From positions 1,613,501-1,677,500 of the forward strand of contig NC_019680.1 of NCBI RefSeq assembly GCF_000316685.1: 64,000 nucleotides of DNA. Direction: 5' to 3'. This DNA comes from Synechococcus sp. PCC 6312. Its GTDB lineage: Bacteria; Cyanobacteriota; Cyanobacteriia; Thermosynechococcales; Thermosynechococcaceae. The position numbers and the translations under genes were made by a program. Shown here piece by piece: positions 1-64,000 of the stretch. Under the pieces are notes generated by a model. It ran no database searches. It had not been told where the DNA came from and was given only the letters and a program-made list of their open reading frames with translations. Every line of letters begins with the position of its first letter. Positions within the stretch are counted from its first letter, which is position 1.

Positions 1-2
1 TT

Positions 3-317
3 GCTGGAAATCAAACCATTGCCGTGATGAAGATTTTGCCAGGCACCGTTCCCAACTATGTCAACACTAACAAGGGGAACAATCCGACTCTAGCGGTGTC
101 TCGCAATGACCTAATCAATGCCGCGATTACCATGGGAGTCTCTGCCATTACCGGGGGAAATTACAACCCCGAGCGGTTGATCTTAGGGCCTGGATCAACA
201 GATAATTCCAACCTCAACGGTATAGTCAAACCTGTGTCAGATGATGTGGTGGCGATTGATGCTCAGCGGGATCTAACCCTGACATTGCATTCTGGTTTAC
301 TGGTTAGGGAGGACTAG
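3..317 (+). CDS. C-terminal part of an unrecognised protein, cut by the left edge
   Basis: The reading frame is open from base 3 to the stop at 315-317, so the visible GTG at 24 is probably internal and the gene begins before the window. About 104 residues are visible, rich in Asn, Gly, Thr and Ser. A short stretch (residues about 38-60) reads like a helix followed by a turn-rich region. I do not recognise a family. The tail is hydrophilic with no membrane segment. The next gene starts 210 bases downstream on the same strand. Confidence 0.5.
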   Translation, partial: AGNQTIAVMKILPGTVPNYVNTNKGNNPTLAVSRNDLINAAITMGVSAITGGNYNPERLILGPGSTDNSNLNGIVKPVSDDVVAIDAQRDLTLTLHSGLLVRED

Positions 318-526
318 AGCCGAGATCAACATATCCTGCCAGTGGTTCTGATATTTCTGGATGAGGTATTCAGGTTCACCTGTTTATCCAGTAACAATCA
401 AGATTTTGTATTTTTGCCTACTCTTAGATATTCCAGGAGGAGGCATTTTGCGTGATTACATTAAGGCGAAATTAAGTAGCAACGAATCCCCTATCATACT
501 CTCGAAAACTCTTTGATTCAGTCACC

Positions 527-1354
527 ATGGCATCTCTCAAAAGCCAAGCCCAGGCCACTGCTGATTTTATTCAGGCCCAGGGTTCGTTTGCACCAGATTT
601 AGTGGTAGTTTTAGGGTCAGGTTGGGGAGGCTTAGTCGAATGTGTCACTATCGAAAGGATGTTTCCCTATAGGAGCATTCCCCACTTTCCCCAGGCCACC
701 GTTCCCGGTCATGGTAATCAGTTGATTTTAGCCAAGCACGAAAATAAATCCCTAATGATCCTCTCAGGAAGATTTCATTTTTACGAGGGTTATTCTCTTG
801 CCGAAACAATCTTTCCCCTGCGGGTGGCCCATCTTCTTGGCGCGAAGGGCTTAATTACCACCAATGCCGCTGGAGGCGTTCAAACCCATTTTCGGCCGGG
901 AGACTTGATGATTATTACCGATCATCTCAATTTGTTGGTGGATAATCCGTTGCGGGGCATGAGTGGAGGGGAATTTGGCTCCCGGTTTGTGGACTTGGTG
1001 CGGGCCTATGATGGCCAATGGCAGGATTTAGCGCAGGTCACGGCTCAAGCTCTGGGCTTAACTTGTCATCGAGGAGTATATGCGGCTTTACCCGGGCCGA
1101 ATTATGAAACACCTGCAGAAATTCGGATGCTTCGGGGCCTGGGGGCAGATGCAGTGGGAATGTCAACGGTTCCAGAAGTGATTGTGGCGCGGCAAATGGG
1201 AATGCGAGTTCTTGCCCTCTCCTGCATTACAAACTTAGGTGCAGGTATCGCCAATCACCCTCTGAATCATGAAGAAGTTCTAACGGTTGGCCAAACGATG
1301 CAGCAATCTTTTAGTCTGTTTTTAGGGACAGTTCTGGCAAAGATGGCAACCTAA
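527..1354 (+). CDS. punA: Purine nucleoside phosphorylase (class I, PunA/XapA type)
   Basis: Cleaves inosine, guanosine or their deoxy forms with phosphate, giving the free base and (deoxy)ribose 1-phosphate for purine salvage. The 275-residue protein has the usual length of the trimeric PNP family. The phosphate-binding loop GSGWGG is at residues 30-35, GRFHFYEGY at about 81-89, TNAAGG at about 113-118, and the GPNYETPAE block that carries the base-contacting Glu is followed by MSTVPE. The SCITNLGAG segment near the C terminus holds the Asn typical of 6-oxopurine-specific enzymes. The ATG at 527 has no better upstream alternative. It lies 15 bases before the next gene on the same strand, so the two may be co-transcribed. 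Confidence 0.93.
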   Translation: MASLKSQAQATADFIQAQGSFAPDLVVVLGSGWGGLVECVTIERMFPYRSIPHFPQATVPGHGNQLILAKHENKSLMILSGRFHFYEGYSLAETIFPLRVAHLLGAKGLITTNAAGGVQTHFRPGDLMIITDHLNLLVDNPLRGMSGGEFGSRFVDLVRAYDGQWQDLAQVTAQALGLTCHRGVYAALPGPNYETPAEIRMLRGLGADAVGMSTVPEVIVARQMGMRVLALSCITNLGAGIANHPLNHEEVLTVGQTMQQSFSLFLGTVLAKMAT

Positions 1355-1369
1355 CTTTTCTTAGGTTGA

Positions 1370-3019
1370 ATGACTCCCTTGGCCAGCGTGGGCATAATGC
1401 ATAACCTTTCGCTTCGCAGACAGATGTCACGATGGGGACGAATCTTAGGCCTGGGTAGTTTGGTCTTAGGGGGTATGGGTGCTGATTACGCCCAAAGTTT
1501 GGCTGCGGAAAGGTTTTCCATTCCCTTCAGTGGTGTGCGTTTTAACCTGACGATTAAGGATTTAGAAGTCTATGCCCAATCGGGAAAACTCCAAGGGGAA
1601 TTAGCCAGCTACGCCCAACGGGCCACTCCCGCACAAATGGCTGAGTTACGGCAAATTCTCCAGGCCCGGATCAATGTTCCTGCCTTTGCCGTCTCCCAAT
1701 TTCTCTACTCTAAGCTGGGGGAAACAGTCCTGAAATCAGTAGGGGAAGATTTACGCAGTGGGGCGAATCAAAACGGGTTTTATGGGTTGCGCTCGGCCTT
1801 TATCTTAGCGGCTCAGGATCCGGAGGGGTTAAGCATTCTCAATATTCTTAGACTTGTGCCTGGCTGTTGTATCAACGTTAATTCTGAGCGTGTTTTGGCC
1901 CAGTTCCGTTTGTTTGGGCATTTGATGGAAACCACCACCACCGCTATGACTGGCCTGGAAGCTCGAGCAGCGGCGGAAATTAAAGCCATTGGCCCCATAG
2001 ACTTTCAGAAACTCCCGGATTTGCGCCAAGTGGGCCCAGTGACCTGGCAAGAACAGACGATTACCGTCATGGATACCAAGCGACAACGACAGTTTCCAGT
2101 CACAGTTTTTCTCCCCGCTGTTTCCAGGCCGGCGCCGATGATGATCATTTCCCATGGCCTGGGGTCTGATCGCAATGACTTCCTAGAACTGGCCAAACAT
2201 CTCGCATCCTATGGCCTGGCGGTGGCTCTCCCCGAACATCCCGGTAGTAACGCCCAGCAACGCCTCGCTTTTTTAACCGGCCTGGAAAAACAGTTTATCC
2301 GCCCTGAAGAATTTATCGAACGCCCCCGCGATATTACGGCTGTGCTGGATGAACTGACCCGCCTCAGCCAGACCGATCCGCGTTTCCAAGGCAAAATCAA
2401 TCCCAACCAGGCCGGGGCAATTGGTCACTCCATTGGTGGGCAAACCGTATTGTCGTTGGCGGGGGCAAACCTAAACTGGGAGCAGATTAAACAGGACTGT
2501 CAGCAAGAGCTAGGAGCTTTGAGCATCGCAGTTCCTATCCAATGTAGTGCCATGGCCCTAAGGCCCGAAGCCATCAATCTCCGAGATGAGCGGATCAAAG
2601 GGGTCATTGCCCTAAACCCGATTCAACGCATTCTTCTCGGCCAGGCCAGTCTTCAGCAAATTGCGATTCCAGTGATGGTGGTAGCGGGCTCTGATGATGT
2701 GGTCACCCCTGCTGTTTTAGAACAAATTGAACCCTTTACTTGGCTCCAAACCCCAACCAAATACCTAACTGTCATCCAAAAGGGAACCCATAACTACAAT
2801 CCTGGGATGGGTGGCCAAGGGGGTGGGGCAATTCCTCTACCCGCAGCCCTATTCGGCCCTGATCCAGCCCTAGCCCGGCGCTATCTGAATGCCCTCAGTG
2901 TTGCTTTTGCCGAAACTCACATTGCTAACCAGGCCCAGTTTCGTCCATTCCTAACCCCAACCTATGCCCAGGCCATCAGCCAACCCCAACTCCCACTGAT
3001 CCTTGTCCAAGGACTCTAG
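1370..3019 (+). CDS. Exported alpha/beta hydrolase with N-terminal DUF1400 domain
   Basis: A cyanobacterium-type protein combining a DUF1400 N-terminal domain (about residues 45-170, beginning after a signal peptide that ends near AQSLAAE) with an alpha/beta hydrolase domain. The nucleophile elbow is GHSIGG, with Ser near residue 353. ISHGLGSDRNDF near residue 262 looks like the oxyanion-hole region, and AGSDDVV and KGTHNYN further on supply plausible catalytic Asp and His. The substrate is unknown; lipase or esterase activity is inferred from the fold. The N terminus is uncertain: ATGs at 1400 and 1424 would give a more ordinary signal peptide than the first ATG. Confidence 0.85.
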   Translation: MTPLASVGIMHNLSLRRQMSRWGRILGLGSLVLGGMGADYAQSLAAERFSIPFSGVRFNLTIKDLEVYAQSGKLQGELASYAQRATPAQMAELRQILQARINVPAFAVSQFLYSKLGETVLKSVGEDLRSGANQNGFYGLRSAFILAAQDPEGLSILNILRLVPGCCINVNSERVLAQFRLFGHLMETTTTAMTGLEARAAAEIKAIGPIDFQKLPDLRQVGPVTWQEQTITVMDTKRQRQFPVTVFLPAVSRPAPMMIISHGLGSDRNDFLELAKHLASYGLAVALPEHPGSNAQQRLAFLTGLEKQFIRPEEFIERPRDITAVLDELTRLSQTDPRFQGKINPNQAGAIGHSIGGQTVLSLAGANLNWEQIKQDCQQELGALSIAVPIQCSAMALRPEAINLRDERIKGVIALNPIQRILLGQASLQQIAIPVMVVAGSDDVVTPAVLEQIEPFTWLQTPTKYLTVIQKGTHNYNPGMGGQGGGAIPLPAALFGPDPALARRYLNALSVAFAETHIANQAQFRPFLTPTYAQAISQPQLPLILVQGL

Positions 3020-3090
3020 CCGAAGGGAAAAATCTTTTTTGCAGATGATTTATAGTAAACATAATTGCTTCGCTGCGGAGTTAGTTTTCT

Positions 3091-3738
3091 ATGCCGACCA
3101 CCCAGGCCCTTGATGCCCAAGCCCTTTTTCAAGCTGCCTATGAAAATCGTTACACCTGGGATGAAAACTTTCCCGGATTTTCGGCTGATGTCACTCTTTG
3201 TCAAGGGGATATCAGTCATCATGGCCAGGTAACGGTGACAGCCAATTTTCAAGTTACGGTGACAGGTATTGAGTCTGAGGAGATTCAAAAAGAAATTCAA
3301 CGCCCCCTCCAAGAAGTGGTCACCCACCGTAAGCGCAATAGCTTCCAGGCCAGCCACGGGAAAAATACCTTTACGGTTGGGGATACGGATGCCACAGGCT
3401 CTGTAGAAATTTTAGTCACTGGGGATGCGATGGGGTCTAACTATCGGGTTCGCAATAACCAAGTCGTCTATGTGAGTCGGGTCATGGGCGGAATGGCCTT
3501 TGCCATTGATCACCTTGCAGCCTTAGATACAGGCGAGGGCTACATCTCAACCCATTACAAAGCCATTTTCCGTCAGCCCCAAAGCAATCAAGTTTTGCAG
3601 GACGTGGAATTCCTCGATACCTACGAGAAAGTGGGTGGCTATTTCCTACTGTCCAAAAAAGTTGTTCATGTTTCAGAGCAAGGCCAGACAACCACTACTG
3701 AACTCACCCTCAGCAATTTGCAGCTGTTAGAAAGCTAA
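3091..3738 (+). CDS. DUF3386 family protein
   Basis: A 215-residue soluble protein that matches my recall of the cyanobacterial and plant DUF3386 family, which has no assigned biochemical role. It opens with a short helix (ALFQAAYENRYTW) and then continues as beta-rich sequence with repeated Val/Thr strands, ending ELTLSNLQLLES. There is no signal peptide or membrane helix. It follows the DUF1400 hydrolase by 71 bases on the same strand and converges on the SLH lipoprotein gene. Confidence 0.8.
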   Translation: MPTTQALDAQALFQAAYENRYTWDENFPGFSADVTLCQGDISHHGQVTVTANFQVTVTGIESEEIQKEIQRPLQEVVTHRKRNSFQASHGKNTFTVGDTDATGSVEILVTGDAMGSNYRVRNNQVVYVSRVMGGMAFAIDHLAALDTGEGYISTHYKAIFRQPQSNQVLQDVEFLDTYEKVGGYFLLSKKVVHVSEQGQTTTTELTLSNLQLLES

Positions 3739-3945
3739 ACCAAGGATTCTAGGCTGACCTAAACCTAGGAGAAAAGTTTACTCAACTGCTGAGTGATCGT
3801 CATTTCTGCCAAAGCTGAGACATGCAAACCTACCAGCCATAGTGGTTTTCGGGTTTTTCGTGTTTTATTCCTAAGCAAAATGACTAGATTGTCGTCACCC
3901 TTTAGACTATGACGATGATGCTTAAACTAGGCTTGGGCTAGAACT

Positions 3946-5145
3946 CTAATTTGAAGATGGAGCAGTGGTTTTCCCAAGAATATCTTGAGCGGAAAGACCC
4001 TCCCCGGCCTGGTTGCCCATATACCAGAGAGAGGCGGCGGCTTCGGCCCGCGTCACCGGTTTTTGGGGTTGCAGCAGCAGGGTTGCCCCAAAAATGCGGC
4101 GAATGTTAGATAAATCTCCATTTTGAAAATCAGCAGCGGTGGCACTTAAGGCTTCCGGGGTAATTCGATTGCTGTCTTTGAATCCCCAGGTTTGTTCGAT
4201 TCGATCAATGGCAGTGGTGGTTAGGTTTCGCTGAACATCTAGGGGGACTTTCCACTGGAGAAGAGTTTCTCGGGTCAAGGGGGCACTGGGGCGGAAAAGG
4301 GGCGTGACACTGCCTGTTAAGGGACTGGGTAAATATCCAGCGGCGGCCAGGGCTTGAATGTAGGGAAAGTCCGGGTTGGTTTTCGGGACATCATTAAAGA
4401 GGGGTTTATCATTGGGACTGCCCAGGCGAATTTGGCGGGCGGGGCGATCTGCATAAAAGCGATTGTGGGCCGTGACTAACCAGCGCGCGTAGGTTCCCCG
4501 TGAAATTGGCTGGTTGGGGGCAAATTGTTGGGGATTTTGGGGACTGCCCGTGATGACTCCAAGTTCGGCTAAATTCTGGAGGGCGGGTTGCAAGGTAGCG
4601 GGGGCTTGGGCTAAGTCGGTAAAGGATTGGGGCGGGAGATCGGCTGGGCTGGGCTGGGGTGTGGGAGCGGGGATGGTAGGTGAATTAGTCGGATTGGGGG
4701 CAGGCTGTCCAGGGCCAAATTGAATCGTGAATTCTGTCCCGTTGTTAGTGGGGGAATTCAGGGTGAGCCGGAGTTGTTTAGTGTCTTTTTGGGCCTGGAG
4801 AATAACCTGAGTACCGACTGTTTGGGGTGGTTGCAGTTGCCAGCCCAGTTGGGCGAGTTGTTGCTGATAAAAGCCTTGAATGGCCAGCGGAGGTTGACTA
4901 GCTTGCCAGTGAGTTTCACTTTGTCCATTTTCGAGGGGAAGAGTTTTGATCAGGCTGGCCTGGGGAAACTGCAATTCGGAGGGAAGTGTGAGGGGGGCAG
5001 GACTGGCTTCATTCCAGGTTTGGGCATTGGGATCTGCGGAAAAAGCTTGTTCCCAGGCCTGGTTTCCGGCGCATCCGGCCAAACTAGTTAAGACCAAAAT
5101 GGGGGTAATTTTCAGAAAAATCCATCGAGATAAAGGAAAAGACAT
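3946..5145 (-). CDS. Lipoprotein with S-layer homology (SLH) domains
   Basis: The N terminus is a lipoprotein signal: a positively charged start, a hydrophobic core and the lipobox LAGC, with Cys at about residue 25. A Pro/Thr-rich linker occupies about residues 145-175. The C-terminal half contains SLH-type repeats (SFTDLAQ...LGVITG; LFNDVPKTNPDFPYIQALAAAGYL...FRPSAPLTRET), which in this phylum usually bind cell-wall polysaccharide. An anchoring role between membrane and peptidoglycan is inferred. The gene is divergent from nothing nearby; it sits 66 bases downstream of the MscS gene and could be its operon partner. Confidence 0.82.
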   Translation of the reverse strand: MSFPLSRWIFLKITPILVLTSLAGCAGNQAWEQAFSADPNAQTWNEASPAPLTLPSELQFPQASLIKTLPLENGQSETHWQASQPPLAIQGFYQQQLAQLGWQLQPPQTVGTQVILQAQKDTKQLRLTLNSPTNNGTEFTIQFGPGQPAPNPTNSPTIPAPTPQPSPADLPPQSFTDLAQAPATLQPALQNLAELGVITGSPQNPQQFAPNQPISRGTYARWLVTAHNRFYADRPARQIRLGSPNDKPLFNDVPKTNPDFPYIQALAAAGYLPSPLTGSVTPLFRPSAPLTRETLLQWKVPLDVQRNLTTTAIDRIEQTWGFKDSNRITPEALSATAADFQNGDLSNIRRIFGATLLLQPQKPVTRAEAAASLWYMGNQAGEGLSAQDILGKTTAPSSN

Positions 5146-5211
5146 CGGTGGTTACTACTCAGAATTTAGAATGGGAAATCCCTAGACCTAGGACAGTATG
5201 CCCAGACTTGC

Positions 5212-7086
5212 CTAACTTGGATCATTGGCCTGCTGATGAGATAGCCCATTTATTTTGCCATTTTGCGGATTAATCAGCGTTTGTTGGGGTCGGCCAATCT
5301 CCAGTCCGGCCTTTAACATTGTCCTCTGAACCCGCTGCCGTAACTCTCGCCCCACCGCCCACTGTTGTCCAGGTTTGGTCTTAATCCAGATGCGAATACT
5401 TAAGCCACTGTGGGTCAATTGTTCAATGCCCAAGACTTCCGGTGGTTCAAGAATTTTTTCATGCCAGGCCGGATCTGTGTACAGTTCAGTCGTGACCTGT
5501 TTGAGGCAATCTAGGGCCTGATGGGCAGGGGTTTGAGAGTCTATATCAATCGTAAAATCTACCCTTGACCAAGTTCGAGTCAGATTTTCGACAACCGAAA
5601 TGGCGCTGTTGGGAATGGTAATCAATCGCCCCTCCCCATTCCGAAGTTGGGTAATCCGCAGATTCATGTTTTCCACGGCCCCACTCACATCACCAATCAC
5701 GACCACATCACCAATGCCAAACTGATCTTCCCAGATAATAAATGCCCCGTTAATCAAATCTCGCACCAGGCTTTGGGCCCCCAGAGATAGAGCAAAGGCC
5801 AGGAGACCTCCGATCGCAATCACTGAACCTACCGGAATTCCCAAACTGCCGATCACCAGGCCCAGGGCAACCCCATAGACAATCGTGGTTTTTAAGTCCC
5901 CAAGTACAGTTAAGGTCGTCCCAATTCGCAAAGCACTGCGTTGAATATCTGTATCACCTTTGGGGTAGTTGTGCCAAATCTGTCCAAGGCGTTTAAGGGC
6001 CAGGTCTCCTAAGGAATTCACCAGGCCACTCACAAACCAAATCACCAGCCAAGAAATGGGCAAGCCAAGGAATCGCCAGGCAAAATAGCGCGTCCAGGGG
6101 AACAAGTTAAAGATATAAACCCCGCCAATCAGCCAGATCGCCACTTGCCCCCAGGTCAAAATAAACAGCCCTAGAGCGGTAATTTTAATCCGTTTATCCA
6201 ACAAATATAGTTTTGGAGAACTGAGCTGCTGACTGAGCCAACGATTAATGGCATTTGAGCTTTGGGTCGGAACTTTTAAGGGGTTGGTTACTGAGCTAAT
6301 GCTTTGATGATCTGGCTCTGGGGTTGACCCTGCTTGGACGAACTCGAATTGTTCTTTCAGATGTTTCAGTCGCCCTTTTAGATAACGTTTCAGCCAAAAT
6401 AACCCCACACTCAGAGCCAGAAGAATCAGCAGGGCGTGAAAAGACTTTTGAAAATAATTGGTCAATGCCTGAGGAGAGCGATCATGGGCAGCTTGGCGCA
6501 GTGCTGTTTGAATCCGACCGCGCCAATCCTCGGCTAAGTCAGCAATCGGCATTCCATAAAAGAGCGAATCTGTGGCGGTAACGGTGAGAATTTTTTGGGG
6601 ATTTTGGAGCTCGTTGGTGCGGACAGAAATAACGGTTTCTTTATTCAGCGTGGCGACTCCGACCAAGATTTTCTTCGGATCGAGGGTGGTAAAGATCAGG
6701 TTAGGGTTGGGAGTTCCGATTTCATTACTCGTCAGGACGCGCTGCAAACTAAATTCGATCAACTCGGCGCGTATTTCCACAGGCATTTGATCCCCTGGAT
6801 TGTCCCGATCTAGGACGGTTGGTGCAGTCACAAAAAATAAAGGACTCCCATCTAACATGACCCGGGCGATTTCAATATCCCCACTGCGTATCACATTTGA
6901 GGGTGGATTATTGGTGTTGTTATTCCCCAGGCCTGGCATCGTAAACTGGCCCCAACTCGGTAGTTCCAGCCCCACAACCAGCAAAAAACTCAGGGTGAGA
7001 AGCAGAAGAAATTTCCCCCAGCCAGGAATCCCGAACCTAAGAAGAAGTCTCGTCTGATTCCAGTTTTTCCGATGTGTCTGAGTCAT
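5212..7086 (-). CDS. MscS-family mechanosensitive channel
   Basis: A 624-residue channel with an N-terminal signal or first membrane segment (FLLLLTLSFLLVVGLEL), a periplasmic region of about 170 residues, several membrane helices between residues about 215 and 430, and a conserved MscS pore and beta domain. The pore region reads GLVIGSLGIPVGSVIAIGG followed by SLGAQSLVRDLINGAFIIWEDQFGIGDVV, typical of the third transmembrane helix and upper beta domain. It likely releases solutes on osmotic downshift. Its start codon at 7086 lies inside a decayed duplicate of the pepN 3' end, so its promoter region has been rebuilt by that insertion. Confidence 0.88.
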   Translation of the reverse strand: MTQTHRKNWNQTRLLLRFGIPGWGKFLLLLTLSFLLVVGLELPSWGQFTMPGLGNNNTNNPPSNVIRSGDIEIARVMLDGSPLFFVTAPTVLDRDNPGDQMPVEIRAELIEFSLQRVLTSNEIGTPNPNLIFTTLDPKKILVGVATLNKETVISVRTNELQNPQKILTVTATDSLFYGMPIADLAEDWRGRIQTALRQAAHDRSPQALTNYFQKSFHALLILLALSVGLFWLKRYLKGRLKHLKEQFEFVQAGSTPEPDHQSISSVTNPLKVPTQSSNAINRWLSQQLSSPKLYLLDKRIKITALGLFILTWGQVAIWLIGGVYIFNLFPWTRYFAWRFLGLPISWLVIWFVSGLVNSLGDLALKRLGQIWHNYPKGDTDIQRSALRIGTTLTVLGDLKTTIVYGVALGLVIGSLGIPVGSVIAIGGLLAFALSLGAQSLVRDLINGAFIIWEDQFGIGDVVVIGDVSGAVENMNLRITQLRNGEGRLITIPNSAISVVENLTRTWSRVDFTIDIDSQTPAHQALDCLKQVTTELYTDPAWHEKILEPPEVLGIEQLTHSGLSIRIWIKTKPGQQWAVGRELRQRVQRTMLKAGLEIGRPQQTLINPQNGKINGLSHQQANDPS

Positions 7087-7300
7087 GGTTTGCTTTGGTT
7101 TGGGCTTCCAATTGTTCCAGGCGGCTGAGGAGTTTTTGATTTTGTTTCTTCAGGTCTGCCAGGTCATCTTGCACGGTTTTCAGGGCCTGGGTGTTGCCAA
7201 TGGCTTTTTGAACTTTAGTCACCCCTTCATCCGCCACTCGCTTGACTCGGCCATCTAAACATTGTTCGGCCATGTGACGCAACAAACTCAGGGCCTGGGG
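7037..7300 (-). pseudogene. Truncated duplicate of the 3' end of the aminopeptidase gene
   Basis: Between about 7091 and 7299 this DNA aligns without gaps to 7865-8073 inside the aminopeptidase gene, with about 17 mismatches by eye over about 209 bases (about 92 percent identical), at a constant offset of 774. Translated, both give LLRHMAEQCLDGRVKR followed by the same coiled-coil tail. The reading frame continues to a stop at 7037, so the duplicate keeps an open frame but has no credible start. It is either the original 3' end cut off by the cassette or a new copy. It overlaps the first codons of the MscS gene. Confidence 0.8.
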
Positions 7301-7310
7301 GGAGCAATTC

Positions 7311-7547
7311 TCACTGTTCAATGGTTGCCAGAAGCCGCTCTCGGATGTCTGTCGGTAATTCCATGATGACAAAATTACTTTGAGGATACAGGTAATCTTC
7401 CCCAGACTCATCAATGACTCGTAAACAGCCCACCTCTAGAGCTTTGGGATCAGGTAGGACTCGGTAAATCTTCCAGGCCTCGATATCTGCATCTTCATCG
7501 GTTGCGATACAGATAGCAAATTGAATGGTTAATTCTGCTGTTTCCAT
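7311..7547 (-). CDS. Small acidic protein, second gene of a two-gene cassette
   Basis: A 78-residue protein from ATG 7547 (a GTG at 7556 would overlap the upstream gene by four bases). It is acidic, with a central VIDESGEDYLYP motif and the ending ELPTDIRERLLATIEQ. It resembles a type of small protein I remember as frequent in cyanobacterial genomes, next to a partner like the gene at 7553-7792. No function is known to me. Its placement between two copies of the pepN 3' end, tight coupling to the upstream gene and acidic character against a basic partner suggest a toxin-antitoxin-like pair. That is inference. Confidence 0.7.
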   Translation of the reverse strand: METAELTIQFAICIATDEDADIEAWKIYRVLPDPKALEVGCLRVIDESGEDYLYPQSNFVIMELPTDIRERLLATIEQ

Positions 7548-7552
7548 GATTT

Positions 7553-7792
7553 TCACTCGAGGATACGCTTTACTTTCATTTTGCGTCGACCCACCCCGTG
7601 TGCCTCATACCAGTGTAGCTCGGCCTGGCGAATCGCACCGTTGGGAAATTGCACAAGTCCGATGCCTTTCAATTTGCGCCACCGCCGACCACCAAACTCA
7701 TCTTTGAGTCTTCGCAGCTCCCGGATCGACAAATTAACGGCAATTATTTCAATGTCTGTCAGTTTGCCGATTAACTCAAAATCACTCCCCAT
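7553..7792 (-). CDS. Small basic protein, first gene of a two-gene cassette
   Basis: A 79-residue, Arg/Lys-rich protein (RRLKDEFGGRRWRKLKG; HWYEAHGVGRRKMKVKR). The stretch KLKGIGLVQFPNGAIRQAELHWYEAHG looks like a compact beta-sheet with a conserved His-Trp-Tyr-Glu core. The stop overlaps or abuts the start of the acidic partner gene. I do not recognise an experimentally studied family. A basic protein with an acidic partner in a mobile-looking cassette fits a toxin-antitoxin or nucleic-acid-binding pair, but no catalytic motif can be named. Confidence 0.7.
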   Translation of the reverse strand: MGSDFELIGKLTDIEIIAVNLSIRELRRLKDEFGGRRWRKLKGIGLVQFPNGAIRQAELHWYEAHGVGRRKMKVKRILE

Positions 7793-7810
7793 GATCTCAG
7801 AGTAGAACGT

Positions 7811-10471
7811 CTAAGTGGTTTGCCCATTGGATTCGACTGGGGTATTCGGGTCTTCGGTTTGATTGGCTTTAGTTTGGGCTTCCAATTGTTCCAAGCGACT
7901 GAGGAGTTTTTGATTTTGTTTCTTCAGGTCTGCCAGGTCATCGTGCACGGTTTTCAGGGCCTGGGAGTTCCCGATGGCTTTTTGGACTTTAGCGACTCCT
8001 TCATCCGCCGCCCGCTTGACTCGACCATCTAAACATTGTTCAGCCATGTGACGCAACAAACCCAGGGCCTGGGAGCTATCCATTTGGCTGAGGGCAGAAA
8101 TAACCGCCACTTGAGTTAAGAAAAAGCTTTCTGTACTGAGATGTTGTACCCGATTCAAAATCCGCTCTAGTAATTCCGGAGTTTGACTTTTACCGAGAGT
8201 TCCCAGAGTCCGAATCGCCGCTAAACGTAAGGGTTGGGGAATTCCTAATTGCGTATAGTCTAGGACTAAATCCACGGCTTCCGGTAATTCCTTCAAGGCT
8301 CCCAGGCCCCCAATGGCTCCAGCCCGGACGACTTCATTCCAACCGGAGCGTTCTTCTAAGGCAGTTTCAAGAATTTTAAAGACTTTCTTCGGTTTCGGTT
8401 TGTCTCCCGGTTTGGCTGCTGCAATCTCCCCAATTCCCCGCAAGGCCGCAGCTTCAACGAGATAACTGGCATCCCCGTGAATCGCCATGGCTTTGATCAG
8501 TTGATAGGCTTCCGTGGATTTGAATGAGGTAATCGCATCCACACAGGCCCGGCGCACTCTGGCTTCAGTATCCTGTAATCCAATGGCTAAGGCATGGAGG
8601 GCTTGATCCAGTTTGATCGTTCCCAGTTGTTTGGCAATTTCCACCCGCACGCCCCAAAACGGATCCATTTCTAATCCATGAGCTAAGGCAATCACCGCTT
8701 CCAGGCCCCCTTTCTTGGCTAAGGCTTTAGCGGCATTGATCCGACTGAGGGGTTCGGGATCGTGTTTGAGTTGGCTCTTGAGTTCGGGTAGGGGATACTC
8801 TAAGGTGACGGTTTTTAAGGTGTGGTTGCCAACATCAAAGCTGATAAATTGCGGTTTTTGTGGGAGTGGGATATAAAAACTTTGTTCCGGTTCATGGATG
8901 CGGACAGAAAGGGTTTGCGATGTCACTTCGCCGCTATCAGCTACAAAACCAAAACCCAAGGGAATATCTAAATCAAATAAGCCTCGCTCTAAAGGAGATG
9001 TACCTTCCTTGCTGGCCTGGGTTTGAGTAACCGTAATAACCGCTAACTTACTCTTAGAATCCCAACGATAGACAACTTTATAGTCTGGATGCCCACCCCG
9101 AAACACATATTGATCAAATAAGGGCATTAAATTCCGGCCGGTGGCTTTCTCGATGGCCCGCAATAGATCAATTGTTTCAACGGTTTTGTGAGCATTATCC
9201 TGGACAAAGGTATGGATGGCTTTCCAGAATAAATCCTCCCCCAACTCCGCCCGGATCATGTGATAGACACAGGCCCCTTTTTCATAGAGGTGACGGTCGT
9301 AGAGTTCAATCGCTTCTCGGTAAATGTGGGTGACGATGGGGCGGCGGTAGCGGGAACTGTCTTCATGGAGGTAGTTGCGAATTTCACCCAGGCGATAATA
9401 GGCGGCTTCATCGGCTCCGTACTCCTGCTCTGTCCACATGATTTCGGAATAGGAAGCCATCCCTTCTTTAATCCAAGCGTGAGACCAATGTTTGATCACC
9501 ACTAAATCGCCAAACCACTGATGGGCCAGTTCGTGGGCAACTAAACTTTCACTGTTGCGGTTATCAAGAGCGGCCCGTTCATCCAATAAACAACGGTCAG
9601 TTAACAGGGTGGTTGAGGTGTTTTCCATGCCGCCAAAAATGAAGTCATCGACACAGACTTGGGCGTATTTGGGATAGGGGTAGTTGTAACCATATTTCTG
9701 ACTGAAAAACTCAATCATTTGTGGTGTTTTACCCATGGTTCGTTGTCCGTCTGCTTCCCGGCCGGGGGTGACGTAATAGGTAACGGGTTTGCCCTGCCAA
9801 CTGTCTTGGAGTTCCGTAAATTCCCCGACAGCCAATGTCATTAAATAGGTGGGATGGACTTGGGGTTGATACCAGTGATAAATCTTGTGGTCGCCGTGAT
9901 CTTCTACGCCCCGTAATTCCCCGTTAGAAATGGCCATATAAGGTTGGGGGACTCGCACCCGAATCTCTGAAGTGGCCAGTTGGCCGGGGTAATCGAAACA
10001 GGGAAACCAAAACCGGGAGTCTTCATCTTCCCCTTGTGTCCAGGCCTGGATTGGTTTATGCGGGTAATGCTCATTGGGCAGAACAAAATAGAGGCCACGT
10101 TGGGGGTGGTCGAGATGATAGTCAATTTTGATCGTGATCGGTTGTCCGGGGGTGGGTGGGTGGGCCAGGGCAATGATTAGTTGTTCGCCATCGTAGCTAT
10201 AGTTGACGGATTGGTCGTTAATCCAGACCCCTTTAATGTTTTGGTTGACAGCATCAAGGGTGAGTTGCTCCAGGCCTGGGACGATGGGGTTTAAGCGAAT
10301 TTGGCAGGTTCCCCAACATTGCTGCTGCTGGAGGTCTAAATTCAGGTCTAGGAAAATGTGTTCGACCTGGCCTGGGCGATCCGGGTTGTAGTGAGGTTTT
10401 GCACCAGACAAGACAAATGAAGGCCGACTTTCCCCATCTAAAAACGACCGAAGCTCAACGGAACCAAGCAT
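7811..10471 (-). CDS. pepN: M1-family zinc aminopeptidase with C-terminal HEAT repeats
   Basis: An 886-residue metallopeptidase that removes N-terminal amino acids from peptides. The exopeptidase motif GGMEN is at about residue 280, the zinc motif HELAHQWFGD at about 312-321, and the third zinc ligand Glu in WIKEGMASYSE at about 335. After the catalytic domain come HEAT-like alpha repeats (about residues 590-830), then a Leu/Gln-rich coiled coil (DLADLKKQNQKLLSRLEQLEAQ). No signal peptide is visible, so it is probably cytosolic. Its 3' end exists in a second, truncated copy at 7091-7299, separated from this gene by a two-gene insert. Confidence 0.92.
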   Translation of the reverse strand: MLGSVELRSFLDGESRPSFVLSGAKPHYNPDRPGQVEHIFLDLNLDLQQQQCWGTCQIRLNPIVPGLEQLTLDAVNQNIKGVWINDQSVNYSYDGEQLIIALAHPPTPGQPITIKIDYHLDHPQRGLYFVLPNEHYPHKPIQAWTQGEDEDSRFWFPCFDYPGQLATSEIRVRVPQPYMAISNGELRGVEDHGDHKIYHWYQPQVHPTYLMTLAVGEFTELQDSWQGKPVTYYVTPGREADGQRTMGKTPQMIEFFSQKYGYNYPYPKYAQVCVDDFIFGGMENTSTTLLTDRCLLDERAALDNRNSESLVAHELAHQWFGDLVVIKHWSHAWIKEGMASYSEIMWTEQEYGADEAAYYRLGEIRNYLHEDSSRYRRPIVTHIYREAIELYDRHLYEKGACVYHMIRAELGEDLFWKAIHTFVQDNAHKTVETIDLLRAIEKATGRNLMPLFDQYVFRGGHPDYKVVYRWDSKSKLAVITVTQTQASKEGTSPLERGLFDLDIPLGFGFVADSGEVTSQTLSVRIHEPEQSFYIPLPQKPQFISFDVGNHTLKTVTLEYPLPELKSQLKHDPEPLSRINAAKALAKKGGLEAVIALAHGLEMDPFWGVRVEIAKQLGTIKLDQALHALAIGLQDTEARVRRACVDAITSFKSTEAYQLIKAMAIHGDASYLVEAAALRGIGEIAAAKPGDKPKPKKVFKILETALEERSGWNEVVRAGAIGGLGALKELPEAVDLVLDYTQLGIPQPLRLAAIRTLGTLGKSQTPELLERILNRVQHLSTESFFLTQVAVISALSQMDSSQALGLLRHMAEQCLDGRVKRAADEGVAKVQKAIGNSQALKTVHDDLADLKKQNQKLLSRLEQLEAQTKANQTEDPNTPVESNGQTT

Positions 10472-10558
10472 GATTCAAGCCAAATAGACAGCACTTTTTC
10501 AGGGTAGCGTGGATAGTTAGAATGTGAGCATCCTGGGCTATGGGACTCACGGGCTACG

Positions 10559-10933
10559 ATGAAACTGTGGTTAACCTTTTTATCTGTCCTACCCGGTACG
10601 CTCCTAACTGTCTTAGTTGCTGTAACCGCTGCATTGAGGTTTTATGAGCCAGCAGATTTCTCACTCCAATTCACCCCCGAAGTCTTCAGAGAATGGAGCT
10701 TATGGGCCTTTGCCGCAACCCTCCTGGTGGCTGTGGTGGATCTTGGCCTTAAGTGGTTCAATGGAAACGTGGCTCGAAACCGAGAGGATCAAGCAAGAAA
10801 CCGAGAAATTGAGAGAGAGCAACGCCAGGATAGACGAGATATTGCGCTCCTAACTTACTTGGCTGATCCCACCCCAGAAAATCAAGTAAAACTCCGGGCC
10901 ATTTGCCAAGAAATTGAAAATTATCCTGGGTGA
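10559..10933 (+). CDS. Small membrane protein with charged cytoplasmic tail
   Basis: A 124-residue protein with two predicted membrane helices (about residues 4-28 and 48-68), followed by a highly charged helical stretch rich in Arg, Glu, Asp and Gln (NREDQARNREIEREQRQDRRD) and a short globular end. I do not recognise the family. It is divergent from the aminopeptidase gene, with about 87 bases between the starts. Confidence 0.6.
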   Translation: MKLWLTFLSVLPGTLLTVLVAVTAALRFYEPADFSLQFTPEVFREWSLWAFAATLLVAVVDLGLKWFNGNVARNREDQARNREIEREQRQDRRDIALLTYLADPTPENQVKLRAICQEIENYPG

Positions 10934-10991
10934 TAGAAGATTAATTATATATATTGAAATAATATAATAGTAAATTGACTTAAAAATCTCA

Positions 10992-12287
10992 TTACTTCTT
11001 AATTAAGATATATGCCTTAACAAATTCCGGGAGTTGATAGATATAATTCTGAAAATCCTGACGGGTTGGAAACACTCCAGTCAAAAAATCCAATTGATAT
11101 AAATTAGGAATAAATGCCCCACCTGTATCAGCAATCACCCCTAACCGGAGCTTATGTCCCCCCCCGGCCTGATCTTCTAAAAGAATCACCCGTCCCAGGC
11201 CAATGTTATAGACATCTCCAGCAAAAGTAACTTCAGGTTCAATATCAATTTTATTGGTAATTTCACTGCCATACCCCTTAATCGCTTTAACCTCCCGAAA
11301 ATACCAATAGCGTTTTTGATGGTAGGGGTCCAGGCCCTTAACAAAAGCAATATTATTATTCCGATCCACATTGAAATAACTGGCTGAACCATCGGGAAAC
11401 TGAATTAAAATGGTTCCCTGCATTAACGCATCTTCAAAGGCAGACCGGGTTAAATAGGCAATCGGTTGCACACGTCCATACTCCTGCCCCCCAGGCTCAT
11501 AAATACCGGCAATCACCTGCTGCTTTGTATATTGACGATAGAAATAGTCCTCATTAGCATTAGGGGGCAACGCATAAAGAGCCACGTTATAAGTCGCTGT
11601 GCGGGTACGAGAACCACGGTGGGTAAAAACCGCATATTTTGTGAGACGTAACTTTTCAGTTTGTTGGAGATTGCGAGGATTATAGGGCTTCCAGGCCATA
11701 ACTCGGAAATTTTCATTAATAAATTGACTATCTAAGAGGCGAATCGGTTGCTTTTTGCTAATGTCCTCCGTCAAGGTTGCAATCATAAAATCGAGAGTAT
11801 TTAAAACATCCGTTACTGTCACCCCTTGGGCCGCCAAAATTCCATCCCGCTGCACCACTGGATCTGAACTGCCATATTGGGCAAAATAGGTACGGGTATT
11901 TCGTAATACTCTCAATAACTTTGAAGGGGCTGTCCGAATCGGTAACTTGGGCAATGGCTGGGGATGAAAGAGGCGGCGACTATCAATTTGAAAGGTATTA
12001 TGACTAAATTCATTGACAGCGGTATAAGTCGATTGGGCGGGTTTCAGTAGGGGAACAGCAGTGGGCAGAGTTGGCGTAGGGAGATTTTCGATGGGCGGTG
12101 GTTCGACAGGAGAAGGTGTTGAGGCCGCAGGAACAGTTTCACTCTGAGCTTGGGAATAAAGAACCATCACGAGGGAACCTACCCCCAGGCCCGCCACCCC
12201 GATTGCGCCACAACGTTTTAGCCAGTTTTTATTCACTAATTTACGACTCCCAGGCCCCTCATCTCGTTTTACGTTACCCCACCCCAA
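10992..12287 (-). CDS. Membrane-anchored protein with a possible 3D/MltA-like C-terminal fold
   Basis: A 431-residue protein with an N-terminal signal anchor (GAIGVAGLGVGSLVMVLYS), a Pro/Thr-rich linker to about residue 90 and a globular domain. Near the C terminus, GVIADTGGAFIPNLYQLDF resembles the VADTGGAI...DLF signature of the 3D double-psi barrel domain in MltA-type lytic transglycosylases and related secreted proteins. A role in peptidoglycan binding or cleavage is therefore possible, but other parts of MltA are not obvious. The base composition immediately downstream (10934-10991) is very AT-rich. Confidence 0.6.
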   Translation of the reverse strand: MGWGNVKRDEGPGSRKLVNKNWLKRCGAIGVAGLGVGSLVMVLYSQAQSETVPAASTPSPVEPPPIENLPTPTLPTAVPLLKPAQSTYTAVNEFSHNTFQIDSRRLFHPQPLPKLPIRTAPSKLLRVLRNTRTYFAQYGSSDPVVQRDGILAAQGVTVTDVLNTLDFMIATLTEDISKKQPIRLLDSQFINENFRVMAWKPYNPRNLQQTEKLRLTKYAVFTHRGSRTRTATYNVALYALPPNANEDYFYRQYTKQQVIAGIYEPGGQEYGRVQPIAYLTRSAFEDALMQGTILIQFPDGSASYFNVDRNNNIAFVKGLDPYHQKRYWYFREVKAIKGYGSEITNKIDIEPEVTFAGDVYNIGLGRVILLEDQAGGGHKLRLGVIADTGGAFIPNLYQLDFLTGVFPTRQDFQNYIYQLPEFVKAYILIKK

Positions 12288-12376
12288 GCAAGCATCGCAA
12301 GAATAGGCTATTCTACCTAGGGGTCAAGTCTCCCCCAACCAAAGTGGCTTGATCGCGCTGTTTGTTGTTTAAACCA

Positions 12377-13921
12377 ATGCGGGTAGTTAAAACTATTGCT
12401 GGCCTGGAGGCCTTTTTAGAAAACCTGGGGACAGCTTCCTGGCCCACATCGGCCACCGTCGGCTTTGTTCCTACGATGGGCGCGCTTCATGCCGGACATT
12501 TAGCCCTCATCCGCCAGGCCCGCCAAGACTGTGAAATTGTCATCGTCAGTATTTTTGTCAACCCCCTCCAATTTGGCCCCCAAGAAGATCTGGCCCGTTA
12601 TCCCCAAACCTTGGCCCAAGACTGTGATCTCTGCCAAACTGCTGCGGTTGACCTCGTCTTTGCCCCCCACCGTGATGCGCTCTATCCCCAGGCCAACCTC
12701 ACCCGTGTCATCCCGCCCCCGGAATTAACGGAAGCCCTTTGTGGTCGGAGTCGGCCGGGTCATTTTACTGGGGTGGCAACGGTGGTGTTGAAACTCTTGA
12801 ATCTGGTTAAACCCCAGCGAGCCTATTTCGGTCAAAAAGATGCCCAACAGTTAGCCATCATCCGCCGCCTCGTCGCGGACTTAAATCTTCCTGTTAAAAT
12901 CATCGCCATTCCAATTATCCGGGAGTCAGCCGGCCTGGCCTGGAGTTCTCGCAATCAGTACTTAACTGAGTTAGAACGGGAGCAAGCCACAGCCATTTCT
13001 CAGGCCTTACAGCAGGCTCAAACCCTCTTTCACCAAGGAATCCGTGATCGCGCCGCCCTGATTGCGACCGTCCAAAAACATCTGGCACAGGTTCCGACCC
13101 TGACCCTTGACTATATTGACCTCGTTGATCCCGATACAATGCAGCCCCTAGGGGAGATTAAAACCCAAGGATTGCTGGCCACCGCAGTCTATCTTGGCAC
13201 CACCCGCCTGATTGATAACTGTCTTTTAGATGCCTGTCCGCCAATTTTGGCCATCGATGGGCCAGCTGGAGCCGGAAAATCCACCGTGACCCGTCAAGCT
13301 GCTGCTGCTTTGGGGCTTCTCTACTTGGATACAGGGGCCATGTACCGGGCTGCAACCTGGTGGCTGATGACCGCACAGGTAAACTTAGGGGATCCCATTG
13401 CCGTAGCCGATACCATTAGCCAATGTCGAATTGAATTTGTGCCCCAATCTCAACCGGGCCTGGCCCCAAAGGTATTCATCAACGGCCAAGACGTTTCCCA
13501 GGCCATCCGCGCCCCCGAAGTAACGGCCCATGTTTCCCAAGTCGCTGCCCAGCCTGCTGTGCGGAAAATTCTCGTCAAGCAACAACAACTCCTGGGCCAG
13601 AATGGTGGGGTGGCCGCTGAAGGGCGAGATATTGGTACCCATGTGTTTCCCCAGGCCGGCCTAAAAATCTTTTTGACAGCCTCTGTGGAAGAACGAGCCA
13701 AACGCCGCTGGCAAGAACTCCAGGCCCAAGGCAACCCTGACATTAGCCTGGCCCAACTCCAAGCCGACATTAGCCAACGGGACTATGCGGATCAACATCG
13801 TGCCTACGCTCCCTTTCGCCCCGCCCCTGATGCCATTGAAATTGTCACGGATCAGTTGAGTATTGAAGCCGTCACCGCCGAAATTATCAGGCTCTATCAA
13901 GTACGGTTTTCCCTTGCCTAA
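12377..13921 (+). CDS. panC-cmk: Bifunctional pantoate--beta-alanine ligase / cytidylate kinase
   Basis: A fusion known from cyanobacteria. The N-terminal half is pantothenate synthetase: PTMGALHAGH (HIGH-like nucleotide motif) early, CGRSRPGHFTGVATVV and GQKDAQQL in the middle, and SSRNQYL as the KMSKS-like loop. The C-terminal half, from about residue 290, is (d)CMP kinase with P-loop IDGPAGAGKST, DTGAMYRA and EGRDIGTHVFP. It would make pantothenate from pantoate and beta-alanine and phosphorylate CMP/dCMP. I chose ATG 12377 (MRVVKT) over the TTG at 12362 because PanC proteins start about there. Confidence 0.95.
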   Translation: MRVVKTIAGLEAFLENLGTASWPTSATVGFVPTMGALHAGHLALIRQARQDCEIVIVSIFVNPLQFGPQEDLARYPQTLAQDCDLCQTAAVDLVFAPHRDALYPQANLTRVIPPPELTEALCGRSRPGHFTGVATVVLKLLNLVKPQRAYFGQKDAQQLAIIRRLVADLNLPVKIIAIPIIRESAGLAWSSRNQYLTELEREQATAISQALQQAQTLFHQGIRDRAALIATVQKHLAQVPTLTLDYIDLVDPDTMQPLGEIKTQGLLATAVYLGTTRLIDNCLLDACPPILAIDGPAGAGKSTVTRQAAAALGLLYLDTGAMYRAATWWLMTAQVNLGDPIAVADTISQCRIEFVPQSQPGLAPKVFINGQDVSQAIRAPEVTAHVSQVAAQPAVRKILVKQQQLLGQNGGVAAEGRDIGTHVFPQAGLKIFLTASVEERAKRRWQELQAQGNPDISLAQLQADISQRDYADQHRAYAPFRPAPDAIEIVTDQLSIEAVTAEIIRLYQVRFSLA

Positions 13922-14099
13922 ATTCTGGCTCTCTTGTGGTAAATTCGCGGGCTTGTTATGATCTAGCCATAGCTGGTATTCAGTAAATTTCTTTTAATGC
14001 GACTTGCGAACACTCTGACCCATTACTCTTTCACAATCCTAGTACCCGCTATCCTCCGATTGTGTGGATAAAAGCTCATCGTTCAAAGGTCGTTTACCA

Positions 14100-14546
14100 A
14101 TGACTGCTGTAATGTATCTGGCTAAAGCTCCCCAATGGAGTACCCTAACCTTTACTTCAACCCTCTATTTGCAGCCCGTCCTCGACAAACTCCTGGCCCA
14201 TGTCCCGGAAGCCTACCGTGAAGAAGTTCGTCTGGGACTCCAAGAAGCCCTCGTCAATGCAGCCAAACATGGCAATGAATTAAATCCGCAAAAAGTTGTC
14301 CTCGTGCGCTATTCAATTATTGATGAGCAGATTCATTGGGTGATCACCGATCAAGGGGCTGGCTTTGATCCCCCTTCCGCCTACCCAATCCTCATTGAAG
14401 ACTTGCTCCCGGAAGAAACCTCTGAAGGTGGGCGGGGCTTATTTATCTTGTATGAAATTTTTGATGAAGTCTATTGGAATGCTCAAGGGACAGAACTGAG
14501 CCTCTCGAAGGACTGCCATCATTATCTTTCGACGCTCAATTCCTAG
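14100..14546 (+). CDS. Anti-sigma-factor type serine kinase (RsbW-like HATPase)
   Basis: A single GHKL/HATPase_c_2 domain of about 148 residues. The N box is EALVNAAKHGNE, the G1 box is DQGAGFD, and the G2 box is GGRGLFILYEIFDEV. Such proteins bind or phosphorylate anti-sigma antagonists in partner-switching control. A GTG at 14064 would add 12 residues; the ATG at 14100 matches better where the fold begins. No sigma factor or antagonist gene is adjacent. It converges on the esterase gene with 27 bases between stops. Confidence 0.85.
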   Translation: MTAVMYLAKAPQWSTLTFTSTLYLQPVLDKLLAHVPEAYREEVRLGLQEALVNAAKHGNELNPQKVVLVRYSIIDEQIHWVITDQGAGFDPPSAYPILIEDLLPEETSEGGRGLFILYEIFDEVYWNAQGTELSLSKDCHHYLSTLNS

Positions 14547-14573
14547 GCTCCGGCGATGTCACGGATTCAAAAA

Positions 14574-15185
14574 CTACCCCTTAGCCAAGGGCAAGCTGAG
14601 GATAAAATCCCGGACGATTTGAATGGCCGCGAGATTAATTTCATGGCCCATGTTTAGCTCTTGATAGTTGACGGAAATTTGGGCTTGTTGGAGTTCCTGA
14701 TAACTGGCCTGGGCAATGTTAACTGGCACAACTAGATCTGCTTGTCCGTGGATCATCAGGATCGGTGGGGCCGTGATCGGTAAAGCCAATTGAGGATGGA
14801 GATAACCACTCAAGACCACCAGGCCCGCCAAGGGTAATCCCAGGCCAAGTTCAAGGGTCATGGCTCCACCTTGGGAAAAACCAGCTAAAACTGTGCGCGA
14901 TAAATCCAAGGGGGCCGTCGCTATCCAATCTTTTAAGGCAGTGCGACTGGTATCCAGGCCCGGTTTACTAGCAAAGTCCGTCAGGTCATACCACATATAG
15001 CCCCCCGGTATTTGCGGATGGGGGAAGGGAGCGTCCAAACAATAAATTTGCCAGCCAGCCAAACCGAGAATTGGGGCGAAAGAGAGTAAATCTTGGGCAT
15101 TGGCCCCCCAGCCGTGGAGGAGAATCAACCAACCCTCGGGTGTTGTTAAGGGAGGCTCGGGATGGGCCTGGAACGATAATGTCAT
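14574..15185 (-). CDS. Carboxylesterase/phospholipase family alpha/beta hydrolase
   Basis: A 203-residue serine hydrolase of the small carboxylesterase (Abhydrolase_2) type. LLHGWGANAQDLL forms the oxyanion loop, GFSQGG near residue 101-106 is the nucleophile elbow, HGQADLVVP gives the catalytic Asp, and MGHEI near the end gives the His. It lacks a signal peptide. Substrates are probably short-chain esters or lysophospholipids. It lies 46 bases downstream of a small conserved gene on the same strand. Confidence 0.87.
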   Translation of the reverse strand: MTLSFQAHPEPPLTTPEGWLILLHGWGANAQDLLSFAPILGLAGWQIYCLDAPFPHPQIPGGYMWYDLTDFASKPGLDTSRTALKDWIATAPLDLSRTVLAGFSQGGAMTLELGLGLPLAGLVVLSGYLHPQLALPITAPPILMIHGQADLVVPVNIAQASYQELQQAQISVNYQELNMGHEINLAAIQIVRDFILSLPLAKG

Positions 15186-15231
15186 AGAGGAACAATAATG
15201 GAACCGGGAACAGCCACTCCAGAAGCAAGAT

Positions 15232-15432
15232 TTAGTAGGCTAAGGTTTCTAGGGTTTGCCGCAGATAGGCCGCCACTTGGGTATCTAAGTCCGCCTCTTT
15301 GACAGCCCGCAAAGCCGACTCCTGTAGCCAGCGTTTGAAACCAGAACTCTGGGCAATGGCTCGCTTCAGAGAAGCCCAAACCGGGGATGAATCCGAGGCG
15401 GTGGGGGTAACGGTCAGTAATGGTTCAATCAT
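15232..15432 (-). CDS. Small conserved-looking alpha-helical protein
   Basis: A 66-residue protein, mostly helical and amphipathic (WASLKRAIAQSSGFKRWLQE; LDTQVAAYLRQTLETLAY). I have a weak memory of similar short proteins in cyanobacteria but no family name. It is the first gene of a probable two-gene operon with the esterase at 14574-15185. Confidence 0.6.
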   Translation of the reverse strand: MIEPLLTVTPTASDSSPVWASLKRAIAQSSGFKRWLQESALRAVKEADLDTQVAAYLRQTLETLAY

Positions 15433-15575
15433 AGGTTTTCCGAAGAGCCTCGCATAAAGTACCCCTATTCCCCTTAGCCTAGCCCAGAAATCCTCTTTAC
15501 TCCGTATGGTAGGTTACGTTTTCTAAAGATTCCTGTCCTATGTGCATAAATTTCATTAACCTGTGTCTCGAAATT

Positions 15576-16439
15576 TCAGGCTTCCCCAGCTACTTTTACC
15601 CCTTGCAGTAGGCCATAGCGAATTAAGCCGGAACGAAAGCCCTGACTCATTAACCCTAAAGACAATGCCGCTTCCACCGTTGACCAGCCAGCCGTCAATA
15701 ATCCCCACAAGGCCTGGGGCGAGGTGGTAGAGGTGATCACATCCTGCCAAAAGGGGGCTACGGCTAGAGACCAATCGGTGGTTTTGACCTGAATTAAGGG
15801 CAGGGATTCGACAATGGCTTTATAGTCCGGCAATGAAATCACATAGGGCAAACAATAGACCTGGTAAATCCGGCGGAGATGCTCCGTTTCTTTTTCCGTC
15901 AGGGGTGGGTAATCCGGTAAGGTCGGCCGATGACACCAAGTCGCTAGGAGTAATTTCCCCCCCGGCCGGAGGACGCGACAACATTCCCGGAGAAATTGGG
16001 TCTTGTCAGCCATATGTTCCCCGCTTTCCAACGACCAAACCAGATCAAAACTGTTATCTGTAAAAGGCATCTCTAGGGCATTGGCCACCTGAAAACTGAC
16101 CCGATCCGCCAATCCCAACCGTTGAGCGCGTGATTGACCCCGGCCCGCTTGCACTGAACTGAGGGTAATGCCCGTCACATTGGCCCCAAATTTCCCGGCT
16201 AAGTAGATGGAACTGCCGCCAATCCCACAGCCCACATCTAAAATGTCTGCCCCTGTCTCAACCTCTCCCCAGTGCAAAAGTTCTTCAATTAGGTCAATTT
16301 GGGCCTGGAGCCGGGATTTGCGGGTTTCGCCAGTGGGGCCATAATAGCCGTGGTGCATATGTTCTCCCCAGATTTGCTCCCACAGGCCAGAGGATCGATC
16401 GTAAAAGGCGGAAATTTTCTGCTCCAGGGATAGGGCCAT
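15576..16439 (-). CDS. Gamma-tocopherol methyltransferase-like SAM methyltransferase
   Basis: A class I SAM-dependent methyltransferase of 287 residues. Motif I is DILDVGCGIGGSS at about residues 62-74. The post-I segment NVTGITLSS and the block SLESGEHMADK, followed by LRPGGKLLLATWCHR, are typical of the tocopherol C-methyltransferase/sterol methyltransferase group. It probably methylates tocopherols, or a prenylquinone precursor, in cyanobacterial membranes. Assignment to gamma-tocopherol rather than 2-methyl-6-phytylbenzoquinone as substrate is by overall look only. It is divergent from the KtrB gene. Confidence 0.82.
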   Translation of the reverse strand: MALSLEQKISAFYDRSSGLWEQIWGEHMHHGYYGPTGETRKSRLQAQIDLIEELLHWGEVETGADILDVGCGIGGSSIYLAGKFGANVTGITLSSVQAGRGQSRAQRLGLADRVSFQVANALEMPFTDNSFDLVWSLESGEHMADKTQFLRECCRVLRPGGKLLLATWCHRPTLPDYPPLTEKETEHLRRIYQVYCLPYVISLPDYKAIVESLPLIQVKTTDWSLAVAPFWQDVITSTTSPQALWGLLTAGWSTVEAALSLGLMSQGFRSGLIRYGLLQGVKVAGEA

Positions 16440-16548
16440 TGGCTTGATTGCTCCGAGATAACGGCATAATTTTAACTGACTGGCTGAATGGGCAGGGGAG
16501 GCAGGTGGATATTTTGCCCCAGAGGATCCTATTGCACGCTAATCTTCA

Positions 16549-17910
16549 ATGGCCCCTTGGGTGGTGTTCCAAATGCTGACAATTCCCCGGACGATCTGCT
16601 TAGGTTTTTTGGCGGTGATTTCCATTGGCACGTTTTTGCTGGTGTTGCCGATTTCTACGAGTAGTGGGGCCTGGAATGATCCCATCGTAGCCCTGTTTAC
16701 GGCAACCTCGGCGGTTTGTGTCACCGGCCATGTCGTGGTGGACACAGGGACGTATTTTTCGACTTGGGGACAGGTGGTGATTCTGGCGTTGATTCAAGTT
16801 GGGGGTCTGGGCTATATGACCGCCAACACCTTTTTAATTCTCCTGCTGGGGCGAAAGTTTAAGCTCAAGGAAAAAATGGCGATTCAACAGGCCTTGGATC
16901 GGCAAGGGATGCATGGGGGCCGCCAAATGATCCACTCGATAATCGCCACAACCTTGATCTTTGAGATTACAGGTATTTTTCTCTTGTTACTCAACTTCCA
17001 CTCTCAATATGGCTGGGGGCATGGCCTGTGGCTGGCAATTTTCCATAGTATTAGTGCCTGGAATAATGCCGGGTTTAGTTTGTTTAGTGATAATTTGATC
17101 TCCTACCAGGCCTCCCTGGGGATTAATCTAATTATTCCCGCCCTCATTATCTTTGGGGGCATTGGCTACGAAGTGATTTTTGAAATTTACACCTGGTTTC
17201 GAGATCGCCTGGATCACAAGGCTGGCCTGTTAACCTTTAGCTTAAATTTTAAGATTGTTACCACCACCACCACTCGCCTCCTAATTTTTGGCACCATTGC
17301 CCTCTTCCTGATTGAAGTAAAAACATCACCAGAGTACTTTGATCTGAACTTTGGACAGCAAGTTCTCGTGGCCTGGTTTCAGTCCGTGACAGCCCGCACA
17401 GCCGGATTTAATACGGTGGATATTGGGGCGATGAGTAATACAGCCCTGTTTATGATCATTGCCTTGATGTTTATTGGCGGCAGTCCAGGGGGAACCGCAG
17501 GCGGGATTAAAACGACAACAGCCCGACTCCTGGCGGGAATTACCAAATCTACCTTGCAAGGAAAAGAAGAGGTATTACTCTATGAGCGGCAAGTTCCTCC
17601 CTCCCTCATCATGAAAGCAGTGGCCGTGACAGTCGGTTCAGCCGTAGTCGTCATCTTCGCAACTATCATTATTTCCATTGCTGATCGGGATGTTAACTTC
17701 ATTAGAATCCTCTTTGAAGTTGTTTCTGCTTTTGCCACTGTGGGCCTATCTACGGGAATTACGGCCAGTTTGTCCCTGGTTTCTAAGGTAATTTTAGTGA
17801 TCACCATGTATGTGGGTCGAGTTGGAATTCTTCTCTTGATGGCGGCAATTATTGGGGATCCCAAACCCACGACCGTGCATTATCCCGAAGAAAATCTGTT
17901 AGTGGGTTAG
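16549..17910 (+). CDS. ktrB: TrkH/KtrB-family potassium uptake channel subunit
   Basis: A 453-residue membrane protein with repeated helix-pore loop-helix units. The selectivity loops show TSAVCVTGH near the N terminus, SAWNNAGFSLF, VTARTAGFNTVD and FATVGLSTGIT near the C terminus, as in the four-fold Ktr/Trk fold. It is Na+-dependent K+ uptake in the cyanobacterial Ktr system by family knowledge. The RCK-domain regulator KtrA is not next to it. An internal ATG at 16573 is an alternative start. A BASS transporter gene follows after only five bases. Confidence 0.9.
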   Translation: MAPWVVFQMLTIPRTICLGFLAVISIGTFLLVLPISTSSGAWNDPIVALFTATSAVCVTGHVVVDTGTYFSTWGQVVILALIQVGGLGYMTANTFLILLLGRKFKLKEKMAIQQALDRQGMHGGRQMIHSIIATTLIFEITGIFLLLLNFHSQYGWGHGLWLAIFHSISAWNNAGFSLFSDNLISYQASLGINLIIPALIIFGGIGYEVIFEIYTWFRDRLDHKAGLLTFSLNFKIVTTTTTRLLIFGTIALFLIEVKTSPEYFDLNFGQQVLVAWFQSVTARTAGFNTVDIGAMSNTALFMIIALMFIGGSPGGTAGGIKTTTARLLAGITKSTLQGKEEVLLYERQVPPSLIMKAVAVTVGSAVVVIFATIIISIADRDVNFIRILFEVVSAFATVGLSTGITASLSLVSKVILVITMYVGRVGILLLMAAIIGDPKPTTVHYPEENLLVG

Positions 17911-17915
17911 TCCTC

Positions 17916-18860
17916 TTGAGAACAGTTATTGGCTGGATTGAACGCTATTTCCTCCTGGTGGCGTTATCCCTCTCTCTCTTGGCCTTGGGGTATCCGGGAC
18001 TGTTTACGGGCTTTATAACTTATATCCCTCAACTGTTGGGCCTGGTGATGTTTGGGATGGGGCTAACCTTGGAATTTAAAGATTTTCAAGGCATTTGGCA
18101 GAAAAAGTCCTTGGTGGGGATTGGTGTGTTTCTGCAATTTTTGATTATGCCGACTTTGGGCTGGGGATTAGCGACACTTTTCCAATTACCGCGGGATGAG
18201 TTTGTCGGGCTGGTCATCGTTGGGGCTTGTCCAGGGGGAACAGCATCTAATGTGATCACCTATTTGGCCCGGGCAAATGTGCCTCTCTCAGTCGTCTTAA
18301 CCCTAACAACCACGCTGCTCGCGCCTCTCCTCACACCCCTATTAATTTATACTCTAGCCCGCACCAAAATTGATCTAGCCTTGGGGCCGTTGATGGGGTC
18401 TGTATTTTGGATTGTGTTGTTTCCCTTACTAGATGGCTTGCTCCTCAGACGACTTTTGCGGCGGCGTTTACAGCCAATCTTGGATATTTTTCCGGCAATT
18501 TCTATCCTTTTGATTGCCCTCATTATTGCTACGGTTGTGGGGCAGAACCAGGTCCAAATTTTACAACTACCTTTGCTGGTGATTTTGGCGGTGATTTTGC
18601 ACAATGGCCTGGGTTTATTACTGGGGTACTGGGGGGCGCGCCTATTTCAGATGCCCGAAGCCGATTGTCGTACCGTTGCGATTGAAGTGGGAATGCAAAA
18701 CTCTGGCCTGGGGGTTGCCCTAGCGACGCAATTTGTCAATGCTACAGCTGCCCTACCCGCGGCCATTTTTAGTCTTTGGCATAATATTTCTGGCATTACC
18801 TTGGCTAACTACTGGGCCGGTCAACAGGATCGGCATCTGCAGTCTCAGGATGGGGACTAA
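17916..18860 (+). CDS. Bile acid:sodium symporter (BASS) family transporter
   Basis: A 314-residue protein with about nine to ten hydrophobic segments and the BASS signature GACPGGTASNVITYLA near residue 105-120, followed by the second conserved block VGMQNSGLGVALATQF. It imports an organic anion with Na+; substrates in cyanobacteria include pyruvate-like acids and bicarbonate for distant relatives, but the one here is unknown. The start is a TTG only five bases after the ktrB stop, so the two are very probably co-transcribed and both depend on Na+ or K+ balance. Confidence 0.85.
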   Translation: MRTVIGWIERYFLLVALSLSLLALGYPGLFTGFITYIPQLLGLVMFGMGLTLEFKDFQGIWQKKSLVGIGVFLQFLIMPTLGWGLATLFQLPRDEFVGLVIVGACPGGTASNVITYLARANVPLSVVLTLTTTLLAPLLTPLLIYTLARTKIDLALGPLMGSVFWIVLFPLLDGLLLRRLLRRRLQPILDIFPAISILLIALIIATVVGQNQVQILQLPLLVILAVILHNGLGLLLGYWGARLFQMPEADCRTVAIEVGMQNSGLGVALATQFVNATAALPAAIFSLWHNISGITLANYWAGQQDRHLQSQDGD

Positions 18861-19008
18861 AGGGGTTTAAGAAATAGAAGCGGCAAACCCTAGAGTGACA
18901 ATTCATAACCAAAGTCATAACCAAAGGCGGCCGCCCAGAAACCTATTCCTCTCCCCAACTGTCATAGATTGAAAGCACGATAACACTATTCAATTTTGCC
19001 GATCCGAT

Positions 19009-19992
19009 ATGATGTCCCACCCATTTCGTTTAGCTATCACTGGCCTGGTTTCTACGGTTCTGTCTTGGGTTCCCTTGGCTGCCTTGGCCCAGGCCCCGAG
19101 TGATTCTCCCTCTTGGCTAGATCAACCCTTAACCAACTGGAATCGGCCAACCTCAGATTTTCCCCAGTTGCCGCAACCCCTGCCTCCCATTAATATCGCC
19201 CAATGCGTTAGTCAGATTCGCCAACCCAGTCTTGATGTGGAGCGGGCCGTAGTTGCCAAAGGCTGGAAATTGTTTGGCCCCTTGCAAACCTATGACACCA
19301 CCCAGTTATTTTTAGCCACCTCTGGTTTTGATGGGATGTGCCGGCCAATGGGCTTCCAGGCCTTTGTCTATGTGGAGGGCCGTTACGCGGGGACGCTCTC
19401 ACCTGTACTAATGGACTCCCGTAGTGATGGGGTTCTTTATGCACCTTATCTGAGCAGTGGTACCGAAATTAACGTTCAGTTTGCCCGTTATCGCAGCACA
19501 GACCCGCTTTGTTGTCCCTTTGGGAAAAGCTTTGTCACGTTCAGGATTCGTCCTGATGAAGTTCCCGACTTAATTGCTACTACTGTTACAACAACTGAAA
19601 ACAATGAGAATAATGCCACTTCAGTTTCTACCTCCAGTCAGTCTATGGAGTTAGCTGGCCCCAAATGGTATCTCCAGGCCATTGGTAACCAAATGATTCC
19701 ACCAGGCCAAGTCAAAGCTAATCCCCCCTATGTGGAGTTTAATACGACTGAAAAACGCTATTTCGGCTCTGGAGGTTGCAACCGATTTACGGGGGGCTTT
19801 AGCGAAACCGGTAATTCTTTGCAGATGGGGCCCGCTGCCAGTACAAAAATGGCCTGTTTACAGGGTAATGTCCAAGAGATTGAATCTCAATTCTTCCAGG
19901 CTATGGGGAAGGTAACCCGCTATGAAATCCAAGGCAACACCTTGCGACTCTATGCCCAAAACCAACTGGCACTGGTGTTTCAATCTCGGTAA
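19009..19992 (+). CDS. Exported protein with C-terminal META domain
   Basis: A 327-residue protein with an N-terminal signal peptide (about residues 1-27, ending LAALAQA). The middle part, about residues 60-185, is Cys-containing and of unknown type. The last 110 residues are a META/HslJ-like domain: KWYLQAIGNQMIPPG, YVEFNTTEKRYFGSGGCNRFTGGF, then the conserved AASTKMAC. META domains occur in secreted or envelope proteins linked to stress and motility, with no enzymatic activity proven. It stands alone between two same-strand genes. Confidence 0.8.
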   Translation: MMSHPFRLAITGLVSTVLSWVPLAALAQAPSDSPSWLDQPLTNWNRPTSDFPQLPQPLPPINIAQCVSQIRQPSLDVERAVVAKGWKLFGPLQTYDTTQLFLATSGFDGMCRPMGFQAFVYVEGRYAGTLSPVLMDSRSDGVLYAPYLSSGTEINVQFARYRSTDPLCCPFGKSFVTFRIRPDEVPDLIATTVTTTENNENNATSVSTSSQSMELAGPKWYLQAIGNQMIPPGQVKANPPYVEFNTTEKRYFGSGGCNRFTGGFSETGNSLQMGPAASTKMACLQGNVQEIESQFFQAMGKVTRYEIQGNTLRLYAQNQLALVFQSR

Positions 19993-20137
19993 TTAAGTTT
20001 CACTAGCCTTTGATCAGGATGCCCCTTAATTCCCGCAGACATTGGGGCTGTAGCTTCAGGTTTCCTTAAGAGCCAAGGGGAGCTGAATATGTTAAAACCA
20101 TAGTAATTCGTTGTCTCGATGTCCGGGAGAGTAGGCT

Positions 20138-20455
20138 ATGGGTTTAGCTCGTTTATCACAGGGATTAATCGTTGCCAGTCTGATAGGAGTTGGGGCTTTT
20201 GGGGCGGCTCCCATGTCTCCAGCCTGGGCCTGTGGCTACCACACCACCCATTCCACTGCTAATGGGTCATTTCAAGTCCCCAATGCTCCCTGGCCAAATG
20301 TTTTAGCCCTGGGTGGTGGTTTGTTCGTCGTTGGCACGGTTGCGGCTGTTTTATATCAGAAACATCAAAAATCCCAGGCCAACCCCTCCCCAATCCCGGC
20401 CCCCAGCGACATTCTTGAAACTGAAATTCCTGCCCAGGCCAAAACCCTGGTTTAG
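20138..20455 (+). CDS. Small secreted or membrane-anchored protein
   Basis: A 105-residue protein with an N-terminal hydrophobic segment (LIVASLIGVGAFGAAPMSPAWA, likely a signal peptide), a short exposed loop (CGYHTTHSTANGSF) and a second membrane helix (NVLALGGGLFVVGTVAAVLY) followed by a Lys/Pro-rich tail. No family recognised. It converges on the LCP gene. Confidence 0.55.
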   Translation: MGLARLSQGLIVASLIGVGAFGAAPMSPAWACGYHTTHSTANGSFQVPNAPWPNVLALGGGLFVVGTVAAVLYQKHQKSQANPSPIPAPSDILETEIPAQAKTLV

Positions 20456-20465
20456 GGGATGGTTT

Positions 20466-20499
20466 CTGGGAAAATTTGCACTATCAGCCAGGGAAACCT
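20466..20499. terminator. Possible hairpin between convergent genes
   Basis: GGTTTCTGG and CCAGGGAAACC can pair across an 18-base loop, with a two-base bulge. The hairpin sits between the ends of two convergent genes. No strong T run follows on either side, so terminator activity is uncertain. Confidence 0.3.
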
Positions 20500-20544
20500 T
20501 AAACGAACGATGATTCTCTGGCTATGTTTTTGGGCTGGATATCC

Positions 20545-21924
20545 CTAGAAATTTGCTGGGACAAAACTACGCCAGTCACTGCCAATCCGAATCGTAATAT
20601 CTGAACCAAAGCTCCCCGTTGCATCTACTTCCACTAGCTCTTTAGCAACACGACCCAAGCCCAAGTCAATCAGCATGGCCACGGCAGCTTCCCTGTCCCC
20701 CTGCTGGGCAATAACTTGTGTTTTTGCGACCGGATGTGACCATTCAGAATCCATATAGACATTTCGGTAATTTTGGGCCATTAAAAAGTCAACAATGACT
20801 TGCCCGGCCTGGTCACTATCGGTAGCATTTTGGATGGCAATTTTTAAGCCTTTGGGGTCAACGGTCTCTGTCCCACTCCAGCTCGCATCTTTTTCAAAAA
20901 AGTGGCGCGCTACCAGGCGATCAATAGCCTCATAATTGGGCAACCAATAACTAGCATCGTAGCCATCGCCACTGAACTGACCGGGCAACAGCAGCATATT
21001 GATATTTTTGGAGGACGTGCCCAGGCCAAACTGCAATATGGCCATCATCTCGCCAAAACTCAGATCAGTATCCATATATTGCTGCATGACTTGATAGAGC
21101 TGGGGTAACTTGGCCAGCATCAAGGGATTAGAAATTTTTTTCTGTAATGCCTTTAGTAATATCTGTTGCCGCTGGGCCCGGCCAATATCCCCCAGGCCAT
21201 CATGGCGGAACCGGACAAATCCCTCAGCTTGATCTCCATTTAAGGTTTGGAGGCCAGGCTGGAGGTCAATAAACAGTTTTTGAGTGTTATCGGTATATTG
21301 CATCCGCACAGGAACATTCACTTCCACTCCACCAATTAAATCCACTAGCTCCCGAAACGCCTGGGTACTGATGCGGATATAGCGATCCACGGGCACATAA
21401 TTTAGGGTGTGGCTAACCACCTGCGTCGCTAGGGGCGCACCCCCAAAGGCATTGGCGGCGTTGATTTTTTGCATTCCATAACCGGGAATTTCGACCCGAC
21501 TATCCCGCGGAATGGTTAAGACCGTAACTGAATTATGATCAGGATTAAGCCGAGCTAAAAGCATTGTGTCACTGCGACCATTCAAAGAGTCATGGTCATA
21601 ACCTTGGGCATTAGGTTCTAAATCCACACCCATAATCAGGACGTTGATCGGGCGAGCGAGGCCGTATTGAAACCCACGCCCAAATAATTGACCCCAACCC
21701 CCAGAAAGTTCCCCGTTACTCTGGCGTGAGGGTGTCATCAACGAAAGCGACATCCCCAGGCCCAAGGAGACTGCTGATACGGTTGCAAAGGCCACACCCC
21801 ACCCTAACCAAGACCAAGGAGAACGATTTTTGCGGGGGACTGCCATGGCCTGGGCGGTGCGAGGAGAACGAGATGAGCGGGAAGCACGTTGTTTTGATGA
21901 AATTGCCAAGGTTCTATACCTCAT
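20545..21924 (-). CDS. LytR-CpsA-Psr (LCP) family cell-wall glycopolymer ligase
   Basis: A 459-residue membrane protein with a basic cytoplasmic N terminus, one transmembrane helix (about residues 40-65) and an extracytoplasmic LCP domain. Conserved LCP segments are visible: NVLIMGVDL, SDTMLLARLNP, LTIPRDSRVEIPGYG, KINAANAFGG and GLQTLNGDQAEGFVRFRHD...GDIGRAQRQQ. The C-terminal part resembles a LytR_C domain (KIAIQNATDSDQAGQ). LCP proteins transfer polysaccharide from lipid carrier to the wall. A paralogue lies at 55495-56919. Confidence 0.9.
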   Translation of the reverse strand: MRYRTLAISSKQRASRSSRSPRTAQAMAVPRKNRSPWSWLGWGVAFATVSAVSLGLGMSLSLMTPSRQSNGELSGGWGQLFGRGFQYGLARPINVLIMGVDLEPNAQGYDHDSLNGRSDTMLLARLNPDHNSVTVLTIPRDSRVEIPGYGMQKINAANAFGGAPLATQVVSHTLNYVPVDRYIRISTQAFRELVDLIGGVEVNVPVRMQYTDNTQKLFIDLQPGLQTLNGDQAEGFVRFRHDGLGDIGRAQRQQILLKALQKKISNPLMLAKLPQLYQVMQQYMDTDLSFGEMMAILQFGLGTSSKNINMLLLPGQFSGDGYDASYWLPNYEAIDRLVARHFFEKDASWSGTETVDPKGLKIAIQNATDSDQAGQVIVDFLMAQNYRNVYMDSEWSHPVAKTQVIAQQGDREAAVAMLIDLGLGRVAKELVEVDATGSFGSDITIRIGSDWRSFVPANF

Positions 21925-22364
21925 TTACCAGAGAGTCTTGGGAAATCGTGGGGGGCGTTAGGGGAGTGTTTCGACATAAAACCTGAACTGGGGTGACATT
22001 GGACTTGATGATTGGGGGCATGGGGGTAAATGTTCTGGAAAAACCGAAGCAGAATTGGCAGTTGGATAATTGACTGGAATGGTTGAGAAATGAGCTTCTG
22101 AGGTGGAAAGGATCGGCAATGAGTTTATATACCTAATCTAATATCTTAGGAGATTAACATTTCTCTGGGGTGCTGTGACCAAGGTAGAGGGATCGAAATG
22201 CCAAAGTTAAGTCGGCCAGAAACCAGATTAAATCGGCAATAGATGCTGGTTAAGGACATTTGTCACCCCCGGATAACGTATACGTTGTTCTCTTCATACC
22301 GCTGCTCCAGCCTATCTAATGCTATACACTGAGTTCGTACTGTGCGTGGGAATTAATCAGTTCT
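21925..22364. other. Intergenic region between divergent genes
   Basis: About 440 bases between the divergent LCP and nucleotidylyltransferase genes. I see no coding frame that resembles a protein. It should hold promoters for both genes, and a perfect 12-base palindrome lies at 22275-22286. Confidence 0.5.
22275..22286. promoter_or_regulatory. Perfect 12-base palindrome, possible operator
   Basis: AACGTATACGTT reads the same on both strands and lies about 79 bases before the ATG of the nucleotidylyltransferase gene. Such symmetry fits a dimeric repressor site, but no regulator is known and the motif was not seen as a full repeat elsewhere in the window. Confidence 0.25.
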
Positions 22365-23324
22365 ATGCAGGCTGTGATTATTGCGGGTGGTAAAGGGACG
22401 CGCATGGCCCCCCTGACCCAAACCACTCCCAAGCCAATGTTGCCCTTATTAGATCGTCCCTTTTTGGCCTGGATGGTGGAGCGCTGTCGGGCTGTGGGGA
22501 TTAGAGATATTTTGATTAATGTTCATTACCACGCCCATCAGATTGAAGATTATTTTGGGGATGGCAGGGCTTGGGGTGTGCAAATTCGCTATCTGCGCGA
22601 GGAAATTCCCCTCGATACGGCCGGGGCGATGAAGCTAGCAGAGCCTTATTTTACGGGAGACTCGTTGTTAGTCTTTAATGCCGATATTTTGACGGATTTG
22701 GATCTGCAACAACTGATTGACTGTCACCAGACGGCCCAAGCTCAAGCCACCTTAGCTTTAACCCGTGTCAGTAATCCCACCGCCTTTGGCCTGGTTGAGC
22801 TAGCCGAAACTCAAGGGGGGGTTAATCAAGTAGTTGCTTTCCGGGAAAAACCCACTCCCGAGCAGGCGGCTGAATTGGGCATTGACACCATTAATGCTGG
22901 AACCTATGTCCTCGAGCCAGGGATTTTTGCCCAATACGATCATGGCCAGCCCTTAAGTTTTGAGCGCACAGTTTTCCCCCAACTCCTGGCCCAGTCAGAG
23001 AGAATGGCAGCTTTGATTTGGGAGGGCTATTGGCAGGACTTAGGCACACCCCAGAAATACTACCAGGCCCATTTGGACAGCTTGGCGGGAATTATGCCCT
23101 ATCCAATTGCCGAGTACGCCAGAGAAATTGCACCACAGGTTTGGGCGGCTCCAACGGCAGAGGTTCATGCCCAGGCCATCCTTAAGGGGCCTAGCTATAT
23201 TGGCGAGAAGGTGAAGATTGGGGCCAATGCGATTGTGCCAGAGGGAACAGTGATTGGGCAGGCTTCTTTGGTGGATCGGCCATTAGAACCGGGCATTTAT
23301 CCAGCCGGGACATTAGCTATCTGA
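22365..23324 (+). CDS. Sugar-nucleotide (NDP-hexose) pyrophosphorylase
   Basis: A 319-residue nucleotidyltransferase of the glucose-1-phosphate thymidylyltransferase/mannose-1-phosphate guanylyltransferase type. The nucleotide motif AGGKGTRMAPLTQTTPKPM is at residues 7-25. The metal-binding region is FNADILTDLD, FREKPT gives the sugar-phosphate Lys, and DLGTPQKYYQAH is the usual late motif. A short C-terminal left-handed beta-helix-like tail follows. It supplies an activated sugar for polysaccharide or glycan synthesis; which NTP and sugar it uses cannot be read from sequence. The next gene starts two bases after the stop. Confidence 0.88.
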   Translation: MQAVIIAGGKGTRMAPLTQTTPKPMLPLLDRPFLAWMVERCRAVGIRDILINVHYHAHQIEDYFGDGRAWGVQIRYLREEIPLDTAGAMKLAEPYFTGDSLLVFNADILTDLDLQQLIDCHQTAQAQATLALTRVSNPTAFGLVELAETQGGVNQVVAFREKPTPEQAAELGIDTINAGTYVLEPGIFAQYDHGQPLSFERTVFPQLLAQSERMAALIWEGYWQDLGTPQKYYQAHLDSLAGIMPYPIAEYAREIAPQVWAAPTAEVHAQAILKGPSYIGEKVKIGANAIVPEGTVIGQASLVDRPLEPGIYPAGTLAI

Positions 23325-23326
23325 AC

Positions 23327-23833
23327 ATGCTTACTCCCCTCCAGCGATTAGCCGGACTGTTGACTGGAGCAACTCTGACTGCGGTTGGGATGATTTTTGT
23401 TTGGTCTGGCCTGCCCCACACCGAGTTAGTCACCTGTCAGCAAAATCAAGTGAGGCGGATTGATTGCCAGAAAGAACATAAAGTTTTGTGGTGGCTGGTG
23501 CTGAAGAGTGTGCCCCTGGATAATATCCAGTCGGTCAGCCTGGGCCTGGGGGAAAATACCGAAAGTGATCCGGTCTATCGTCTCGACTTCCGCAATCATC
23601 AAGACACCTTAGAGTTTGGCCATTCGTTATCCGAGAATCAGGTCAAGGCAGAGTTGATGCAAGCTAAAACATTTATGACTAGCCCATCTGCTGCCTTGTT
23701 AAAGTTATCGCGATTTCACCAGGCCTGGGGGTTTGTCATCTTGGGTTTACCGATTGCAGCCTTGGGCTTAGGTGTGATTCGCCACCAATTTATCGGGCTT
23801 TCTCCCATGACGAAAATAGAGCAGCCTAGCTAA
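23327..23833 (+). CDS. Two-helix membrane protein of unknown function
   Basis: A 168-residue protein with membrane helices at about residues 8-26 and 132-150 and a beta-rich region between them (VTCQQNQVRRIDCQKEHKVLWW; KSVPLDNIQSVSLG; YRLDFRNHQDTLEFG). The layout resembles PH-like membrane proteins, but I cannot name a family. It starts two bases after the nucleotidylyltransferase stop, so translational coupling is likely. Confidence 0.6.
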   Translation: MLTPLQRLAGLLTGATLTAVGMIFVWSGLPHTELVTCQQNQVRRIDCQKEHKVLWWLVLKSVPLDNIQSVSLGLGENTESDPVYRLDFRNHQDTLEFGHSLSENQVKAELMQAKTFMTSPSAALLKLSRFHQAWGFVILGLPIAALGLGVIRHQFIGLSPMTKIEQPS

Positions 23834-23874
23834 TTTTAGGCGAAAATATAAACATCCTCACTGAATGAATTGTT

Positions 23875-26814
23875 TTGAGTATCTACGAATCAGCCACCCA
23901 GGCCATTGCCAAAGAATTATTTGCCGCCACCCAAGAAAATAAGAATTTCTTCAGCCAACTCCGGGATCAGGCCCGCCTTGATGACAAACTCCTGGGTTGG
24001 ACGATGGAACATCCGGGGTTGCGGGTGCAGTTGTTTCGGCTGATTGATTGTTTACCTTCGCTTCATAGCAAAACCGAAATTGCCCGCCATCTTCAGGAAT
24101 ACCTCAGTGATCCGAGTGTGGAGTTACCCGGGGGTCTGAAAAGCTTACTCAATTTTGCCCAGGCCGACTCAGTTCCCGGACAATTAGCCGCAACCACTTT
24201 TACTACCGCAGTCCAGGCCCTGGCCCATAAATATATCTCTGGCGAAACCACCCCCCAAGTTCTAAAGACCATTGACCGGCTGAAAAAAGCGGGGATGGCC
24301 TTTACGATTGATATTCTCGGTGAGGCCGTCATTACCGAAACAGAAAGCCAAGCCTATCTCCAAAAATATCTGGATTTAATTCAAACCCTCAGCCCTGGCA
24401 GTGCCAATCCGGTTGCAAATAAGCCGCAAGTTTCGGTGAAGTTAACTGCCTTTTATTCCCAGTTTGACCCGTTGGATGAAGTCGGCAGTGCCAAAAAAGT
24501 GGGTGAGCAGATTCGTTTGTTACTGCGCCAGGCCTGGGAGTATGGGGTGGCCATTCATTTTGATATGGAGCAATACCGCTACAAAGCCAGCACCCTCAAG
24601 ATTTTACAAGACCTGTTATTAGAGCCAGAATTTCGGGAACGGACGGATATTGGGATGACGCTCCAGGCCTATCTGCGGGACTCCTATCAAGATGCCCAAG
24701 ATGTAATTGCCTGGCTGCAAAAACGCAATTATCCCCTCACCGTTCGCCTCGTCAAAGGAGCCTATTGGGATCAAGAAACGATCCAAGCGGTACAGAAAGA
24801 TTGGCCCCTAAGGGTTTACAGCCACAAAACCGACACCGATGTGAATTACGAGCGAATCACGCAACTTTTGTTAGAAAATCACGCTGTCGTCAAAACCGCC
24901 ATTGGTAGCCATAACGTCCGTTCCCAAGCCAAAGCCATCGCCATTGCCCGCGCTTTGAATGTCCCTAGTGATGCCTTTGAATGCCAAGTTTTGTATGGGA
25001 TGGCCGATAAACTGGCAAAAGCTTTGGTTGGCCTGGGTCAACGGGTGCGGGTGTATTGTCCCTATGGCGATTTAATTCCGGGGATGGCCTACTTGATTCG
25101 CCGCCTCTTGGAAAATACCGCCAATAGTTCGTTCCTGCGCCAAAGTTTGGGGGATGTGGATGTGGCCGCCCTGATTGCCCCGCCGATCAAGAGTGATGAT
25201 TTTGACCTGTTTGATGTCCATACCACGGCCGGGAAAGAATCGAATTTTGCCAATGCCCCGGATAGCGACTATGCCCAGGCCCCGGCCCGAATTGCGATTC
25301 AAACTGCTTTCAAAACCGTGCGGGCCAATCTCGGCAAAACCTATCTGCCAATTATCAACGGTGAACCCGTCAACACGCTCCAGTTCGATAACTCGGTCAA
25401 TCCCTGCAATCCCAGTGAAGTTATTGGGCAAGTTGGGCAAGCCACGGTAGACCAGGCCGAGCAAGCGATCCAAGCCGCCCAAGCCGCCTTTCCGGGATGG
25501 AAAAATACCCCCGCCACCGAACGGGCTAATATTCTTCGCCGTGCCGCTGACTTGATGGAGCAAAAACGCCCAGAACTCGTGGCCTGGATGGTCTTGGAAG
25601 TGGGAAAAGTTGTCCAAGAAGCCGACCCCGAAGTCTCGGAAGCCATTGATTTTTGCCGCTACTATGCCGATGAGATGGAACGCTTAGACCAGGGCTATAC
25701 CCGTAATTTCCCTGGCGAGACGAATCATTATTTCTATCAACCGCGGGGCCTGGCGGTGGTGATTTCCCCTTGGAACTTCCCCTTTGCGATTCCCACCGGG
25801 ATGACCGTGGCTGCCCTGGTTGCCGGAAATTGCACGATCCTCAAACCCGCGGCCCCCTCGGCTGTGATTGCTGCCAAGCTGGCTGAAATTCTCCAAGAAG
25901 CCGGAATGCCACCGGGAGTGTTTCAGTATTTACCGGGGCCTGGGTCGCAAGTCGGAAGTTATTTAACCAATCATCCGGCCGTGCATCTGATTGCCTTTAC
26001 CGGGTCTCAGTCCGTGGGCTGTCGGATCATTGAAGAAGCTGCCAAACTTCAACCAGGCCAGAAACACATCAAACGGGTGATCGCCGAAATGGGGGGCAAA
26101 AACGCCATCATCATTGACGAAAGTGCCGATTTAGACCAGGCCGTGGCGGGAGTAGTGCATTCAGCCTTTGGCTACAGTGGGCAAAAATGCTCGGCCTGCT
26201 CGCGGGTGATTGTTTTAGAACCGATTTATGACACCTTTGTTGAACGCCTCATTGAAGCCACGAAATCGATCAATGTCGGTGTTACCGAAGACCCAAGTTC
26301 CGGCATGGGGCCTGTGGTGAGTGAATCGGCCCAAACCCAAATCCAGGCCTACATTGCCAAAGGTCAACAGGAATGCACTCTCGCCTTGGAAATGCCTTTT
26401 CCCCGGCCTGGGTATTTTATTGGCCCGGTGATTTTTACCGATGTTTCCCCCAACGCTACCATTGCCCAAGAGGAAATTTTTGGCCCAGTTCTCGCTGTTA
26501 TCAAAGCAGAAACCTTCCAAAACGCCCTAGAAATTGCCAACGGAACTAATTATGCTCTGACTGGCGGACTCTATTCCCGGACTCCTAGCCACATCACCCA
26601 GGCTCAAGGCCAGTTTGAAGTCGGAAATCTCTATATCAATCGCGGAATTACGGGCGCAATTGTGGATCGGCAACCCTTTGGTGGGTTTAAGTTATCGGGA
26701 ATTGGCTCCAAAGCTGGCGGTCAGGATTATTTGTTACAGTTCCTAGAACCACGGGTTGTGACGGAAAATGTCCAACGTCAAGGCTTTGCTCCGATTGCAG
26801 GTGTGGATAACTAA
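23875..26814 (+). CDS. putA: Bifunctional proline dehydrogenase / glutamate semialdehyde dehydrogenase
   Basis: A 979-residue two-domain enzyme that oxidises proline to glutamate. The FAD-binding proline dehydrogenase barrel covers about residues 60-440 (GMAFTIDILGEAV; HFDMEQYRYK; VRLVKGAYWD). The aldehyde dehydrogenase domain covers about 485-965, with PWNFPFAIPTG, FTGSQSVG, AEMGGKNAII for the general base Glu, and GYSGQKCSACSR with nucleophile Cys near residue 772. Unlike long enterobacterial PutA it lacks a DNA-binding N-terminal domain, so it is the minimal form. The start is a TTG. It would use NAD+ and pass electrons to quinone. Confidence 0.93.
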   Translation: MSIYESATQAIAKELFAATQENKNFFSQLRDQARLDDKLLGWTMEHPGLRVQLFRLIDCLPSLHSKTEIARHLQEYLSDPSVELPGGLKSLLNFAQADSVPGQLAATTFTTAVQALAHKYISGETTPQVLKTIDRLKKAGMAFTIDILGEAVITETESQAYLQKYLDLIQTLSPGSANPVANKPQVSVKLTAFYSQFDPLDEVGSAKKVGEQIRLLLRQAWEYGVAIHFDMEQYRYKASTLKILQDLLLEPEFRERTDIGMTLQAYLRDSYQDAQDVIAWLQKRNYPLTVRLVKGAYWDQETIQAVQKDWPLRVYSHKTDTDVNYERITQLLLENHAVVKTAIGSHNVRSQAKAIAIARALNVPSDAFECQVLYGMADKLAKALVGLGQRVRVYCPYGDLIPGMAYLIRRLLENTANSSFLRQSLGDVDVAALIAPPIKSDDFDLFDVHTTAGKESNFANAPDSDYAQAPARIAIQTAFKTVRANLGKTYLPIINGEPVNTLQFDNSVNPCNPSEVIGQVGQATVDQAEQAIQAAQAAFPGWKNTPATERANILRRAADLMEQKRPELVAWMVLEVGKVVQEADPEVSEAIDFCRYYADEMERLDQGYTRNFPGETNHYFYQPRGLAVVISPWNFPFAIPTGMTVAALVAGNCTILKPAAPSAVIAAKLAEILQEAGMPPGVFQYLPGPGSQVGSYLTNHPAVHLIAFTGSQSVGCRIIEEAAKLQPGQKHIKRVIAEMGGKNAIIIDESADLDQAVAGVVHSAFGYSGQKCSACSRVIVLEPIYDTFVERLIEATKSINVGVTEDPSSGMGPVVSESAQTQIQAYIAKGQQECTLALEMPFPRPGYFIGPVIFTDVSPNATIAQEEIFGPVLAVIKAETFQNALEIANGTNYALTGGLYSRTPSHITQAQGQFEVGNLYINRGITGAIVDRQPFGGFKLSGIGSKAGGQDYLLQFLEPRVVTENVQRQGFAPIAGVDN

Positions 26815-26840
26815 GTCTCTTTTTGCTCGAGGTCTAAATC

Positions 26841-28142
26841 ATGACTGAAAAGCTAATTATCAAAAACTTTGCTGGCATTAAAGAGCTGGAAATTGAAGTC
26901 AAGAAAATCAACATTCTCATTGGCCCAGAAACCAGTGGGAAAAGCATTTGTGCTAAGTTGCTTTTCTATTTCAAGAACTTTATCTGGGAAATCTTATCGG
27001 CAGTAGAAAAAGGACAAGAAGAAAGTCGATTAAACTCTGACTACTCTCAAAAATTTGTAGAATACTTTCCATCTGATTCATGGGGAAAGGGTGATTTTCA
27101 TATTAGATATGAAATTTTTGATATGTATATCGAAATCAAAAGAAATTCAGATAATCAAAGTAGCCTTTTTCTAGGCTATTCGGGTTTCTTTAAGACGAAG
27201 ATTAATGAATTATTTACTTCACGTAAAATGTTAAATGATCAGATTATTGATCAGACTAACAAATATGAACCTAATAGATTATTAGAACTTTGGGAGATAT
27301 TGCGTGATGTTTTTATAGAAAATTTACGTAATATTAAAATTCCAGAAGTAGGGTACAAACAACTATTTATCCCCGCTGGACGCTCATTTTTTGTTAATCT
27401 ACAAAACAAAATTTTTTCGGTTACTTCTAATAGTAATGTTCTTGATCCTTTTTTAAGAATGTTTGGCTTAATTTATGAAGGAATTAAAAATTCTCCACAC
27501 CATTTAAACCACAATCATGAGGAAATAATAAATTCTGATATTCAATCTGAAATTAGACAGGTTATTAAAAACTCCTTGCGTGCTAAACACATTCGCCGTG
27601 AAAGTGAAGATTATCTTGTTTCTAGTGATGGGAGACAGGTTCGTGTAGCTAACTCTTCATCTGGACAGCAGGAGCTTCTCCCCTTAACAATTATCCTAGA
27701 AGCACTACCATTTTTAGCTTATTCGTCACTTGGTTATGCAGTTTATGTTGAAGAACCAGAAGCACATCTCTTTCCAAACACTCAAAGAAATATTGTCGAG
27801 TTGATTACTGCGGTCTTTAATAGTCAATCAGATAAGTTACAATTTTTTATTACAACTCATAGCCCTTATGTCCTGACTGCGATTAATAACCTTCTCCAGG
27901 CCGGGCAACTCTATGAAACCGCTGATGAGGACACCCAAAAGAAACTAGAAGAGATTCTCCCAAAATATAAGTCACTCCATACGGCTGATGTGGCTGCCTA
28001 TTCTTTATCTGAGGGTCGTTGTCAAAATATTATTAATCCTGAAACAGGCCTGATTGATGCCCAAATCATTGACTCGGTTTCTGAAGAGTTAATAGTCCAA
28101 TTCGATAGTCTTCTTGATTTTGTTGAGCCAATTAATGAATAA
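26841..28142 (+). CDS. ABC/OLD-like ATPase, probable defence protein
   Basis: A 433-residue ATPase of the AAA_15/AAA_21, OLD-like kind. Walker A is GPETSGKS at residues 28-35, following KNFAGIKELEIEVK. The ABC-type signature SSSGQQE is near residue 270, Walker B VYVEEPEAHLFP near 299-312, and the switch His in FITTHSPYVL near 337. Between Walker A and the signature is an AT-rich, poorly recognisable helical insertion. The last 90 residues include a region rich in Tyr, Ser and Asn. GC is much lower than in putA upstream, a sign of transfer. Its stop overlaps the start of the next gene by eight bases, so the two form one unit. ATPases of this kind often drive a partner nuclease in anti-phage systems. 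Confidence 0.82.
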   Translation: MTEKLIIKNFAGIKELEIEVKKINILIGPETSGKSICAKLLFYFKNFIWEILSAVEKGQEESRLNSDYSQKFVEYFPSDSWGKGDFHIRYEIFDMYIEIKRNSDNQSSLFLGYSGFFKTKINELFTSRKMLNDQIIDQTNKYEPNRLLELWEILRDVFIENLRNIKIPEVGYKQLFIPAGRSFFVNLQNKIFSVTSNSNVLDPFLRMFGLIYEGIKNSPHHLNHNHEEIINSDIQSEIRQVIKNSLRAKHIRRESEDYLVSSDGRQVRVANSSSGQQELLPLTIILEALPFLAYSSLGYAVYVEEPEAHLFPNTQRNIVELITAVFNSQSDKLQFFITTHSPYVLTAINNLLQAGQLYETADEDTQKKLEEILPKYKSLHTADVAAYSLSEGRCQNIINPETGLIDAQIIDSVSEELIVQFDSLLDFVEPINE

Positions 28143-28572
28143 ATTGATTAACAGTCACCCTGAGTGTGTTACTAAGACAAAAGAAAAAATAATTGTATGT
28201 TCAGAAAAGAATCGAAAAATAGCCTTTAAAAACTCTCCAGGATATTGGGTTTATAAAATTAGAATTGATGATTGTGTCATTAAAGAGGGTAAAAAATGCG
28301 ATTTTGGTTTGATTCCTTGTGACAATGTAGAGATTTATGTCGAACTCAAAGGTAATAAGCTATCAGAAGCTATTGAACAACTTGAAATTACAATACCTCA
28401 ACTTACCAGTCATCCAAAAGCAATAAAAAAATTTTGTTTTGTTGTTTGTTCAAAAGTTGATGTTATTGAGACAAAAATACAAATTTGCAAGAGTCAGTTT
28501 ATTAGAAACTTCAATGCCAGACTTAATATTAAATGTGTTCAAGATGAATTCAATTTAATTAATTGCTGTTAA
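28135..28572 (+). CDS. Small PD-(D/E)XK-like nuclease, partner of the ATPase
   Basis: A 145-residue protein from ATG 28135, which overlaps the ATPase stop by eight bases. The core KKCDFGL, followed about 13 residues later by EIYVELKG, fits the Asp-X(n)-Glu-X-Lys catalytic pattern of the restriction-endonuclease-like fold, with strands and helices in the right order (KKFCFVVCSKV follows as a core strand). It may act on DNA or RNA when the ATPase is triggered. I do not know a characterised pair of exactly this form; PARIS, Septu and Gabija are compared in the findings. The alternative is a non-catalytic regulator of the ATPase. Confidence 0.6.
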   Translation: MNKLINSHPECVTKTKEKIIVCSEKNRKIAFKNSPGYWVYKIRIDDCVIKEGKKCDFGLIPCDNVEIYVELKGNKLSEAIEQLEITIPQLTSHPKAIKKFCFVVCSKVDVIETKIQICKSQFIRNFNARLNIKCVQDEFNLINCC

Positions 28573-28724
28573 CTAATCTCACTCTCTTAAATCATAGGTA
28601 AATCTAACTCTAAGAAATAAATATAGAAATATAGCGAGCTTGAAATATTTCTGATCAAGCCCAATTTAACTCTCAATGGATGGCGATTTGTGTCACGCTA
28701 TGAAAGGTAGTTCATCAGAACATT

Positions 28725-29030
28725 ATGCAAGCATTATCAATTCCCACCTGGGTGATTCATATTTCGAGCGTTTTGGAGTGGATGGCAGCGATTGTTTTAA
28801 TTTGGCGATTTGGGGAACTACATCCACAGCAGGGTTGGAAGTGGTTAGCTTTGGCCATGCTCCCGGCCTTAATCAGTGCGATGTGTGCTTGTACTTGGCA
28901 TTACTACGACAACGATGTTCAGCTTGACTGGCTTGTCACAGTCCAGGCCGGTTTGACCTTATTTGGGAATACGACCCTTTGTCTAGCGGCGGGGTGGATA
29001 TACTATCGCTACCAGGCCAAGTTACCCTAA
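28725..29030 (+). CDS. ycf49: Ycf49-like protein (DUF2499)
   Basis: A 101-residue membrane protein with three hydrophobic segments. SIPTWVIHISSVLEWMAA at the N terminus and MLPALISAMCACTWHYYDND in the middle are hallmarks of the Ycf49/DUF2499 family, found in cyanobacteria and some algal plastid genomes. Function is unknown; a role in photosynthetic membranes is often presumed. The start follows the AT-rich defence-like pair by about 150 non-coding bases. Confidence 0.85.
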   Translation: MQALSIPTWVIHISSVLEWMAAIVLIWRFGELHPQQGWKWLALAMLPALISAMCACTWHYYDNDVQLDWLVTVQAGLTLFGNTTLCLAAGWIYYRYQAKLP

Positions 29031-29060
29031 TCACCTGCTTCTTTTGATTGATAAATTCCC

Positions 29061-32000
29061 TTAACTAATCAACGTCAGTTGTGATCCGGCCGTGGTTTTA
29101 GTGACAGCGATCCGGGTTTGAAACGCAGCTTGGAGTTGGGGCATATGGGTAATGGCTAAGATGCAGGCAAAATCTGGGGCAATACTATTCAAGGCGGCAA
29201 TTAACCGTTCACACCCCTCCTGATCTTGCGTCCCAAACCCTTCATCAATAATCAACAGTTGCAGTTCACTCCCACTTTGACGAGCTAACAAACGTGAAAG
29301 GGCTAACCGGATCGCAAAATTAACCCGAAAAGCTTCCCCACCAGAATAGGTTTCATAGGGACGAGTGCCTTGGGTATCAGCAATCAAAATATCTAGAGTA
29401 TCAATCAGCTTATTGGGTTCTTTACGGAAGGCTGCACCAACGGATTTAGTGCCTCGGCCCGCTTTTTGGGTGACAAACTGGACGTGGAGTTGACTGCCCG
29501 TTAACCGCCCAAGAAGATGATTTGCTTCGGCTTCTAGTTGGGGTAAAAGATTTTCAATCATCAGGGCCGGAATGCCATTTTGACCAAAAGCCTGGGCGAG
29601 TTCTTGATAAATTTGTAGTTGGGACTGGGCGTGGGCCTGTTGCTGTTGGAGTTGGCCCAGTTGGGTTTGGAGTTGGTTGTGCTGCTGTTGTTGTTGGCTG
29701 AGACGACCGAGGTGGGCCAGATGGGTTTCGAGATTAGTTTGGGCTTGGTTCATCTCCTCGGCAAGTTGCTTAAGGCGATTGGGGGTATCTTGGCTGTGAT
29801 GGAGTTGGGCGTGTAGGTGTGTGATTTGAGTTCCGATCTCTGCAATTTGCTCTTTAATCTTGTCTATGGCGATGGTCAAGTCTTGGATGGTTTGTTGAAG
29901 TTGGGGAACCCTGGCCTGGGCCTGGGTCAGTTCTTGCCATTGAAGTAAATAGGGCTGATAGTCCCGCAACTGGGCCTGGAGTTGATGGTGAACAGTGGGG
30001 TCATAGTCAAGCGCGTCCAGTTGGGCCTGGATGGTTTGCAATTCTTGAGCTAAGTCGGAGTCGGTGGTGAGGGTCTTAAGTTCCGTTTGGAGGTGATTTT
30101 GCTGCGTGATCAGGGCCGGGAGTTGTTGTTCTAGATGATGGAGTTGGCGGCGGGCCTGGTTCAGTTCGGCTTGTTTAGCTTCGGCCCAACGCCACCGTTC
30201 GACTTCGCCTCGGGCCAGGGCATGAGTTTTTTCGTCATAGTTGAGGGCGGCCAACTGGGTAGTCAGGGTTTGCCATTCCGGGGCCTGATTTTGGGCCTGT
30301 TGCTGCTGCTGGAGTTGGGATTCAAGGGTTTGAATTTCGTTAAAGATGCGATGCAACTGTGCTTCCAAGCTCGTCGTATTCCCTAATTGGGCTTCCAGGC
30401 GGCCCCGCTGCTCTAGGACTTGATGGAGTTGGCTCAGTTCTTGATCAACCTCTCGATATTCCCGGCGCAGAACTTGAATTTCCCGCTCGGACACTGCTAA
30501 CTGTTCCCGAATCACCCAAATTTGATCCAGCAGATCTTGTTGAGACTGTTCATGGCGTTGTTTGACCAAGGCCCAGTGCAATTCATCCAATGGCCGATCA
30601 CAGAGGGGACAGCAGGCATCTGGAACCGTTAACAGTTGCATTTTTTGCTCCAATTGCCCCAGTTGAGTTTCGAGATCCCGTTGCCGATCTTGGAGTTGTT
30701 CCATAAAGCGGCGGCGTTCCAGGCCCTTGTCTTGGAGATGTTGTAGATACACCCGTTGCTTTTGGAGATGGGAGATTTTGCTGGTGACTTCTAAAACCGC
30801 TTGTTGAAGTTGGGGCTGGCCGGCCTGTTGTTGCTGGAGTTGGCGGGCATTGCTGCGTAGTTCATCCATGCGGGCGACAAGGCGAGAGTGGGCGCGTTCT
30901 TGTTCCAGTTCCAGTTGGCGTTGGAGTTGCAGGAGGGGAAAGGCTTGATTTTGGAGATCGTCAAGATAGTGCAGCTTGGCCTTGCTGGTGTGGAGGTTTT
31001 GGAGTGCGGCTTCGATTTCAGTTTCTTTACTGATAACTTTTAAACAATCAGCCTGTTGCTGTTCTAGGCGGGTGAGTTGAGATTGGCAGGTTTGTAATTG
31101 TTGATGCAGGGTTAGGCTGGCCTGGTCGAGGGCTTGTTGCAAGTTTTGGCGGCGAGTTTCCAGGCCCCGATAAACCGTTGCTTTTTCTGCTAACTGGCGA
31201 TCCTGGGTTTGCAGGTGTTGCCAATACCCATAACCGGCCTGGATTTGAGCTTGGGTCTGGAGGAGGGGGTGCAGTTTTTGGAGTTGGGCCTGGGCTGTGG
31301 TGCAACTTTGTGATTGGCGGGTGAGTTCTGCTTGGAGATGAGTCTGTTGCTGGTTGGCCCAAGTCAGTTGTTGCTGCCAGAGTTGTCGGCTTTGGGACAG
31401 TTCGGTTAGTTTTTGTTGCTCGGCCTGGAGGTGTTCAAGCTGTTGTCGCAAGGCGCGAATTTTTTGCTCTAGGCTGACTTTTTCGCAGGCTAAATCTTCC
31501 AGGCCCGTGAGTTGGGCTTCAATTTGGCTCAGGTTTTGCCCTAATAGTCCAAGTTGACCTTTATATTGACGGGCAGAATCACGGGCGGCCTCGGCTAGAG
31601 TTTCATAGTGATCCAGTTTGAGTAAATCGGCTAGGAGTTGTTTACGTTCGGCCGGCCGTTTGAGCATAAATTCATCGGCGCGCCCTTGACGTAAATAGGC
31701 CGAATTGATGAAGGTTTCATAGTCCAAATGAATCTGTTGGCAAATTCGCGCTTGGGTTTGGCGTAAACTGCGGCCAGTTAAACTCCGAAATCCTGATGGG
31801 TCGCCTAGGTTGGCAGTGGCCTCAATCCGGGCCTGGAACTCCAAATAGGTGGCCTGGTTTCGGCGGCGGGTGCGGATAATTCGATAACATTGCCCCTGAA
31901 TTTCTAAAACAAAATCAACTTGGGCTTCTGTTTGACCGCTGTGGATCAGATCATCTTCATTAATGGCCCGACTTTGGCCCCAAACCGCCCAGGCCATGGC

Positions 32001-32126
32001 TTCTAATAGGGATGATTTTCCAGCACCATTGGGGCCACAAATACAAGCCAACTGTAAGCCGCTAAAGTCCAAACTGGCCTGGTGATAGCTGAGAAAGTTT
32101 TGTAAGGTTAGACGCAGGGGGATCAT
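29061..32126 (-). CDS. sbcC: SbcC-like SMC-family exonuclease subunit
   Basis: A large ATPase of about 1021 residues with the Rad50/SbcC layout. Walker A GPNGAGKSS lies close to the N terminus, two very long Gln/Leu-rich coiled-coil arms flank a zinc-hook motif CPLC near residue 505-510, and the C-terminal head carries an ABC-type signature TYSGGEAFR and Walker B LLIIDEGFGTQDQ. It works with SbcD to process hairpins and broken DNA ends. The partner sbcD is not in the window. ATG 32126 (MIPLRL) is the likely start. Confidence 0.92.
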   Translation of the reverse strand: MIPLRLTLQNFLSYHQASLDFSGLQLACICGPNGAGKSSLLEAMAWAVWGQSRAINEDDLIHSGQTEAQVDFVLEIQGQCYRIIRTRRRNQATYLEFQARIEATANLGDPSGFRSLTGRSLRQTQARICQQIHLDYETFINSAYLRQGRADEFMLKRPAERKQLLADLLKLDHYETLAEAARDSARQYKGQLGLLGQNLSQIEAQLTGLEDLACEKVSLEQKIRALRQQLEHLQAEQQKLTELSQSRQLWQQQLTWANQQQTHLQAELTRQSQSCTTAQAQLQKLHPLLQTQAQIQAGYGYWQHLQTQDRQLAEKATVYRGLETRRQNLQQALDQASLTLHQQLQTCQSQLTRLEQQQADCLKVISKETEIEAALQNLHTSKAKLHYLDDLQNQAFPLLQLQRQLELEQERAHSRLVARMDELRSNARQLQQQQAGQPQLQQAVLEVTSKISHLQKQRVYLQHLQDKGLERRRFMEQLQDRQRDLETQLGQLEQKMQLLTVPDACCPLCDRPLDELHWALVKQRHEQSQQDLLDQIWVIREQLAVSEREIQVLRREYREVDQELSQLHQVLEQRGRLEAQLGNTTSLEAQLHRIFNEIQTLESQLQQQQQAQNQAPEWQTLTTQLAALNYDEKTHALARGEVERWRWAEAKQAELNQARRQLHHLEQQLPALITQQNHLQTELKTLTTDSDLAQELQTIQAQLDALDYDPTVHHQLQAQLRDYQPYLLQWQELTQAQARVPQLQQTIQDLTIAIDKIKEQIAEIGTQITHLHAQLHHSQDTPNRLKQLAEEMNQAQTNLETHLAHLGRLSQQQQQHNQLQTQLGQLQQQQAHAQSQLQIYQELAQAFGQNGIPALMIENLLPQLEAEANHLLGRLTGSQLHVQFVTQKAGRGTKSVGAAFRKEPNKLIDTLDILIADTQGTRPYETYSGGEAFRVNFAIRLALSRLLARQSGSELQLLIIDEGFGTQDQEGCERLIAALNSIAPDFACILAITHMPQLQAAFQTRIAVTKTTAGSQLTLIS

Positions 32127-32141
32127 CGCATTATTAAGCAA

Positions 32142-32490
32142 AAATCCACAATTAAGCTCAGTATAGAATATTCTCTGTAGTTTTATACGTTCAGGAGGGT
32201 TGCTTGGCCTGGGCGGCGATTCTGTCTGCTAATAACCATAAAAACTTCGAGTTGGTAGCTAAAGTTGTACCTTAATAATTAATCATGACCCCCTTTGGGA
32301 GCAGATGAAGTAGGTCTAAATTATCCTGATTATGCAGGTCGTTATCCATAAAACTGAAACAGAGACGGAACAATTTACAAAGTTTAGCGACATTTATGGT
32401 TATGGATTTTATGTTCTTCAAGTTGTTTAATTAATAGCATCCATTCCGTTAAACGCGAGGCACAGGATTGTAGTCATCAATTCTATCCAA
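32142..32490. other. Intergenic region
   Basis: About 350 bases between two minus-strand genes. No convincing coding sequence or RNA was recognised. A short plus-strand stretch near 32202-32275 reads as a coding-like peptide (LAWAAILSANNHKNFELV) but has no proper start, and I would not call it a gene. Confidence 0.4.
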
Positions 32491-33159
32491 TTACCCAGAC
32501 TGAAATTGACTCAATAACCAGGCCCCAACCTGGGATTGATCTGTTTCTCGGCTGCGACGCAGAGCTTCTTCTAAAACCGTAAAAGCCAGGCCTGGTAATA
32601 CTTGTGATCCTTGAATCCGGTTGCTACCCCCATCCGTCATGACATAAGCCGTAATTTCAATTTTTTCGACATCTACAACCCAATATTCCTTAACTCCTAA
32701 TGACTCATAAAGAAAACGCTTCACACTCAGGTCATCAAACAGCGAAGACTTGGCCACTTCAATCACCAAATCGGGAGCCGGATAGGTCTCTAAATCAATA
32801 ACCCCAGTCCCAAACGGAACAGCTTGAGTCTTGTCACCCAGATAAAACGACACATCCGGTTGACACTCTGCCACCCCAGATTTGCGATAACTACAGTTTC
32901 CTAAAACCTTGAACCGAATCCCCTGAGCAATACCAAACAGATTAACGGCAAGGGTAATTGTGCCATCACTTTCAGCGTGATCATGACTAACAGGCGGCAT
33001 TTCTAACCTCATGTGGCCCCGGTAGTAATAGCATTTCGTTTTGTCATTGGCTGGATCGGTTACAAGAGCTTGATACTCATCCCAAGCAACAGGCAGCCAA
33101 GTATCACTCATGGGTTGAGTCGGTTTTGCAGTTGGAGATAATGCTTCCGCTAGTGTCAT
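32491..33159 (-). CDS. Uma2 family (DUF820) endonuclease-like protein
   Basis: A 222-residue protein of the Uma2/DUF820 family, greatly expanded in cyanobacteria, with a restriction-like fold: VAECQPDVSFYLG and APDLVIEVAKSS, followed by KRFLYESLGVKEYWVVDVEK. These provide the Asp, Glu and Lys of the PD-(D/E)XK site. Biological role is not established. Such genes often sit in variable regions, as here beside remnants and toxin-antitoxin genes. Confidence 0.88.
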   Translation of the reverse strand: MTLAEALSPTAKPTQPMSDTWLPVAWDEYQALVTDPANDKTKCYYYRGHMRLEMPPVSHDHAESDGTITLAVNLFGIAQGIRFKVLGNCSYRKSGVAECQPDVSFYLGDKTQAVPFGTGVIDLETYPAPDLVIEVAKSSLFDDLSVKRFLYESLGVKEYWVVDVEKIEITAYVMTDGGSNRIQGSQVLPGLAFTVLEEALRRSRETDQSQVGAWLLSQFQSG

Positions 33160-33162
33160 TCC

Positions 33163-33351
33163 TTAGACCTCCCGCCAAAATGAAAATTTCTGGGCCTGGG
33201 CAAACTCAATAAAGCCGGCAGCAATCTCATCCAAATCATGAATAATCACCAAATGCCCATGAGCATCCAGCATTGCCCTCCCATCTTCCTCAATCTTACA
33301 AAGATAATCCCCAGAGTTATCCTTGCTGCTCTGCTTGCTAGTCGCAAAAAC
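33163..33351 (-). pseudogene. Small protein remnant without a start codon
   Basis: An open frame of about 61 codons after an in-frame stop at its 5' side: KVFATSKQSSKDNSGDYLCKI, then EEDGRAMLDAHGHLVIIHDL and an acidic end. It reads as a genuine coding sequence, but the first possible ATG is in the middle (MLDAHGH), leaving only about 36 residues. It could be a broken gene or one with a non-standard start. It ends three bases before the Uma2 gene on the same strand and follows the DinB gene, so the three may once have formed a unit. Confidence 0.45.
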
Positions 33352-33387
33352 CTTGAATTACTCTTATCACCCCCCTCTTAAAATTTG

Positions 33388-33900
33388 TCAGTACTGTCCC
33401 GTTGTAAATTCTGGCAACCAAATCAGATCTGTTGTCCCGTAATCCTTCCCTAATTGACTCAGGATGGCAGTCAGTTGCCCTCGGTGGTGGGTTTGATGGT
33501 TGAAAAAGTGAGTCACTGCCACCCAATAAACATATCGGCGCAATCCAGGGTTAACAATACTGGTATAAACCAAATCACCACTCAGAATTTCATCTGTTAA
33601 TTGAGCACTCCAATTATCAATCCGTAAATCTGTATTCTCTCGTTCAGATTGGAGTTCTCTAAAATCCTCAAATAACTCCTGATCAAGACGAGTAACGGCA
33701 AACGCCTCCCCCTCAAAACGACCCAGCCAAATCTTATCAGACAGTAATAAATGATTCAAAGTCCCATGAATTGACCGAAAAAACACACCTCGATCTTTCT
33801 TGCGCTCTTCATCAGATAATTCATCGCAGATTGCGTATAGCCGCTCATTCATCCAGCGATTATAGGATGCTAAAGTTCTTGCTTGCTGAGCTTTCATAGA
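33388..33900 (-). CDS. DinB-family metal-dependent helical bundle protein
   Basis: A 170-residue four-helix bundle of the DinB/YfiT-like superfamily. Key His residues occur in SIHGTLNHLLLSDKIW and in HFFNHQTHHRGQLTAIL, which supply the three-His metal site. Family members include thiol-dependent transferases, but the reaction is unknown here. I favour ATG 33900 (MKAQQARTL) over the longer frame from 33951. Confidence 0.83.
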   Translation of the reverse strand, partial: SMKAQQARTLASYNRWMNERLYAICDELSDEERKKDRGVFFRSIHGTLNHLLLSDKIWLGRFEGEAFAVTRLDQELFEDFRELQSERENTDLRIDNWSAQLTDEILSGDLVYTSIVNPGLRRYVYWVAVTHFFNHQTHHRGQLTAILSQLGKDYGTTDLIWLPEFTTGQY

Positions 33901-33959
33901 CAATACTTTCCCCTGATCTAGATTCAGTGTTATAGCTTGTTCATCAGTCAAGATTGAAA

Positions 33960-34673
33960 TTAAGCTTCGTCATTTTTTTGACATAAGTATGTCCCGATGA
34001 CTCCACCATCGAAATACCGGTGGATGATGCTCAAGCCAGCCCTGGCTAAAAGACCTTCAATCACCCAGTCATAGGTCGAATACTCATCCCGAAAATGACC
34101 CTCTGCATCTTCTCGCAAAAAGTCACCCCCAGCCTGCTCCTGCTGATGAATAAAACTAGAAATATTTTCAAGCGAATGTTTTTCCTCAAGGATGACATCG
34201 TGCAGATAAAACTGGGCGCTTGGCTTCAACATCCGATGAATTCGCTGGAGCGCAATCCCTTTCCAAAAATCAGGCAGGTGATGAAAGGCAAAGGTTGTCA
34301 CAATGGCATCGGCGGAATAGTCAGGGTGGTTGTAGGTTAAAAATCCGGCTTGATGAAAGGTGATGCTAGTAACCCCTGCTTCAGTAGATTTGGTCTTAGC
34401 TCGATCAAGCATAGCTGAGGAAATATCAACAGCATGAACCCTTGCCCCTCGTTTTGCCGCTTCAATGGCCAATGTCCCCGTCCCAGAACCAAAGTCAATA
34501 ATTGTATCGCCCGCTTTGATGGCCAATAAGTCTAGGACTCGGTTACTTTCTGCTTTGATGTCACGGAAATCAGCATGACTAGTATCGTAAACGTCCACTT
34601 CAGACTGGTTGCCGTAGTCACGTCCAACTTGTTTGAACTCGTTGTATTGCCAAGAGATGTTAGATGGTTTCAT
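33960..34673 (-). CDS. Class I SAM-dependent methyltransferase
   Basis: A 237-residue methyltransferase with motif I DTIIDFGSGTGTLAIEAA at about residues 60-75, post-I VHAVDISSAMLD and motif II-like TTFAFHHLPDFWKG. The substrate is unknown. It stands immediately upstream of the DinB gene on the same strand (59 bases apart), so the two may be co-expressed. The region has a slightly lower GC than the core. Confidence 0.82.
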   Translation of the reverse strand: MKPSNISWQYNEFKQVGRDYGNQSEVDVYDTSHADFRDIKAESNRVLDLLAIKAGDTIIDFGSGTGTLAIEAAKRGARVHAVDISSAMLDRAKTKSTEAGVTSITFHQAGFLTYNHPDYSADAIVTTFAFHHLPDFWKGIALQRIHRMLKPSAQFYLHDVILEEKHSLENISSFIHQQEQAGGDFLREDAEGHFRDEYSTYDWVIEGLLARAGLSIIHRYFDGGVIGTYLCQKNDEA

Positions 34674-34827
34674 CGGCTCTCGTTCTTTACCCAACTATTC
34701 ATGGCTCTATTATGCAACATTATATTTCTTTATTGATTAATAATTCATCGTCCAGGCCCAGTTCGTTCCTTCCTTTTTCCTAAATCCGTTGATCTTCTGA
34801 GAATTAAGAGGGAGAGAGAGAGTGGAG

Positions 34828-34875
34828 CCAGGCCTGGGAAACATAACACTACAATGGCTAATCTCAATTCACGGT
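34828..34875. repeat. Decayed copy of the phosphoketolase 3' end, left of brnTA
   Basis: CCAGGCCTGGGAAAC, a five-base gap, then ACTACAATGGCTAATCTCA aligns to 35383-35425, where the same DNA encodes the last codons and stop of phosphoketolase. The first 15 bases are identical and the following 25 are about three quarters identical. Together the two copies bracket the BrnT/BrnA genes. The abundance of CCAGGCCTGG in the genome weakens the case. Confidence 0.4.
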
Positions 34876-34923
34876 AGGCACTGTGGCAGGTAATGCAGGA
34901 TATTTAGGCAATAGAATTGATCT

Positions 34924-35202
34924 ATGTCCCCAGCACAGTTTGAATGGGATGAATCAAAGGCCCAGAGCAATTTACTCAAGCATGGACTATCTTTTGAAGA
35001 TGCCATTGCCGCTTTCTTTCAAGAGGATGTGATTGATGTCTGCGATAACCGATATAGTGAGCAACGCTGGCGGCGATTTCTCTACCGAAATGGAGAACTT
35101 ATCTGCATCGTCTGGACATGGCGCAGTGAAACCGTCCGAATCATTTCTGTCCGTAGAGCGAATCAACGAGAACGGAGAAAATTTGGTCAGAGTCGTGATT
35201 GA
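34924..35202 (+). CDS. brnT: BrnT-family ribonuclease toxin
   Basis: A 92-residue toxin of the RelE-like BrnT family. The hallmark opening FEWDESKAQSNLLKHGLSFEDA is followed by RWRRFLYRNGELICIVWTWR and VRIISVRRANQRERR. Family knowledge: it cleaves RNA, is neutralised by the antitoxin BrnA, and the pair represses its own promoter. Its stop overlaps the start of the antitoxin gene by eight bases. Confidence 0.9.
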   Translation: MSPAQFEWDESKAQSNLLKHGLSFEDAIAAFFQEDVIDVCDNRYSEQRWRRFLYRNGELICIVWTWRSETVRIISVRRANQRERRKFGQSRD

Positions 35203-35377
35203 CCCATACGCCCCAGCACCAAATACATCAGATTGGGATAGGGTTAAATCTATGACTGAAGCAGAACTACAAGCTGCTATTGACTCAGACCCAGATTGTG
35301 ATGAATTACCTGACCAGGCCTGGGAAACAGCGGAATTTGTCCCAGCATTTACGCCGATAGAATCCTTGAACCGTTGA
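35195..35377 (+). CDS. brnA: BrnA-like antitoxin
   Basis: A 60-residue acidic protein starting at a GTG that overlaps the last codons of brnT. WDRVKSMTEAELQAAIDSDPD is the conserved BrnA-type segment, and the C-terminal half is highly acidic. No ATG exists at the right place; a GTG about 70 bases upstream (VKPSES) is the other candidate. The usual C-terminal DNA-binding part of some BrnA proteins is not evident, so this is a short version. Confidence 0.7.
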   Translation: MIDPYAPAPNTSDWDRVKSMTEAELQAAIDSDPDCDELPDQAWETAEFVPAFTPIESLNR

Positions 35378-35398
35378 AATCTCCAGGCCTGGGAAACA

Positions 35399-37846
35399 CT
35401 ACAACGGCCAACGCCAATTGACAATTTCCGGTGGATCAATCCCATGTTCAAACGCATAGTTCGCCGCTTCGATTTGTTGATTGCGGAATTTCTCCTTGGA
35501 ATGGGCCCCGGCGACTGTGAGTTTTGGCACCCGGTTAATCACATCAATGGCAATGCTAAACCGATCTACTTCGTTCTCAATCGCTAACTCCAGGGGAGTG
35601 TTAATGTTGCCTTTTTCCTTGTAGCCCCGGACATGGAGATTGACATGATTGTGACGGCGATAGGCCAGTTTGTGGATCAGCCAAGGATAACCGTGGAAGT
35701 TAAAGATAATCGGTTTATCAAGGGTAAACAAACTGTCAAAATCCCGATCACTTAATCCGTGGGGATGTTCCGTGTCCGGTTGCAACTTGAGCAAATCCAC
35801 CACATTCAGAAAGCGAATCTTCAAGTCAGGAAAGGCTTCCCGGAGCATGACATTCGCCGCCAATGCTTCTTGGGTGGGAATATCACCACAGCCGACTAAA
35901 ACGACATCGGGTTCGTAGCCCTGGTCATTACTAGCCCAATCCCAAATCCCAATCCCTTTGGTGCAGTGGACAATCGCCGCATCCATATCCATGTACTGCA
36001 AATGCATCTGCTTATCACAGACAATCACGTTGACATAGTTTTTGCTTTGGAGGCAGTGATCGGCACAGGACAGGAGTGAATTCACATCTGGGGGTAGATA
36101 AATTCGCACCACTTCCGGATCTTTGTTGGTGACAATATCCAAAAAGCCGGGATCCTGGTGGGTAAAACCATTGTGATCTTGCCGCCATACTGTCGAAGTA
36201 ATCAACAAATTCAAGGAAGGAACCGGAGCGCGCCAAGGGAGTTCTGCGGCTTTTTGAATCCATTTGGCGTGTTGATTAAACATCGAATCAATCACATGGA
36301 CAAAGGATTCATAGGTAGCAAAAAAGCCATGCCGTCCAGTCAGTAAATAGGCCTCTAACCAGCCTTCCAAGGTATGCTCACTCAGCATTTCCATTACCCG
36401 GCCATTGGTTGCCAGTTCACCCCCATCAGCATCTTCCGGGAGATATTCCGCCAGCCAAGTCTTTTTACTGACCGCATAGATATCATTCAGCTTGTTGGAG
36501 GTGTTTTCATCCGGCCCAAAGACACGGAAATTGGTCATATTCCGGGCCATGACATCCCGCAAAAAGACACCGAGGGGTTGGGTATTCGGAGCTTCAAAGG
36601 TTCCCGGTTTATCAACGGCAATGCCATACTCCCGGAAATCCGGCATCCGTAAATCCTTGCAAATCCGGCCGCCATTGGTGTGGGGGTTAGACCCCATCCG
36701 TTTTTCACCTTTGGGTGCGAGGGCTTTGAGTTCTGGGATTAAGGTGCCGTTGGCATCAAAGAGTTCTTCCGGTTTGTAGCTCTTCATCCAGTCTTCGAGA
36801 AGTTGGAGGTGGGCTGGATTTTTCACGACATCAGCCATGGGGACTTGGTGCGACCGCCAAAAGCCTTCAAATTTTTTGCCGTCAATTTCCGCCGGACCAG
36901 TCCAACCTTTGGGGGTGCGGAAAATAATCATCGGATAGCGATAAAGTTTGGCAACTCCGGTGCTGCGAGCTTCGGCTTGATAGGTTTTGATTTTCTCAAT
37001 CGCATAGTCCAGGGTGGCGGCCAGGGCCTGGTGCATGGTTTCCGGATCCGAGCCTTCCACAAACAGGGGTTCATAGCCATAGCCTTGAAACAGGGCTGTT
37101 AAATCTGCATGGCTAATCCGAGACAGGATCGTCGGGTTATTAATTTTGTAGCCGTTCAAGTGGAGAATTGGCAGGACAGCCCCATCGGTAATTGGATTGA
37201 GGAATTTGTTGCTGTGCCAAGAGGTAGCCAAGGGGCCGGTTTCCGATTCGCCATCCCCAACCACAACCACTGAGATTAAATTGGGATTATCAAACACAGT
37301 GCCGTAAGCATGGGAAACGCTATAGCCAAGTTCGCCACCTTCATGGATGGAACCGGGGGTTTCTGGGGTGCAGTGACTACCAATGCCACCGGGGAATGAG
37401 AATTGTTTGAAGAATTCCTTCAGGCCAGCTAAGTCTTCCCCTTTTTCGGGATAAACCTCGGAATAACTGCCATCCAAATAAACTGGCGCAATCACTCCCG
37501 GCGCACCATGACCCGGCCCTGAGAGGTAAATCATATCCAGGTCGTATTTTTTGATCACCCGGTTGAGATGTGTCCAAATAAAGGATTGGCCGGGACTAGA
37601 CCCCCAATGACCGAGGAGGCGTTTTTTGATTTGGTCTATTTTCAGGGGTTCACGGAGCAGCGGATTATCACGGAGATAAATCATCCCCACAATTAAGTAG
37701 CAACAGGCCCGCCAATAGGCATCCATGAGTTTGATTTCTTCAGGAGTTAATGGGTTTCCGCTAATGGTGGCGCGGGCTTGGCCGTAGGGACTGAGGGATT
37801 GATTGAGTGGAAGTACTTGGCCTGGGGCGGTCGGTGTCATAACCAT
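35399..37846 (-). CDS. xfp: Xylulose-5-phosphate/fructose-6-phosphate phosphoketolase
   Basis: An 815-residue thiamine-diphosphate enzyme that splits xylulose 5-phosphate or fructose 6-phosphate with phosphate to acetyl phosphate and an aldose phosphate. [41 protein letters not shown] and [12 protein letters not shown] are typical, and [12 protein letters not shown], with NINTPLELA further on, closes the C-terminal domain. Length matches the family. It provides a bypass of glycolysis in cyanobacteria. The last codons (35399-35425) have a decayed counterpart at 34845-34875 on the far side of brnTA. Confidence 0.95.
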
Positions 37847-38163
37847 GATGCTAAAACCCAGTTATTCAAAGGACAGACATTTTTTAGCCTTAGCTTTGTT
37901 CTAGCACGGATTTTTCGATGATCTGGGAAATTTAGGTTTTATTTAATCTATGTGCTTACGGCTACTTTCATTATGATGAGAGACAACGAAATGTTGATTT
38001 ATTTTAAATTGATTAATGGATAAAGGAAAAGAGTTTTTACCAACTGCCAGCGATTGCTAGGAGAAAGTTGAAGGGCTTGTTTTTGTAGTTCTTGAAATGT
38101 TATATAAAATTACCAATAAGTACCTATTCCAGTCAAAGGATGTTTATTAAACCTAGCAGATAC
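37847..38163. other. AT-rich spacer with an antitoxin remnant
   Basis: The spacer between phosphoketolase and hepT contains a degenerate antitoxin gene start at 38029-38103. The rest is AT-rich, with no other gene recognised. The promoter of xfp must lie at its left end. Confidence 0.5.
38029..38103 (-). pseudogene. Broken copy of the antitoxin gene 5' end
   Basis: This stretch aligns without gaps to 39415-39489, the first 25 codons of the antitoxin gene, with about 11 differences in 75 bases. On the minus strand it reads TFQELQKQALQLSPSNRWQL, against TIQELKKQALQLSSGDRWQL in the intact gene. The start codon is lost (ATA) and the frame runs into a stop soon after the homology ends. It shows that the present antitoxin gene, or one like it, was duplicated or cut. 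Confidence 0.75.
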
Positions 38164-38511
38164 TTAATCTTGAATATCATCTAAAACTCGTGAAATCATA
38201 ACTTTTAGTCTTGGAACATCTTCAACCACCGCTTGCCAAACAATCTCCACATCCGTATTGAAATAATTATGAATCAGTTTATCTCGCATTCCAGCAACAT
38301 CTCTCCAAGGAATATCAGGGTACTCCTGCCTGACTGAATCTGGTATGTGTTTTACTGTTTCACCAATAATCTCAATGGCTCTAGAAACGGCAAAGACCTT
38401 CTCTAAGTTTTGGGAGAAATCATCAAGTTCAATCCCAGTTGTAAATTGCTCAATCGCACCGACCGCATCCAAAATATCCTGTAAATAATCCTGAATCTGC
38501 CGCTGAGTCAC
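38164..38511 (-). CDS. hepT: HepT-type ribonuclease toxin (DUF86)
   Basis: A 115-residue HEPN protein with the motif R-X4-H-X-Y seen as MRDKLIHNYF near residue 78-86. Family knowledge: the HEPN site cuts RNA, and the partner MntA silences it by adding AMP to the Tyr of this motif. It starts at a GTG that overlaps the stop of the nucleotidyltransferase gene by four bases (GTGA). Confidence 0.88.
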   Translation of the reverse strand: MTQRQIQDYLQDILDAVGAIEQFTTGIELDDFSQNLEKVFAVSRAIEIIGETVKHIPDSVRQEYPDIPWRDVAGMRDKLIHNYFNTDVEIVWQAVVEDVPRLKVMISRVLDDIQD

Positions 38512-38801
38512 AAATAAACAACCTCTGCCAAAATCCGTTCACCAATTCGGGGTTTCAAGCCAGCTTTATGAACCAAATCCACTTTGCACCCAAAATGATC
38601 AGTCAGGTAGTTTTCTAAATTGATAAACTTCAAAAGGCTGGGTGTTTGAGAAAATTCTACAAGTATATCTACATCACTAGTGTCTGTTTGTTCTTGCCTG
38701 ACGTAGGAACCAAAAACTCCAAGTTCTTTAACGTGATAGCGTTCTTCAAGAACAAGTTTATTGGCTTCTAACCATGACATGATTTCTCCTAATGTTTTCA
38801 T
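38508..38801 (-). CDS. mntA: MntA-type nucleotidyltransferase antitoxin
   Basis: A 97-residue minimal nucleotidyltransferase. The motif GSYVRQEQTDTSDVD matches G-S-X10-D-X-D exactly, and the third carboxylate is probably in KVDLVHK. In the HepT/MntA pair it transfers AMP to the toxin. I prefer ATG 38801 (MKTLGEIM) over the TTG at 38849, which would overlap the PIN gene. Confidence 0.85.
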   Translation of the reverse strand: MKTLGEIMSWLEANKLVLEERYHVKELGVFGSYVRQEQTDTSDVDILVEFSQTPSLLKFINLENYLTDHFGCKVDLVHKAGLKPRIGERILAEVVYL

Positions 38802-38845
38802 AATTCTGGTGCTCTTAAGGTAACGGTTAGAAAATTCATCCTTTA

Positions 38846-39268
38846 TCAAAGCCCAGACGGAGGGAATAAAATTTCTAGATCATTCGGTAAAACTACAGGA
38901 ATCTCTGAATTGACAAATCCCGATAAATCACGGGTTACAATAGCATCTAGGTTATATGCGATTGCACAGGAATACTGAACTGCATCCTCATAATCTTGAA
39001 AATTAAGTTTAATTGCTTGTTCTAAGACCTCCTGATCAACTGTACAAATATTGAGACTAGAAAGAATTTGAATAACAGAGTTTTTTGCCACTATAGCCCC
39101 AACTCCACGGCGGACAATATAGTAAATATTTGTAATCGTTGTAGCCGCAATAAATCCTTCGATCTCTCCTCTATCAATTCGGGCAAAGAGTTCCGCTGCG
39201 CTTTCAACAAAAGGTTCTCGTTCCTGTAGAAAATCAAGCACAACGTTAGTATCAATTAGAAGCCTCAT
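38846..39268 (-). CDS. PIN-domain ribonuclease (VapC-like toxin)
   Basis: A 140-residue PIN protein. LIDTNVVLDFL at the N terminus holds the first catalytic Asp, and FQDYEDAVQYSCAIAY and AIVTRDLSGF supply the other acidic residues of the metal site. It probably cuts RNA. Its start codon overlaps the stop of the upstream antitoxin gene (TAATG), typical of a toxin-antitoxin operon. Confidence 0.87.
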   Translation of the reverse strand: MRLLIDTNVVLDFLQEREPFVESAAELFARIDRGEIEGFIAATTITNIYYIVRRGVGAIVAKNSVIQILSSLNICTVDQEVLEQAIKLNFQDYEDAVQYSCAIAYNLDAIVTRDLSGFVNSEIPVVLPNDLEILFPPSGL

Positions 39269-39489
39269 TACCGATATTTCTCAGTTAAATAAGTAATGTA
39301 ATCTTCTTGATCATTTATTTCTGTTGAGGTCATTGGAGTTTTAGCAATTCCTCTTAGGCTTGATAAATTTCTTTGTTTTAATTCGGGATTAGCTTCTTGT
39401 TTCAAAGAGTCTAAAAGAGTTTTCACCAATTGCCAGCGATCACCAGAGGAAAGTTGAAGGGCTTGTTTTTTGAGTTCTTGAATTGTCAT
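39268..39489 (-). CDS. Antitoxin partner of the PIN toxin
   Basis: A 73-residue protein beginning MTIQELKKQALQLSSGDRWQLVKTLLDSL, a helical N-terminal module common in cyanobacterial antitoxins for PIN toxins. The C-terminal part is acidic and flexible and probably wraps around the toxin. A broken copy of the first 25 codons lies at 38029-38103. Confidence 0.78.
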   Translation of the reverse strand: MTIQELKKQALQLSSGDRWQLVKTLLDSLKQEANPELKQRNLSSLRGIAKTPMTSTEINDQEDYITYLTEKYR

Positions 39490-39545
39490 GCTTAAGTCTC
39501 GTTAAATGTGAAGTAAATTCTATGTTTTAAGGTTCAGGTATTGCT

Positions 39546-40487
39546 TTATCCAAACTCGATGTGAAAGAAACGCTCCTTTTTACTAACGGATTGATATTCA
39601 GCTTTTAGATCGCCTTTGAAAACCAAATATTTAGCGGCTAGATCAAAGTTAAAATCAAAGCTTTCAGTATAGGTGTTCCGCAAAGTGTATTTTTGAATTT
39701 TATTAGGGTTGTAGCAACGGCTCTCAAATATAGAAAGCAGTTTACTATCATCAGAAAACCAGAGGGAGTTTTTGAGTAAGTTTGGATCAATCTGAACAGG
39801 CTTGCCTTCAAATTCAACGACTAATTCCTTACCAACTTCAATTTTGCCGCTCAGTTGAGTATCAATTTTGCCATCTACGAAGATTGTTTTAGCCCCTACC
39901 GATGCCGCTCCAGATTCAGAATCACTATCTTTTTCAACAATTCTTAGAGTTTTTGCTCCCATGCGTCCGAGTAGAATAATTAACTCATCATCCTTTTCTA
40001 AGGCAAGGTTTTTGTGATAACGCTCTAAGCGAGTGAGTCGTTTTGTATCTCGTGGGTGAAGTGTATAGGTTCCTAAAGAAAGATTTGATGAATTAGGATA
40101 TTGAGAACGTGCCAATTCTAGAGAAGTGACCTGGACTTGTTCTGAATAAGATTGAAAATGAGTAACTATTTCCTCTACGGTCGTTTCTATTGTCAACTTA
40201 ACAAGTGCATCTCTATGCTTTTTATCAGAGTACAACCTTCTGTACGCTTCAGTACCACCTGGAATCGCAATTAATGCAGATAAAAAAGCAAAATCGGCAA
40301 TATTTTCTCCGTTCTTAAGTAAATTTTCAAAAAAATTCATCTTATAGGTTAATTTTACTCTTTCTAAAATGTTTTCTGATTCCTGACTAAGAAATTTATT
40401 TGAATCGAAGGAATTTGAAAGATGGTTTATCTGAGGTGATATTTTTAGATCGGGTGAGTCTTGATGGACTACTTTGATAATTTTCAT
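39546..40487 (-). CDS. Unrecognised 313-residue protein
   Basis: I cannot assign a family. An N-terminal helical region (about residues 1-130) contains FAFLSALIAIPGGTEAYRRL, and a middle part has DTKRLTRLERYHKNLALEKDDELIILLGRMGAKTLRIV. The last third is beta-rich with alternating polar and hydrophobic residues (FDFNFDLAAKYLVFKGDLKAEY). There is no signal peptide. Its position next to toxin-antitoxin genes and its lower GC suggest an accessory origin. An effector or pore-forming protein is one possible reading, not a claim. Confidence 0.6.
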   Translation of the reverse strand: MKIIKVVHQDSPDLKISPQINHLSNSFDSNKFLSQESENILERVKLTYKMNFFENLLKNGENIADFAFLSALIAIPGGTEAYRRLYSDKKHRDALVKLTIETTVEEIVTHFQSYSEQVQVTSLELARSQYPNSSNLSLGTYTLHPRDTKRLTRLERYHKNLALEKDDELIILLGRMGAKTLRIVEKDSDSESGAASVGAKTIFVDGKIDTQLSGKIEVGKELVVEFEGKPVQIDPNLLKNSLWFSDDSKLLSIFESRCYNPNKIQKYTLRNTYTESFDFNFDLAAKYLVFKGDLKAEYQSVSKKERFFHIEFG

Positions 40488-40552
40488 AAGGTATAACCGG
40501 ACTACTCCCTAGAATTCTAGCCCAGGCTTCCTCTTATCTACTTTGATTGCCT

Positions 40553-42911
<2,359 letters not shown>

Positions 42912-43090
42912 TTAGAAATTCGTTTTCATTATAGTTTACAAAATGTTACGATTTCCCCCTTTCGGCCAAGGAAGCTCTGGAGATTTTCGAGATAATTCCC
43001 TTGATTTCGCTTAATCTATGCCCCAGGCCTGGTCAAGGGGATATCGAACTAGGGATTATGTTAAGGGCAATAAAAATTTAAAAGACCGTT

Positions 43091-43585
43091 GTGAACATTT
43101 CTCCCTGGCAAACTCCTGCGTATCAACAACACGCCCAGTTTCTTTGGCAAAGTTTTCATCATTGGACAAGTCGTTGGTTAATCCCAAATTTATCCAACTC
43201 CTGGGAAACTTTATCACCCATTGAGAGAACGACTGCCCTCTTTGAGTATCCCAATCCGATTTTGTCCCACGACGGGCAACCCGACCCAATTTTTAACTAT
43301 GGCAACCAGGCCAGCCTTAAGCTTTGGGAACTAGCTTGGGACGAACTGATTCAAATGCCATCCCGCCTCAGTGCGGAAACCCCAGCCCAGTCCGAGCGCG
43401 CCACCCTTCTCCAACGGGCCGCCCAACAAGGGGTGATTGAACACTATCGGGGGATTCGGATGAGTCGGACTGGTAAACGGTTTGAAATTCGCAATGCCAC
43501 AATCTGGACAGTCCAAAATGATCAAAACCAGACCATCGGCCAAGCCGCAACGTTTGACCAGTGGGACTATTTGGGGGAGAAATGA
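43091..43585 (+). CDS. MEKHLA domain protein
   Basis: A 164-residue PAS-like MEKHLA-domain protein. Recognisable parts are LFEYPNPILSHDGQPDPIFNYGN and ALKLWELAWDEL-like helix, then PAQSERATLL and the ending KRFEIRNATIWTV...GQAATFDQWDYLG. The domain occurs in plant homeodomain-leucine zipper proteins and as a stand-alone protein in cyanobacteria, with a possible redox or light sensing role. No neighbour gives a clue. The first codon may be GTG. Confidence 0.83.
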   Translation: MNISPWQTPAYQQHAQFLWQSFHHWTSRWLIPNLSNSWETLSPIERTTALFEYPNPILSHDGQPDPIFNYGNQASLKLWELAWDELIQMPSRLSAETPAQSERATLLQRAAQQGVIEHYRGIRMSRTGKRFEIRNATIWTVQNDQNQTIGQAATFDQWDYLGEK

Positions 43586-43674
43586 GGATTTAGAAGTGAG
43601 AAATGGGGCTTGAAAGAAATGATGTTGTCCCTGCTCTCTTGCCGATATCTTCTTTGCTTGCGCCTTTTTCCTCA

Positions 43675-44187
43675 CTACTGACTTGGGGGTTGGGCCGAGG
43701 CATCATTAGGGGCAGCGGGAAAATCTACACCCAGCACTTTTCCGTCCGGTTCCATAATCACGATCAGGTCATCGGTCAGTTTACTAAACTCAACTTTGAT
43801 CACGATGATGGCTCCATCTACCCGCGATGAAAGCCGTTGGCGGAAGTCTCCGGTGCGCTTGACGAAAATTTCCCGTTTCCTTTGCAGAATAGCTGGTGGG
43901 TTTTCGGCTTGGGTTTGGGGAGCAAGATATTGCCAGGCCTGGTCATATTTTTGGGTAAAGAGGGCATCCACAAAGGCTTCGGCATTGGCCTGGAGTTGTT
44001 GCGGTGGGACTGGCTGGGCCTGGGCGAGTTGCCATGATTCAGTATTAGGCGAATGAATTGGAGTCGCGGCTACAGGGAAAACAATCCCCGATAATCCCCA
44101 GGCCAAACTTGCTAAACCCAGAGAAGCCTGCCAGGCCGGTAACTGCTGACTGAACATCACATTGAACATTTGGTTTAATCTCCTCAC
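43675..44187 (-). CDS. Exported DUF3887-type protein
   Basis: A 170-residue protein with a hydrophobic N-terminal signal (LASLAWGLSGIVFPVAA) and a cystatin-like DUF3887 domain from about residue 60 (NAEAFVDALFTQKYDQAWQYL; VIVIMEPDGKVLGVDF). The domain is found in secreted proteins and in some serine hydrolases; the role is unknown. It converges on the MEKHLA gene. Confidence 0.7.
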   Translation of the reverse strand: MRRLNQMFNVMFSQQLPAWQASLGLASLAWGLSGIVFPVAATPIHSPNTESWQLAQAQPVPPQQLQANAEAFVDALFTQKYDQAWQYLAPQTQAENPPAILQRKREIFVKRTGDFRQRLSSRVDGAIIVIKVEFSKLTDDLIVIMEPDGKVLGVDFPAAPNDASAQPPSQ

Positions 44188-44344
44188 CCAAGCATTCTCA
44201 CAGGGCCTATTCTAAGGGAGCCTGATTCCGTTAACCAATCTACAGACGAAATCCATCTCATTGAGTTGCAGCCTGTAGAGATTTGTGACTCCTGCCCCTA
44301 TCCTCTCGGGGGGGATGTTAGGCTAGGGGGCAGCGTTTCAGGTT

Positions 44345-45529
44345 GTGGGCATGGTTGTCCTTTCAGAGGCTAATGTTATCTCTCCGTCCGTTACAGCAAT
44401 AGAATTAAATTCAGCAAAAGAATTATCTGGGGCGAAAGAGCAGCGGGTGGCGGTATTGTTAATGGGCTATGGGGAAGTTGAGAGTTATGAAGATTTTGCC
44501 AATTACAACGAACAAGCTCTGAATCTGCTCACGGCCAAGTTTGCCCCAGTGCCGGCCTGGGTTTATCCCCCCTTGGCGCGACTATTAGCCCTTTTTGATC
44601 GCCATGAATGGGGACATCAGCATCACGATTTTATTTCACCTCACAACAAAATCTTTGAAGATCAGCGGGCCGGGATTGAAGCCCAGTTACAGGCCCATTG
44701 GGGAGAGCAAGTCACCGTTTTTAAGGCCTTTAATTTTTGCGCGCCCTATTTACCCAAACAGGTACTCACCGAAATCCAGGCCCAGGGGTTTGACCGCTTG
44801 CTGATTTATCCCCTTTTGGTCGTGGATTCAATTTTTACCAGTGGGATTGCCGTTGAGCAGGTGAATGCCGCCATCAGTGAGATCAATGCCGAACTAACCG
44901 CCGCCGATCAGCCGGCCTGGTTGCCCCAAACCCGGTATATTCCCTCCTTTTTTAATCGCCCGGACTACATTCAGCTTCTCGCCCAAATTGTCGAAACCCA
45001 AATTCAATCCCAGTGGCTTAAAACCTATGCCCCCAGCCAAATCGGGATTGTCCTGATGAATCATGGCTGTCCCCATAAAGCGAAAGGATTTACCTCTGGA
45101 ATTAGTGAAAGTCAGGCCCTCTATGAGTCTGTGCGGGAAGAGTTGATTTATCGGTATCCGCTCATTTCTGTGGGTTGGCTCAACCACGATACGCCGCTGA
45201 TTGAATGGACACAGCCCGATGTCACCCAGGCCAGCAAAAATTTAATTCAACTGGGCGCGAAGGTCATTCTGTTTATGCCCATTGGCTTTGCCACCGAAAA
45301 CCACGAAACCCTGTTGGATGTGCATCACATTATCCATGGCCTGGAAAAACACTATCCTGATGTTAGCTATGACCAAATGCCCTGTGTTAACGCAATGTCA
45401 GAGTTTTTGGACATGGTCGCGGCCTGGGCCAAACCTCATATTGCTGCTCTGACTACCCCTGAACCTCCAGTAACGTTAACTAACTCTGGCAGCAGCCCCA
45501 ACGGCCATCACCACCACCATCACCATTAG
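44345..45529 (+). CDS. Ferrochelatase-superfamily protein with natural C-terminal poly-His
   Basis: A 394-residue protein with the two-lobe ferrochelatase fold (VAVLLMGYGEVESYEDF; FNFCAPYLP; GIVLMNHGCPHKAKGF; FMPIGFATENHETLLDVHH). It departs from classical HemH, for example in the expected active-site region where His and Glu appear in NHGCPH and ATENHETLLD. It lacks the CAB-like C-terminal helix of the usual cyanobacterial HemH. The C terminus ends in seven His residues after a Gly/Ser/Asn linker, suggesting metal storage or delivery. It could be a second ferrochelatase or another metal chelatase. Confidence 0.75.
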   Translation: MGMVVLSEANVISPSVTAIELNSAKELSGAKEQRVAVLLMGYGEVESYEDFANYNEQALNLLTAKFAPVPAWVYPPLARLLALFDRHEWGHQHHDFISPHNKIFEDQRAGIEAQLQAHWGEQVTVFKAFNFCAPYLPKQVLTEIQAQGFDRLLIYPLLVVDSIFTSGIAVEQVNAAISEINAELTAADQPAWLPQTRYIPSFFNRPDYIQLLAQIVETQIQSQWLKTYAPSQIGIVLMNHGCPHKAKGFTSGISESQALYESVREELIYRYPLISVGWLNHDTPLIEWTQPDVTQASKNLIQLGAKVILFMPIGFATENHETLLDVHHIIHGLEKHYPDVSYDQMPCVNAMSEFLDMVAAWAKPHIAALTTPEPPVTLTNSGSSPNGHHHHHHH

Positions 45530-45598
45530 GATCAGGCTCAACCAGTGGGAGTAGCGGGCCTGGGATAATGGTCAAGGTAAACCAATGGGGGCAAAACC

Positions 45599-45901
45599 AT
45601 GAGTCAGACAACCGAACTCCTCGAAAAACTAGCGGCGGAAATTGGTCAGGAGGTTTACATCGACATCGCCCGCTGGCATTTGTACTTGGCTGAAGCCCAT
45701 CTCCACACCAGGTTGGCCAATGAATTTTATCCCCATCTCAGCGGGAAACAACTCCAAGCTACGGATGTTAAAACTGTTCTAGGGAAAATTCTGGTGAAAT
45801 TGGGGGATGGGCAGGCCGAGTTACCCTTAAGCGTCCTGATTCCCACTTCGGCCCAGGCCCGGCTTTTAGAAATTTTGCAAAATTGGCAGCAGGAACTCTA
45901 A
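45599..45901 (+). CDS. DUF3181 family protein
   Basis: A 100-residue, mainly helical cytosolic protein matching my recall of cyanobacterial DUF3181 (EKLAAEIGQEVYIDIARWHLYLAEAHLHT; GDGQAELPLSVLIPT). Function unknown. It is 69 bases downstream of the ferrochelatase-like gene and its stop is only six bases from the stop of the convergent fusion gene. Confidence 0.8.
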   Translation: MSQTTELLEKLAAEIGQEVYIDIARWHLYLAEAHLHTRLANEFYPHLSGKQLQATDVKTVLGKILVKLGDGQAELPLSVLIPTSAQARLLEILQNWQQEL

Positions 45902-45907
45902 GGACCA

Positions 45908-47323
45908 CTAAGCAAACTTAATTTTCTGAGCCGCGTAGAGACACATTTTGAGGAGAACCAGGCCCTCTTTAACGTGTTGAATATTGGAACTGCCATAGCT
46001 GCGAGGAAAGTAGCGGACGGGAATATCTTGAATTTTTAAGCCTAGTTTTGCCGCCCCAAAGAGTAAGTCAAAATCTCCAAAGGGATCAAAGTCTCCAAAA
46101 TAAACCCGATTTGCCGCCAAACGTTGATAGTTTTTCCGCGAAATCACCTTGGTTCCGCAGAGGGAATCTTTAATCCGGGTGTTCAACAAATAGGACAATA
46201 ACCAAGCAAAAAACCGATTGGCCATCCGATTGAGCCAAGGCATTGCGGCTGAACTGACCGGATAAATGAGCCGACAGCCATTAGCCATCTCACAGCGTCC
46301 ACTGGCCACAGCATCATAGAACTGGACTAAATCTTCCGGTTGGACGGTTAAATCTGCATCCAAAATCATCAAAACATCCCCACTGGCCATATCAAACCCC
46401 AAGCGCACCGCATCCCCTTTCCCTTTCCCCGTTTGCTGGGCAATTTTAATATCCCAGGCCTGGCCATACTCAGCCTGAACCCGTTGAATTTCTGACCAAG
46501 TGTTGTCGCTGGAGTGGCCTTCAATGAAAATAATTTCCGTATGTGTCCCCAGCCTGGGCATTCGCGTGACACAGCTTTCGATATTACCAGCTTCATTTCG
46601 GGCAGGAATAATGACGGAGCAGGTGTGATGTTGGGGTTGGGTCGGGTTGGCCTGGGGGCGGGCAATTAGGTATTCGGTCAAGCAAAGAGAATTAATCCAG
46701 GGGAGAGGGGCAATGTAACGATTCACCAGGCCACTCAGGAGGGGAATCCACTTGGGGATGAGCAGTCGTTTGCCCGTTGCCACCACATCCAAACCGGCCA
46801 AGTTCATTAGATTGGTTAAATCTTCCCGATTCAGCCAGTTGAGGGGGGGCATCGGCATCCGCTGACCAATCAAAGTTGCAACTCGTAAAATCAATTCCCA
46901 GGCCGGGTTGTGATAAATCAAAATAATCCGGGTTTTTGGGGTCGCGACCTGGAGTAGATTTTGAAAAGCTTTTTGGATATTCGTAAACTGACTCGCCGTA
47001 TTCGCTAAAAGAATGTAATCAAATTCTCCTTTAGGTAAGCTTTCCTCCCCATTACCAACAAACAGATCTAGTTCCGGAAACCGGTTTTGGGCCGCTTCAA
47101 TGGCCTGGGGGTTGAGATCAATGCCTGTTCCCTGGCCGGGTTGCACAGCCCCTAAGAGATGACCAAGACCCACCCCCACTTCTAGGACACTGGCCCCCGG
47201 CGACACATAAAATCGACACAGCCGTTCAATATCCTGGTGATAGTAACGATTCCGCCGCCGCCAGCGGGATAACTGTTCTGGTGAATGGCTTTTTGATAGA
47301 GAAGGTATTGTGGAAAGATTCAT
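45908..47323 (-). CDS. Fusion of SAM methyltransferase and family 2 glycosyltransferase
   Basis: A 471-residue two-domain protein. The N-terminal part (residues about 15-195) is a class I methyltransferase with motif VLEVGVGLGHLLGAV and acidic loop GIDLNPQAIEAA. The C-terminal part, from about residue 230, is a dolichol-phosphate-mannose-synthase-like GT2: SVIIPARNEAGNIESCV, EIIFIEGHSSDNTW, LILDADLTVQPEDL and the late RFFAWLLSYLLNTRIKDSLCGTKVISR block. It may build or modify a lipid-linked sugar. The fusion of these two activities is the unusual part. Confidence 0.82.
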   Translation of the reverse strand: MNLSTIPSLSKSHSPEQLSRWRRRNRYYHQDIERLCRFYVSPGASVLEVGVGLGHLLGAVQPGQGTGIDLNPQAIEAAQNRFPELDLFVGNGEESLPKGEFDYILLANTASQFTNIQKAFQNLLQVATPKTRIILIYHNPAWELILRVATLIGQRMPMPPLNWLNREDLTNLMNLAGLDVVATGKRLLIPKWIPLLSGLVNRYIAPLPWINSLCLTEYLIARPQANPTQPQHHTCSVIIPARNEAGNIESCVTRMPRLGTHTEIIFIEGHSSDNTWSEIQRVQAEYGQAWDIKIAQQTGKGKGDAVRLGFDMASGDVLMILDADLTVQPEDLVQFYDAVASGRCEMANGCRLIYPVSSAAMPWLNRMANRFFAWLLSYLLNTRIKDSLCGTKVISRKNYQRLAANRVYFGDFDPFGDFDLLFGAAKLGLKIQDIPVRYFPRSYGSSNIQHVKEGLVLLKMCLYAAQKIKFA

Positions 47324-47995
47324 GTCCCGAGAAAATCAAACTCCTACAGAGATTTATCAAAAAGGATGAAGAGTATTATCTTACTCAATAAATTATCTAT
47401 TCAAAATTTACTTTAAGATTGAAAATAATTAGACTGATTTTGAGTACAATACAATCACAAATAAGCACAGCTACTGCCTGAACTTGAGGCTATATGAATA
47501 ATTTTCTCAAGATATATTCTTATATATAAGAATCAAGGTTATCTGTCGTAATATTTATTTTTTGCTGCGTTGTATGTCTTGTTTGGAACACTCTTTTTCT
47601 GGTTATAGTCATTTCGATATCAAAGCCCCAGGGATATTGCTGCCGAAAAATTAATATCAATTACCTCTGTGGGTAATCAACCACTAGGTTGTCATCCTCC
47701 TGATCTTTGTTCACCGCCGCTTATAGGAGCACCAGTCATATCCGTTGAAATACCGAAACTTGGTAATCAAAAGTATGCCTGGCTACATCCGGCAAATGAC
47801 GGTGCTGACACCCTATGAGCTAATGGCTGAAGACTAGGGGTTTAGTCCAAATCTAGAAATTATCCAGAGGTAAATATCCCTGTTCTTGTTCGAGTACACT
47901 TTTCCCCAGGCCTGTCAACTCTTAATCTGGATGGTTCTAGGAAGTTGCGTTACCATATGAAGGCACTTAATAAAACGCAATAAGACTTCAGCCCT
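47324..47995. other. Long AT-rich intergenic region
   Basis: About 670 bases between the divergent fusion gene and the ferritin-like gene. It contains an 18-base perfect palindrome at 47516-47533. A 21-codon mini-frame at 47776 lacks a clear ribosome site and is not called. A short hairpin GACTAGGGGTTTAGTC is near 47833. A structured RNA is possible but not identified. Confidence 0.45.
47516..47533. promoter_or_regulatory. 18-base perfect palindrome
   Basis: ATTCTTATATATAAGAAT reads the same on both strands. It lies about 190 bases upstream of the fusion gene start. It could be a repressor-binding site or a DNA hairpin. No function can be stated. Confidence 0.3.
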
Positions 47996-48889
47996 ATGAC
48001 GGTTGCTTACCCCAAAAAGTTACTCAATACCTACTCTGCCCGTGATATCCTCCAGCAAGTGGTTTTAGATCGGGAGATTCATCTCATTACCCTGAACCGC
48101 TATCGCTACAGTGAACAGCGCAGTTGCAAAGACCTGACTAATTTAATTGAGCAACTGAACGGACAGCCCCCTGAACTGATTAAAGACCTATCCCGTCACA
48201 TTGCTGATGAAGCGCGTCATGCCATGTGGCTAACGGATTTGTTGGTGGACATGGGAACTGAGGTCAATACTCCCCCCGGCGTTTCCTACATCGAAGAATT
48301 TGAACGGCTTTTAGATGAGCATAAGCCCGGCAGTGATGAATTTTTAATCAATACTCTGGCGGCGATCAACGTCACGGAAAAACGGGGCTGTGAGTATTTT
48401 TCGGGTCATCTGTACGCTCTGAAAAAGGCCCCGCAAACTCCCGAAAACCAGGCCATTGCTGGGGTGATTGGGAAAATTCTCCCAGAAGAAGTCGGCCATG
48501 TGCGCTGGGGCAATCGTTGGTTAGCTCAATTAGCCCGCAAAAGTCCCGAAAACTGCCAAAAAGTCGAACTGGCCAAGCGTCGCTATGCCGCAATCGAGCA
48601 AGCGGCCTTTGAGTCTGGCCTGGATATTACTTTGGGGGCTGAATTACGCCGAGTTGGAAATCTCCTCGATATTGCCGAAACAATGCCCATGCTTAATCGG
48701 GTTTCCTATCTCGCAGAACGGCTCCCAAAAAGTCTTTTGGCCCCAGATTTACAGTTCAGTCGCTTTCATGCGGCCCAGCGGGCCTGGCAACGGAATCCTC
48801 AGGCGTTTATGGATCGATTTGTCCCCATGTTTTTAAATGGCATCCAAGGGAGTAAGCCTCCGAAGGTTCCAGCTAAAGTTGCTGATTAG
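47996..48889 (+). CDS. Ferritin-like diiron protein of unknown function
   Basis: A 297-residue helical protein with paired metal-ligand motifs: VVLDREIHLITLNRY, ADEARHAMW, then NVTEKRGCEYF and ILPEEVGHVRWGNRW. The E-X-X-H spacing fits a ferritin-like four-helix diiron site, similar in outline to rubrerythrin or hydroxylase subunits. The reaction is unknown. A C-terminal region of about 70 residues has no recognised domain. Its promoter lies in the long spacer to the left. Confidence 0.78.
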   Translation: MTVAYPKKLLNTYSARDILQQVVLDREIHLITLNRYRYSEQRSCKDLTNLIEQLNGQPPELIKDLSRHIADEARHAMWLTDLLVDMGTEVNTPPGVSYIEEFERLLDEHKPGSDEFLINTLAAINVTEKRGCEYFSGHLYALKKAPQTPENQAIAGVIGKILPEEVGHVRWGNRWLAQLARKSPENCQKVELAKRRYAAIEQAAFESGLDITLGAELRRVGNLLDIAETMPMLNRVSYLAERLPKSLLAPDLQFSRFHAAQRAWQRNPQAFMDRFVPMFLNGIQGSKPPKVPAKVAD

Positions 48890-49077
48890 GGGGATATCTA
48901 TTTAGAGAAATTCAATTCCGATACCCCCTAGTATCTACCGCAACCCGCCCCAAGACTCTAAAATCAAGTTATCCCCCTGTATGGAGTTTGGTTTATCTTG
49001 CCCGTAAATGGTAGTTTCTTGGCTTTAGGCTCTGGTTTAGATTTGGTACTCCTGCACCATGATCAGAGGGTTACCCC

Positions 49078-49962
49078 GTGACTGACTTCGGGCGCGTCAT
49101 TACTGCCATGATTACACCGTTTACGCCAGAGGGCGGGGTTAATTACGACTTGGCAGGAGAATTGGCGACTTACTTAGTTGAACATGGCTCTGATGGCCTG
49201 GTCATTTGTGGCACAACTGGAGAATCTCCTACCCTAACCTGGGATGAAGAATTTAAGCTGTTCCAAACCGTTCAGGCCGCAGTGGGCAAAAAAGCTAAGA
49301 TTTTGGCCGGTACGGGTTCAAACTGTACTAAGGAGGCTATTTCTGCCACCTCCAAAGCCGCGGCACTGGGCCTGGATGGGGCCTTATTGGTAGTCCCCTA
49401 CTATAATAAACCTCCTCAAGAGAGTTTATATACTCACTTTAAGGCCATCGCCGAGGCCGTGCCAGGTTTTCCGTTGATGCTCTACAACATTCCTGGCCGT
49501 ACAGGTCAAAACCTGCTCCCTGAAACGGTGATTCGCTTGGCTGAATTAGAGAATATTGTCGCTATCAAAGAAGCGAGTGGGAACCTAGACCAGGCCAGCC
49601 AAATTCGCCGGCACCTGCCCCCGCCCTTTAGGATTTATTCCGGTGATGATTCCCTCACCTTGCCCCTTTTGGCCATTGGCGGCTATGGTGTAGTCAGTGT
49701 TGCTAGTCATCTGGTAGGAGAATCGTTGCAACAAATGGTGCAGGCTTTCGTTCAAGGCCAGGTTGAGACCGCCGCCACCCTACACTTACAGCTTTTAGAC
49801 CTCTTCAAAGTGTTATTTGTGACCACAAATCCGATTCCCGTCAAAGCTGCATTAGAACTTCAAGGTTGGCCGGTTGGAGCCCCCCGCTTACCCCTCACCC
49901 CAGCCTCTGAATCGTTGCGTCAATCTCTCCACTCTGTGCTGACCTCCTTGCAACTTCTCTAG
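49078..49962 (+). CDS. dapA: 4-hydroxy-tetrahydrodipicolinate synthase
   Basis: Condenses pyruvate with aspartate semialdehyde in lysine and diaminopimelate synthesis. The Schiff-base Lys is in VAIKEASGN (about residue 164), the Tyr in LYNIPGRTG, and GTTGESPTL binds the pyruvate carboxylate. Length of 294 residues is normal. The start is GTG 49078. The gene is followed by rnj, an arrangement also seen in other cyanobacteria. Confidence 0.95.
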
Positions 49963-50075
49963 TCCCTGTCTAGAAAATGTTCTTTTAACAACACTGGGCC
50001 GGACGGATCAGGCCGGAGACTGCCTAGATTCCTAAAAATTAAAAGTTTTTTCTTGTTTATTTAATCCACCTCTTT

Positions 50076-50081
50076 AAGGAG
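50076..50081 (+). promoter_or_regulatory. Strong Shine-Dalgarno site before rnj
   Basis: AAGGAG ends five bases before the ATG at 50086. It is one of the clearest ribosome binding sites in the window and fixes the start. Confidence 0.7.
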
Positions 50082-50085
50082 ACCT

Positions 50086-51900
50086 ATGACCCAATCTGGT
50101 ACAACCCCCGCCCTGAAAATTATTCCCCTGGGTGGCCTGCATGAAATCGGCAAAAATACCTGTGTGTTTGAATATGAGGACGAAATTATTCTCCTCGATG
50201 CCGGGTTAGCTTTTCCTACCGACGGGATGCACGGGGTGAATATTGTCCTGCCGGATATGACCTACCTGCGCAACAATCGCCACAAAATCAAAGGAATGAT
50301 TGTCACCCACGGTCACGAGGATCATATTGGTGGGATTGCCTTCCATCTGAAGCAGTTTGATATCCCGGTGATTTACGGTCCCCGTTTGGCGATGGCTTTA
50401 CTTCAAGGGAAGTTAGAAGAAGCCGGAGTATTGGATAAAACCGAGTTACGGAGTGTCCGCCCTCGCGATATGGTTCGCTTAGGTAAAAACTTTCTAGTTG
50501 AATACATCCGTAATACCCACTCCATTGCCGATAGTTGCTCTGTGGCGATTCATACTCCCTTGGGGGTTGTGATTCACACCGGTGACTTCAAGATTGACCA
50601 TACCCCCGTAGATGGCGAGTATTTCGATTTTCAACGTTTGGCGGAACATGGTGAAAAAGGGGTCTTGTGTCTGATCAGTGACTCCACCAACTCCGAAGTT
50701 CCCGGCTATACCCCCTCCGAACGCTCCGTTTTTCCGAATTTAGAGCGAATTTTTATGCAGGCCCAGGGCCGGATTATCTTCACCACCTTTGCCTCTTCGG
50801 TGCATCGCTTAAATATGGCTCTGGAGTTAGCCGAGAAATATGGGCGGGTGGTCTCGGTGGTGGGTCGCTCGATGCTCAATGTGATTGCCCATGCTCGGAA
50901 CCTCGGCTATATTAAATGCCCCGATAAGCTATTTGAGCCGCTCCATGTCATTCACAAGTATCCCGATAACAAGGTGATGATTCTGACGACCGGATCCCAA
51001 GGCGAGCCGATGTCGGGCTTAACTCGGATATCTAAAGGCGAGCATCACAAAGTTAAAATTCGCCCCACTGATACAGTTATTCTCTCGGCACATCCAATCC
51101 CTGGAAATACCATTGCCGTCGTTAACATGGTGGATCGATTGATGATGCAGGGAGCCAAAGTCATTTACGGTCGCGAGCAAGGTATTCATGTGTCTGGCCA
51201 CGGCTGTCAAGAAGACCAAAAAATGATGATTGCCCTCACCCGTCCCAAGTTTTTCCTGCCTGTGCATGGGGAACACCGGATGCTGATCCGCCACAGTCAA
51301 ACAGCGCAAAGTATGGGGATTCCGGCGGATAATATGGTGATTATTGACAATGGCGATGTAGTGGAACTGACTGAAAAATCCCTCCGTGTCATTGATAAAG
51401 TTCCAGCCGGAATTGAATTGATGGATCGGGGTGGCATCGTCAAGGCCCATGTCCTTCAAGAGCGGCAACAACTCGCGGAAGATGGGATTATTACAGTCGC
51501 AGCAGCGGTGGGAACCAATGGGCAACTCCAGGCCGACCCGGATGTTCATTTACGGGGTGTCGTGACTCCGATTGAGCATAGTGCTTGGCAGGCCTGGGTT
51601 CGGGCCACTTTAGAATCTTGCTTACGAGATCGCTGGTCAGATTACGCCCGCAATGGCAACCAAGATATTGACTGGATTGGCCTAAAAAACCACCTAGAAC
51701 GGGAACTAGTGCGGCTGTTGCGCCGAGAACTCCAAGGCAATGCTGGCCTGTTGCTGTTGATCCAACCGATTGCGGTCAAAGGGGATACTCAAGCGACTAG
51801 TGGGCATCCGGTCAATAGCAAACCCCAGGCCAATGGTGCCAGTTCACCCACCCCCAATAGTTCACTGCGGCGGCGGCGGACAGCAACCTTGGCCTCCTAA
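50086..51900 (+). CDS. rnj: Ribonuclease J
   Basis: A 604-residue metallo-beta-lactamase/beta-CASP nuclease for mRNA decay and rRNA processing. The metal motif THGHEDHIGG is near residue 73-82, ISDSTNSEVPG and FASSVHRLNMAL mark the beta-CASP domain, and PVHGEHRMLIRHSQTA the final His motif. A low-complexity C-terminal tail rich in Ser, Pro, Asn and Arg extends past the core. It is 123 bases downstream of dapA. Confidence 0.96.
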   Translation: MTQSGTTPALKIIPLGGLHEIGKNTCVFEYEDEIILLDAGLAFPTDGMHGVNIVLPDMTYLRNNRHKIKGMIVTHGHEDHIGGIAFHLKQFDIPVIYGPRLAMALLQGKLEEAGVLDKTELRSVRPRDMVRLGKNFLVEYIRNTHSIADSCSVAIHTPLGVVIHTGDFKIDHTPVDGEYFDFQRLAEHGEKGVLCLISDSTNSEVPGYTPSERSVFPNLERIFMQAQGRIIFTTFASSVHRLNMALELAEKYGRVVSVVGRSMLNVIAHARNLGYIKCPDKLFEPLHVIHKYPDNKVMILTTGSQGEPMSGLTRISKGEHHKVKIRPTDTVILSAHPIPGNTIAVVNMVDRLMMQGAKVIYGREQGIHVSGHGCQEDQKMMIALTRPKFFLPVHGEHRMLIRHSQTAQSMGIPADNMVIIDNGDVVELTEKSLRVIDKVPAGIELMDRGGIVKAHVLQERQQLAEDGIITVAAAVGTNGQLQADPDVHLRGVVTPIEHSAWQAWVRATLESCLRDRWSDYARNGNQDIDWIGLKNHLERELVRLLRRELQGNAGLLLLIQPIAVKGDTQATSGHPVNSKPQANGASSPTPNSSLRRRRTATLAS

Positions 51901-52001
51901 GATGCTCCACAATTCGCTTTAATGGGTACAACTAGATATCAAGACTGGTATTTTTGCTCTACTTTGTTAATTTTGAGGATTGATTTTACAAAGGTGTAAC
52001 T

Positions 52002-52685
52002 ATGGCTGCCATGCCCCCTCCCGGCCGTGCTGATCTCGCTGAATTACGGCGGCTAAAATCTTTATTACCCCCAGAACTCCAAAGCTGGGTGATGCTTGAG
52101 CCGGCCAGTGGGGCTAACCCGCCATTGTTGGTTTCTGAAGAAATTGGCAAAGATGAAGTTGAAATCCAGGTGGATCTAGCTCGTTGGGATCAGTTAGCCA
52201 AAGATCAGCGAAATTTACTCTTCTGGCATGAAGTGGCCCGGATCCAGGCCGATACGATTCCTAAGGATGGCTGGGAAATGGCGGCGTTAGCCATTGGCTT
52301 GGGCGGGGCCGTGGGTGAGTTGTGGGTTCAGGATGGCTTATTATTGATGCTAGCCTTGGGCCTCTGTGGCTTTTCCGGCTATCGGCTTTATCAGAAAAAT
52401 AATGGGGATAAGCTTCTCCGCCAGGCCATTGAGGCCGATGAAAAAGCCATTGGCTTAGCGGTGCGGTTTGGTTATACCTTACCTAATGCCTACAAAAGCC
52501 TGGGTAGTGCCCTAAAAGTCCTGATCGAGCAAACCCCCGCCCGCCGCCAACGGAAACGCTATGAAGCTCGCCTCCAGGCCCTCAAACAAAGTGCTGCCAA
52601 AGCTAAGGCTCGCAATCAAACCGTTGTGGCTGATGAACGGCCGATGGGAGCGATGCCACCCAAAACTCCGCGAACCGTGGAATAG
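52002..52685 (+). CDS. DUF3318 family protein
   Basis: A 227-residue protein of the cyanobacterial DUF3318 family as I recall it: ADLAELRRLKSLLPPELQSWV at the start and LFWHEVARIQADTI in the middle, then two closely spaced membrane helices (about residues 88-128) and a Lys/Arg/Ala-rich C terminus. Function is unknown. It stands between rnj and rpmF on the same strand. Confidence 0.8.
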   Translation: MAAMPPPGRADLAELRRLKSLLPPELQSWVMLEPASGANPPLLVSEEIGKDEVEIQVDLARWDQLAKDQRNLLFWHEVARIQADTIPKDGWEMAALAIGLGGAVGELWVQDGLLLMLALGLCGFSGYRLYQKNNGDKLLRQAIEADEKAIGLAVRFGYTLPNAYKSLGSALKVLIEQTPARRQRKRYEARLQALKQSAAKAKARNQTVVADERPMGAMPPKTPRTVE

Positions 52686-52793
52686 GTTTGTCTTCTCTCC
52701 TGCGTTAGGGACTGCCCCTAGGCCTTCTGGGGATGAACCTGCTAAGATAAGGGACTGCATCTTAACCCTATAGATCCCAACGAGAGCGGTATC

Positions 52794-52976
52794 ATGGCCT
52801 GTCCGAAGAAGAAAACCTCCAAATCAAAGCGGGATATCCGCCGATCCAACTGGAAACGGAAAGCAAGTCTGCAAGCTGACCGGGCTTTGTCCATTGGTAA
52901 ATCTATTCTGACGGAGCGGGCTAAGGGCTTCTACTTCCCAGAACAAGACGATGCAGATGAGGAGTCTGAGTCCTAG
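52794..52976 (+). CDS. rpmF: 50S ribosomal protein L32
   Basis: A 60-residue, N-terminally basic protein: [20 protein letters not shown] is the universal L32 start, followed by [17 protein letters not shown]. The C-terminal zinc-binding Cys pair of some bacteria is absent, replaced by an acidic tail, as in other cyanobacterial L32 proteins. Confidence 0.95.
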
Positions 52977-53021
52977 TTTGCTGGAATTGTCCTTTAACCC
53001 GTTGGAATTGGCCTGGAATTT

Positions 53022-54251
53022 GTGGCTGAAGTTGTTCTAGAGCAGTTGTCCAAGTCCTATGGCGGGGCTGGCTCAGGGCATCTACCCATTTCAGTCCTGA
53101 CAGATATTAACCTTAATATTCAAGATCAGGAGTTTATTGTCCTGGTCGGCCCCTCTGGTTGTGGGAAAAGCACATTATTGAGGCTGATTGCTGGCCTGGA
53201 GGAGCCGTCCGCGGGAAAGATTTGGGTTGGAGATCGCTGTGTCAATAACCTGCCCCCCAAAGCTCGGGACATTGCCATGGTTTTTCAAAGCTATGCCCTT
53301 TATCCCCATTTAACAGTGGCGGATAACCTAGCCTTTGGTTTACGGCGAAGTGTCGCTCCAGATATGCCAACCCCTACCCGGCCTGGTTTTCTAACGTTAC
53401 CGCTTCCCTTGGCCAGTGGCTTACAAAAGTTGACTGGATGGCTGCCGAAACCCCTTCGTTACCGAGATCCTCGCGAATTAGCTATTCAACAGCGGGTTAA
53501 CGCTGTGGCGACAATGCTGCAAATTGAACCCCTCCTCAACCGCTATCCCAAACAACTTTCTGGAGGACAAAAGCAGCGGGTCGCATTGGGTCGGGCGATG
53601 GCTCGCAATCCCCAGGCCTTTTTGATGGACGAACCCCTGTCTAATCTGGATGCAAAATTGCGAACGGAAACTCGGGCCCAAATTGTCCAACTCCAACGGC
53701 AACTGGGGGTAACAACGGTTTATGTGACCCATGACCAAACCGAAGCGATGACCATGGGCGACCGGATTGTTGTCCTACAAGGTGGCCAGATCCAACAGTT
53801 AGGAACTCCCTTAGACCTCTATCAACGGCCTGCAAATCGGTTTGTGGCCGAGTTTATTGGCTCTCCGCCGATGAATTTTGTCACAGGCCTGGTGAATGAT
53901 CAGGGAGAATTTGTGGTTGGGGATTGGTCTTTGCCCTTAAAAAAACAAGCGCACATTAAGCAGGCCTGGCCAGGAAAACCCTTAACTTTAGGGATTCGGG
54001 CTGAACATCTTTATCCGGCATCAGACGGCCCCGGTCATCTTCTGGGAGTGGTTGCCCTAGTTGAAGCTCTCGGCCATGAAACATCCCTAGTCGTGGAGAT
54101 TCAGTCTGTTCAAGAGGCCTTGGCCTGGCGCGTCCGAGTTCCAGCCCAACTGTTGGTGAAGGTTGGCGATTCTCTGTGGCTGAGACTGGATGAAGCGGCG
54201 ATCCACTGGTTTGATCCAAATACTGGCCAGGTGCTATGTTCAGAACTTTAG
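53022..54251 (+). CDS. MalK/UgpC-type ABC transporter ATP-binding protein
   Basis: A 409-residue ATPase. Walker A is GPSGCGKST, the Q-loop is [10 protein letters not shown], the signature [14 protein letters not shown], Walker [13 protein letters not shown], and the switch region is [21 protein letters not shown]-type regulatory domain follows ([10 protein letters not shown]). It has about 45 extra residues between the Q-loop and the signature ([14 protein letters not shown] and following) compared with ordinary MalK. No permease or binding-protein gene is adjacent, so it may serve a transporter encoded elsewhere. The start is GTG. Confidence 0.87.
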
Positions 54252-54539
54252 TAACCGTCAGGGAATCAATACACATTGGATGTAAGTTAATCCCTTCACC
54301 CATCAAAAATCTCTTTCTCCAGGCCTGGGGAGTCAGTAAATTCGGTTAAAACACGAGAAGCTAACTAGAGTGTTACTCATTTAAAGCTAGATCGGGACAA
54401 GTCAGGCGATGCTTTATAGGTAGTCTTCTGAAAATTTCTATTTTCTCAGACCAGTCTGCGTAACGCTATGGTGCATGAATATTTAGCTAAATTGGCCATC
54501 GCCGCCGTTCTTGTAAAAAATTGTTAATTTTGGACTTGT

Positions 54540-55379
54540 TTAAAGTAAGCCAATTTCTTGCAAGCGTTGTTGTAGGTAGGCTCGCGCCGTGATCTCTGGA
54601 GTTAGTTGGACATCGGGGTGGGGATGAATAAATAGGGGTAGAGAAAAGCGGGACTCTCCTGCAAGGGTATCTTCTGGGTTTACGACTTGGTGGGTCGTGG
54701 AGCAATAATAGCCCTGGCTGGCCAACTGCAACATATCCCCGACATTGACGACCAAATCCCCAGTTTCTGCTGGCACTCGATACCAGGCCCCGTGACGATC
54801 TTGAACTTCCAGGCCTGCCTGAGTTGCGGCTGGTAAGAGGGTAATCAAATTTACATCTTCATGGGCCGCGGCGCGGACAACTCCTCCAGGGACTGTTTTG
54901 GGTAGGGGGGGATAGTGCAAAATTCGCAAAAGAGTTTCGGGACTGTCTTGGGTCATCTTGACGAGGGATGGCTGAAACCGGGCCTGGATCTCTGGGGGAC
55001 AATGGGCCTCTAGCCAGGTTAATAAGTCTGCACCGATACGGATTAGGGTTTGGAATAAGACCCAAGTTGCTCCTCCCAGGCCTGGTGGTAAGTCCTCCCG
55101 TGCGTAGAGATGGAAAAATTCTTTCAGGTCAGGATGAGCTTGGTTTTTGGCCCGTTCCATCTGAAATGGGAAATACCCCCGTTGGCGTTGCGGATCAAAG
55201 GTGTAGTTAAATTTCTCATCAGAACTGAAAAAAGTCTGCCAATCAGCATACACCTGTTCAACCAGGCCGGCGGGAATCGGCGGAGACTCCAAGACTGCAA
55301 AACCAATGTCATGGAGAGAGGCTGTAAACTCTACCGCCGCAGTGGGGGCCTGGTAATCAATCCGCACTAAGCCAGACAT
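54540..55379 (-). CDS. 2-oxoglutarate/Fe(II) oxygenase (isopenicillin-N-synthase type)
   Basis: A 279-residue non-haem iron enzyme. AAHEDVNLITLLPAA gives the first His and the Asp, CSTTHQVVNP the second His, and ESRFSLPLF the Arg-X-Ser that binds 2-oxoglutarate. LQVQDRHG-like strands (AGLEVQDRHGAWY) are present. Substrate unknown. ATG 55379 (MSGLVRIDYQ) and ATG 55394 are both possible starts. Confidence 0.86.
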   Translation of the reverse strand: MSGLVRIDYQAPTAAVEFTASLHDIGFAVLESPPIPAGLVEQVYADWQTFFSSDEKFNYTFDPQRQRGYFPFQMERAKNQAHPDLKEFFHLYAREDLPPGLGGATWVLFQTLIRIGADLLTWLEAHCPPEIQARFQPSLVKMTQDSPETLLRILHYPPLPKTVPGGVVRAAAHEDVNLITLLPAATQAGLEVQDRHGAWYRVPAETGDLVVNVGDMLQLASQGYYCSTTHQVVNPEDTLAGESRFSLPLFIHPHPDVQLTPEITARAYLQQRLQEIGLL

Positions 55380-55494
55380 AATTGAGTGCATCACCTAAAA
55401 ACCGTTAAACATCACCATAATCCCACTCCTAATCTCGAAAAGTGCTGTGGTTGATATTTTTCCGGAGATTTTTCTGTATTTTGGCCAACTAACC

Positions 55495-56919
55495 TTAGGG
55501 ATAGTTCGGGGAAGGGTGCGATTGGGCATCAGCGCCTAATTGAATGGTGATATCAGAATCTAAAACCCCCGTACTTTCAACTCGCACTTCCCCAAATCCA
55601 AGGGCAATCCGAATGGCCTGGGCTGTAGCTAAATTTCCCTGTTGGGCAATAATCCGGGTTGTGGCTAAGGGTTCGTCCCAGGCCTGGCCGAAATAGACAT
55701 TGCTATATCCAGCCTCCCCTAGTTTTTTGATCGTTTGTGAGAGGGTCGGATGGGTAGATGCTGGCTCTGGGGAAGAGCCTTGATTTGCAAGGGAGCCAGA
55801 GGGTTGAATGGCAATCCTGATCCGGCTGGGTTGAGTTTCTGTCAGAGTTTCATCCTGATGATCTCGGAAATGACTATTGACCAGGGCTTGAATTGCCCCA
55901 TAGCGAGGTAGCCAATAGCTGGGGGTATTGGAGTCTTGGCCATTGTTGCTGAAGTAACCTGGGAGCATCAGCATTTGCATTTGGGAGCGGGGAAGGTTGC
56001 TGATGAATCCTGCCAGTTGGCCAATTTCCTGAAGACTGAGATTGGTATCGAGATTTTCCTGGACAACATTGAGAATTTGGGGAATCCGGGACAGGGTTTC
56101 TGGCTTCAGGGATTGTTCAACTGCGGCCCGAATTACAGCTTGTTGGCGTTGAATCCGGCCAATATCCCCCAACTCGTCATAGCGAAATCGGAGTAGATCA
56201 TGGGTTTTTTGACCATCCAGATGTTGCTTCCCAGCTTTCAGGTCAATATTTAGGCGTTGGCTGTCATCTCGATATTTCATGTCTTTGGAAACATAAAATG
56301 TCACTCCACCGAGGGCATCCACCAGCTTGGTTACGCCTTGGACATTAATTCTCAGGTAGCGATCAATCTGCACCCCACCCAACAGTTGACTCACCGTTGC
56401 CGCTGTCAGGGCTGGGCCACCCAAAGCATTGGCTTCATTGATTTTGGCATCGCCCCGACCGGAAATAGATGTCAGGGTATCACGGGGAATGGAGAGCATC
56501 ACCAATCGCTGTTCTTGGGGATCAAATCTAAGGAGGAGGAGAGTGTCGGATAGTCCCTCAAGGGAGTTGACATTGGCATGGTAGGTTAGGCCAGAGGGGG
56601 GCGGGGCATCTACATCGGCAGTTAAGACACTGGTGCCGATCACCATCAAAGTTAGGGGACGATCCAGTTGCAACGTATTCCCAGGGGCCTGGGAGAAAAC
56701 CGCAGCTTCTGTGGGACTAAGGGCTTTTTGCTGTAAGGGTGTGCTGTGGGAAATAACGGCTACCAGGCCCCCCAACGTAGCTGATATTAAGCCAACTCCC
56801 AACCAACCCGCTAACCACCAAAACCGATGAAACTCATTGGGTACTGCTGCAAGAGATACTTTTACAGGGTTGGTAGAAGAGTGATTGGGTGAACGACGGA
56901 AACGGATAAACAATCTCAA
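55495..56919 (-). CDS. LytR-CpsA-Psr (LCP) family cell-wall glycopolymer ligase
   Basis: A 474-residue paralogue of the protein at 20545-21924. It has a basic N terminus, one membrane helix (WLGVGLISATLGGLVAVI), then LCP motifs LSIPRDTLTSISGRGDAKIN, GKQHLDGQKTHDLLRFRYDELGDIGRIQRQQ and a C-terminal LytR_C-like domain after an acidic linker. It would attach glycopolymers to peptidoglycan. Confidence 0.9.
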   Translation of the reverse strand: MRLFIRFRRSPNHSSTNPVKVSLAAVPNEFHRFWWLAGWLGVGLISATLGGLVAVISHSTPLQQKALSPTEAAVFSQAPGNTLQLDRPLTLMVIGTSVLTADVDAPPPSGLTYHANVNSLEGLSDTLLLLRFDPQEQRLVMLSIPRDTLTSISGRGDAKINEANALGGPALTAATVSQLLGGVQIDRYLRINVQGVTKLVDALGGVTFYVSKDMKYRDDSQRLNIDLKAGKQHLDGQKTHDLLRFRYDELGDIGRIQRQQAVIRAAVEQSLKPETLSRIPQILNVVQENLDTNLSLQEIGQLAGFISNLPRSQMQMLMLPGYFSNNGQDSNTPSYWLPRYGAIQALVNSHFRDHQDETLTETQPSRIRIAIQPSGSLANQGSSPEPASTHPTLSQTIKKLGEAGYSNVYFGQAWDEPLATTRIIAQQGNLATAQAIRIALGFGEVRVESTGVLDSDITIQLGADAQSHPSPNYP

Positions 56920-57059
56920 CCTACAAAAGAGAAACCAATCCTAAAGAAAATCATGATTTTATGCAGGCTAGCACAGAGCTTCCGAGCAAGACTCGGGATC
57001 ACGGCCAGTTTTAGAAGTGACCCTTACCTTGAACATGGCAAGAGGCAAGTTAGAGGGGG

Positions 57060-59012
57060 TTAATGGCAATGGCCCGTGGGAGTAGAGCTAGGGTTAATGG
57101 CGGAATTGGGGGGGACATCAAGGGCAGGATTCCGGTCAAAGAAGCCAAAGGGTTTGAGATGAAACCCAATATAGGCAGTCGGCATAATCGGCCAATCTTC
57201 CGGGCGGGGAATGTGATGATGGCCAAAGTTGTACCAAACCACCACATCAGTGTTTTCAATGGGGCGATTAGCCTGTGTCCATTTTTGTAAGCCCTCACCG
57301 CCGGGATGTTGATTGGGATGATCACCGGCCGGGAAATTTTCATCGGGATGATAGGGTGTTGCCCAAAAGTGAGTATTGAGAAATCCCGCCCGTTTCATCA
57401 CCCAGGCCTGGTCATTGGCAAAGGGTAAACAGGTTTCACTGGGAATGAGTTTATAGGCCACCGGCTGTCCCAGATAGTTCTTAAGGTTAGGATTCGTGAT
57501 TAACCAACTGCGGGCAATAAACGGATCCACCAACTGCTGGGCTTCCTGTTCAGTTTTCAGTAAGGTTTTCTTCGCGATAAACGCATTCATTTGGGGATTA
57601 TCGGGGCCTGGAGGAACAGCTTCGGAGTGGGTCTCAAAGACAGAATTTTCTTCACCATCAATACTCATATCCAAGCGCATACAAAAGAAATGTTGATGAT
57701 TTAAGGCATTGAGTTCGGGTGCAACTAGCGTTCCATAATCCGGTGTATTTCCAACTGCGGCACAGAGTAAGATTCCGGTTAATTTCACCTCATACTGAAT
57801 CGTCCCATCCTGATAGAAATACCAGAAAAAGCCATACTCATAGTTATCAATCGAAGCAATAAACGACAGGACTAATCGCCGCGACCGCCGCACTTCTGTA
57901 GCCTCTAACCGCCAATCTACGTGTTTCCAGAGAATGCCATAATCTTCTTCATGGAGGCAAATTGCGTTTTCAATCAGCACCGCGCCTCCCCGACTGTCAT
58001 TGACCACTGCATCAAAGTAGTAGATTTCCCCCAAGCAATCACAGCCGAGTTTGAGGGAATTGGCTAAACTACCCAGGCCAATTTCACCCACATCAAAGGC
58101 ATTTTTGCGAACGTGTTGGGGGCGCGGATCACCGTAGGGAACCACCATTTCCGCCATTGAAGCTCGATACATAATTGGCCGGACGCGCCCTTGATCTTCA
58201 TAGCCCACTGTGTAGAGGACGAGGCCCTCCCGCGGGGTAAAGCCAACTCGTATTTGCCACTTCTGCCATTTAATTAACTGTCCCAAAACTTCAAAGCTGG
58301 GGCCATTAGGTTGGACAATCTGGAGGGGTTTAATATCGGTGCGAGGATTTTTAATAAACTCGGCGGCATAATTGCCATCGGTGGGCGGGACTGGCACCAC
58401 TCCGTAATCTTCAATCTTGATCACCTGCATTTTGTTGAGATCAATCACCGGAACCAGGCCCTCAATGGGGTGAGCATAGGCATTATCGTGGGGACTCATC
58501 CGCAGCCAAACGATAGCCCGCGCTAACCGAATTCCTTTCTCTTCGGGAATATCGAAATAGCCAGGCACCCAGGGATCGATCATGACTAAATTCAGGTTGC
58601 TAATTCCCCGCCGTTTCACCGCGGCCTGGAAATCGGGATGGGCTTTAATCGCTTGCTCGGCTTCCACCACTTCATCGGTCATGATCCGGGGTGTAGCTCC
58701 AGGAATTTCCGTCCAGGCCCCGACCGTTCCCAGATTCAAATTCACTACGGCTTCATAGGTTTTGCCAGTGTCATTATCTAAGAGGACAATCTTGGCCTGG
58801 CGCAGAATCCCATCTCCGGGCTTGAAGCCGTAAACCACCGCTTTGTCTGGTTCGTGGAGGGTGACGGTGGAAAAGCGATAATGCCGCCCTAAGTGTTTCT
58901 CTGACTTAACAATAGCCACCGCTGCCGCTACTTCTGACAGGGAGAGGGGATCAAGGGGGTGGGAAAATTCCAAGGTCATGGCGTTTGGAGAATGGCAGGC
59001 CGTAGCAGTCAT
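57060..59012 (-). CDS. Primary amine oxidase (copper, topaquinone)
   Basis: A 650-residue copper amine oxidase that converts primary amines to aldehydes, ammonia and hydrogen peroxide. The topaquinone precursor Tyr is in SIDNYEYGFFW near residue 389. The catalytic Asp is in FDVGEIGLGS near 307, followed by LGCDCLG and ICLHEEDYGILWKH. Two copper ligands are in NHQHFFCMRLD near 439 and the third is in FGHHHIPRPEDWP. There is no signal peptide. Such an enzyme is not common in cyanobacteria. The next minus-strand gene upstream encodes a YciI protein. Confidence 0.93.
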   Translation of the reverse strand: MTATACHSPNAMTLEFSHPLDPLSLSEVAAAVAIVKSEKHLGRHYRFSTVTLHEPDKAVVYGFKPGDGILRQAKIVLLDNDTGKTYEAVVNLNLGTVGAWTEIPGATPRIMTDEVVEAEQAIKAHPDFQAAVKRRGISNLNLVMIDPWVPGYFDIPEEKGIRLARAIVWLRMSPHDNAYAHPIEGLVPVIDLNKMQVIKIEDYGVVPVPPTDGNYAAEFIKNPRTDIKPLQIVQPNGPSFEVLGQLIKWQKWQIRVGFTPREGLVLYTVGYEDQGRVRPIMYRASMAEMVVPYGDPRPQHVRKNAFDVGEIGLGSLANSLKLGCDCLGEIYYFDAVVNDSRGGAVLIENAICLHEEDYGILWKHVDWRLEATEVRRSRRLVLSFIASIDNYEYGFFWYFYQDGTIQYEVKLTGILLCAAVGNTPDYGTLVAPELNALNHQHFFCMRLDMSIDGEENSVFETHSEAVPPGPDNPQMNAFIAKKTLLKTEQEAQQLVDPFIARSWLITNPNLKNYLGQPVAYKLIPSETCLPFANDQAWVMKRAGFLNTHFWATPYHPDENFPAGDHPNQHPGGEGLQKWTQANRPIENTDVVVWYNFGHHHIPRPEDWPIMPTAYIGFHLKPFGFFDRNPALDVPPNSAINPSSTPTGHCH

Positions 59013-59084
59013 GATTTAAGCCGAGAAAGTAAAAGAAGGACTGATCCTATCTTGACGCAAAAATCTGAGGAGATGACTGCTTCC

Positions 59085-59357
59085 TTAACCGATGGCTTGG
59101 ATCCACTCTTTAATTTCGTAATCAGTCCAAATCCCGTTTTGCCAATAGGGATCCCCCGTGACAAGAGCCTCGACAACCTTTTGGGATGCGGCTTCATAGA
59201 TGGCTACAAACAGGGTCAGGTCTTTGGTGGGGCCAATGGTGATCAAGATGCCTTGTTCTTTTTGGGCTTGCAGGCCAGCGAGGTGAGCATCACGATAGGG
59301 GGCGCGTTTTTCTAGGACATCCCCACAGTAATGACCGATTGCCACAAACTTTGCCAT
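59085..59357 (-). CDS. YciI-like protein
   Basis: A 90-residue dimeric-type alpha/beta protein of the YciI/YCII family (KFVAIGHYCGDVLEKRAPYR DAHLAGLQ pattern, then GDPYWQNGIWTDYEIKEW). Members include dehydratases and chlorodienelactone-type enzymes; the reaction here is unknown. ATG 59357 is preferred to the longer frame at 59372. It is 72 bases upstream of the amine oxidase, so a shared operon is plausible. Confidence 0.8.
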   Translation of the reverse strand: MAKFVAIGHYCGDVLEKRAPYRDAHLAGLQAQKEQGILITIGPTKDLTLFVAIYEAASQKVVEALVTGDPYWQNGIWTDYEIKEWIQAIG

Positions 59358-59502
59358 AACCCAGCGTCTCAATTTCTTGTAGGTGTTTAGATTTTACCGC
59401 GGGCCTGGTGATAAGGGCTAAGATAAGTTTATGGTTCCAGCCTCAGGCCAAGCCAAACCAAGAGCGATATAATCTTTTAAAGCCCTTTGGAGTTATCGTT
59501 TT

Positions 59503-59748
59503 ATGGCTATTAAACAAAAATTAAAACTCAAGTATAGGCAGGCATCTTTTCTAGAAGGAGCTTCACGTATCTTTGACATAACTGGTATCTTCCAAGATGA
59601 GGTTGTGATTATTAATCGCGAACCAAAATCAATATCTATTTCCAGAAAAATAAAAAATAACGATAAAAATAATCTTTTTGCAGCTACTCATCAAATCAAT
59701 CAAGATGTCAAAGTTGTGACCCTTGAAACGCGGCATCGCTTACCCTAA
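59503..59748 (+). CDS. Small unknown protein
   Basis: An 81-residue basic protein (MAIKQKLKLKYRQASFLEGA; SISRKIKNNDKNNLFAATHQ) with no family I recognise and low GC. It begins the accessory segment and lies 115 bases before the decayed transposase gene. Confidence 0.4.
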   Translation: MAIKQKLKLKYRQASFLEGASRIFDITGIFQDEVVIINREPKSISISRKIKNNDKNNLFAATHQINQDVKVVTLETRHRLP

Positions 59749-59862
59749 TTACAATTTTTATAATTCGTACTAATATTTACTATAGATATCTCCACGATAG
59801 AATTAGAGGTAGATTTTCACTGTATAAATTAAGAATATACAGCCAAAATAGAGCTAATTAAT

Positions 59863-60774
59863 ATGAGTCATGACATCTACAAATTGATTTGTCAGAAACC
59901 AAAAGACTGTAAACGCTTGATGGGTGTTAACTTTGAGCAACTAGAAGAGCTGATCGAACATTGTAAAAGATTGCATCAGATAAAACAAGAGGAGATTGAG
60001 AACCAGAAGAAACGAGTGATTCGAGCGGGCGGTGGTCAGTCTCCTATCTTGACCCTAGAAAACCAAATTATCTTAACGCTACTCTATCTCAGACATTATT
60101 TAACTTTTCAACTGCTTGGTTTGATGTTTCACGTCAGCGAGTCCACTGCTCATAATGTCTTTAACTATTGGCAAATACTCCTGGAGGAAGGACTATCACC
60201 TAGTCTTTTAGAACAAGTAAAAAGTACCCGGAGGCTGGGGCTGAAACTCTGGCCAAATTAGTCAATCAAGAGTTAGTGATAGATAGCACAGAACAAGTCA
60301 TAGAGCGACCTTCGAGCTATCAGGAGCAGAAGCGTACATATTCTGGCAAAAGGAAGAATTTCACTTTAAAAAAATCAGTTAATTGTAAGTCCTGTGACTT
60401 TAGATATTATTGATGTGGTCGTGGGGATGCCAGGTCGGATAAGTGATATTAGTATCTGGCGAAACAGTCGAACTCGCTTTACCCTAGAGCAGTTCTTTAT
60501 GGGAGATAAAGCTTATGTGGGAGAGAGACAAATTAAAACACCAACGAAAAAGCCTAAGAATGGAGAATTAACGCGTCAAGAGAAAGAAGATAACAAATCG
60601 TTTTCAGCACGACGTATTATCGTAGAACATTTGATTCGTTTTGTGAAAATATTTAGGATTATGCAAGAGCGATTCCGACTTCCAATATCTCGATATGATT
60701 CAATTTTTCTAACTGTTTGTGGACTAGTGAGATTGCGATTGGGCTGTTTAGAGTTGAGATTAGTTAAACATTAA
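59863..60774 (+). pseudogene. IS5-type DDE transposase, frameshifted
   Basis: A transposase of about 300 residues split by two indels. The N-terminal part (59863-60220) has a helix-turn-helix (QLLGLMFHVSESTAHNVFNYW). Then a run of five A at 60219-60223, where six would keep the frame, shifts reading by one base. A run of seven A at 60368-60374, where six would fit, restores it. The first catalytic Asp (VIDSTEQ) lies between the two shifts, the second in FMGDKAYV, and the Glu in VEHLIRFVK. As it stands it cannot make an active enzyme. Terminal inverted repeats were not recognised. Low GC marks it as foreign. Confidence 0.85.
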
Positions 60775-61024
60775 GCATATGAGAAAAGTATTATGGTTTA
60801 TAACCAACATTTAAAGTTAGTGAACTGGTAATAGGGACTGCAAAGCACCGTAAGTCTTTGTTTCTGAGCATCGTTAAATATTCTTGAAATATAGCTTAAA
60901 CGGTCACCCATTATGGATTACAGGTTTTTGGAGATGTCTAATACTCTAGGTAGATTATTGGGAGGGGAGGTATAAGGGTTTCCCCACGCGATACCGTGCC
61001 TATACGTTGTTTTATTAGACATAC

Positions 61025-61372
61025 TTAAATGTCATTGGAAAGGATAGATGCAACCAACTCGGTGTTGAGTGTGACGGGTTGCTTTGACGCGTGGGTGTAG
61101 ATGGAGTTGTACTCACCCTTTTCGCCTGAGTAATTCAGACATAGTTTATATCCGTGTTTGGCCAGCTTGCTTTTGGCTAACTGGAACAGGATGGAGCTAA
61201 GGGTATCCTTATTCAGCCAGAGGACTTCATGGCTGGTTGGATTTAAGAACCGCGTCCCGTAGTTGAGGCCTTTGTTTTTATCTCCACTCATGACGGTGCA
61301 AATATGCTCGTATCCCTCAGCAATCAGACCTTTCCTTGCCGTTTCAAAGTTTTCACGGGTTGGTTGAATCAT
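61025..61372 (-). CDS. Unrecognised 115-residue protein
   Basis: A soluble alpha/beta-looking protein (TARKGLIAEGYEHICTVMSGDK; YGTRFLNPTSHEVLWLNKDT; YKLCLNYSGEKGEYN). No family is known to me. It is the first gene after the transposase remnant and points the same way as the export genes that follow. Confidence 0.5.
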   Translation of the reverse strand: MIQPTRENFETARKGLIAEGYEHICTVMSGDKNKGLNYGTRFLNPTSHEVLWLNKDTLSSILFQLAKSKLAKHGYKLCLNYSGEKGEYNSIYTHASKQPVTLNTELVASILSNDI

Positions 61373-61435
61373 GGATTTTTATCCTACTTTTTGGGGTCGT
61401 TATCCCGTAGGACTTTTTTATCCATAGAACAACAT

Positions 61436-62635
61436 TTATAGTGCTTCTTCTGCGGGTCGTAGTTGAGCATCTGGGTTTAATTGGTTTTCACCAGTGGTTA
61501 GGATTTTGATTTGCTCTAAGTTTTTTCGCATAGCAGCCCAGGCTTTGAAGGCATTGCTGGTGTACTGGTCGGTCTGGTTCATGCGACTGAGATACTGATC
61601 TGTTGAACCGGAGCCATAGCGATAGGTAACTTCGTAGAGCTTGAGTCGGGTTAGTTCACGGCGGGCCAGTTCCTGGGTGGCTTGAAACTCACGTTTGTAC
61701 TGGTCAAAGGCAAGAACATCGAGAGTTACTTTATCTCGGATACGACCGGCCAGTTCGGCTCGGTTTCGTTGGAGTTCAGCTACTTTAATCTGAAGGTCGC
61801 TGATGGCGAGGCTGCGAGTAGCAGCAGCTTGTGAGCCACCAAATAGGTTACTGATGAGTGGGACACCAATTAAGCTGAGGGCTTCAGCAAGCCCCGTCCC
61901 GGTGAACAGGCGGCCAAGTTTATCAAAGGGTGATTCAGCGGTTGGCCCAGATGTAGTGATGGTACTTTGTCGTCCGGTGAAGGGGTCGGTGACGACCTGG
62001 GTGGTGCCGAGTCTGGCACTTGGGCCAGCGTCAAAACTGAGATAGCTTTGCAGTGCTGGTGTAAATAGCTCCAAGCTAACGAGTCTTTGGTTATTGGTTT
62101 GTGCTTCTTGGATGCGAGTATTGGCTTCTTCAATTCGGGCATCTACTTCCTTCAGGATTGGAGAGCGTGAGACTGCCAAATCCTGTAACCGTTTTACACA
62201 TTCCTGGGTACTATCCAGGCAAGGAAGTCCACCGAGTATGCCCTGCCAAAGATTGTTATTGAACTGAAACCGAAGCACTTCTTCCATGCTGGCGGCTGTT
62301 TGTCCACCTTGAAATGGGTTTTCAGGTAGTCGCGGTGCAGCGGTTGGTGTTCTAGGGGCCGCCACCGTTGGTCTGGTTGTGTTCCCTGTTCCGGGTGTTG
62401 AAGTTGTGCTAGGCCTTACACTGCTTGGGACTGGAATGTTAATGGGTTGTGGGCTGGTAGTGGCTGGGGCTTCCTGCTCTGGCTCAGGATTGATGGGTAC
62501 AGGGGCGGCTTCGCCTCCTGCATCATCTTCAGTGGGTTCACTACTGGGCTGTGCCTTGGAGATCAAGGGTAAGCTCAACACGGAGGTTAGTATCAGACTG
62601 CTCAAGCCAGCGGATACGAGCGACTTTACCTGCAT
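61436..62635 (-). CDS. TolC-like outer-membrane/export protein, divergent
   Basis: A 399-residue protein from ATG 62635, which overlaps the upstream gene by 95 bases. A signal peptide (LVSAGLSSLILTSVLSLPLISKAQ) is followed by a Pro/Thr/Glu-rich linker to about residue 120. Then come long amphipathic helices resembling TolC hairpins (EVDARIEEANTRIQEAQTNN; LAISDLQIKVAELQRNRAEL). It lacks an obvious beta-barrel pattern, so it may be a shortened or specialised relative. With the HlyD-like partner it suggests an export channel. Confidence 0.6.
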   Translation of the reverse strand: MQVKSLVSAGLSSLILTSVLSLPLISKAQPSSEPTEDDAGGEAAPVPINPEPEQEAPATTSPQPINIPVPSSVRPSTTSTPGTGNTTRPTVAAPRTPTAAPRLPENPFQGGQTAASMEEVLRFQFNNNLWQGILGGLPCLDSTQECVKRLQDLAVSRSPILKEVDARIEEANTRIQEAQTNNQRLVSLELFTPALQSYLSFDAGPSARLGTTQVVTDPFTGRQSTITTSGPTAESPFDKLGRLFTGTGLAEALSLIGVPLISNLFGGSQAAATRSLAISDLQIKVAELQRNRAELAGRIRDKVTLDVLAFDQYKREFQATQELARRELTRLKLYEVTYRYGSGSTDQYLSRMNQTDQYTSNAFKAWAAMRKNLEQIKILTTGENQLNPDAQLRPAEEAL

Positions 62636-63497
62636 AGGGACTCCTGACAGTGGATAAGGTTTGTAATTGACTTTCGATTTGGTCTGCTTGGGTTTGCAGT
62701 TGGGCGAGTTGGAACGTCTGTTCCTGAACGGCTCGGTCTGCATCAATTTGGGATTGTTGGGATTGGGCTTGGAGCTTGGCCAGTTCTAACTGGTGCTGGT
62801 ATTCGGTATATTGCCGCTGCTGTTGCGCTCTGACCAGCTTGGCGTTGGCCATACTGACAGCGGCGATGCGCCTGTTTACTTCTTCCTTGGCCATCTCAAG
62901 TTGTCGTTGCTCATGTTCCATAACTGCTGGGGGGACTTCCTGGGCCATGGTCTGAAGGACACCCATCTTCCGCTGATGAAGACTGAGGGCTTCTTGAGCA
63001 TGGTTTAGGTCTAGTTGGGCTTTTTGTACATCCGCTTGCTCTGCTAAGTAATCCGGGGCGGGTAGTTGCCGAATTGTTGACAGTTGGGGGCGGTTGACCT
63101 GTCGGGCTTGCATCCGGTTAATTTGTACGGCGAGTTGCTGTTTGCGATAGGTCAGCATTTCTCTGGCTTTGGCACGGTCAGCTAAGACTTGATTTTTCTG
63201 GACGGTGTCGCCCTGGCGAACCTTTAAGTCAGTGGGGTCAGTGATCGAGAGTTGGATTTTGAACCGTTTGGGGTCATCGCTTCGTGTTCCCTGTGGTTCC
63301 GTTTCTCCGGGGGGTGAGTTATCATCTTCGATTGGCTGTCCCTCATCTGGGTCATCATCCCCAGCGGACTGAGCGATGGAGATATTGGGGATAACAATGG
63401 TATGGCTCATTAGAAAGGATGTGCCAGCGACTGCGCCAATGGCGATCACAGCATTGACAATTTGACCGAGGGTGATACGAGCAATAAATCTAAGCAT
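62541..63497 (-). CDS. HlyD-like periplasmic adaptor protein
   Basis: A 318-residue protein with an N-terminal membrane helix, an acidic linker and a coiled-coil hairpin (about residues 115-270, rich in Gln, Ala, Leu). It is flanked by the two halves of a lipoyl-like domain: VRQGDTVQKNQVLADRA and VRSPYAGKVARIRWL. This is the membrane-fusion-protein plan, with an unusually short C terminus. It is 95 bases overlapping with the TolC-like gene, strongly suggesting one export unit. Confidence 0.7.
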   Translation of the reverse strand: MLRFIARITLGQIVNAVIAIGAVAGTSFLMSHTIVIPNISIAQSAGDDDPDEGQPIEDDNSPPGETEPQGTRSDDPKRFKIQLSITDPTDLKVRQGDTVQKNQVLADRAKAREMLTYRKQQLAVQINRMQARQVNRPQLSTIRQLPAPDYLAEQADVQKAQLDLNHAQEALSLHQRKMGVLQTMAQEVPPAVMEHEQRQLEMAKEEVNRRIAAVSMANAKLVRAQQQRQYTEYQHQLELAKLQAQSQQSQIDADRAVQEQTFQLAQLQTQADQIESQLQTLSTVRSPYAGKVARIRWLEQSDTNLRVELTLDLQGTAQ

Positions 63498-63500
63498 GGG

Positions 63501-64000
63501 TCATTCTGCCATTGCTAATAAGGGGTCTAGGGGGACAACCTCATGAAGGTTGTTGGGGTTAATCCGGCTGAAGTAGGGAATGATGTCGGTTTGCTTGGCA
63601 TCATTCCCAAAGCGGATTAGAGCTTGCAGCGGTTTCAGTGCCGAGACTCGTTGAGGGGCAAATCTAAACTTCTTGGCTACTTTCTCAACTTCGACTTGAT
63701 CTACAGGCAGGACAATTTTGGTGGCCGTGTTACTAAGAACGTCGGCGCTAAGGTGACGTTCTTACTGGCTGGCCACGACTAAGTTAAGGCCGTACTTCCG
63801 ACCATCACAGACGATGCGATCCAGGGCGGGAGACTTGCTCAGTTCCTTTGCCTCATCAATGAAGATAAAGGTTCTGGGGCTGGGTGCTTCACCATAGAGC
63901 CGATGGCTATCCATGAGTTGCTTAGCCAAACTTTCAGCAGCGATGGCTCCGATTTCTGGCGGTAGTTTCTGCATATCCACCCGGATTAGGGGATGGTCAA
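63501..64000 (-). pseudogene. HerA/VirB4-like ATPase with in-frame stop, cut by the right edge
   Basis: The frame enters at the right edge (DHPLIRVDMQKLPPEIG) and contains Walker B FIFIDEAKELSKSPALDRI and DGRKYGLNLVVASQ, typical of conjugation or HerA-type ATPases. A TAA stop at 63762-63764 interrupts it after ASQ. The same frame continues for 86 codons (ERHLSADVLSNTATKIVLPV and more), which is the expected continuation, to a TGA at 63501-63503. This looks like a nonsense mutation (or a sequencing error). It lies four bases upstream of the HlyD-like gene on the same strand. Confidence 0.75.

Follow-up and report, generated by a model that had tools for sequence, protein, structure and literature searches.

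WonAB, a two-gene operon of the V. cholerae WASA-1 prophage (AWB73975.1 and AWB73976.1), is a tested anti-phage system (PMC12137116). Its first product, WonA, is an OLD-type ABC ATPase in which K34, R182, E300 and H333 are needed for defence, the R182A exchange alone abolishing it, and its second product, WonB, is a 16.1-kDa PD-(D/E)xK protein whose K71 to alanine change abolishes both defence and toxicity (PMC12137116). WonB is reported to be harmless without WonA, and its toxicity requires its own nuclease residue together with the WonA ATPase (PMC12137116). The system works by abortive infection, and translation is inhibited once it is activated; DNA is not degraded, phage DNA replication still begins, and tRNA or rRNA has been suggested as the WonB target (PMC12137116). 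The same report ties WonAB to a class described in silico, "OLD-ABC ATPase + novel REase" (Krishnan et al. 2020), and the organisation of PD-T4-4 has been noted as similar (PMC12137116). Here we describe a gene pair of this general layout in Synechococcus sp. PCC 6312, which we compare with WonAB, with PDC-M29, a candidate system in PADLOC, and with Septu, PARIS and Gabija.

Gene layout and predicted active sites

The pair lies within a 64,000-nucleotide stretch that was analysed as a whole (the window). Its features are as follows.

26841 to 28142, plus strand: gene A, 433 residues, an AAA_15, PtuA-like ABC ATPase, the proposed sensing and regulatory component
26922 to 26945, plus strand: Walker A, GPETSGKS (residues 28 to 35, including K34); G28, G33, K34 and S35 invariant in 25 homologues
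27381 to 27383, plus strand: R181 in a PAGR motif, at the position of WonA R182; invariant in 25 homologues
27654 to 27674, plus strand: ABC signature, SSSGQQE (residues 272 to 278); S273, S274, G275 and Q277 invariant in 25 homologues
27750 to 27761, plus strand: end of Walker B with the predicted catalytic glutamate, EEPE (residues 304 to 307); invariant in 25 homologues
27858 to 27860, plus strand: H-loop (switch) histidine H340 in TTHSPY; invariant in 25 homologues
28135 to 28572, plus strand: gene B, 145 residues, a small predicted PD-(D/E)XK nuclease, proposed effector
28300 to 28302, plus strand: predicted catalytic aspartate D56 in KCD; invariant in 30 of 30 homologues and in the prophage relatives
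28342 to 28350, plus strand: predicted catalytic E70-L-K72 (ELK); invariant in 30 of 30 homologues, with K72 at the place of WonB K71

A first-pass annotation had read this locus as two genes overlapping by 8 bases. That overlap is borne out when gene B starts at the ATG at 28135, and in the family alignment the homologues of gene B begin near this position; the alternative start, a TTG at 28114, would give a protein of 152 residues. The gene preceding the pair encodes PutA and the one following it encodes DUF2499/Ycf49. The earlier remark that the pair is AT-rich relative to its surroundings also stood up, with a GC content of 32.8% against 48.5% in the remainder of the window; the two genes form the lowest-GC 1.7-kb stretch of the window, about 3.8 s.d. 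under the window mean. A promoter scan gave no signal exceeding that of shuffled sequences.

Protein A matched Pfam AAA_15 with an E-value of 2.6e-19. The Walker A, SSSGQQE, Walker B and switch-histidine motifs picked out previously are real, and their core residues are invariant in 25 homologues, across which K34, R181, SSG, EEPE, P312, Q315 and TTHSPY are unchanged; E304/E305 fall within VEEPEAH and H340 within TTHSP. The AlphaFold2 model of protein A had a pLDDT of 81.8, and its best Foldseek matches were PtuA, from Septu and retron complexes, and Rad50 (1e-10 to 1e-9). By its motifs, protein A is a complete AAA_15/ABC ATPase.

Protein B matched no Pfam family. It contains the motifs KCDFGL (D56) and EIYVELKG (E70 and K72), the cores of which had already been recognized, followed by Q82, and the residues C11, D45, C55, D56, E70, L71, K72, G73 and Q82 were unchanged in all 30 homologues. 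Its AlphaFold2 model (pLDDT 92.5) comprises strands 39-43, 57-62 and 65-71, a helix at 76-90 and a strand at 98-105, which is the usual PD-(D/E)XK core; D56 immediately precedes strand 57-62, and E70 and K72 stand at the end of strand 65-71. Foldseek returned weak matches (best E 0.06), most of the top ones being PD-(D/E)XK enzymes, namely Mus81, Can2, NucS, PspGI, XPF and the BspD6I small subunit. The PD-(D/E)XK fold of protein B is well supported by the motif and the predicted model taken together, rather than by fold comparison by itself, and by its sequence the protein is predicted to have an intact active site of this type (D56, E70-x-K72, Q82). The reading of the pair as an ABC-type ATPase with a small PD-(D/E)XK nuclease thus holds on the motifs, the AAA_15 match and the model of protein B.

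Three cysteines of the small nuclease, C11, C47 and C55, are nearly invariant across phyla. We considered a metal-binding role for them and set it aside; C55 is alanine in several phage copies of B and is therefore not essential in those copies.

Pairing, selection and distribution

Conserved adjacency had been proposed as a check on the pair. Of the 83 distinct B proteins pooled from all loci then known (Cyanobacteriota, Bacteroidota and phages), 79 are directly preceded, on the same strand, by a gene for an A-type ATPase. Among the other four, one copy is cut off by the end of its contig, two are disrupted or fragmentary, and one (L115) lacks a recognisable ATPase gene in the upstream position. 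The pairwise distances among A proteins were correlated with those among B proteins (r = 0.91), a value reached in none of 2,000 permutations, and dN/dS was 0.1 to 0.5 in 13 of 14 comparisons of close relatives; a dN/dS above 1 in one B comparison rested on very few synonymous changes. Together, these results show that A and B form a real unit with near-obligatory pairing, under purifying selection.

Scanning 84,980 genomes with an alignment of B yielded 42 loci, in Cyanobacteriota and Bacteroidota. The gene was present in one of 29 genomes of the host's order, in 27 of 386 Cyanobacteriota genomes and in 13 of 297 genomes from the phylum of a Flavobacterium locus. Among the 37 loci whose flanking sequence exceeds 4 kb, the pair was AT-richer than its flanks in every case, by 10.5 points on average. 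In an ATPase tree, which was rooted by midpoint and contains two rows with long branches, a Chitinophaga-type Bacteroidota clade joins the clade of the window protein (support 94/85), and a Nostocales-type clade stands apart. The putA-ycf49 gene order is not kept in relatives from the host's order. The pair is horizontally mobile, with a patchy and AT-rich distribution.

Viral copies and genomic surroundings

An ATPase-alignment search of IMG/VR recovered A followed by B in 14 viral genomes (L150 to L162 and L165). The neighbours of the pair in the viral genomes that were inspected vary by phage and include a portal gene, a head gene, a phage repressor or a transposase. A further viral scan, with another alignment, added no full-length pair to those already found, and a scan of viral contigs with a B alignment found no relatives, its sole search pattern being probably too specific. 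With B as query, the phage search gave a single relative, on a gut phage contig that lacks annotation. The A and B pair is present on two unannotated scaffolds of human-gut origin, both labelled "Bacteriophage sp.", MT838931.1 (L135) and MT836320.1 (L136).

Three of the 14 viral genomes are E. coli prophages, and the pair was found in 10 of 5,426 complete E. coli genomes. In the two E. coli genomes that were inspected, it lies within a P2-like prophage, with the gene for the replication endonuclease on one side and that for the portal on the other; this gpA-gpQ interval of P2-like prophages has been defined as a hotspot for systems directed against phage (Rousset et al. 2022, PMC9122126). The prophage proteins, WP_000427721.1 and WP_000335230.1, are annotated as an AAA family ATPase and a hypothetical protein. 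Both are homologous to their counterparts in the window: the two A proteins share 32% identity over 437 columns (E 5e-71), and the B proteins matched in a profile-profile comparison with a probability of 100% (E 2.6e-44). When three prophage pairs were scanned against PADLOC, the best match of A was PDC-M29A and B matched no family at 1e-5, so that the family is broader than the present PDC-M29B models of PADLOC. We suspected that three viral copies (L153, L154 and L161) might be WonAB itself, given a B of 16.1 kDa with K71; they proved to be E. coli P2-like prophages, and the residue numbers of their A proteins are unlike those of WonA, which ruled this out. Across three viral scans, no copy was identifiable as WonAB.

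The viral searches also returned ten contigs (L163, L164, L167, L170, L171, L176, L178, L180, L183 and L190) on which ORFs of another kind, about 200 residues long and mostly containing a short E-x-K motif, come after an A-like ATPase gene. Judged from these sequences, they may represent additional ATPase-nuclease pairs whose effectors are of other types.

The expectation of a defence context holds in part: relatives of the pair occupy phage defence sites, whereas no defence island was seen around the window copy. Its nearest neighbours are housekeeping-like, and a scan of 53 window proteins, run like that of the flanks of relatives with no control set, showed few defence-like genes. The strong defence context stems from the phage copies and not from the surroundings of the window copy. 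In the flanks of relatives (144 proteins, scanned with PADLOC with no control set), only a few scattered defence-like genes were found, including AbiLi/PDC-M38A-like ATPases and one SNF2 helicase; one further match was a misfire, a topoisomerase matching DpdF. In two Microcoleus loci, a second AAA_15 ATPase of AbiLi/PDC-M38A-like type occurs a few kb downstream of the pair (L032, 12528 to 14328; L035, 11526 to 13305) and is followed by a DUF3226 protein, as domain scans of L032 showed.

Several other genes of the window are recorded here as observations in their own right. An sbcC gene lies near the pair, at 29061 to 32141, and a Uma2-family putative endonuclease is encoded at 32494 to 33159 on the minus strand. 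At 38511 to 39268 on the minus strand, an NTP_transf_2 small nucleotidyltransferase gene adjoins a PIN_3 gene, and another small ORF, the third of the group, lies beside them at 38167 to 38511; by sequence, this group at 38167 to 39268 looks like a toxin-antitoxin cluster. A DDE transposase fragment is present at 60394 to 60771 on the plus strand.

Proposed function and comparison with known systems

A defence role of the pair is well supported. We propose, with a probability of roughly 0.72, that it is a horizontally mobile two-gene anti-phage system, PDC-M29-like and WonAB-like, in which an ABC ATPase and a small PD-(D/E)XK nuclease act by abortive infection; that it is a defence system of this ATPase-nuclease kind, whatever its mode of action, is likelier still. 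By analogy with WonAB, protein A would dimerise with ATP bound and sense infection, and protein B would be bound to A and either kept inactive or licensed by it. A cue from phage replication would then drive the ATP cycle of A to free or activate B, and active B would cut nucleic acid, arresting the cell before virions form. RNA as the target of B is a guess of moderate weight, and translation arrest through RNA cleavage by B is a tentative element of the model to which we give somewhat less than even odds.

A different mode of action would be direct restriction, in which B, loaded by the ATPase, would act as a DNase that cleaves incoming phage or plasmid DNA but leaves the host intact, in the way a Septu or restriction-modification-like system might. 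The PD-(D/E)XK fold serves mostly on DNA, the top Foldseek matches of B include the DNA enzymes Mus81, XPF, NucS and PspGI, and the ATPases that A resembles, PtuA and Rad50, work on nucleic acid. Against this stand the lack of a methylase or other self-mark gene beside the pair and the behaviour of WonAB, the closest tested relative by architecture, which leaves DNA undegraded and lets phage DNA replication begin. We regard restriction as unlikely.

About as doubtful is the view that the nucleases of 140 to 150 residues and their dedicated ATPase stand as a lineage apart, responding to a trigger and acting on a nucleic-acid target of their own, by a mechanism separate from those of WonAB and PDC-M29. 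These nucleases share an invariant D..CD..ELKG..Q pattern and the near-invariant cysteines 11, 47 and 55, belong to no Pfam family, and occur with their ATPase in Cyanobacteriota, Bacteroidota and enterobacterial prophages, and the PADLOC models miss the nuclease of the prophage members.

The overlap of the genes, their mobility and an effector the size of a toxin alongside a larger partner would also suit a toxin-antitoxin or addiction module. In such a module B would be kept in check by A, post-segregational killing would maintain the two genes on mobile DNA, and they would contribute little to defence directly. The entire ATPase active site is nevertheless strictly conserved, and WonB toxicity depends on the WonA ATPase, contrary to what simple neutralisation would predict; moreover, a search with B as query found no relatives on plasmids. 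An addiction module is accordingly improbable. Most improbable of all is a DNA-repair or housekeeping pair of a RecF/SbcC-like ATPase and a repair nuclease, with incidental AT-richness: the ABC/SMC-like fold common to A and Rad50 and the nearby sbcC would fit it, but the patchy distribution (one of 29 genomes in the order), the carriage by phages and prophages and the consistent AT-richness against flanks speak against it.

The abortive-infection system that we favour can be set beside the named ATPase-effector systems. The first-pass annotation had judged the pair to be neither PARIS, Septu nor Gabija, and the effector indeed fails the defining features of these systems. PtuA of Septu is the best structural match of protein A, but the Septu effector PtuB is an HNH protein, whereas protein B has a PD-(D/E)XK core and motifs and no HNH match in Pfam; membership of Septu was rejected on these grounds. 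Protein A matches the AriA models of PARIS at 2e-22; AriB has a DUF4435/Toprim domain, for which protein B gave no match in Pfam or PADLOC, and PARIS was rejected as well. Gabija combines GajA, with its C-terminal Toprim domain, and the helicase GajB, and was rejected since protein A has only 433 residues with Pfam ABC-type ATPase domains and no Toprim, and the next genes are B and DUF2499. Although protein A matches PD-T4-4_A at 6e-14, PD-T4-4 was likewise rejected, as protein B had no match to PD-T4-4_B even at an E-value of 5.

PDC-M29 fits better, as both of its components are matched by the window proteins in identical order. For protein A, PDC-M29A was the best of 114 PADLOC families (1.5e-25), and PDC-M29B was the sole family matched by protein B (1e-6, over 103 of 145 residues); 29 of 30 members of the B subgroup matched PDC-M29B, the best at 2.5e-12. 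Cyanobacterial PDC-M29B members likewise have an A-type ATPase directly upstream. The B proteins differ in size, PDC-M29B proteins typically having about 170 residues with an N-terminal extension and the window protein 145. A profile comparison of the window-type B group with the PDC-M29B group gave an E-value of 7.7e-8, and the window pair is thus a neighbouring subgroup to PDC-M29.

The earlier suggestion that the pair is an unnamed, separate family is therefore not supported: its proteins match PDC-M29A and PDC-M29B, its architecture has been tested as WonAB, and on both counts it largely belongs to a named system, though not to PARIS or Septu, where such a membership had been anticipated. 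This ties an uncharacterised cyanobacterial pair to a phage-carried family that has a tested relative, and the link provides a concrete mechanism to test. The pair is worth testing because its copy in the E. coli P2 hotspot, for which we found no test in the literature, allows a cheap and easy laboratory experiment.

WonAB and the window pair share the same layout, a two-gene operon of an ABC ATPase and a small PD-(D/E)XK nuclease. Matched by position and motif, K34, R182, E300 and H333 of WonA correspond to K34, R181, E304/E305 and H340 of the window protein, and K71 of the 16.1-kDa WonB corresponds to K72 of the 16.7-kDa protein B; all of these counterparts are invariant in the A and B alignments. 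Kinship with WonAB is suggested by this architecture and these residue numbers, rather than by sequence alignment. Together, these comparisons indicate that the pair is a divergent representative of a kind of defence system that has already been catalogued, as PDC-M29, and tested in one relative, WonAB.
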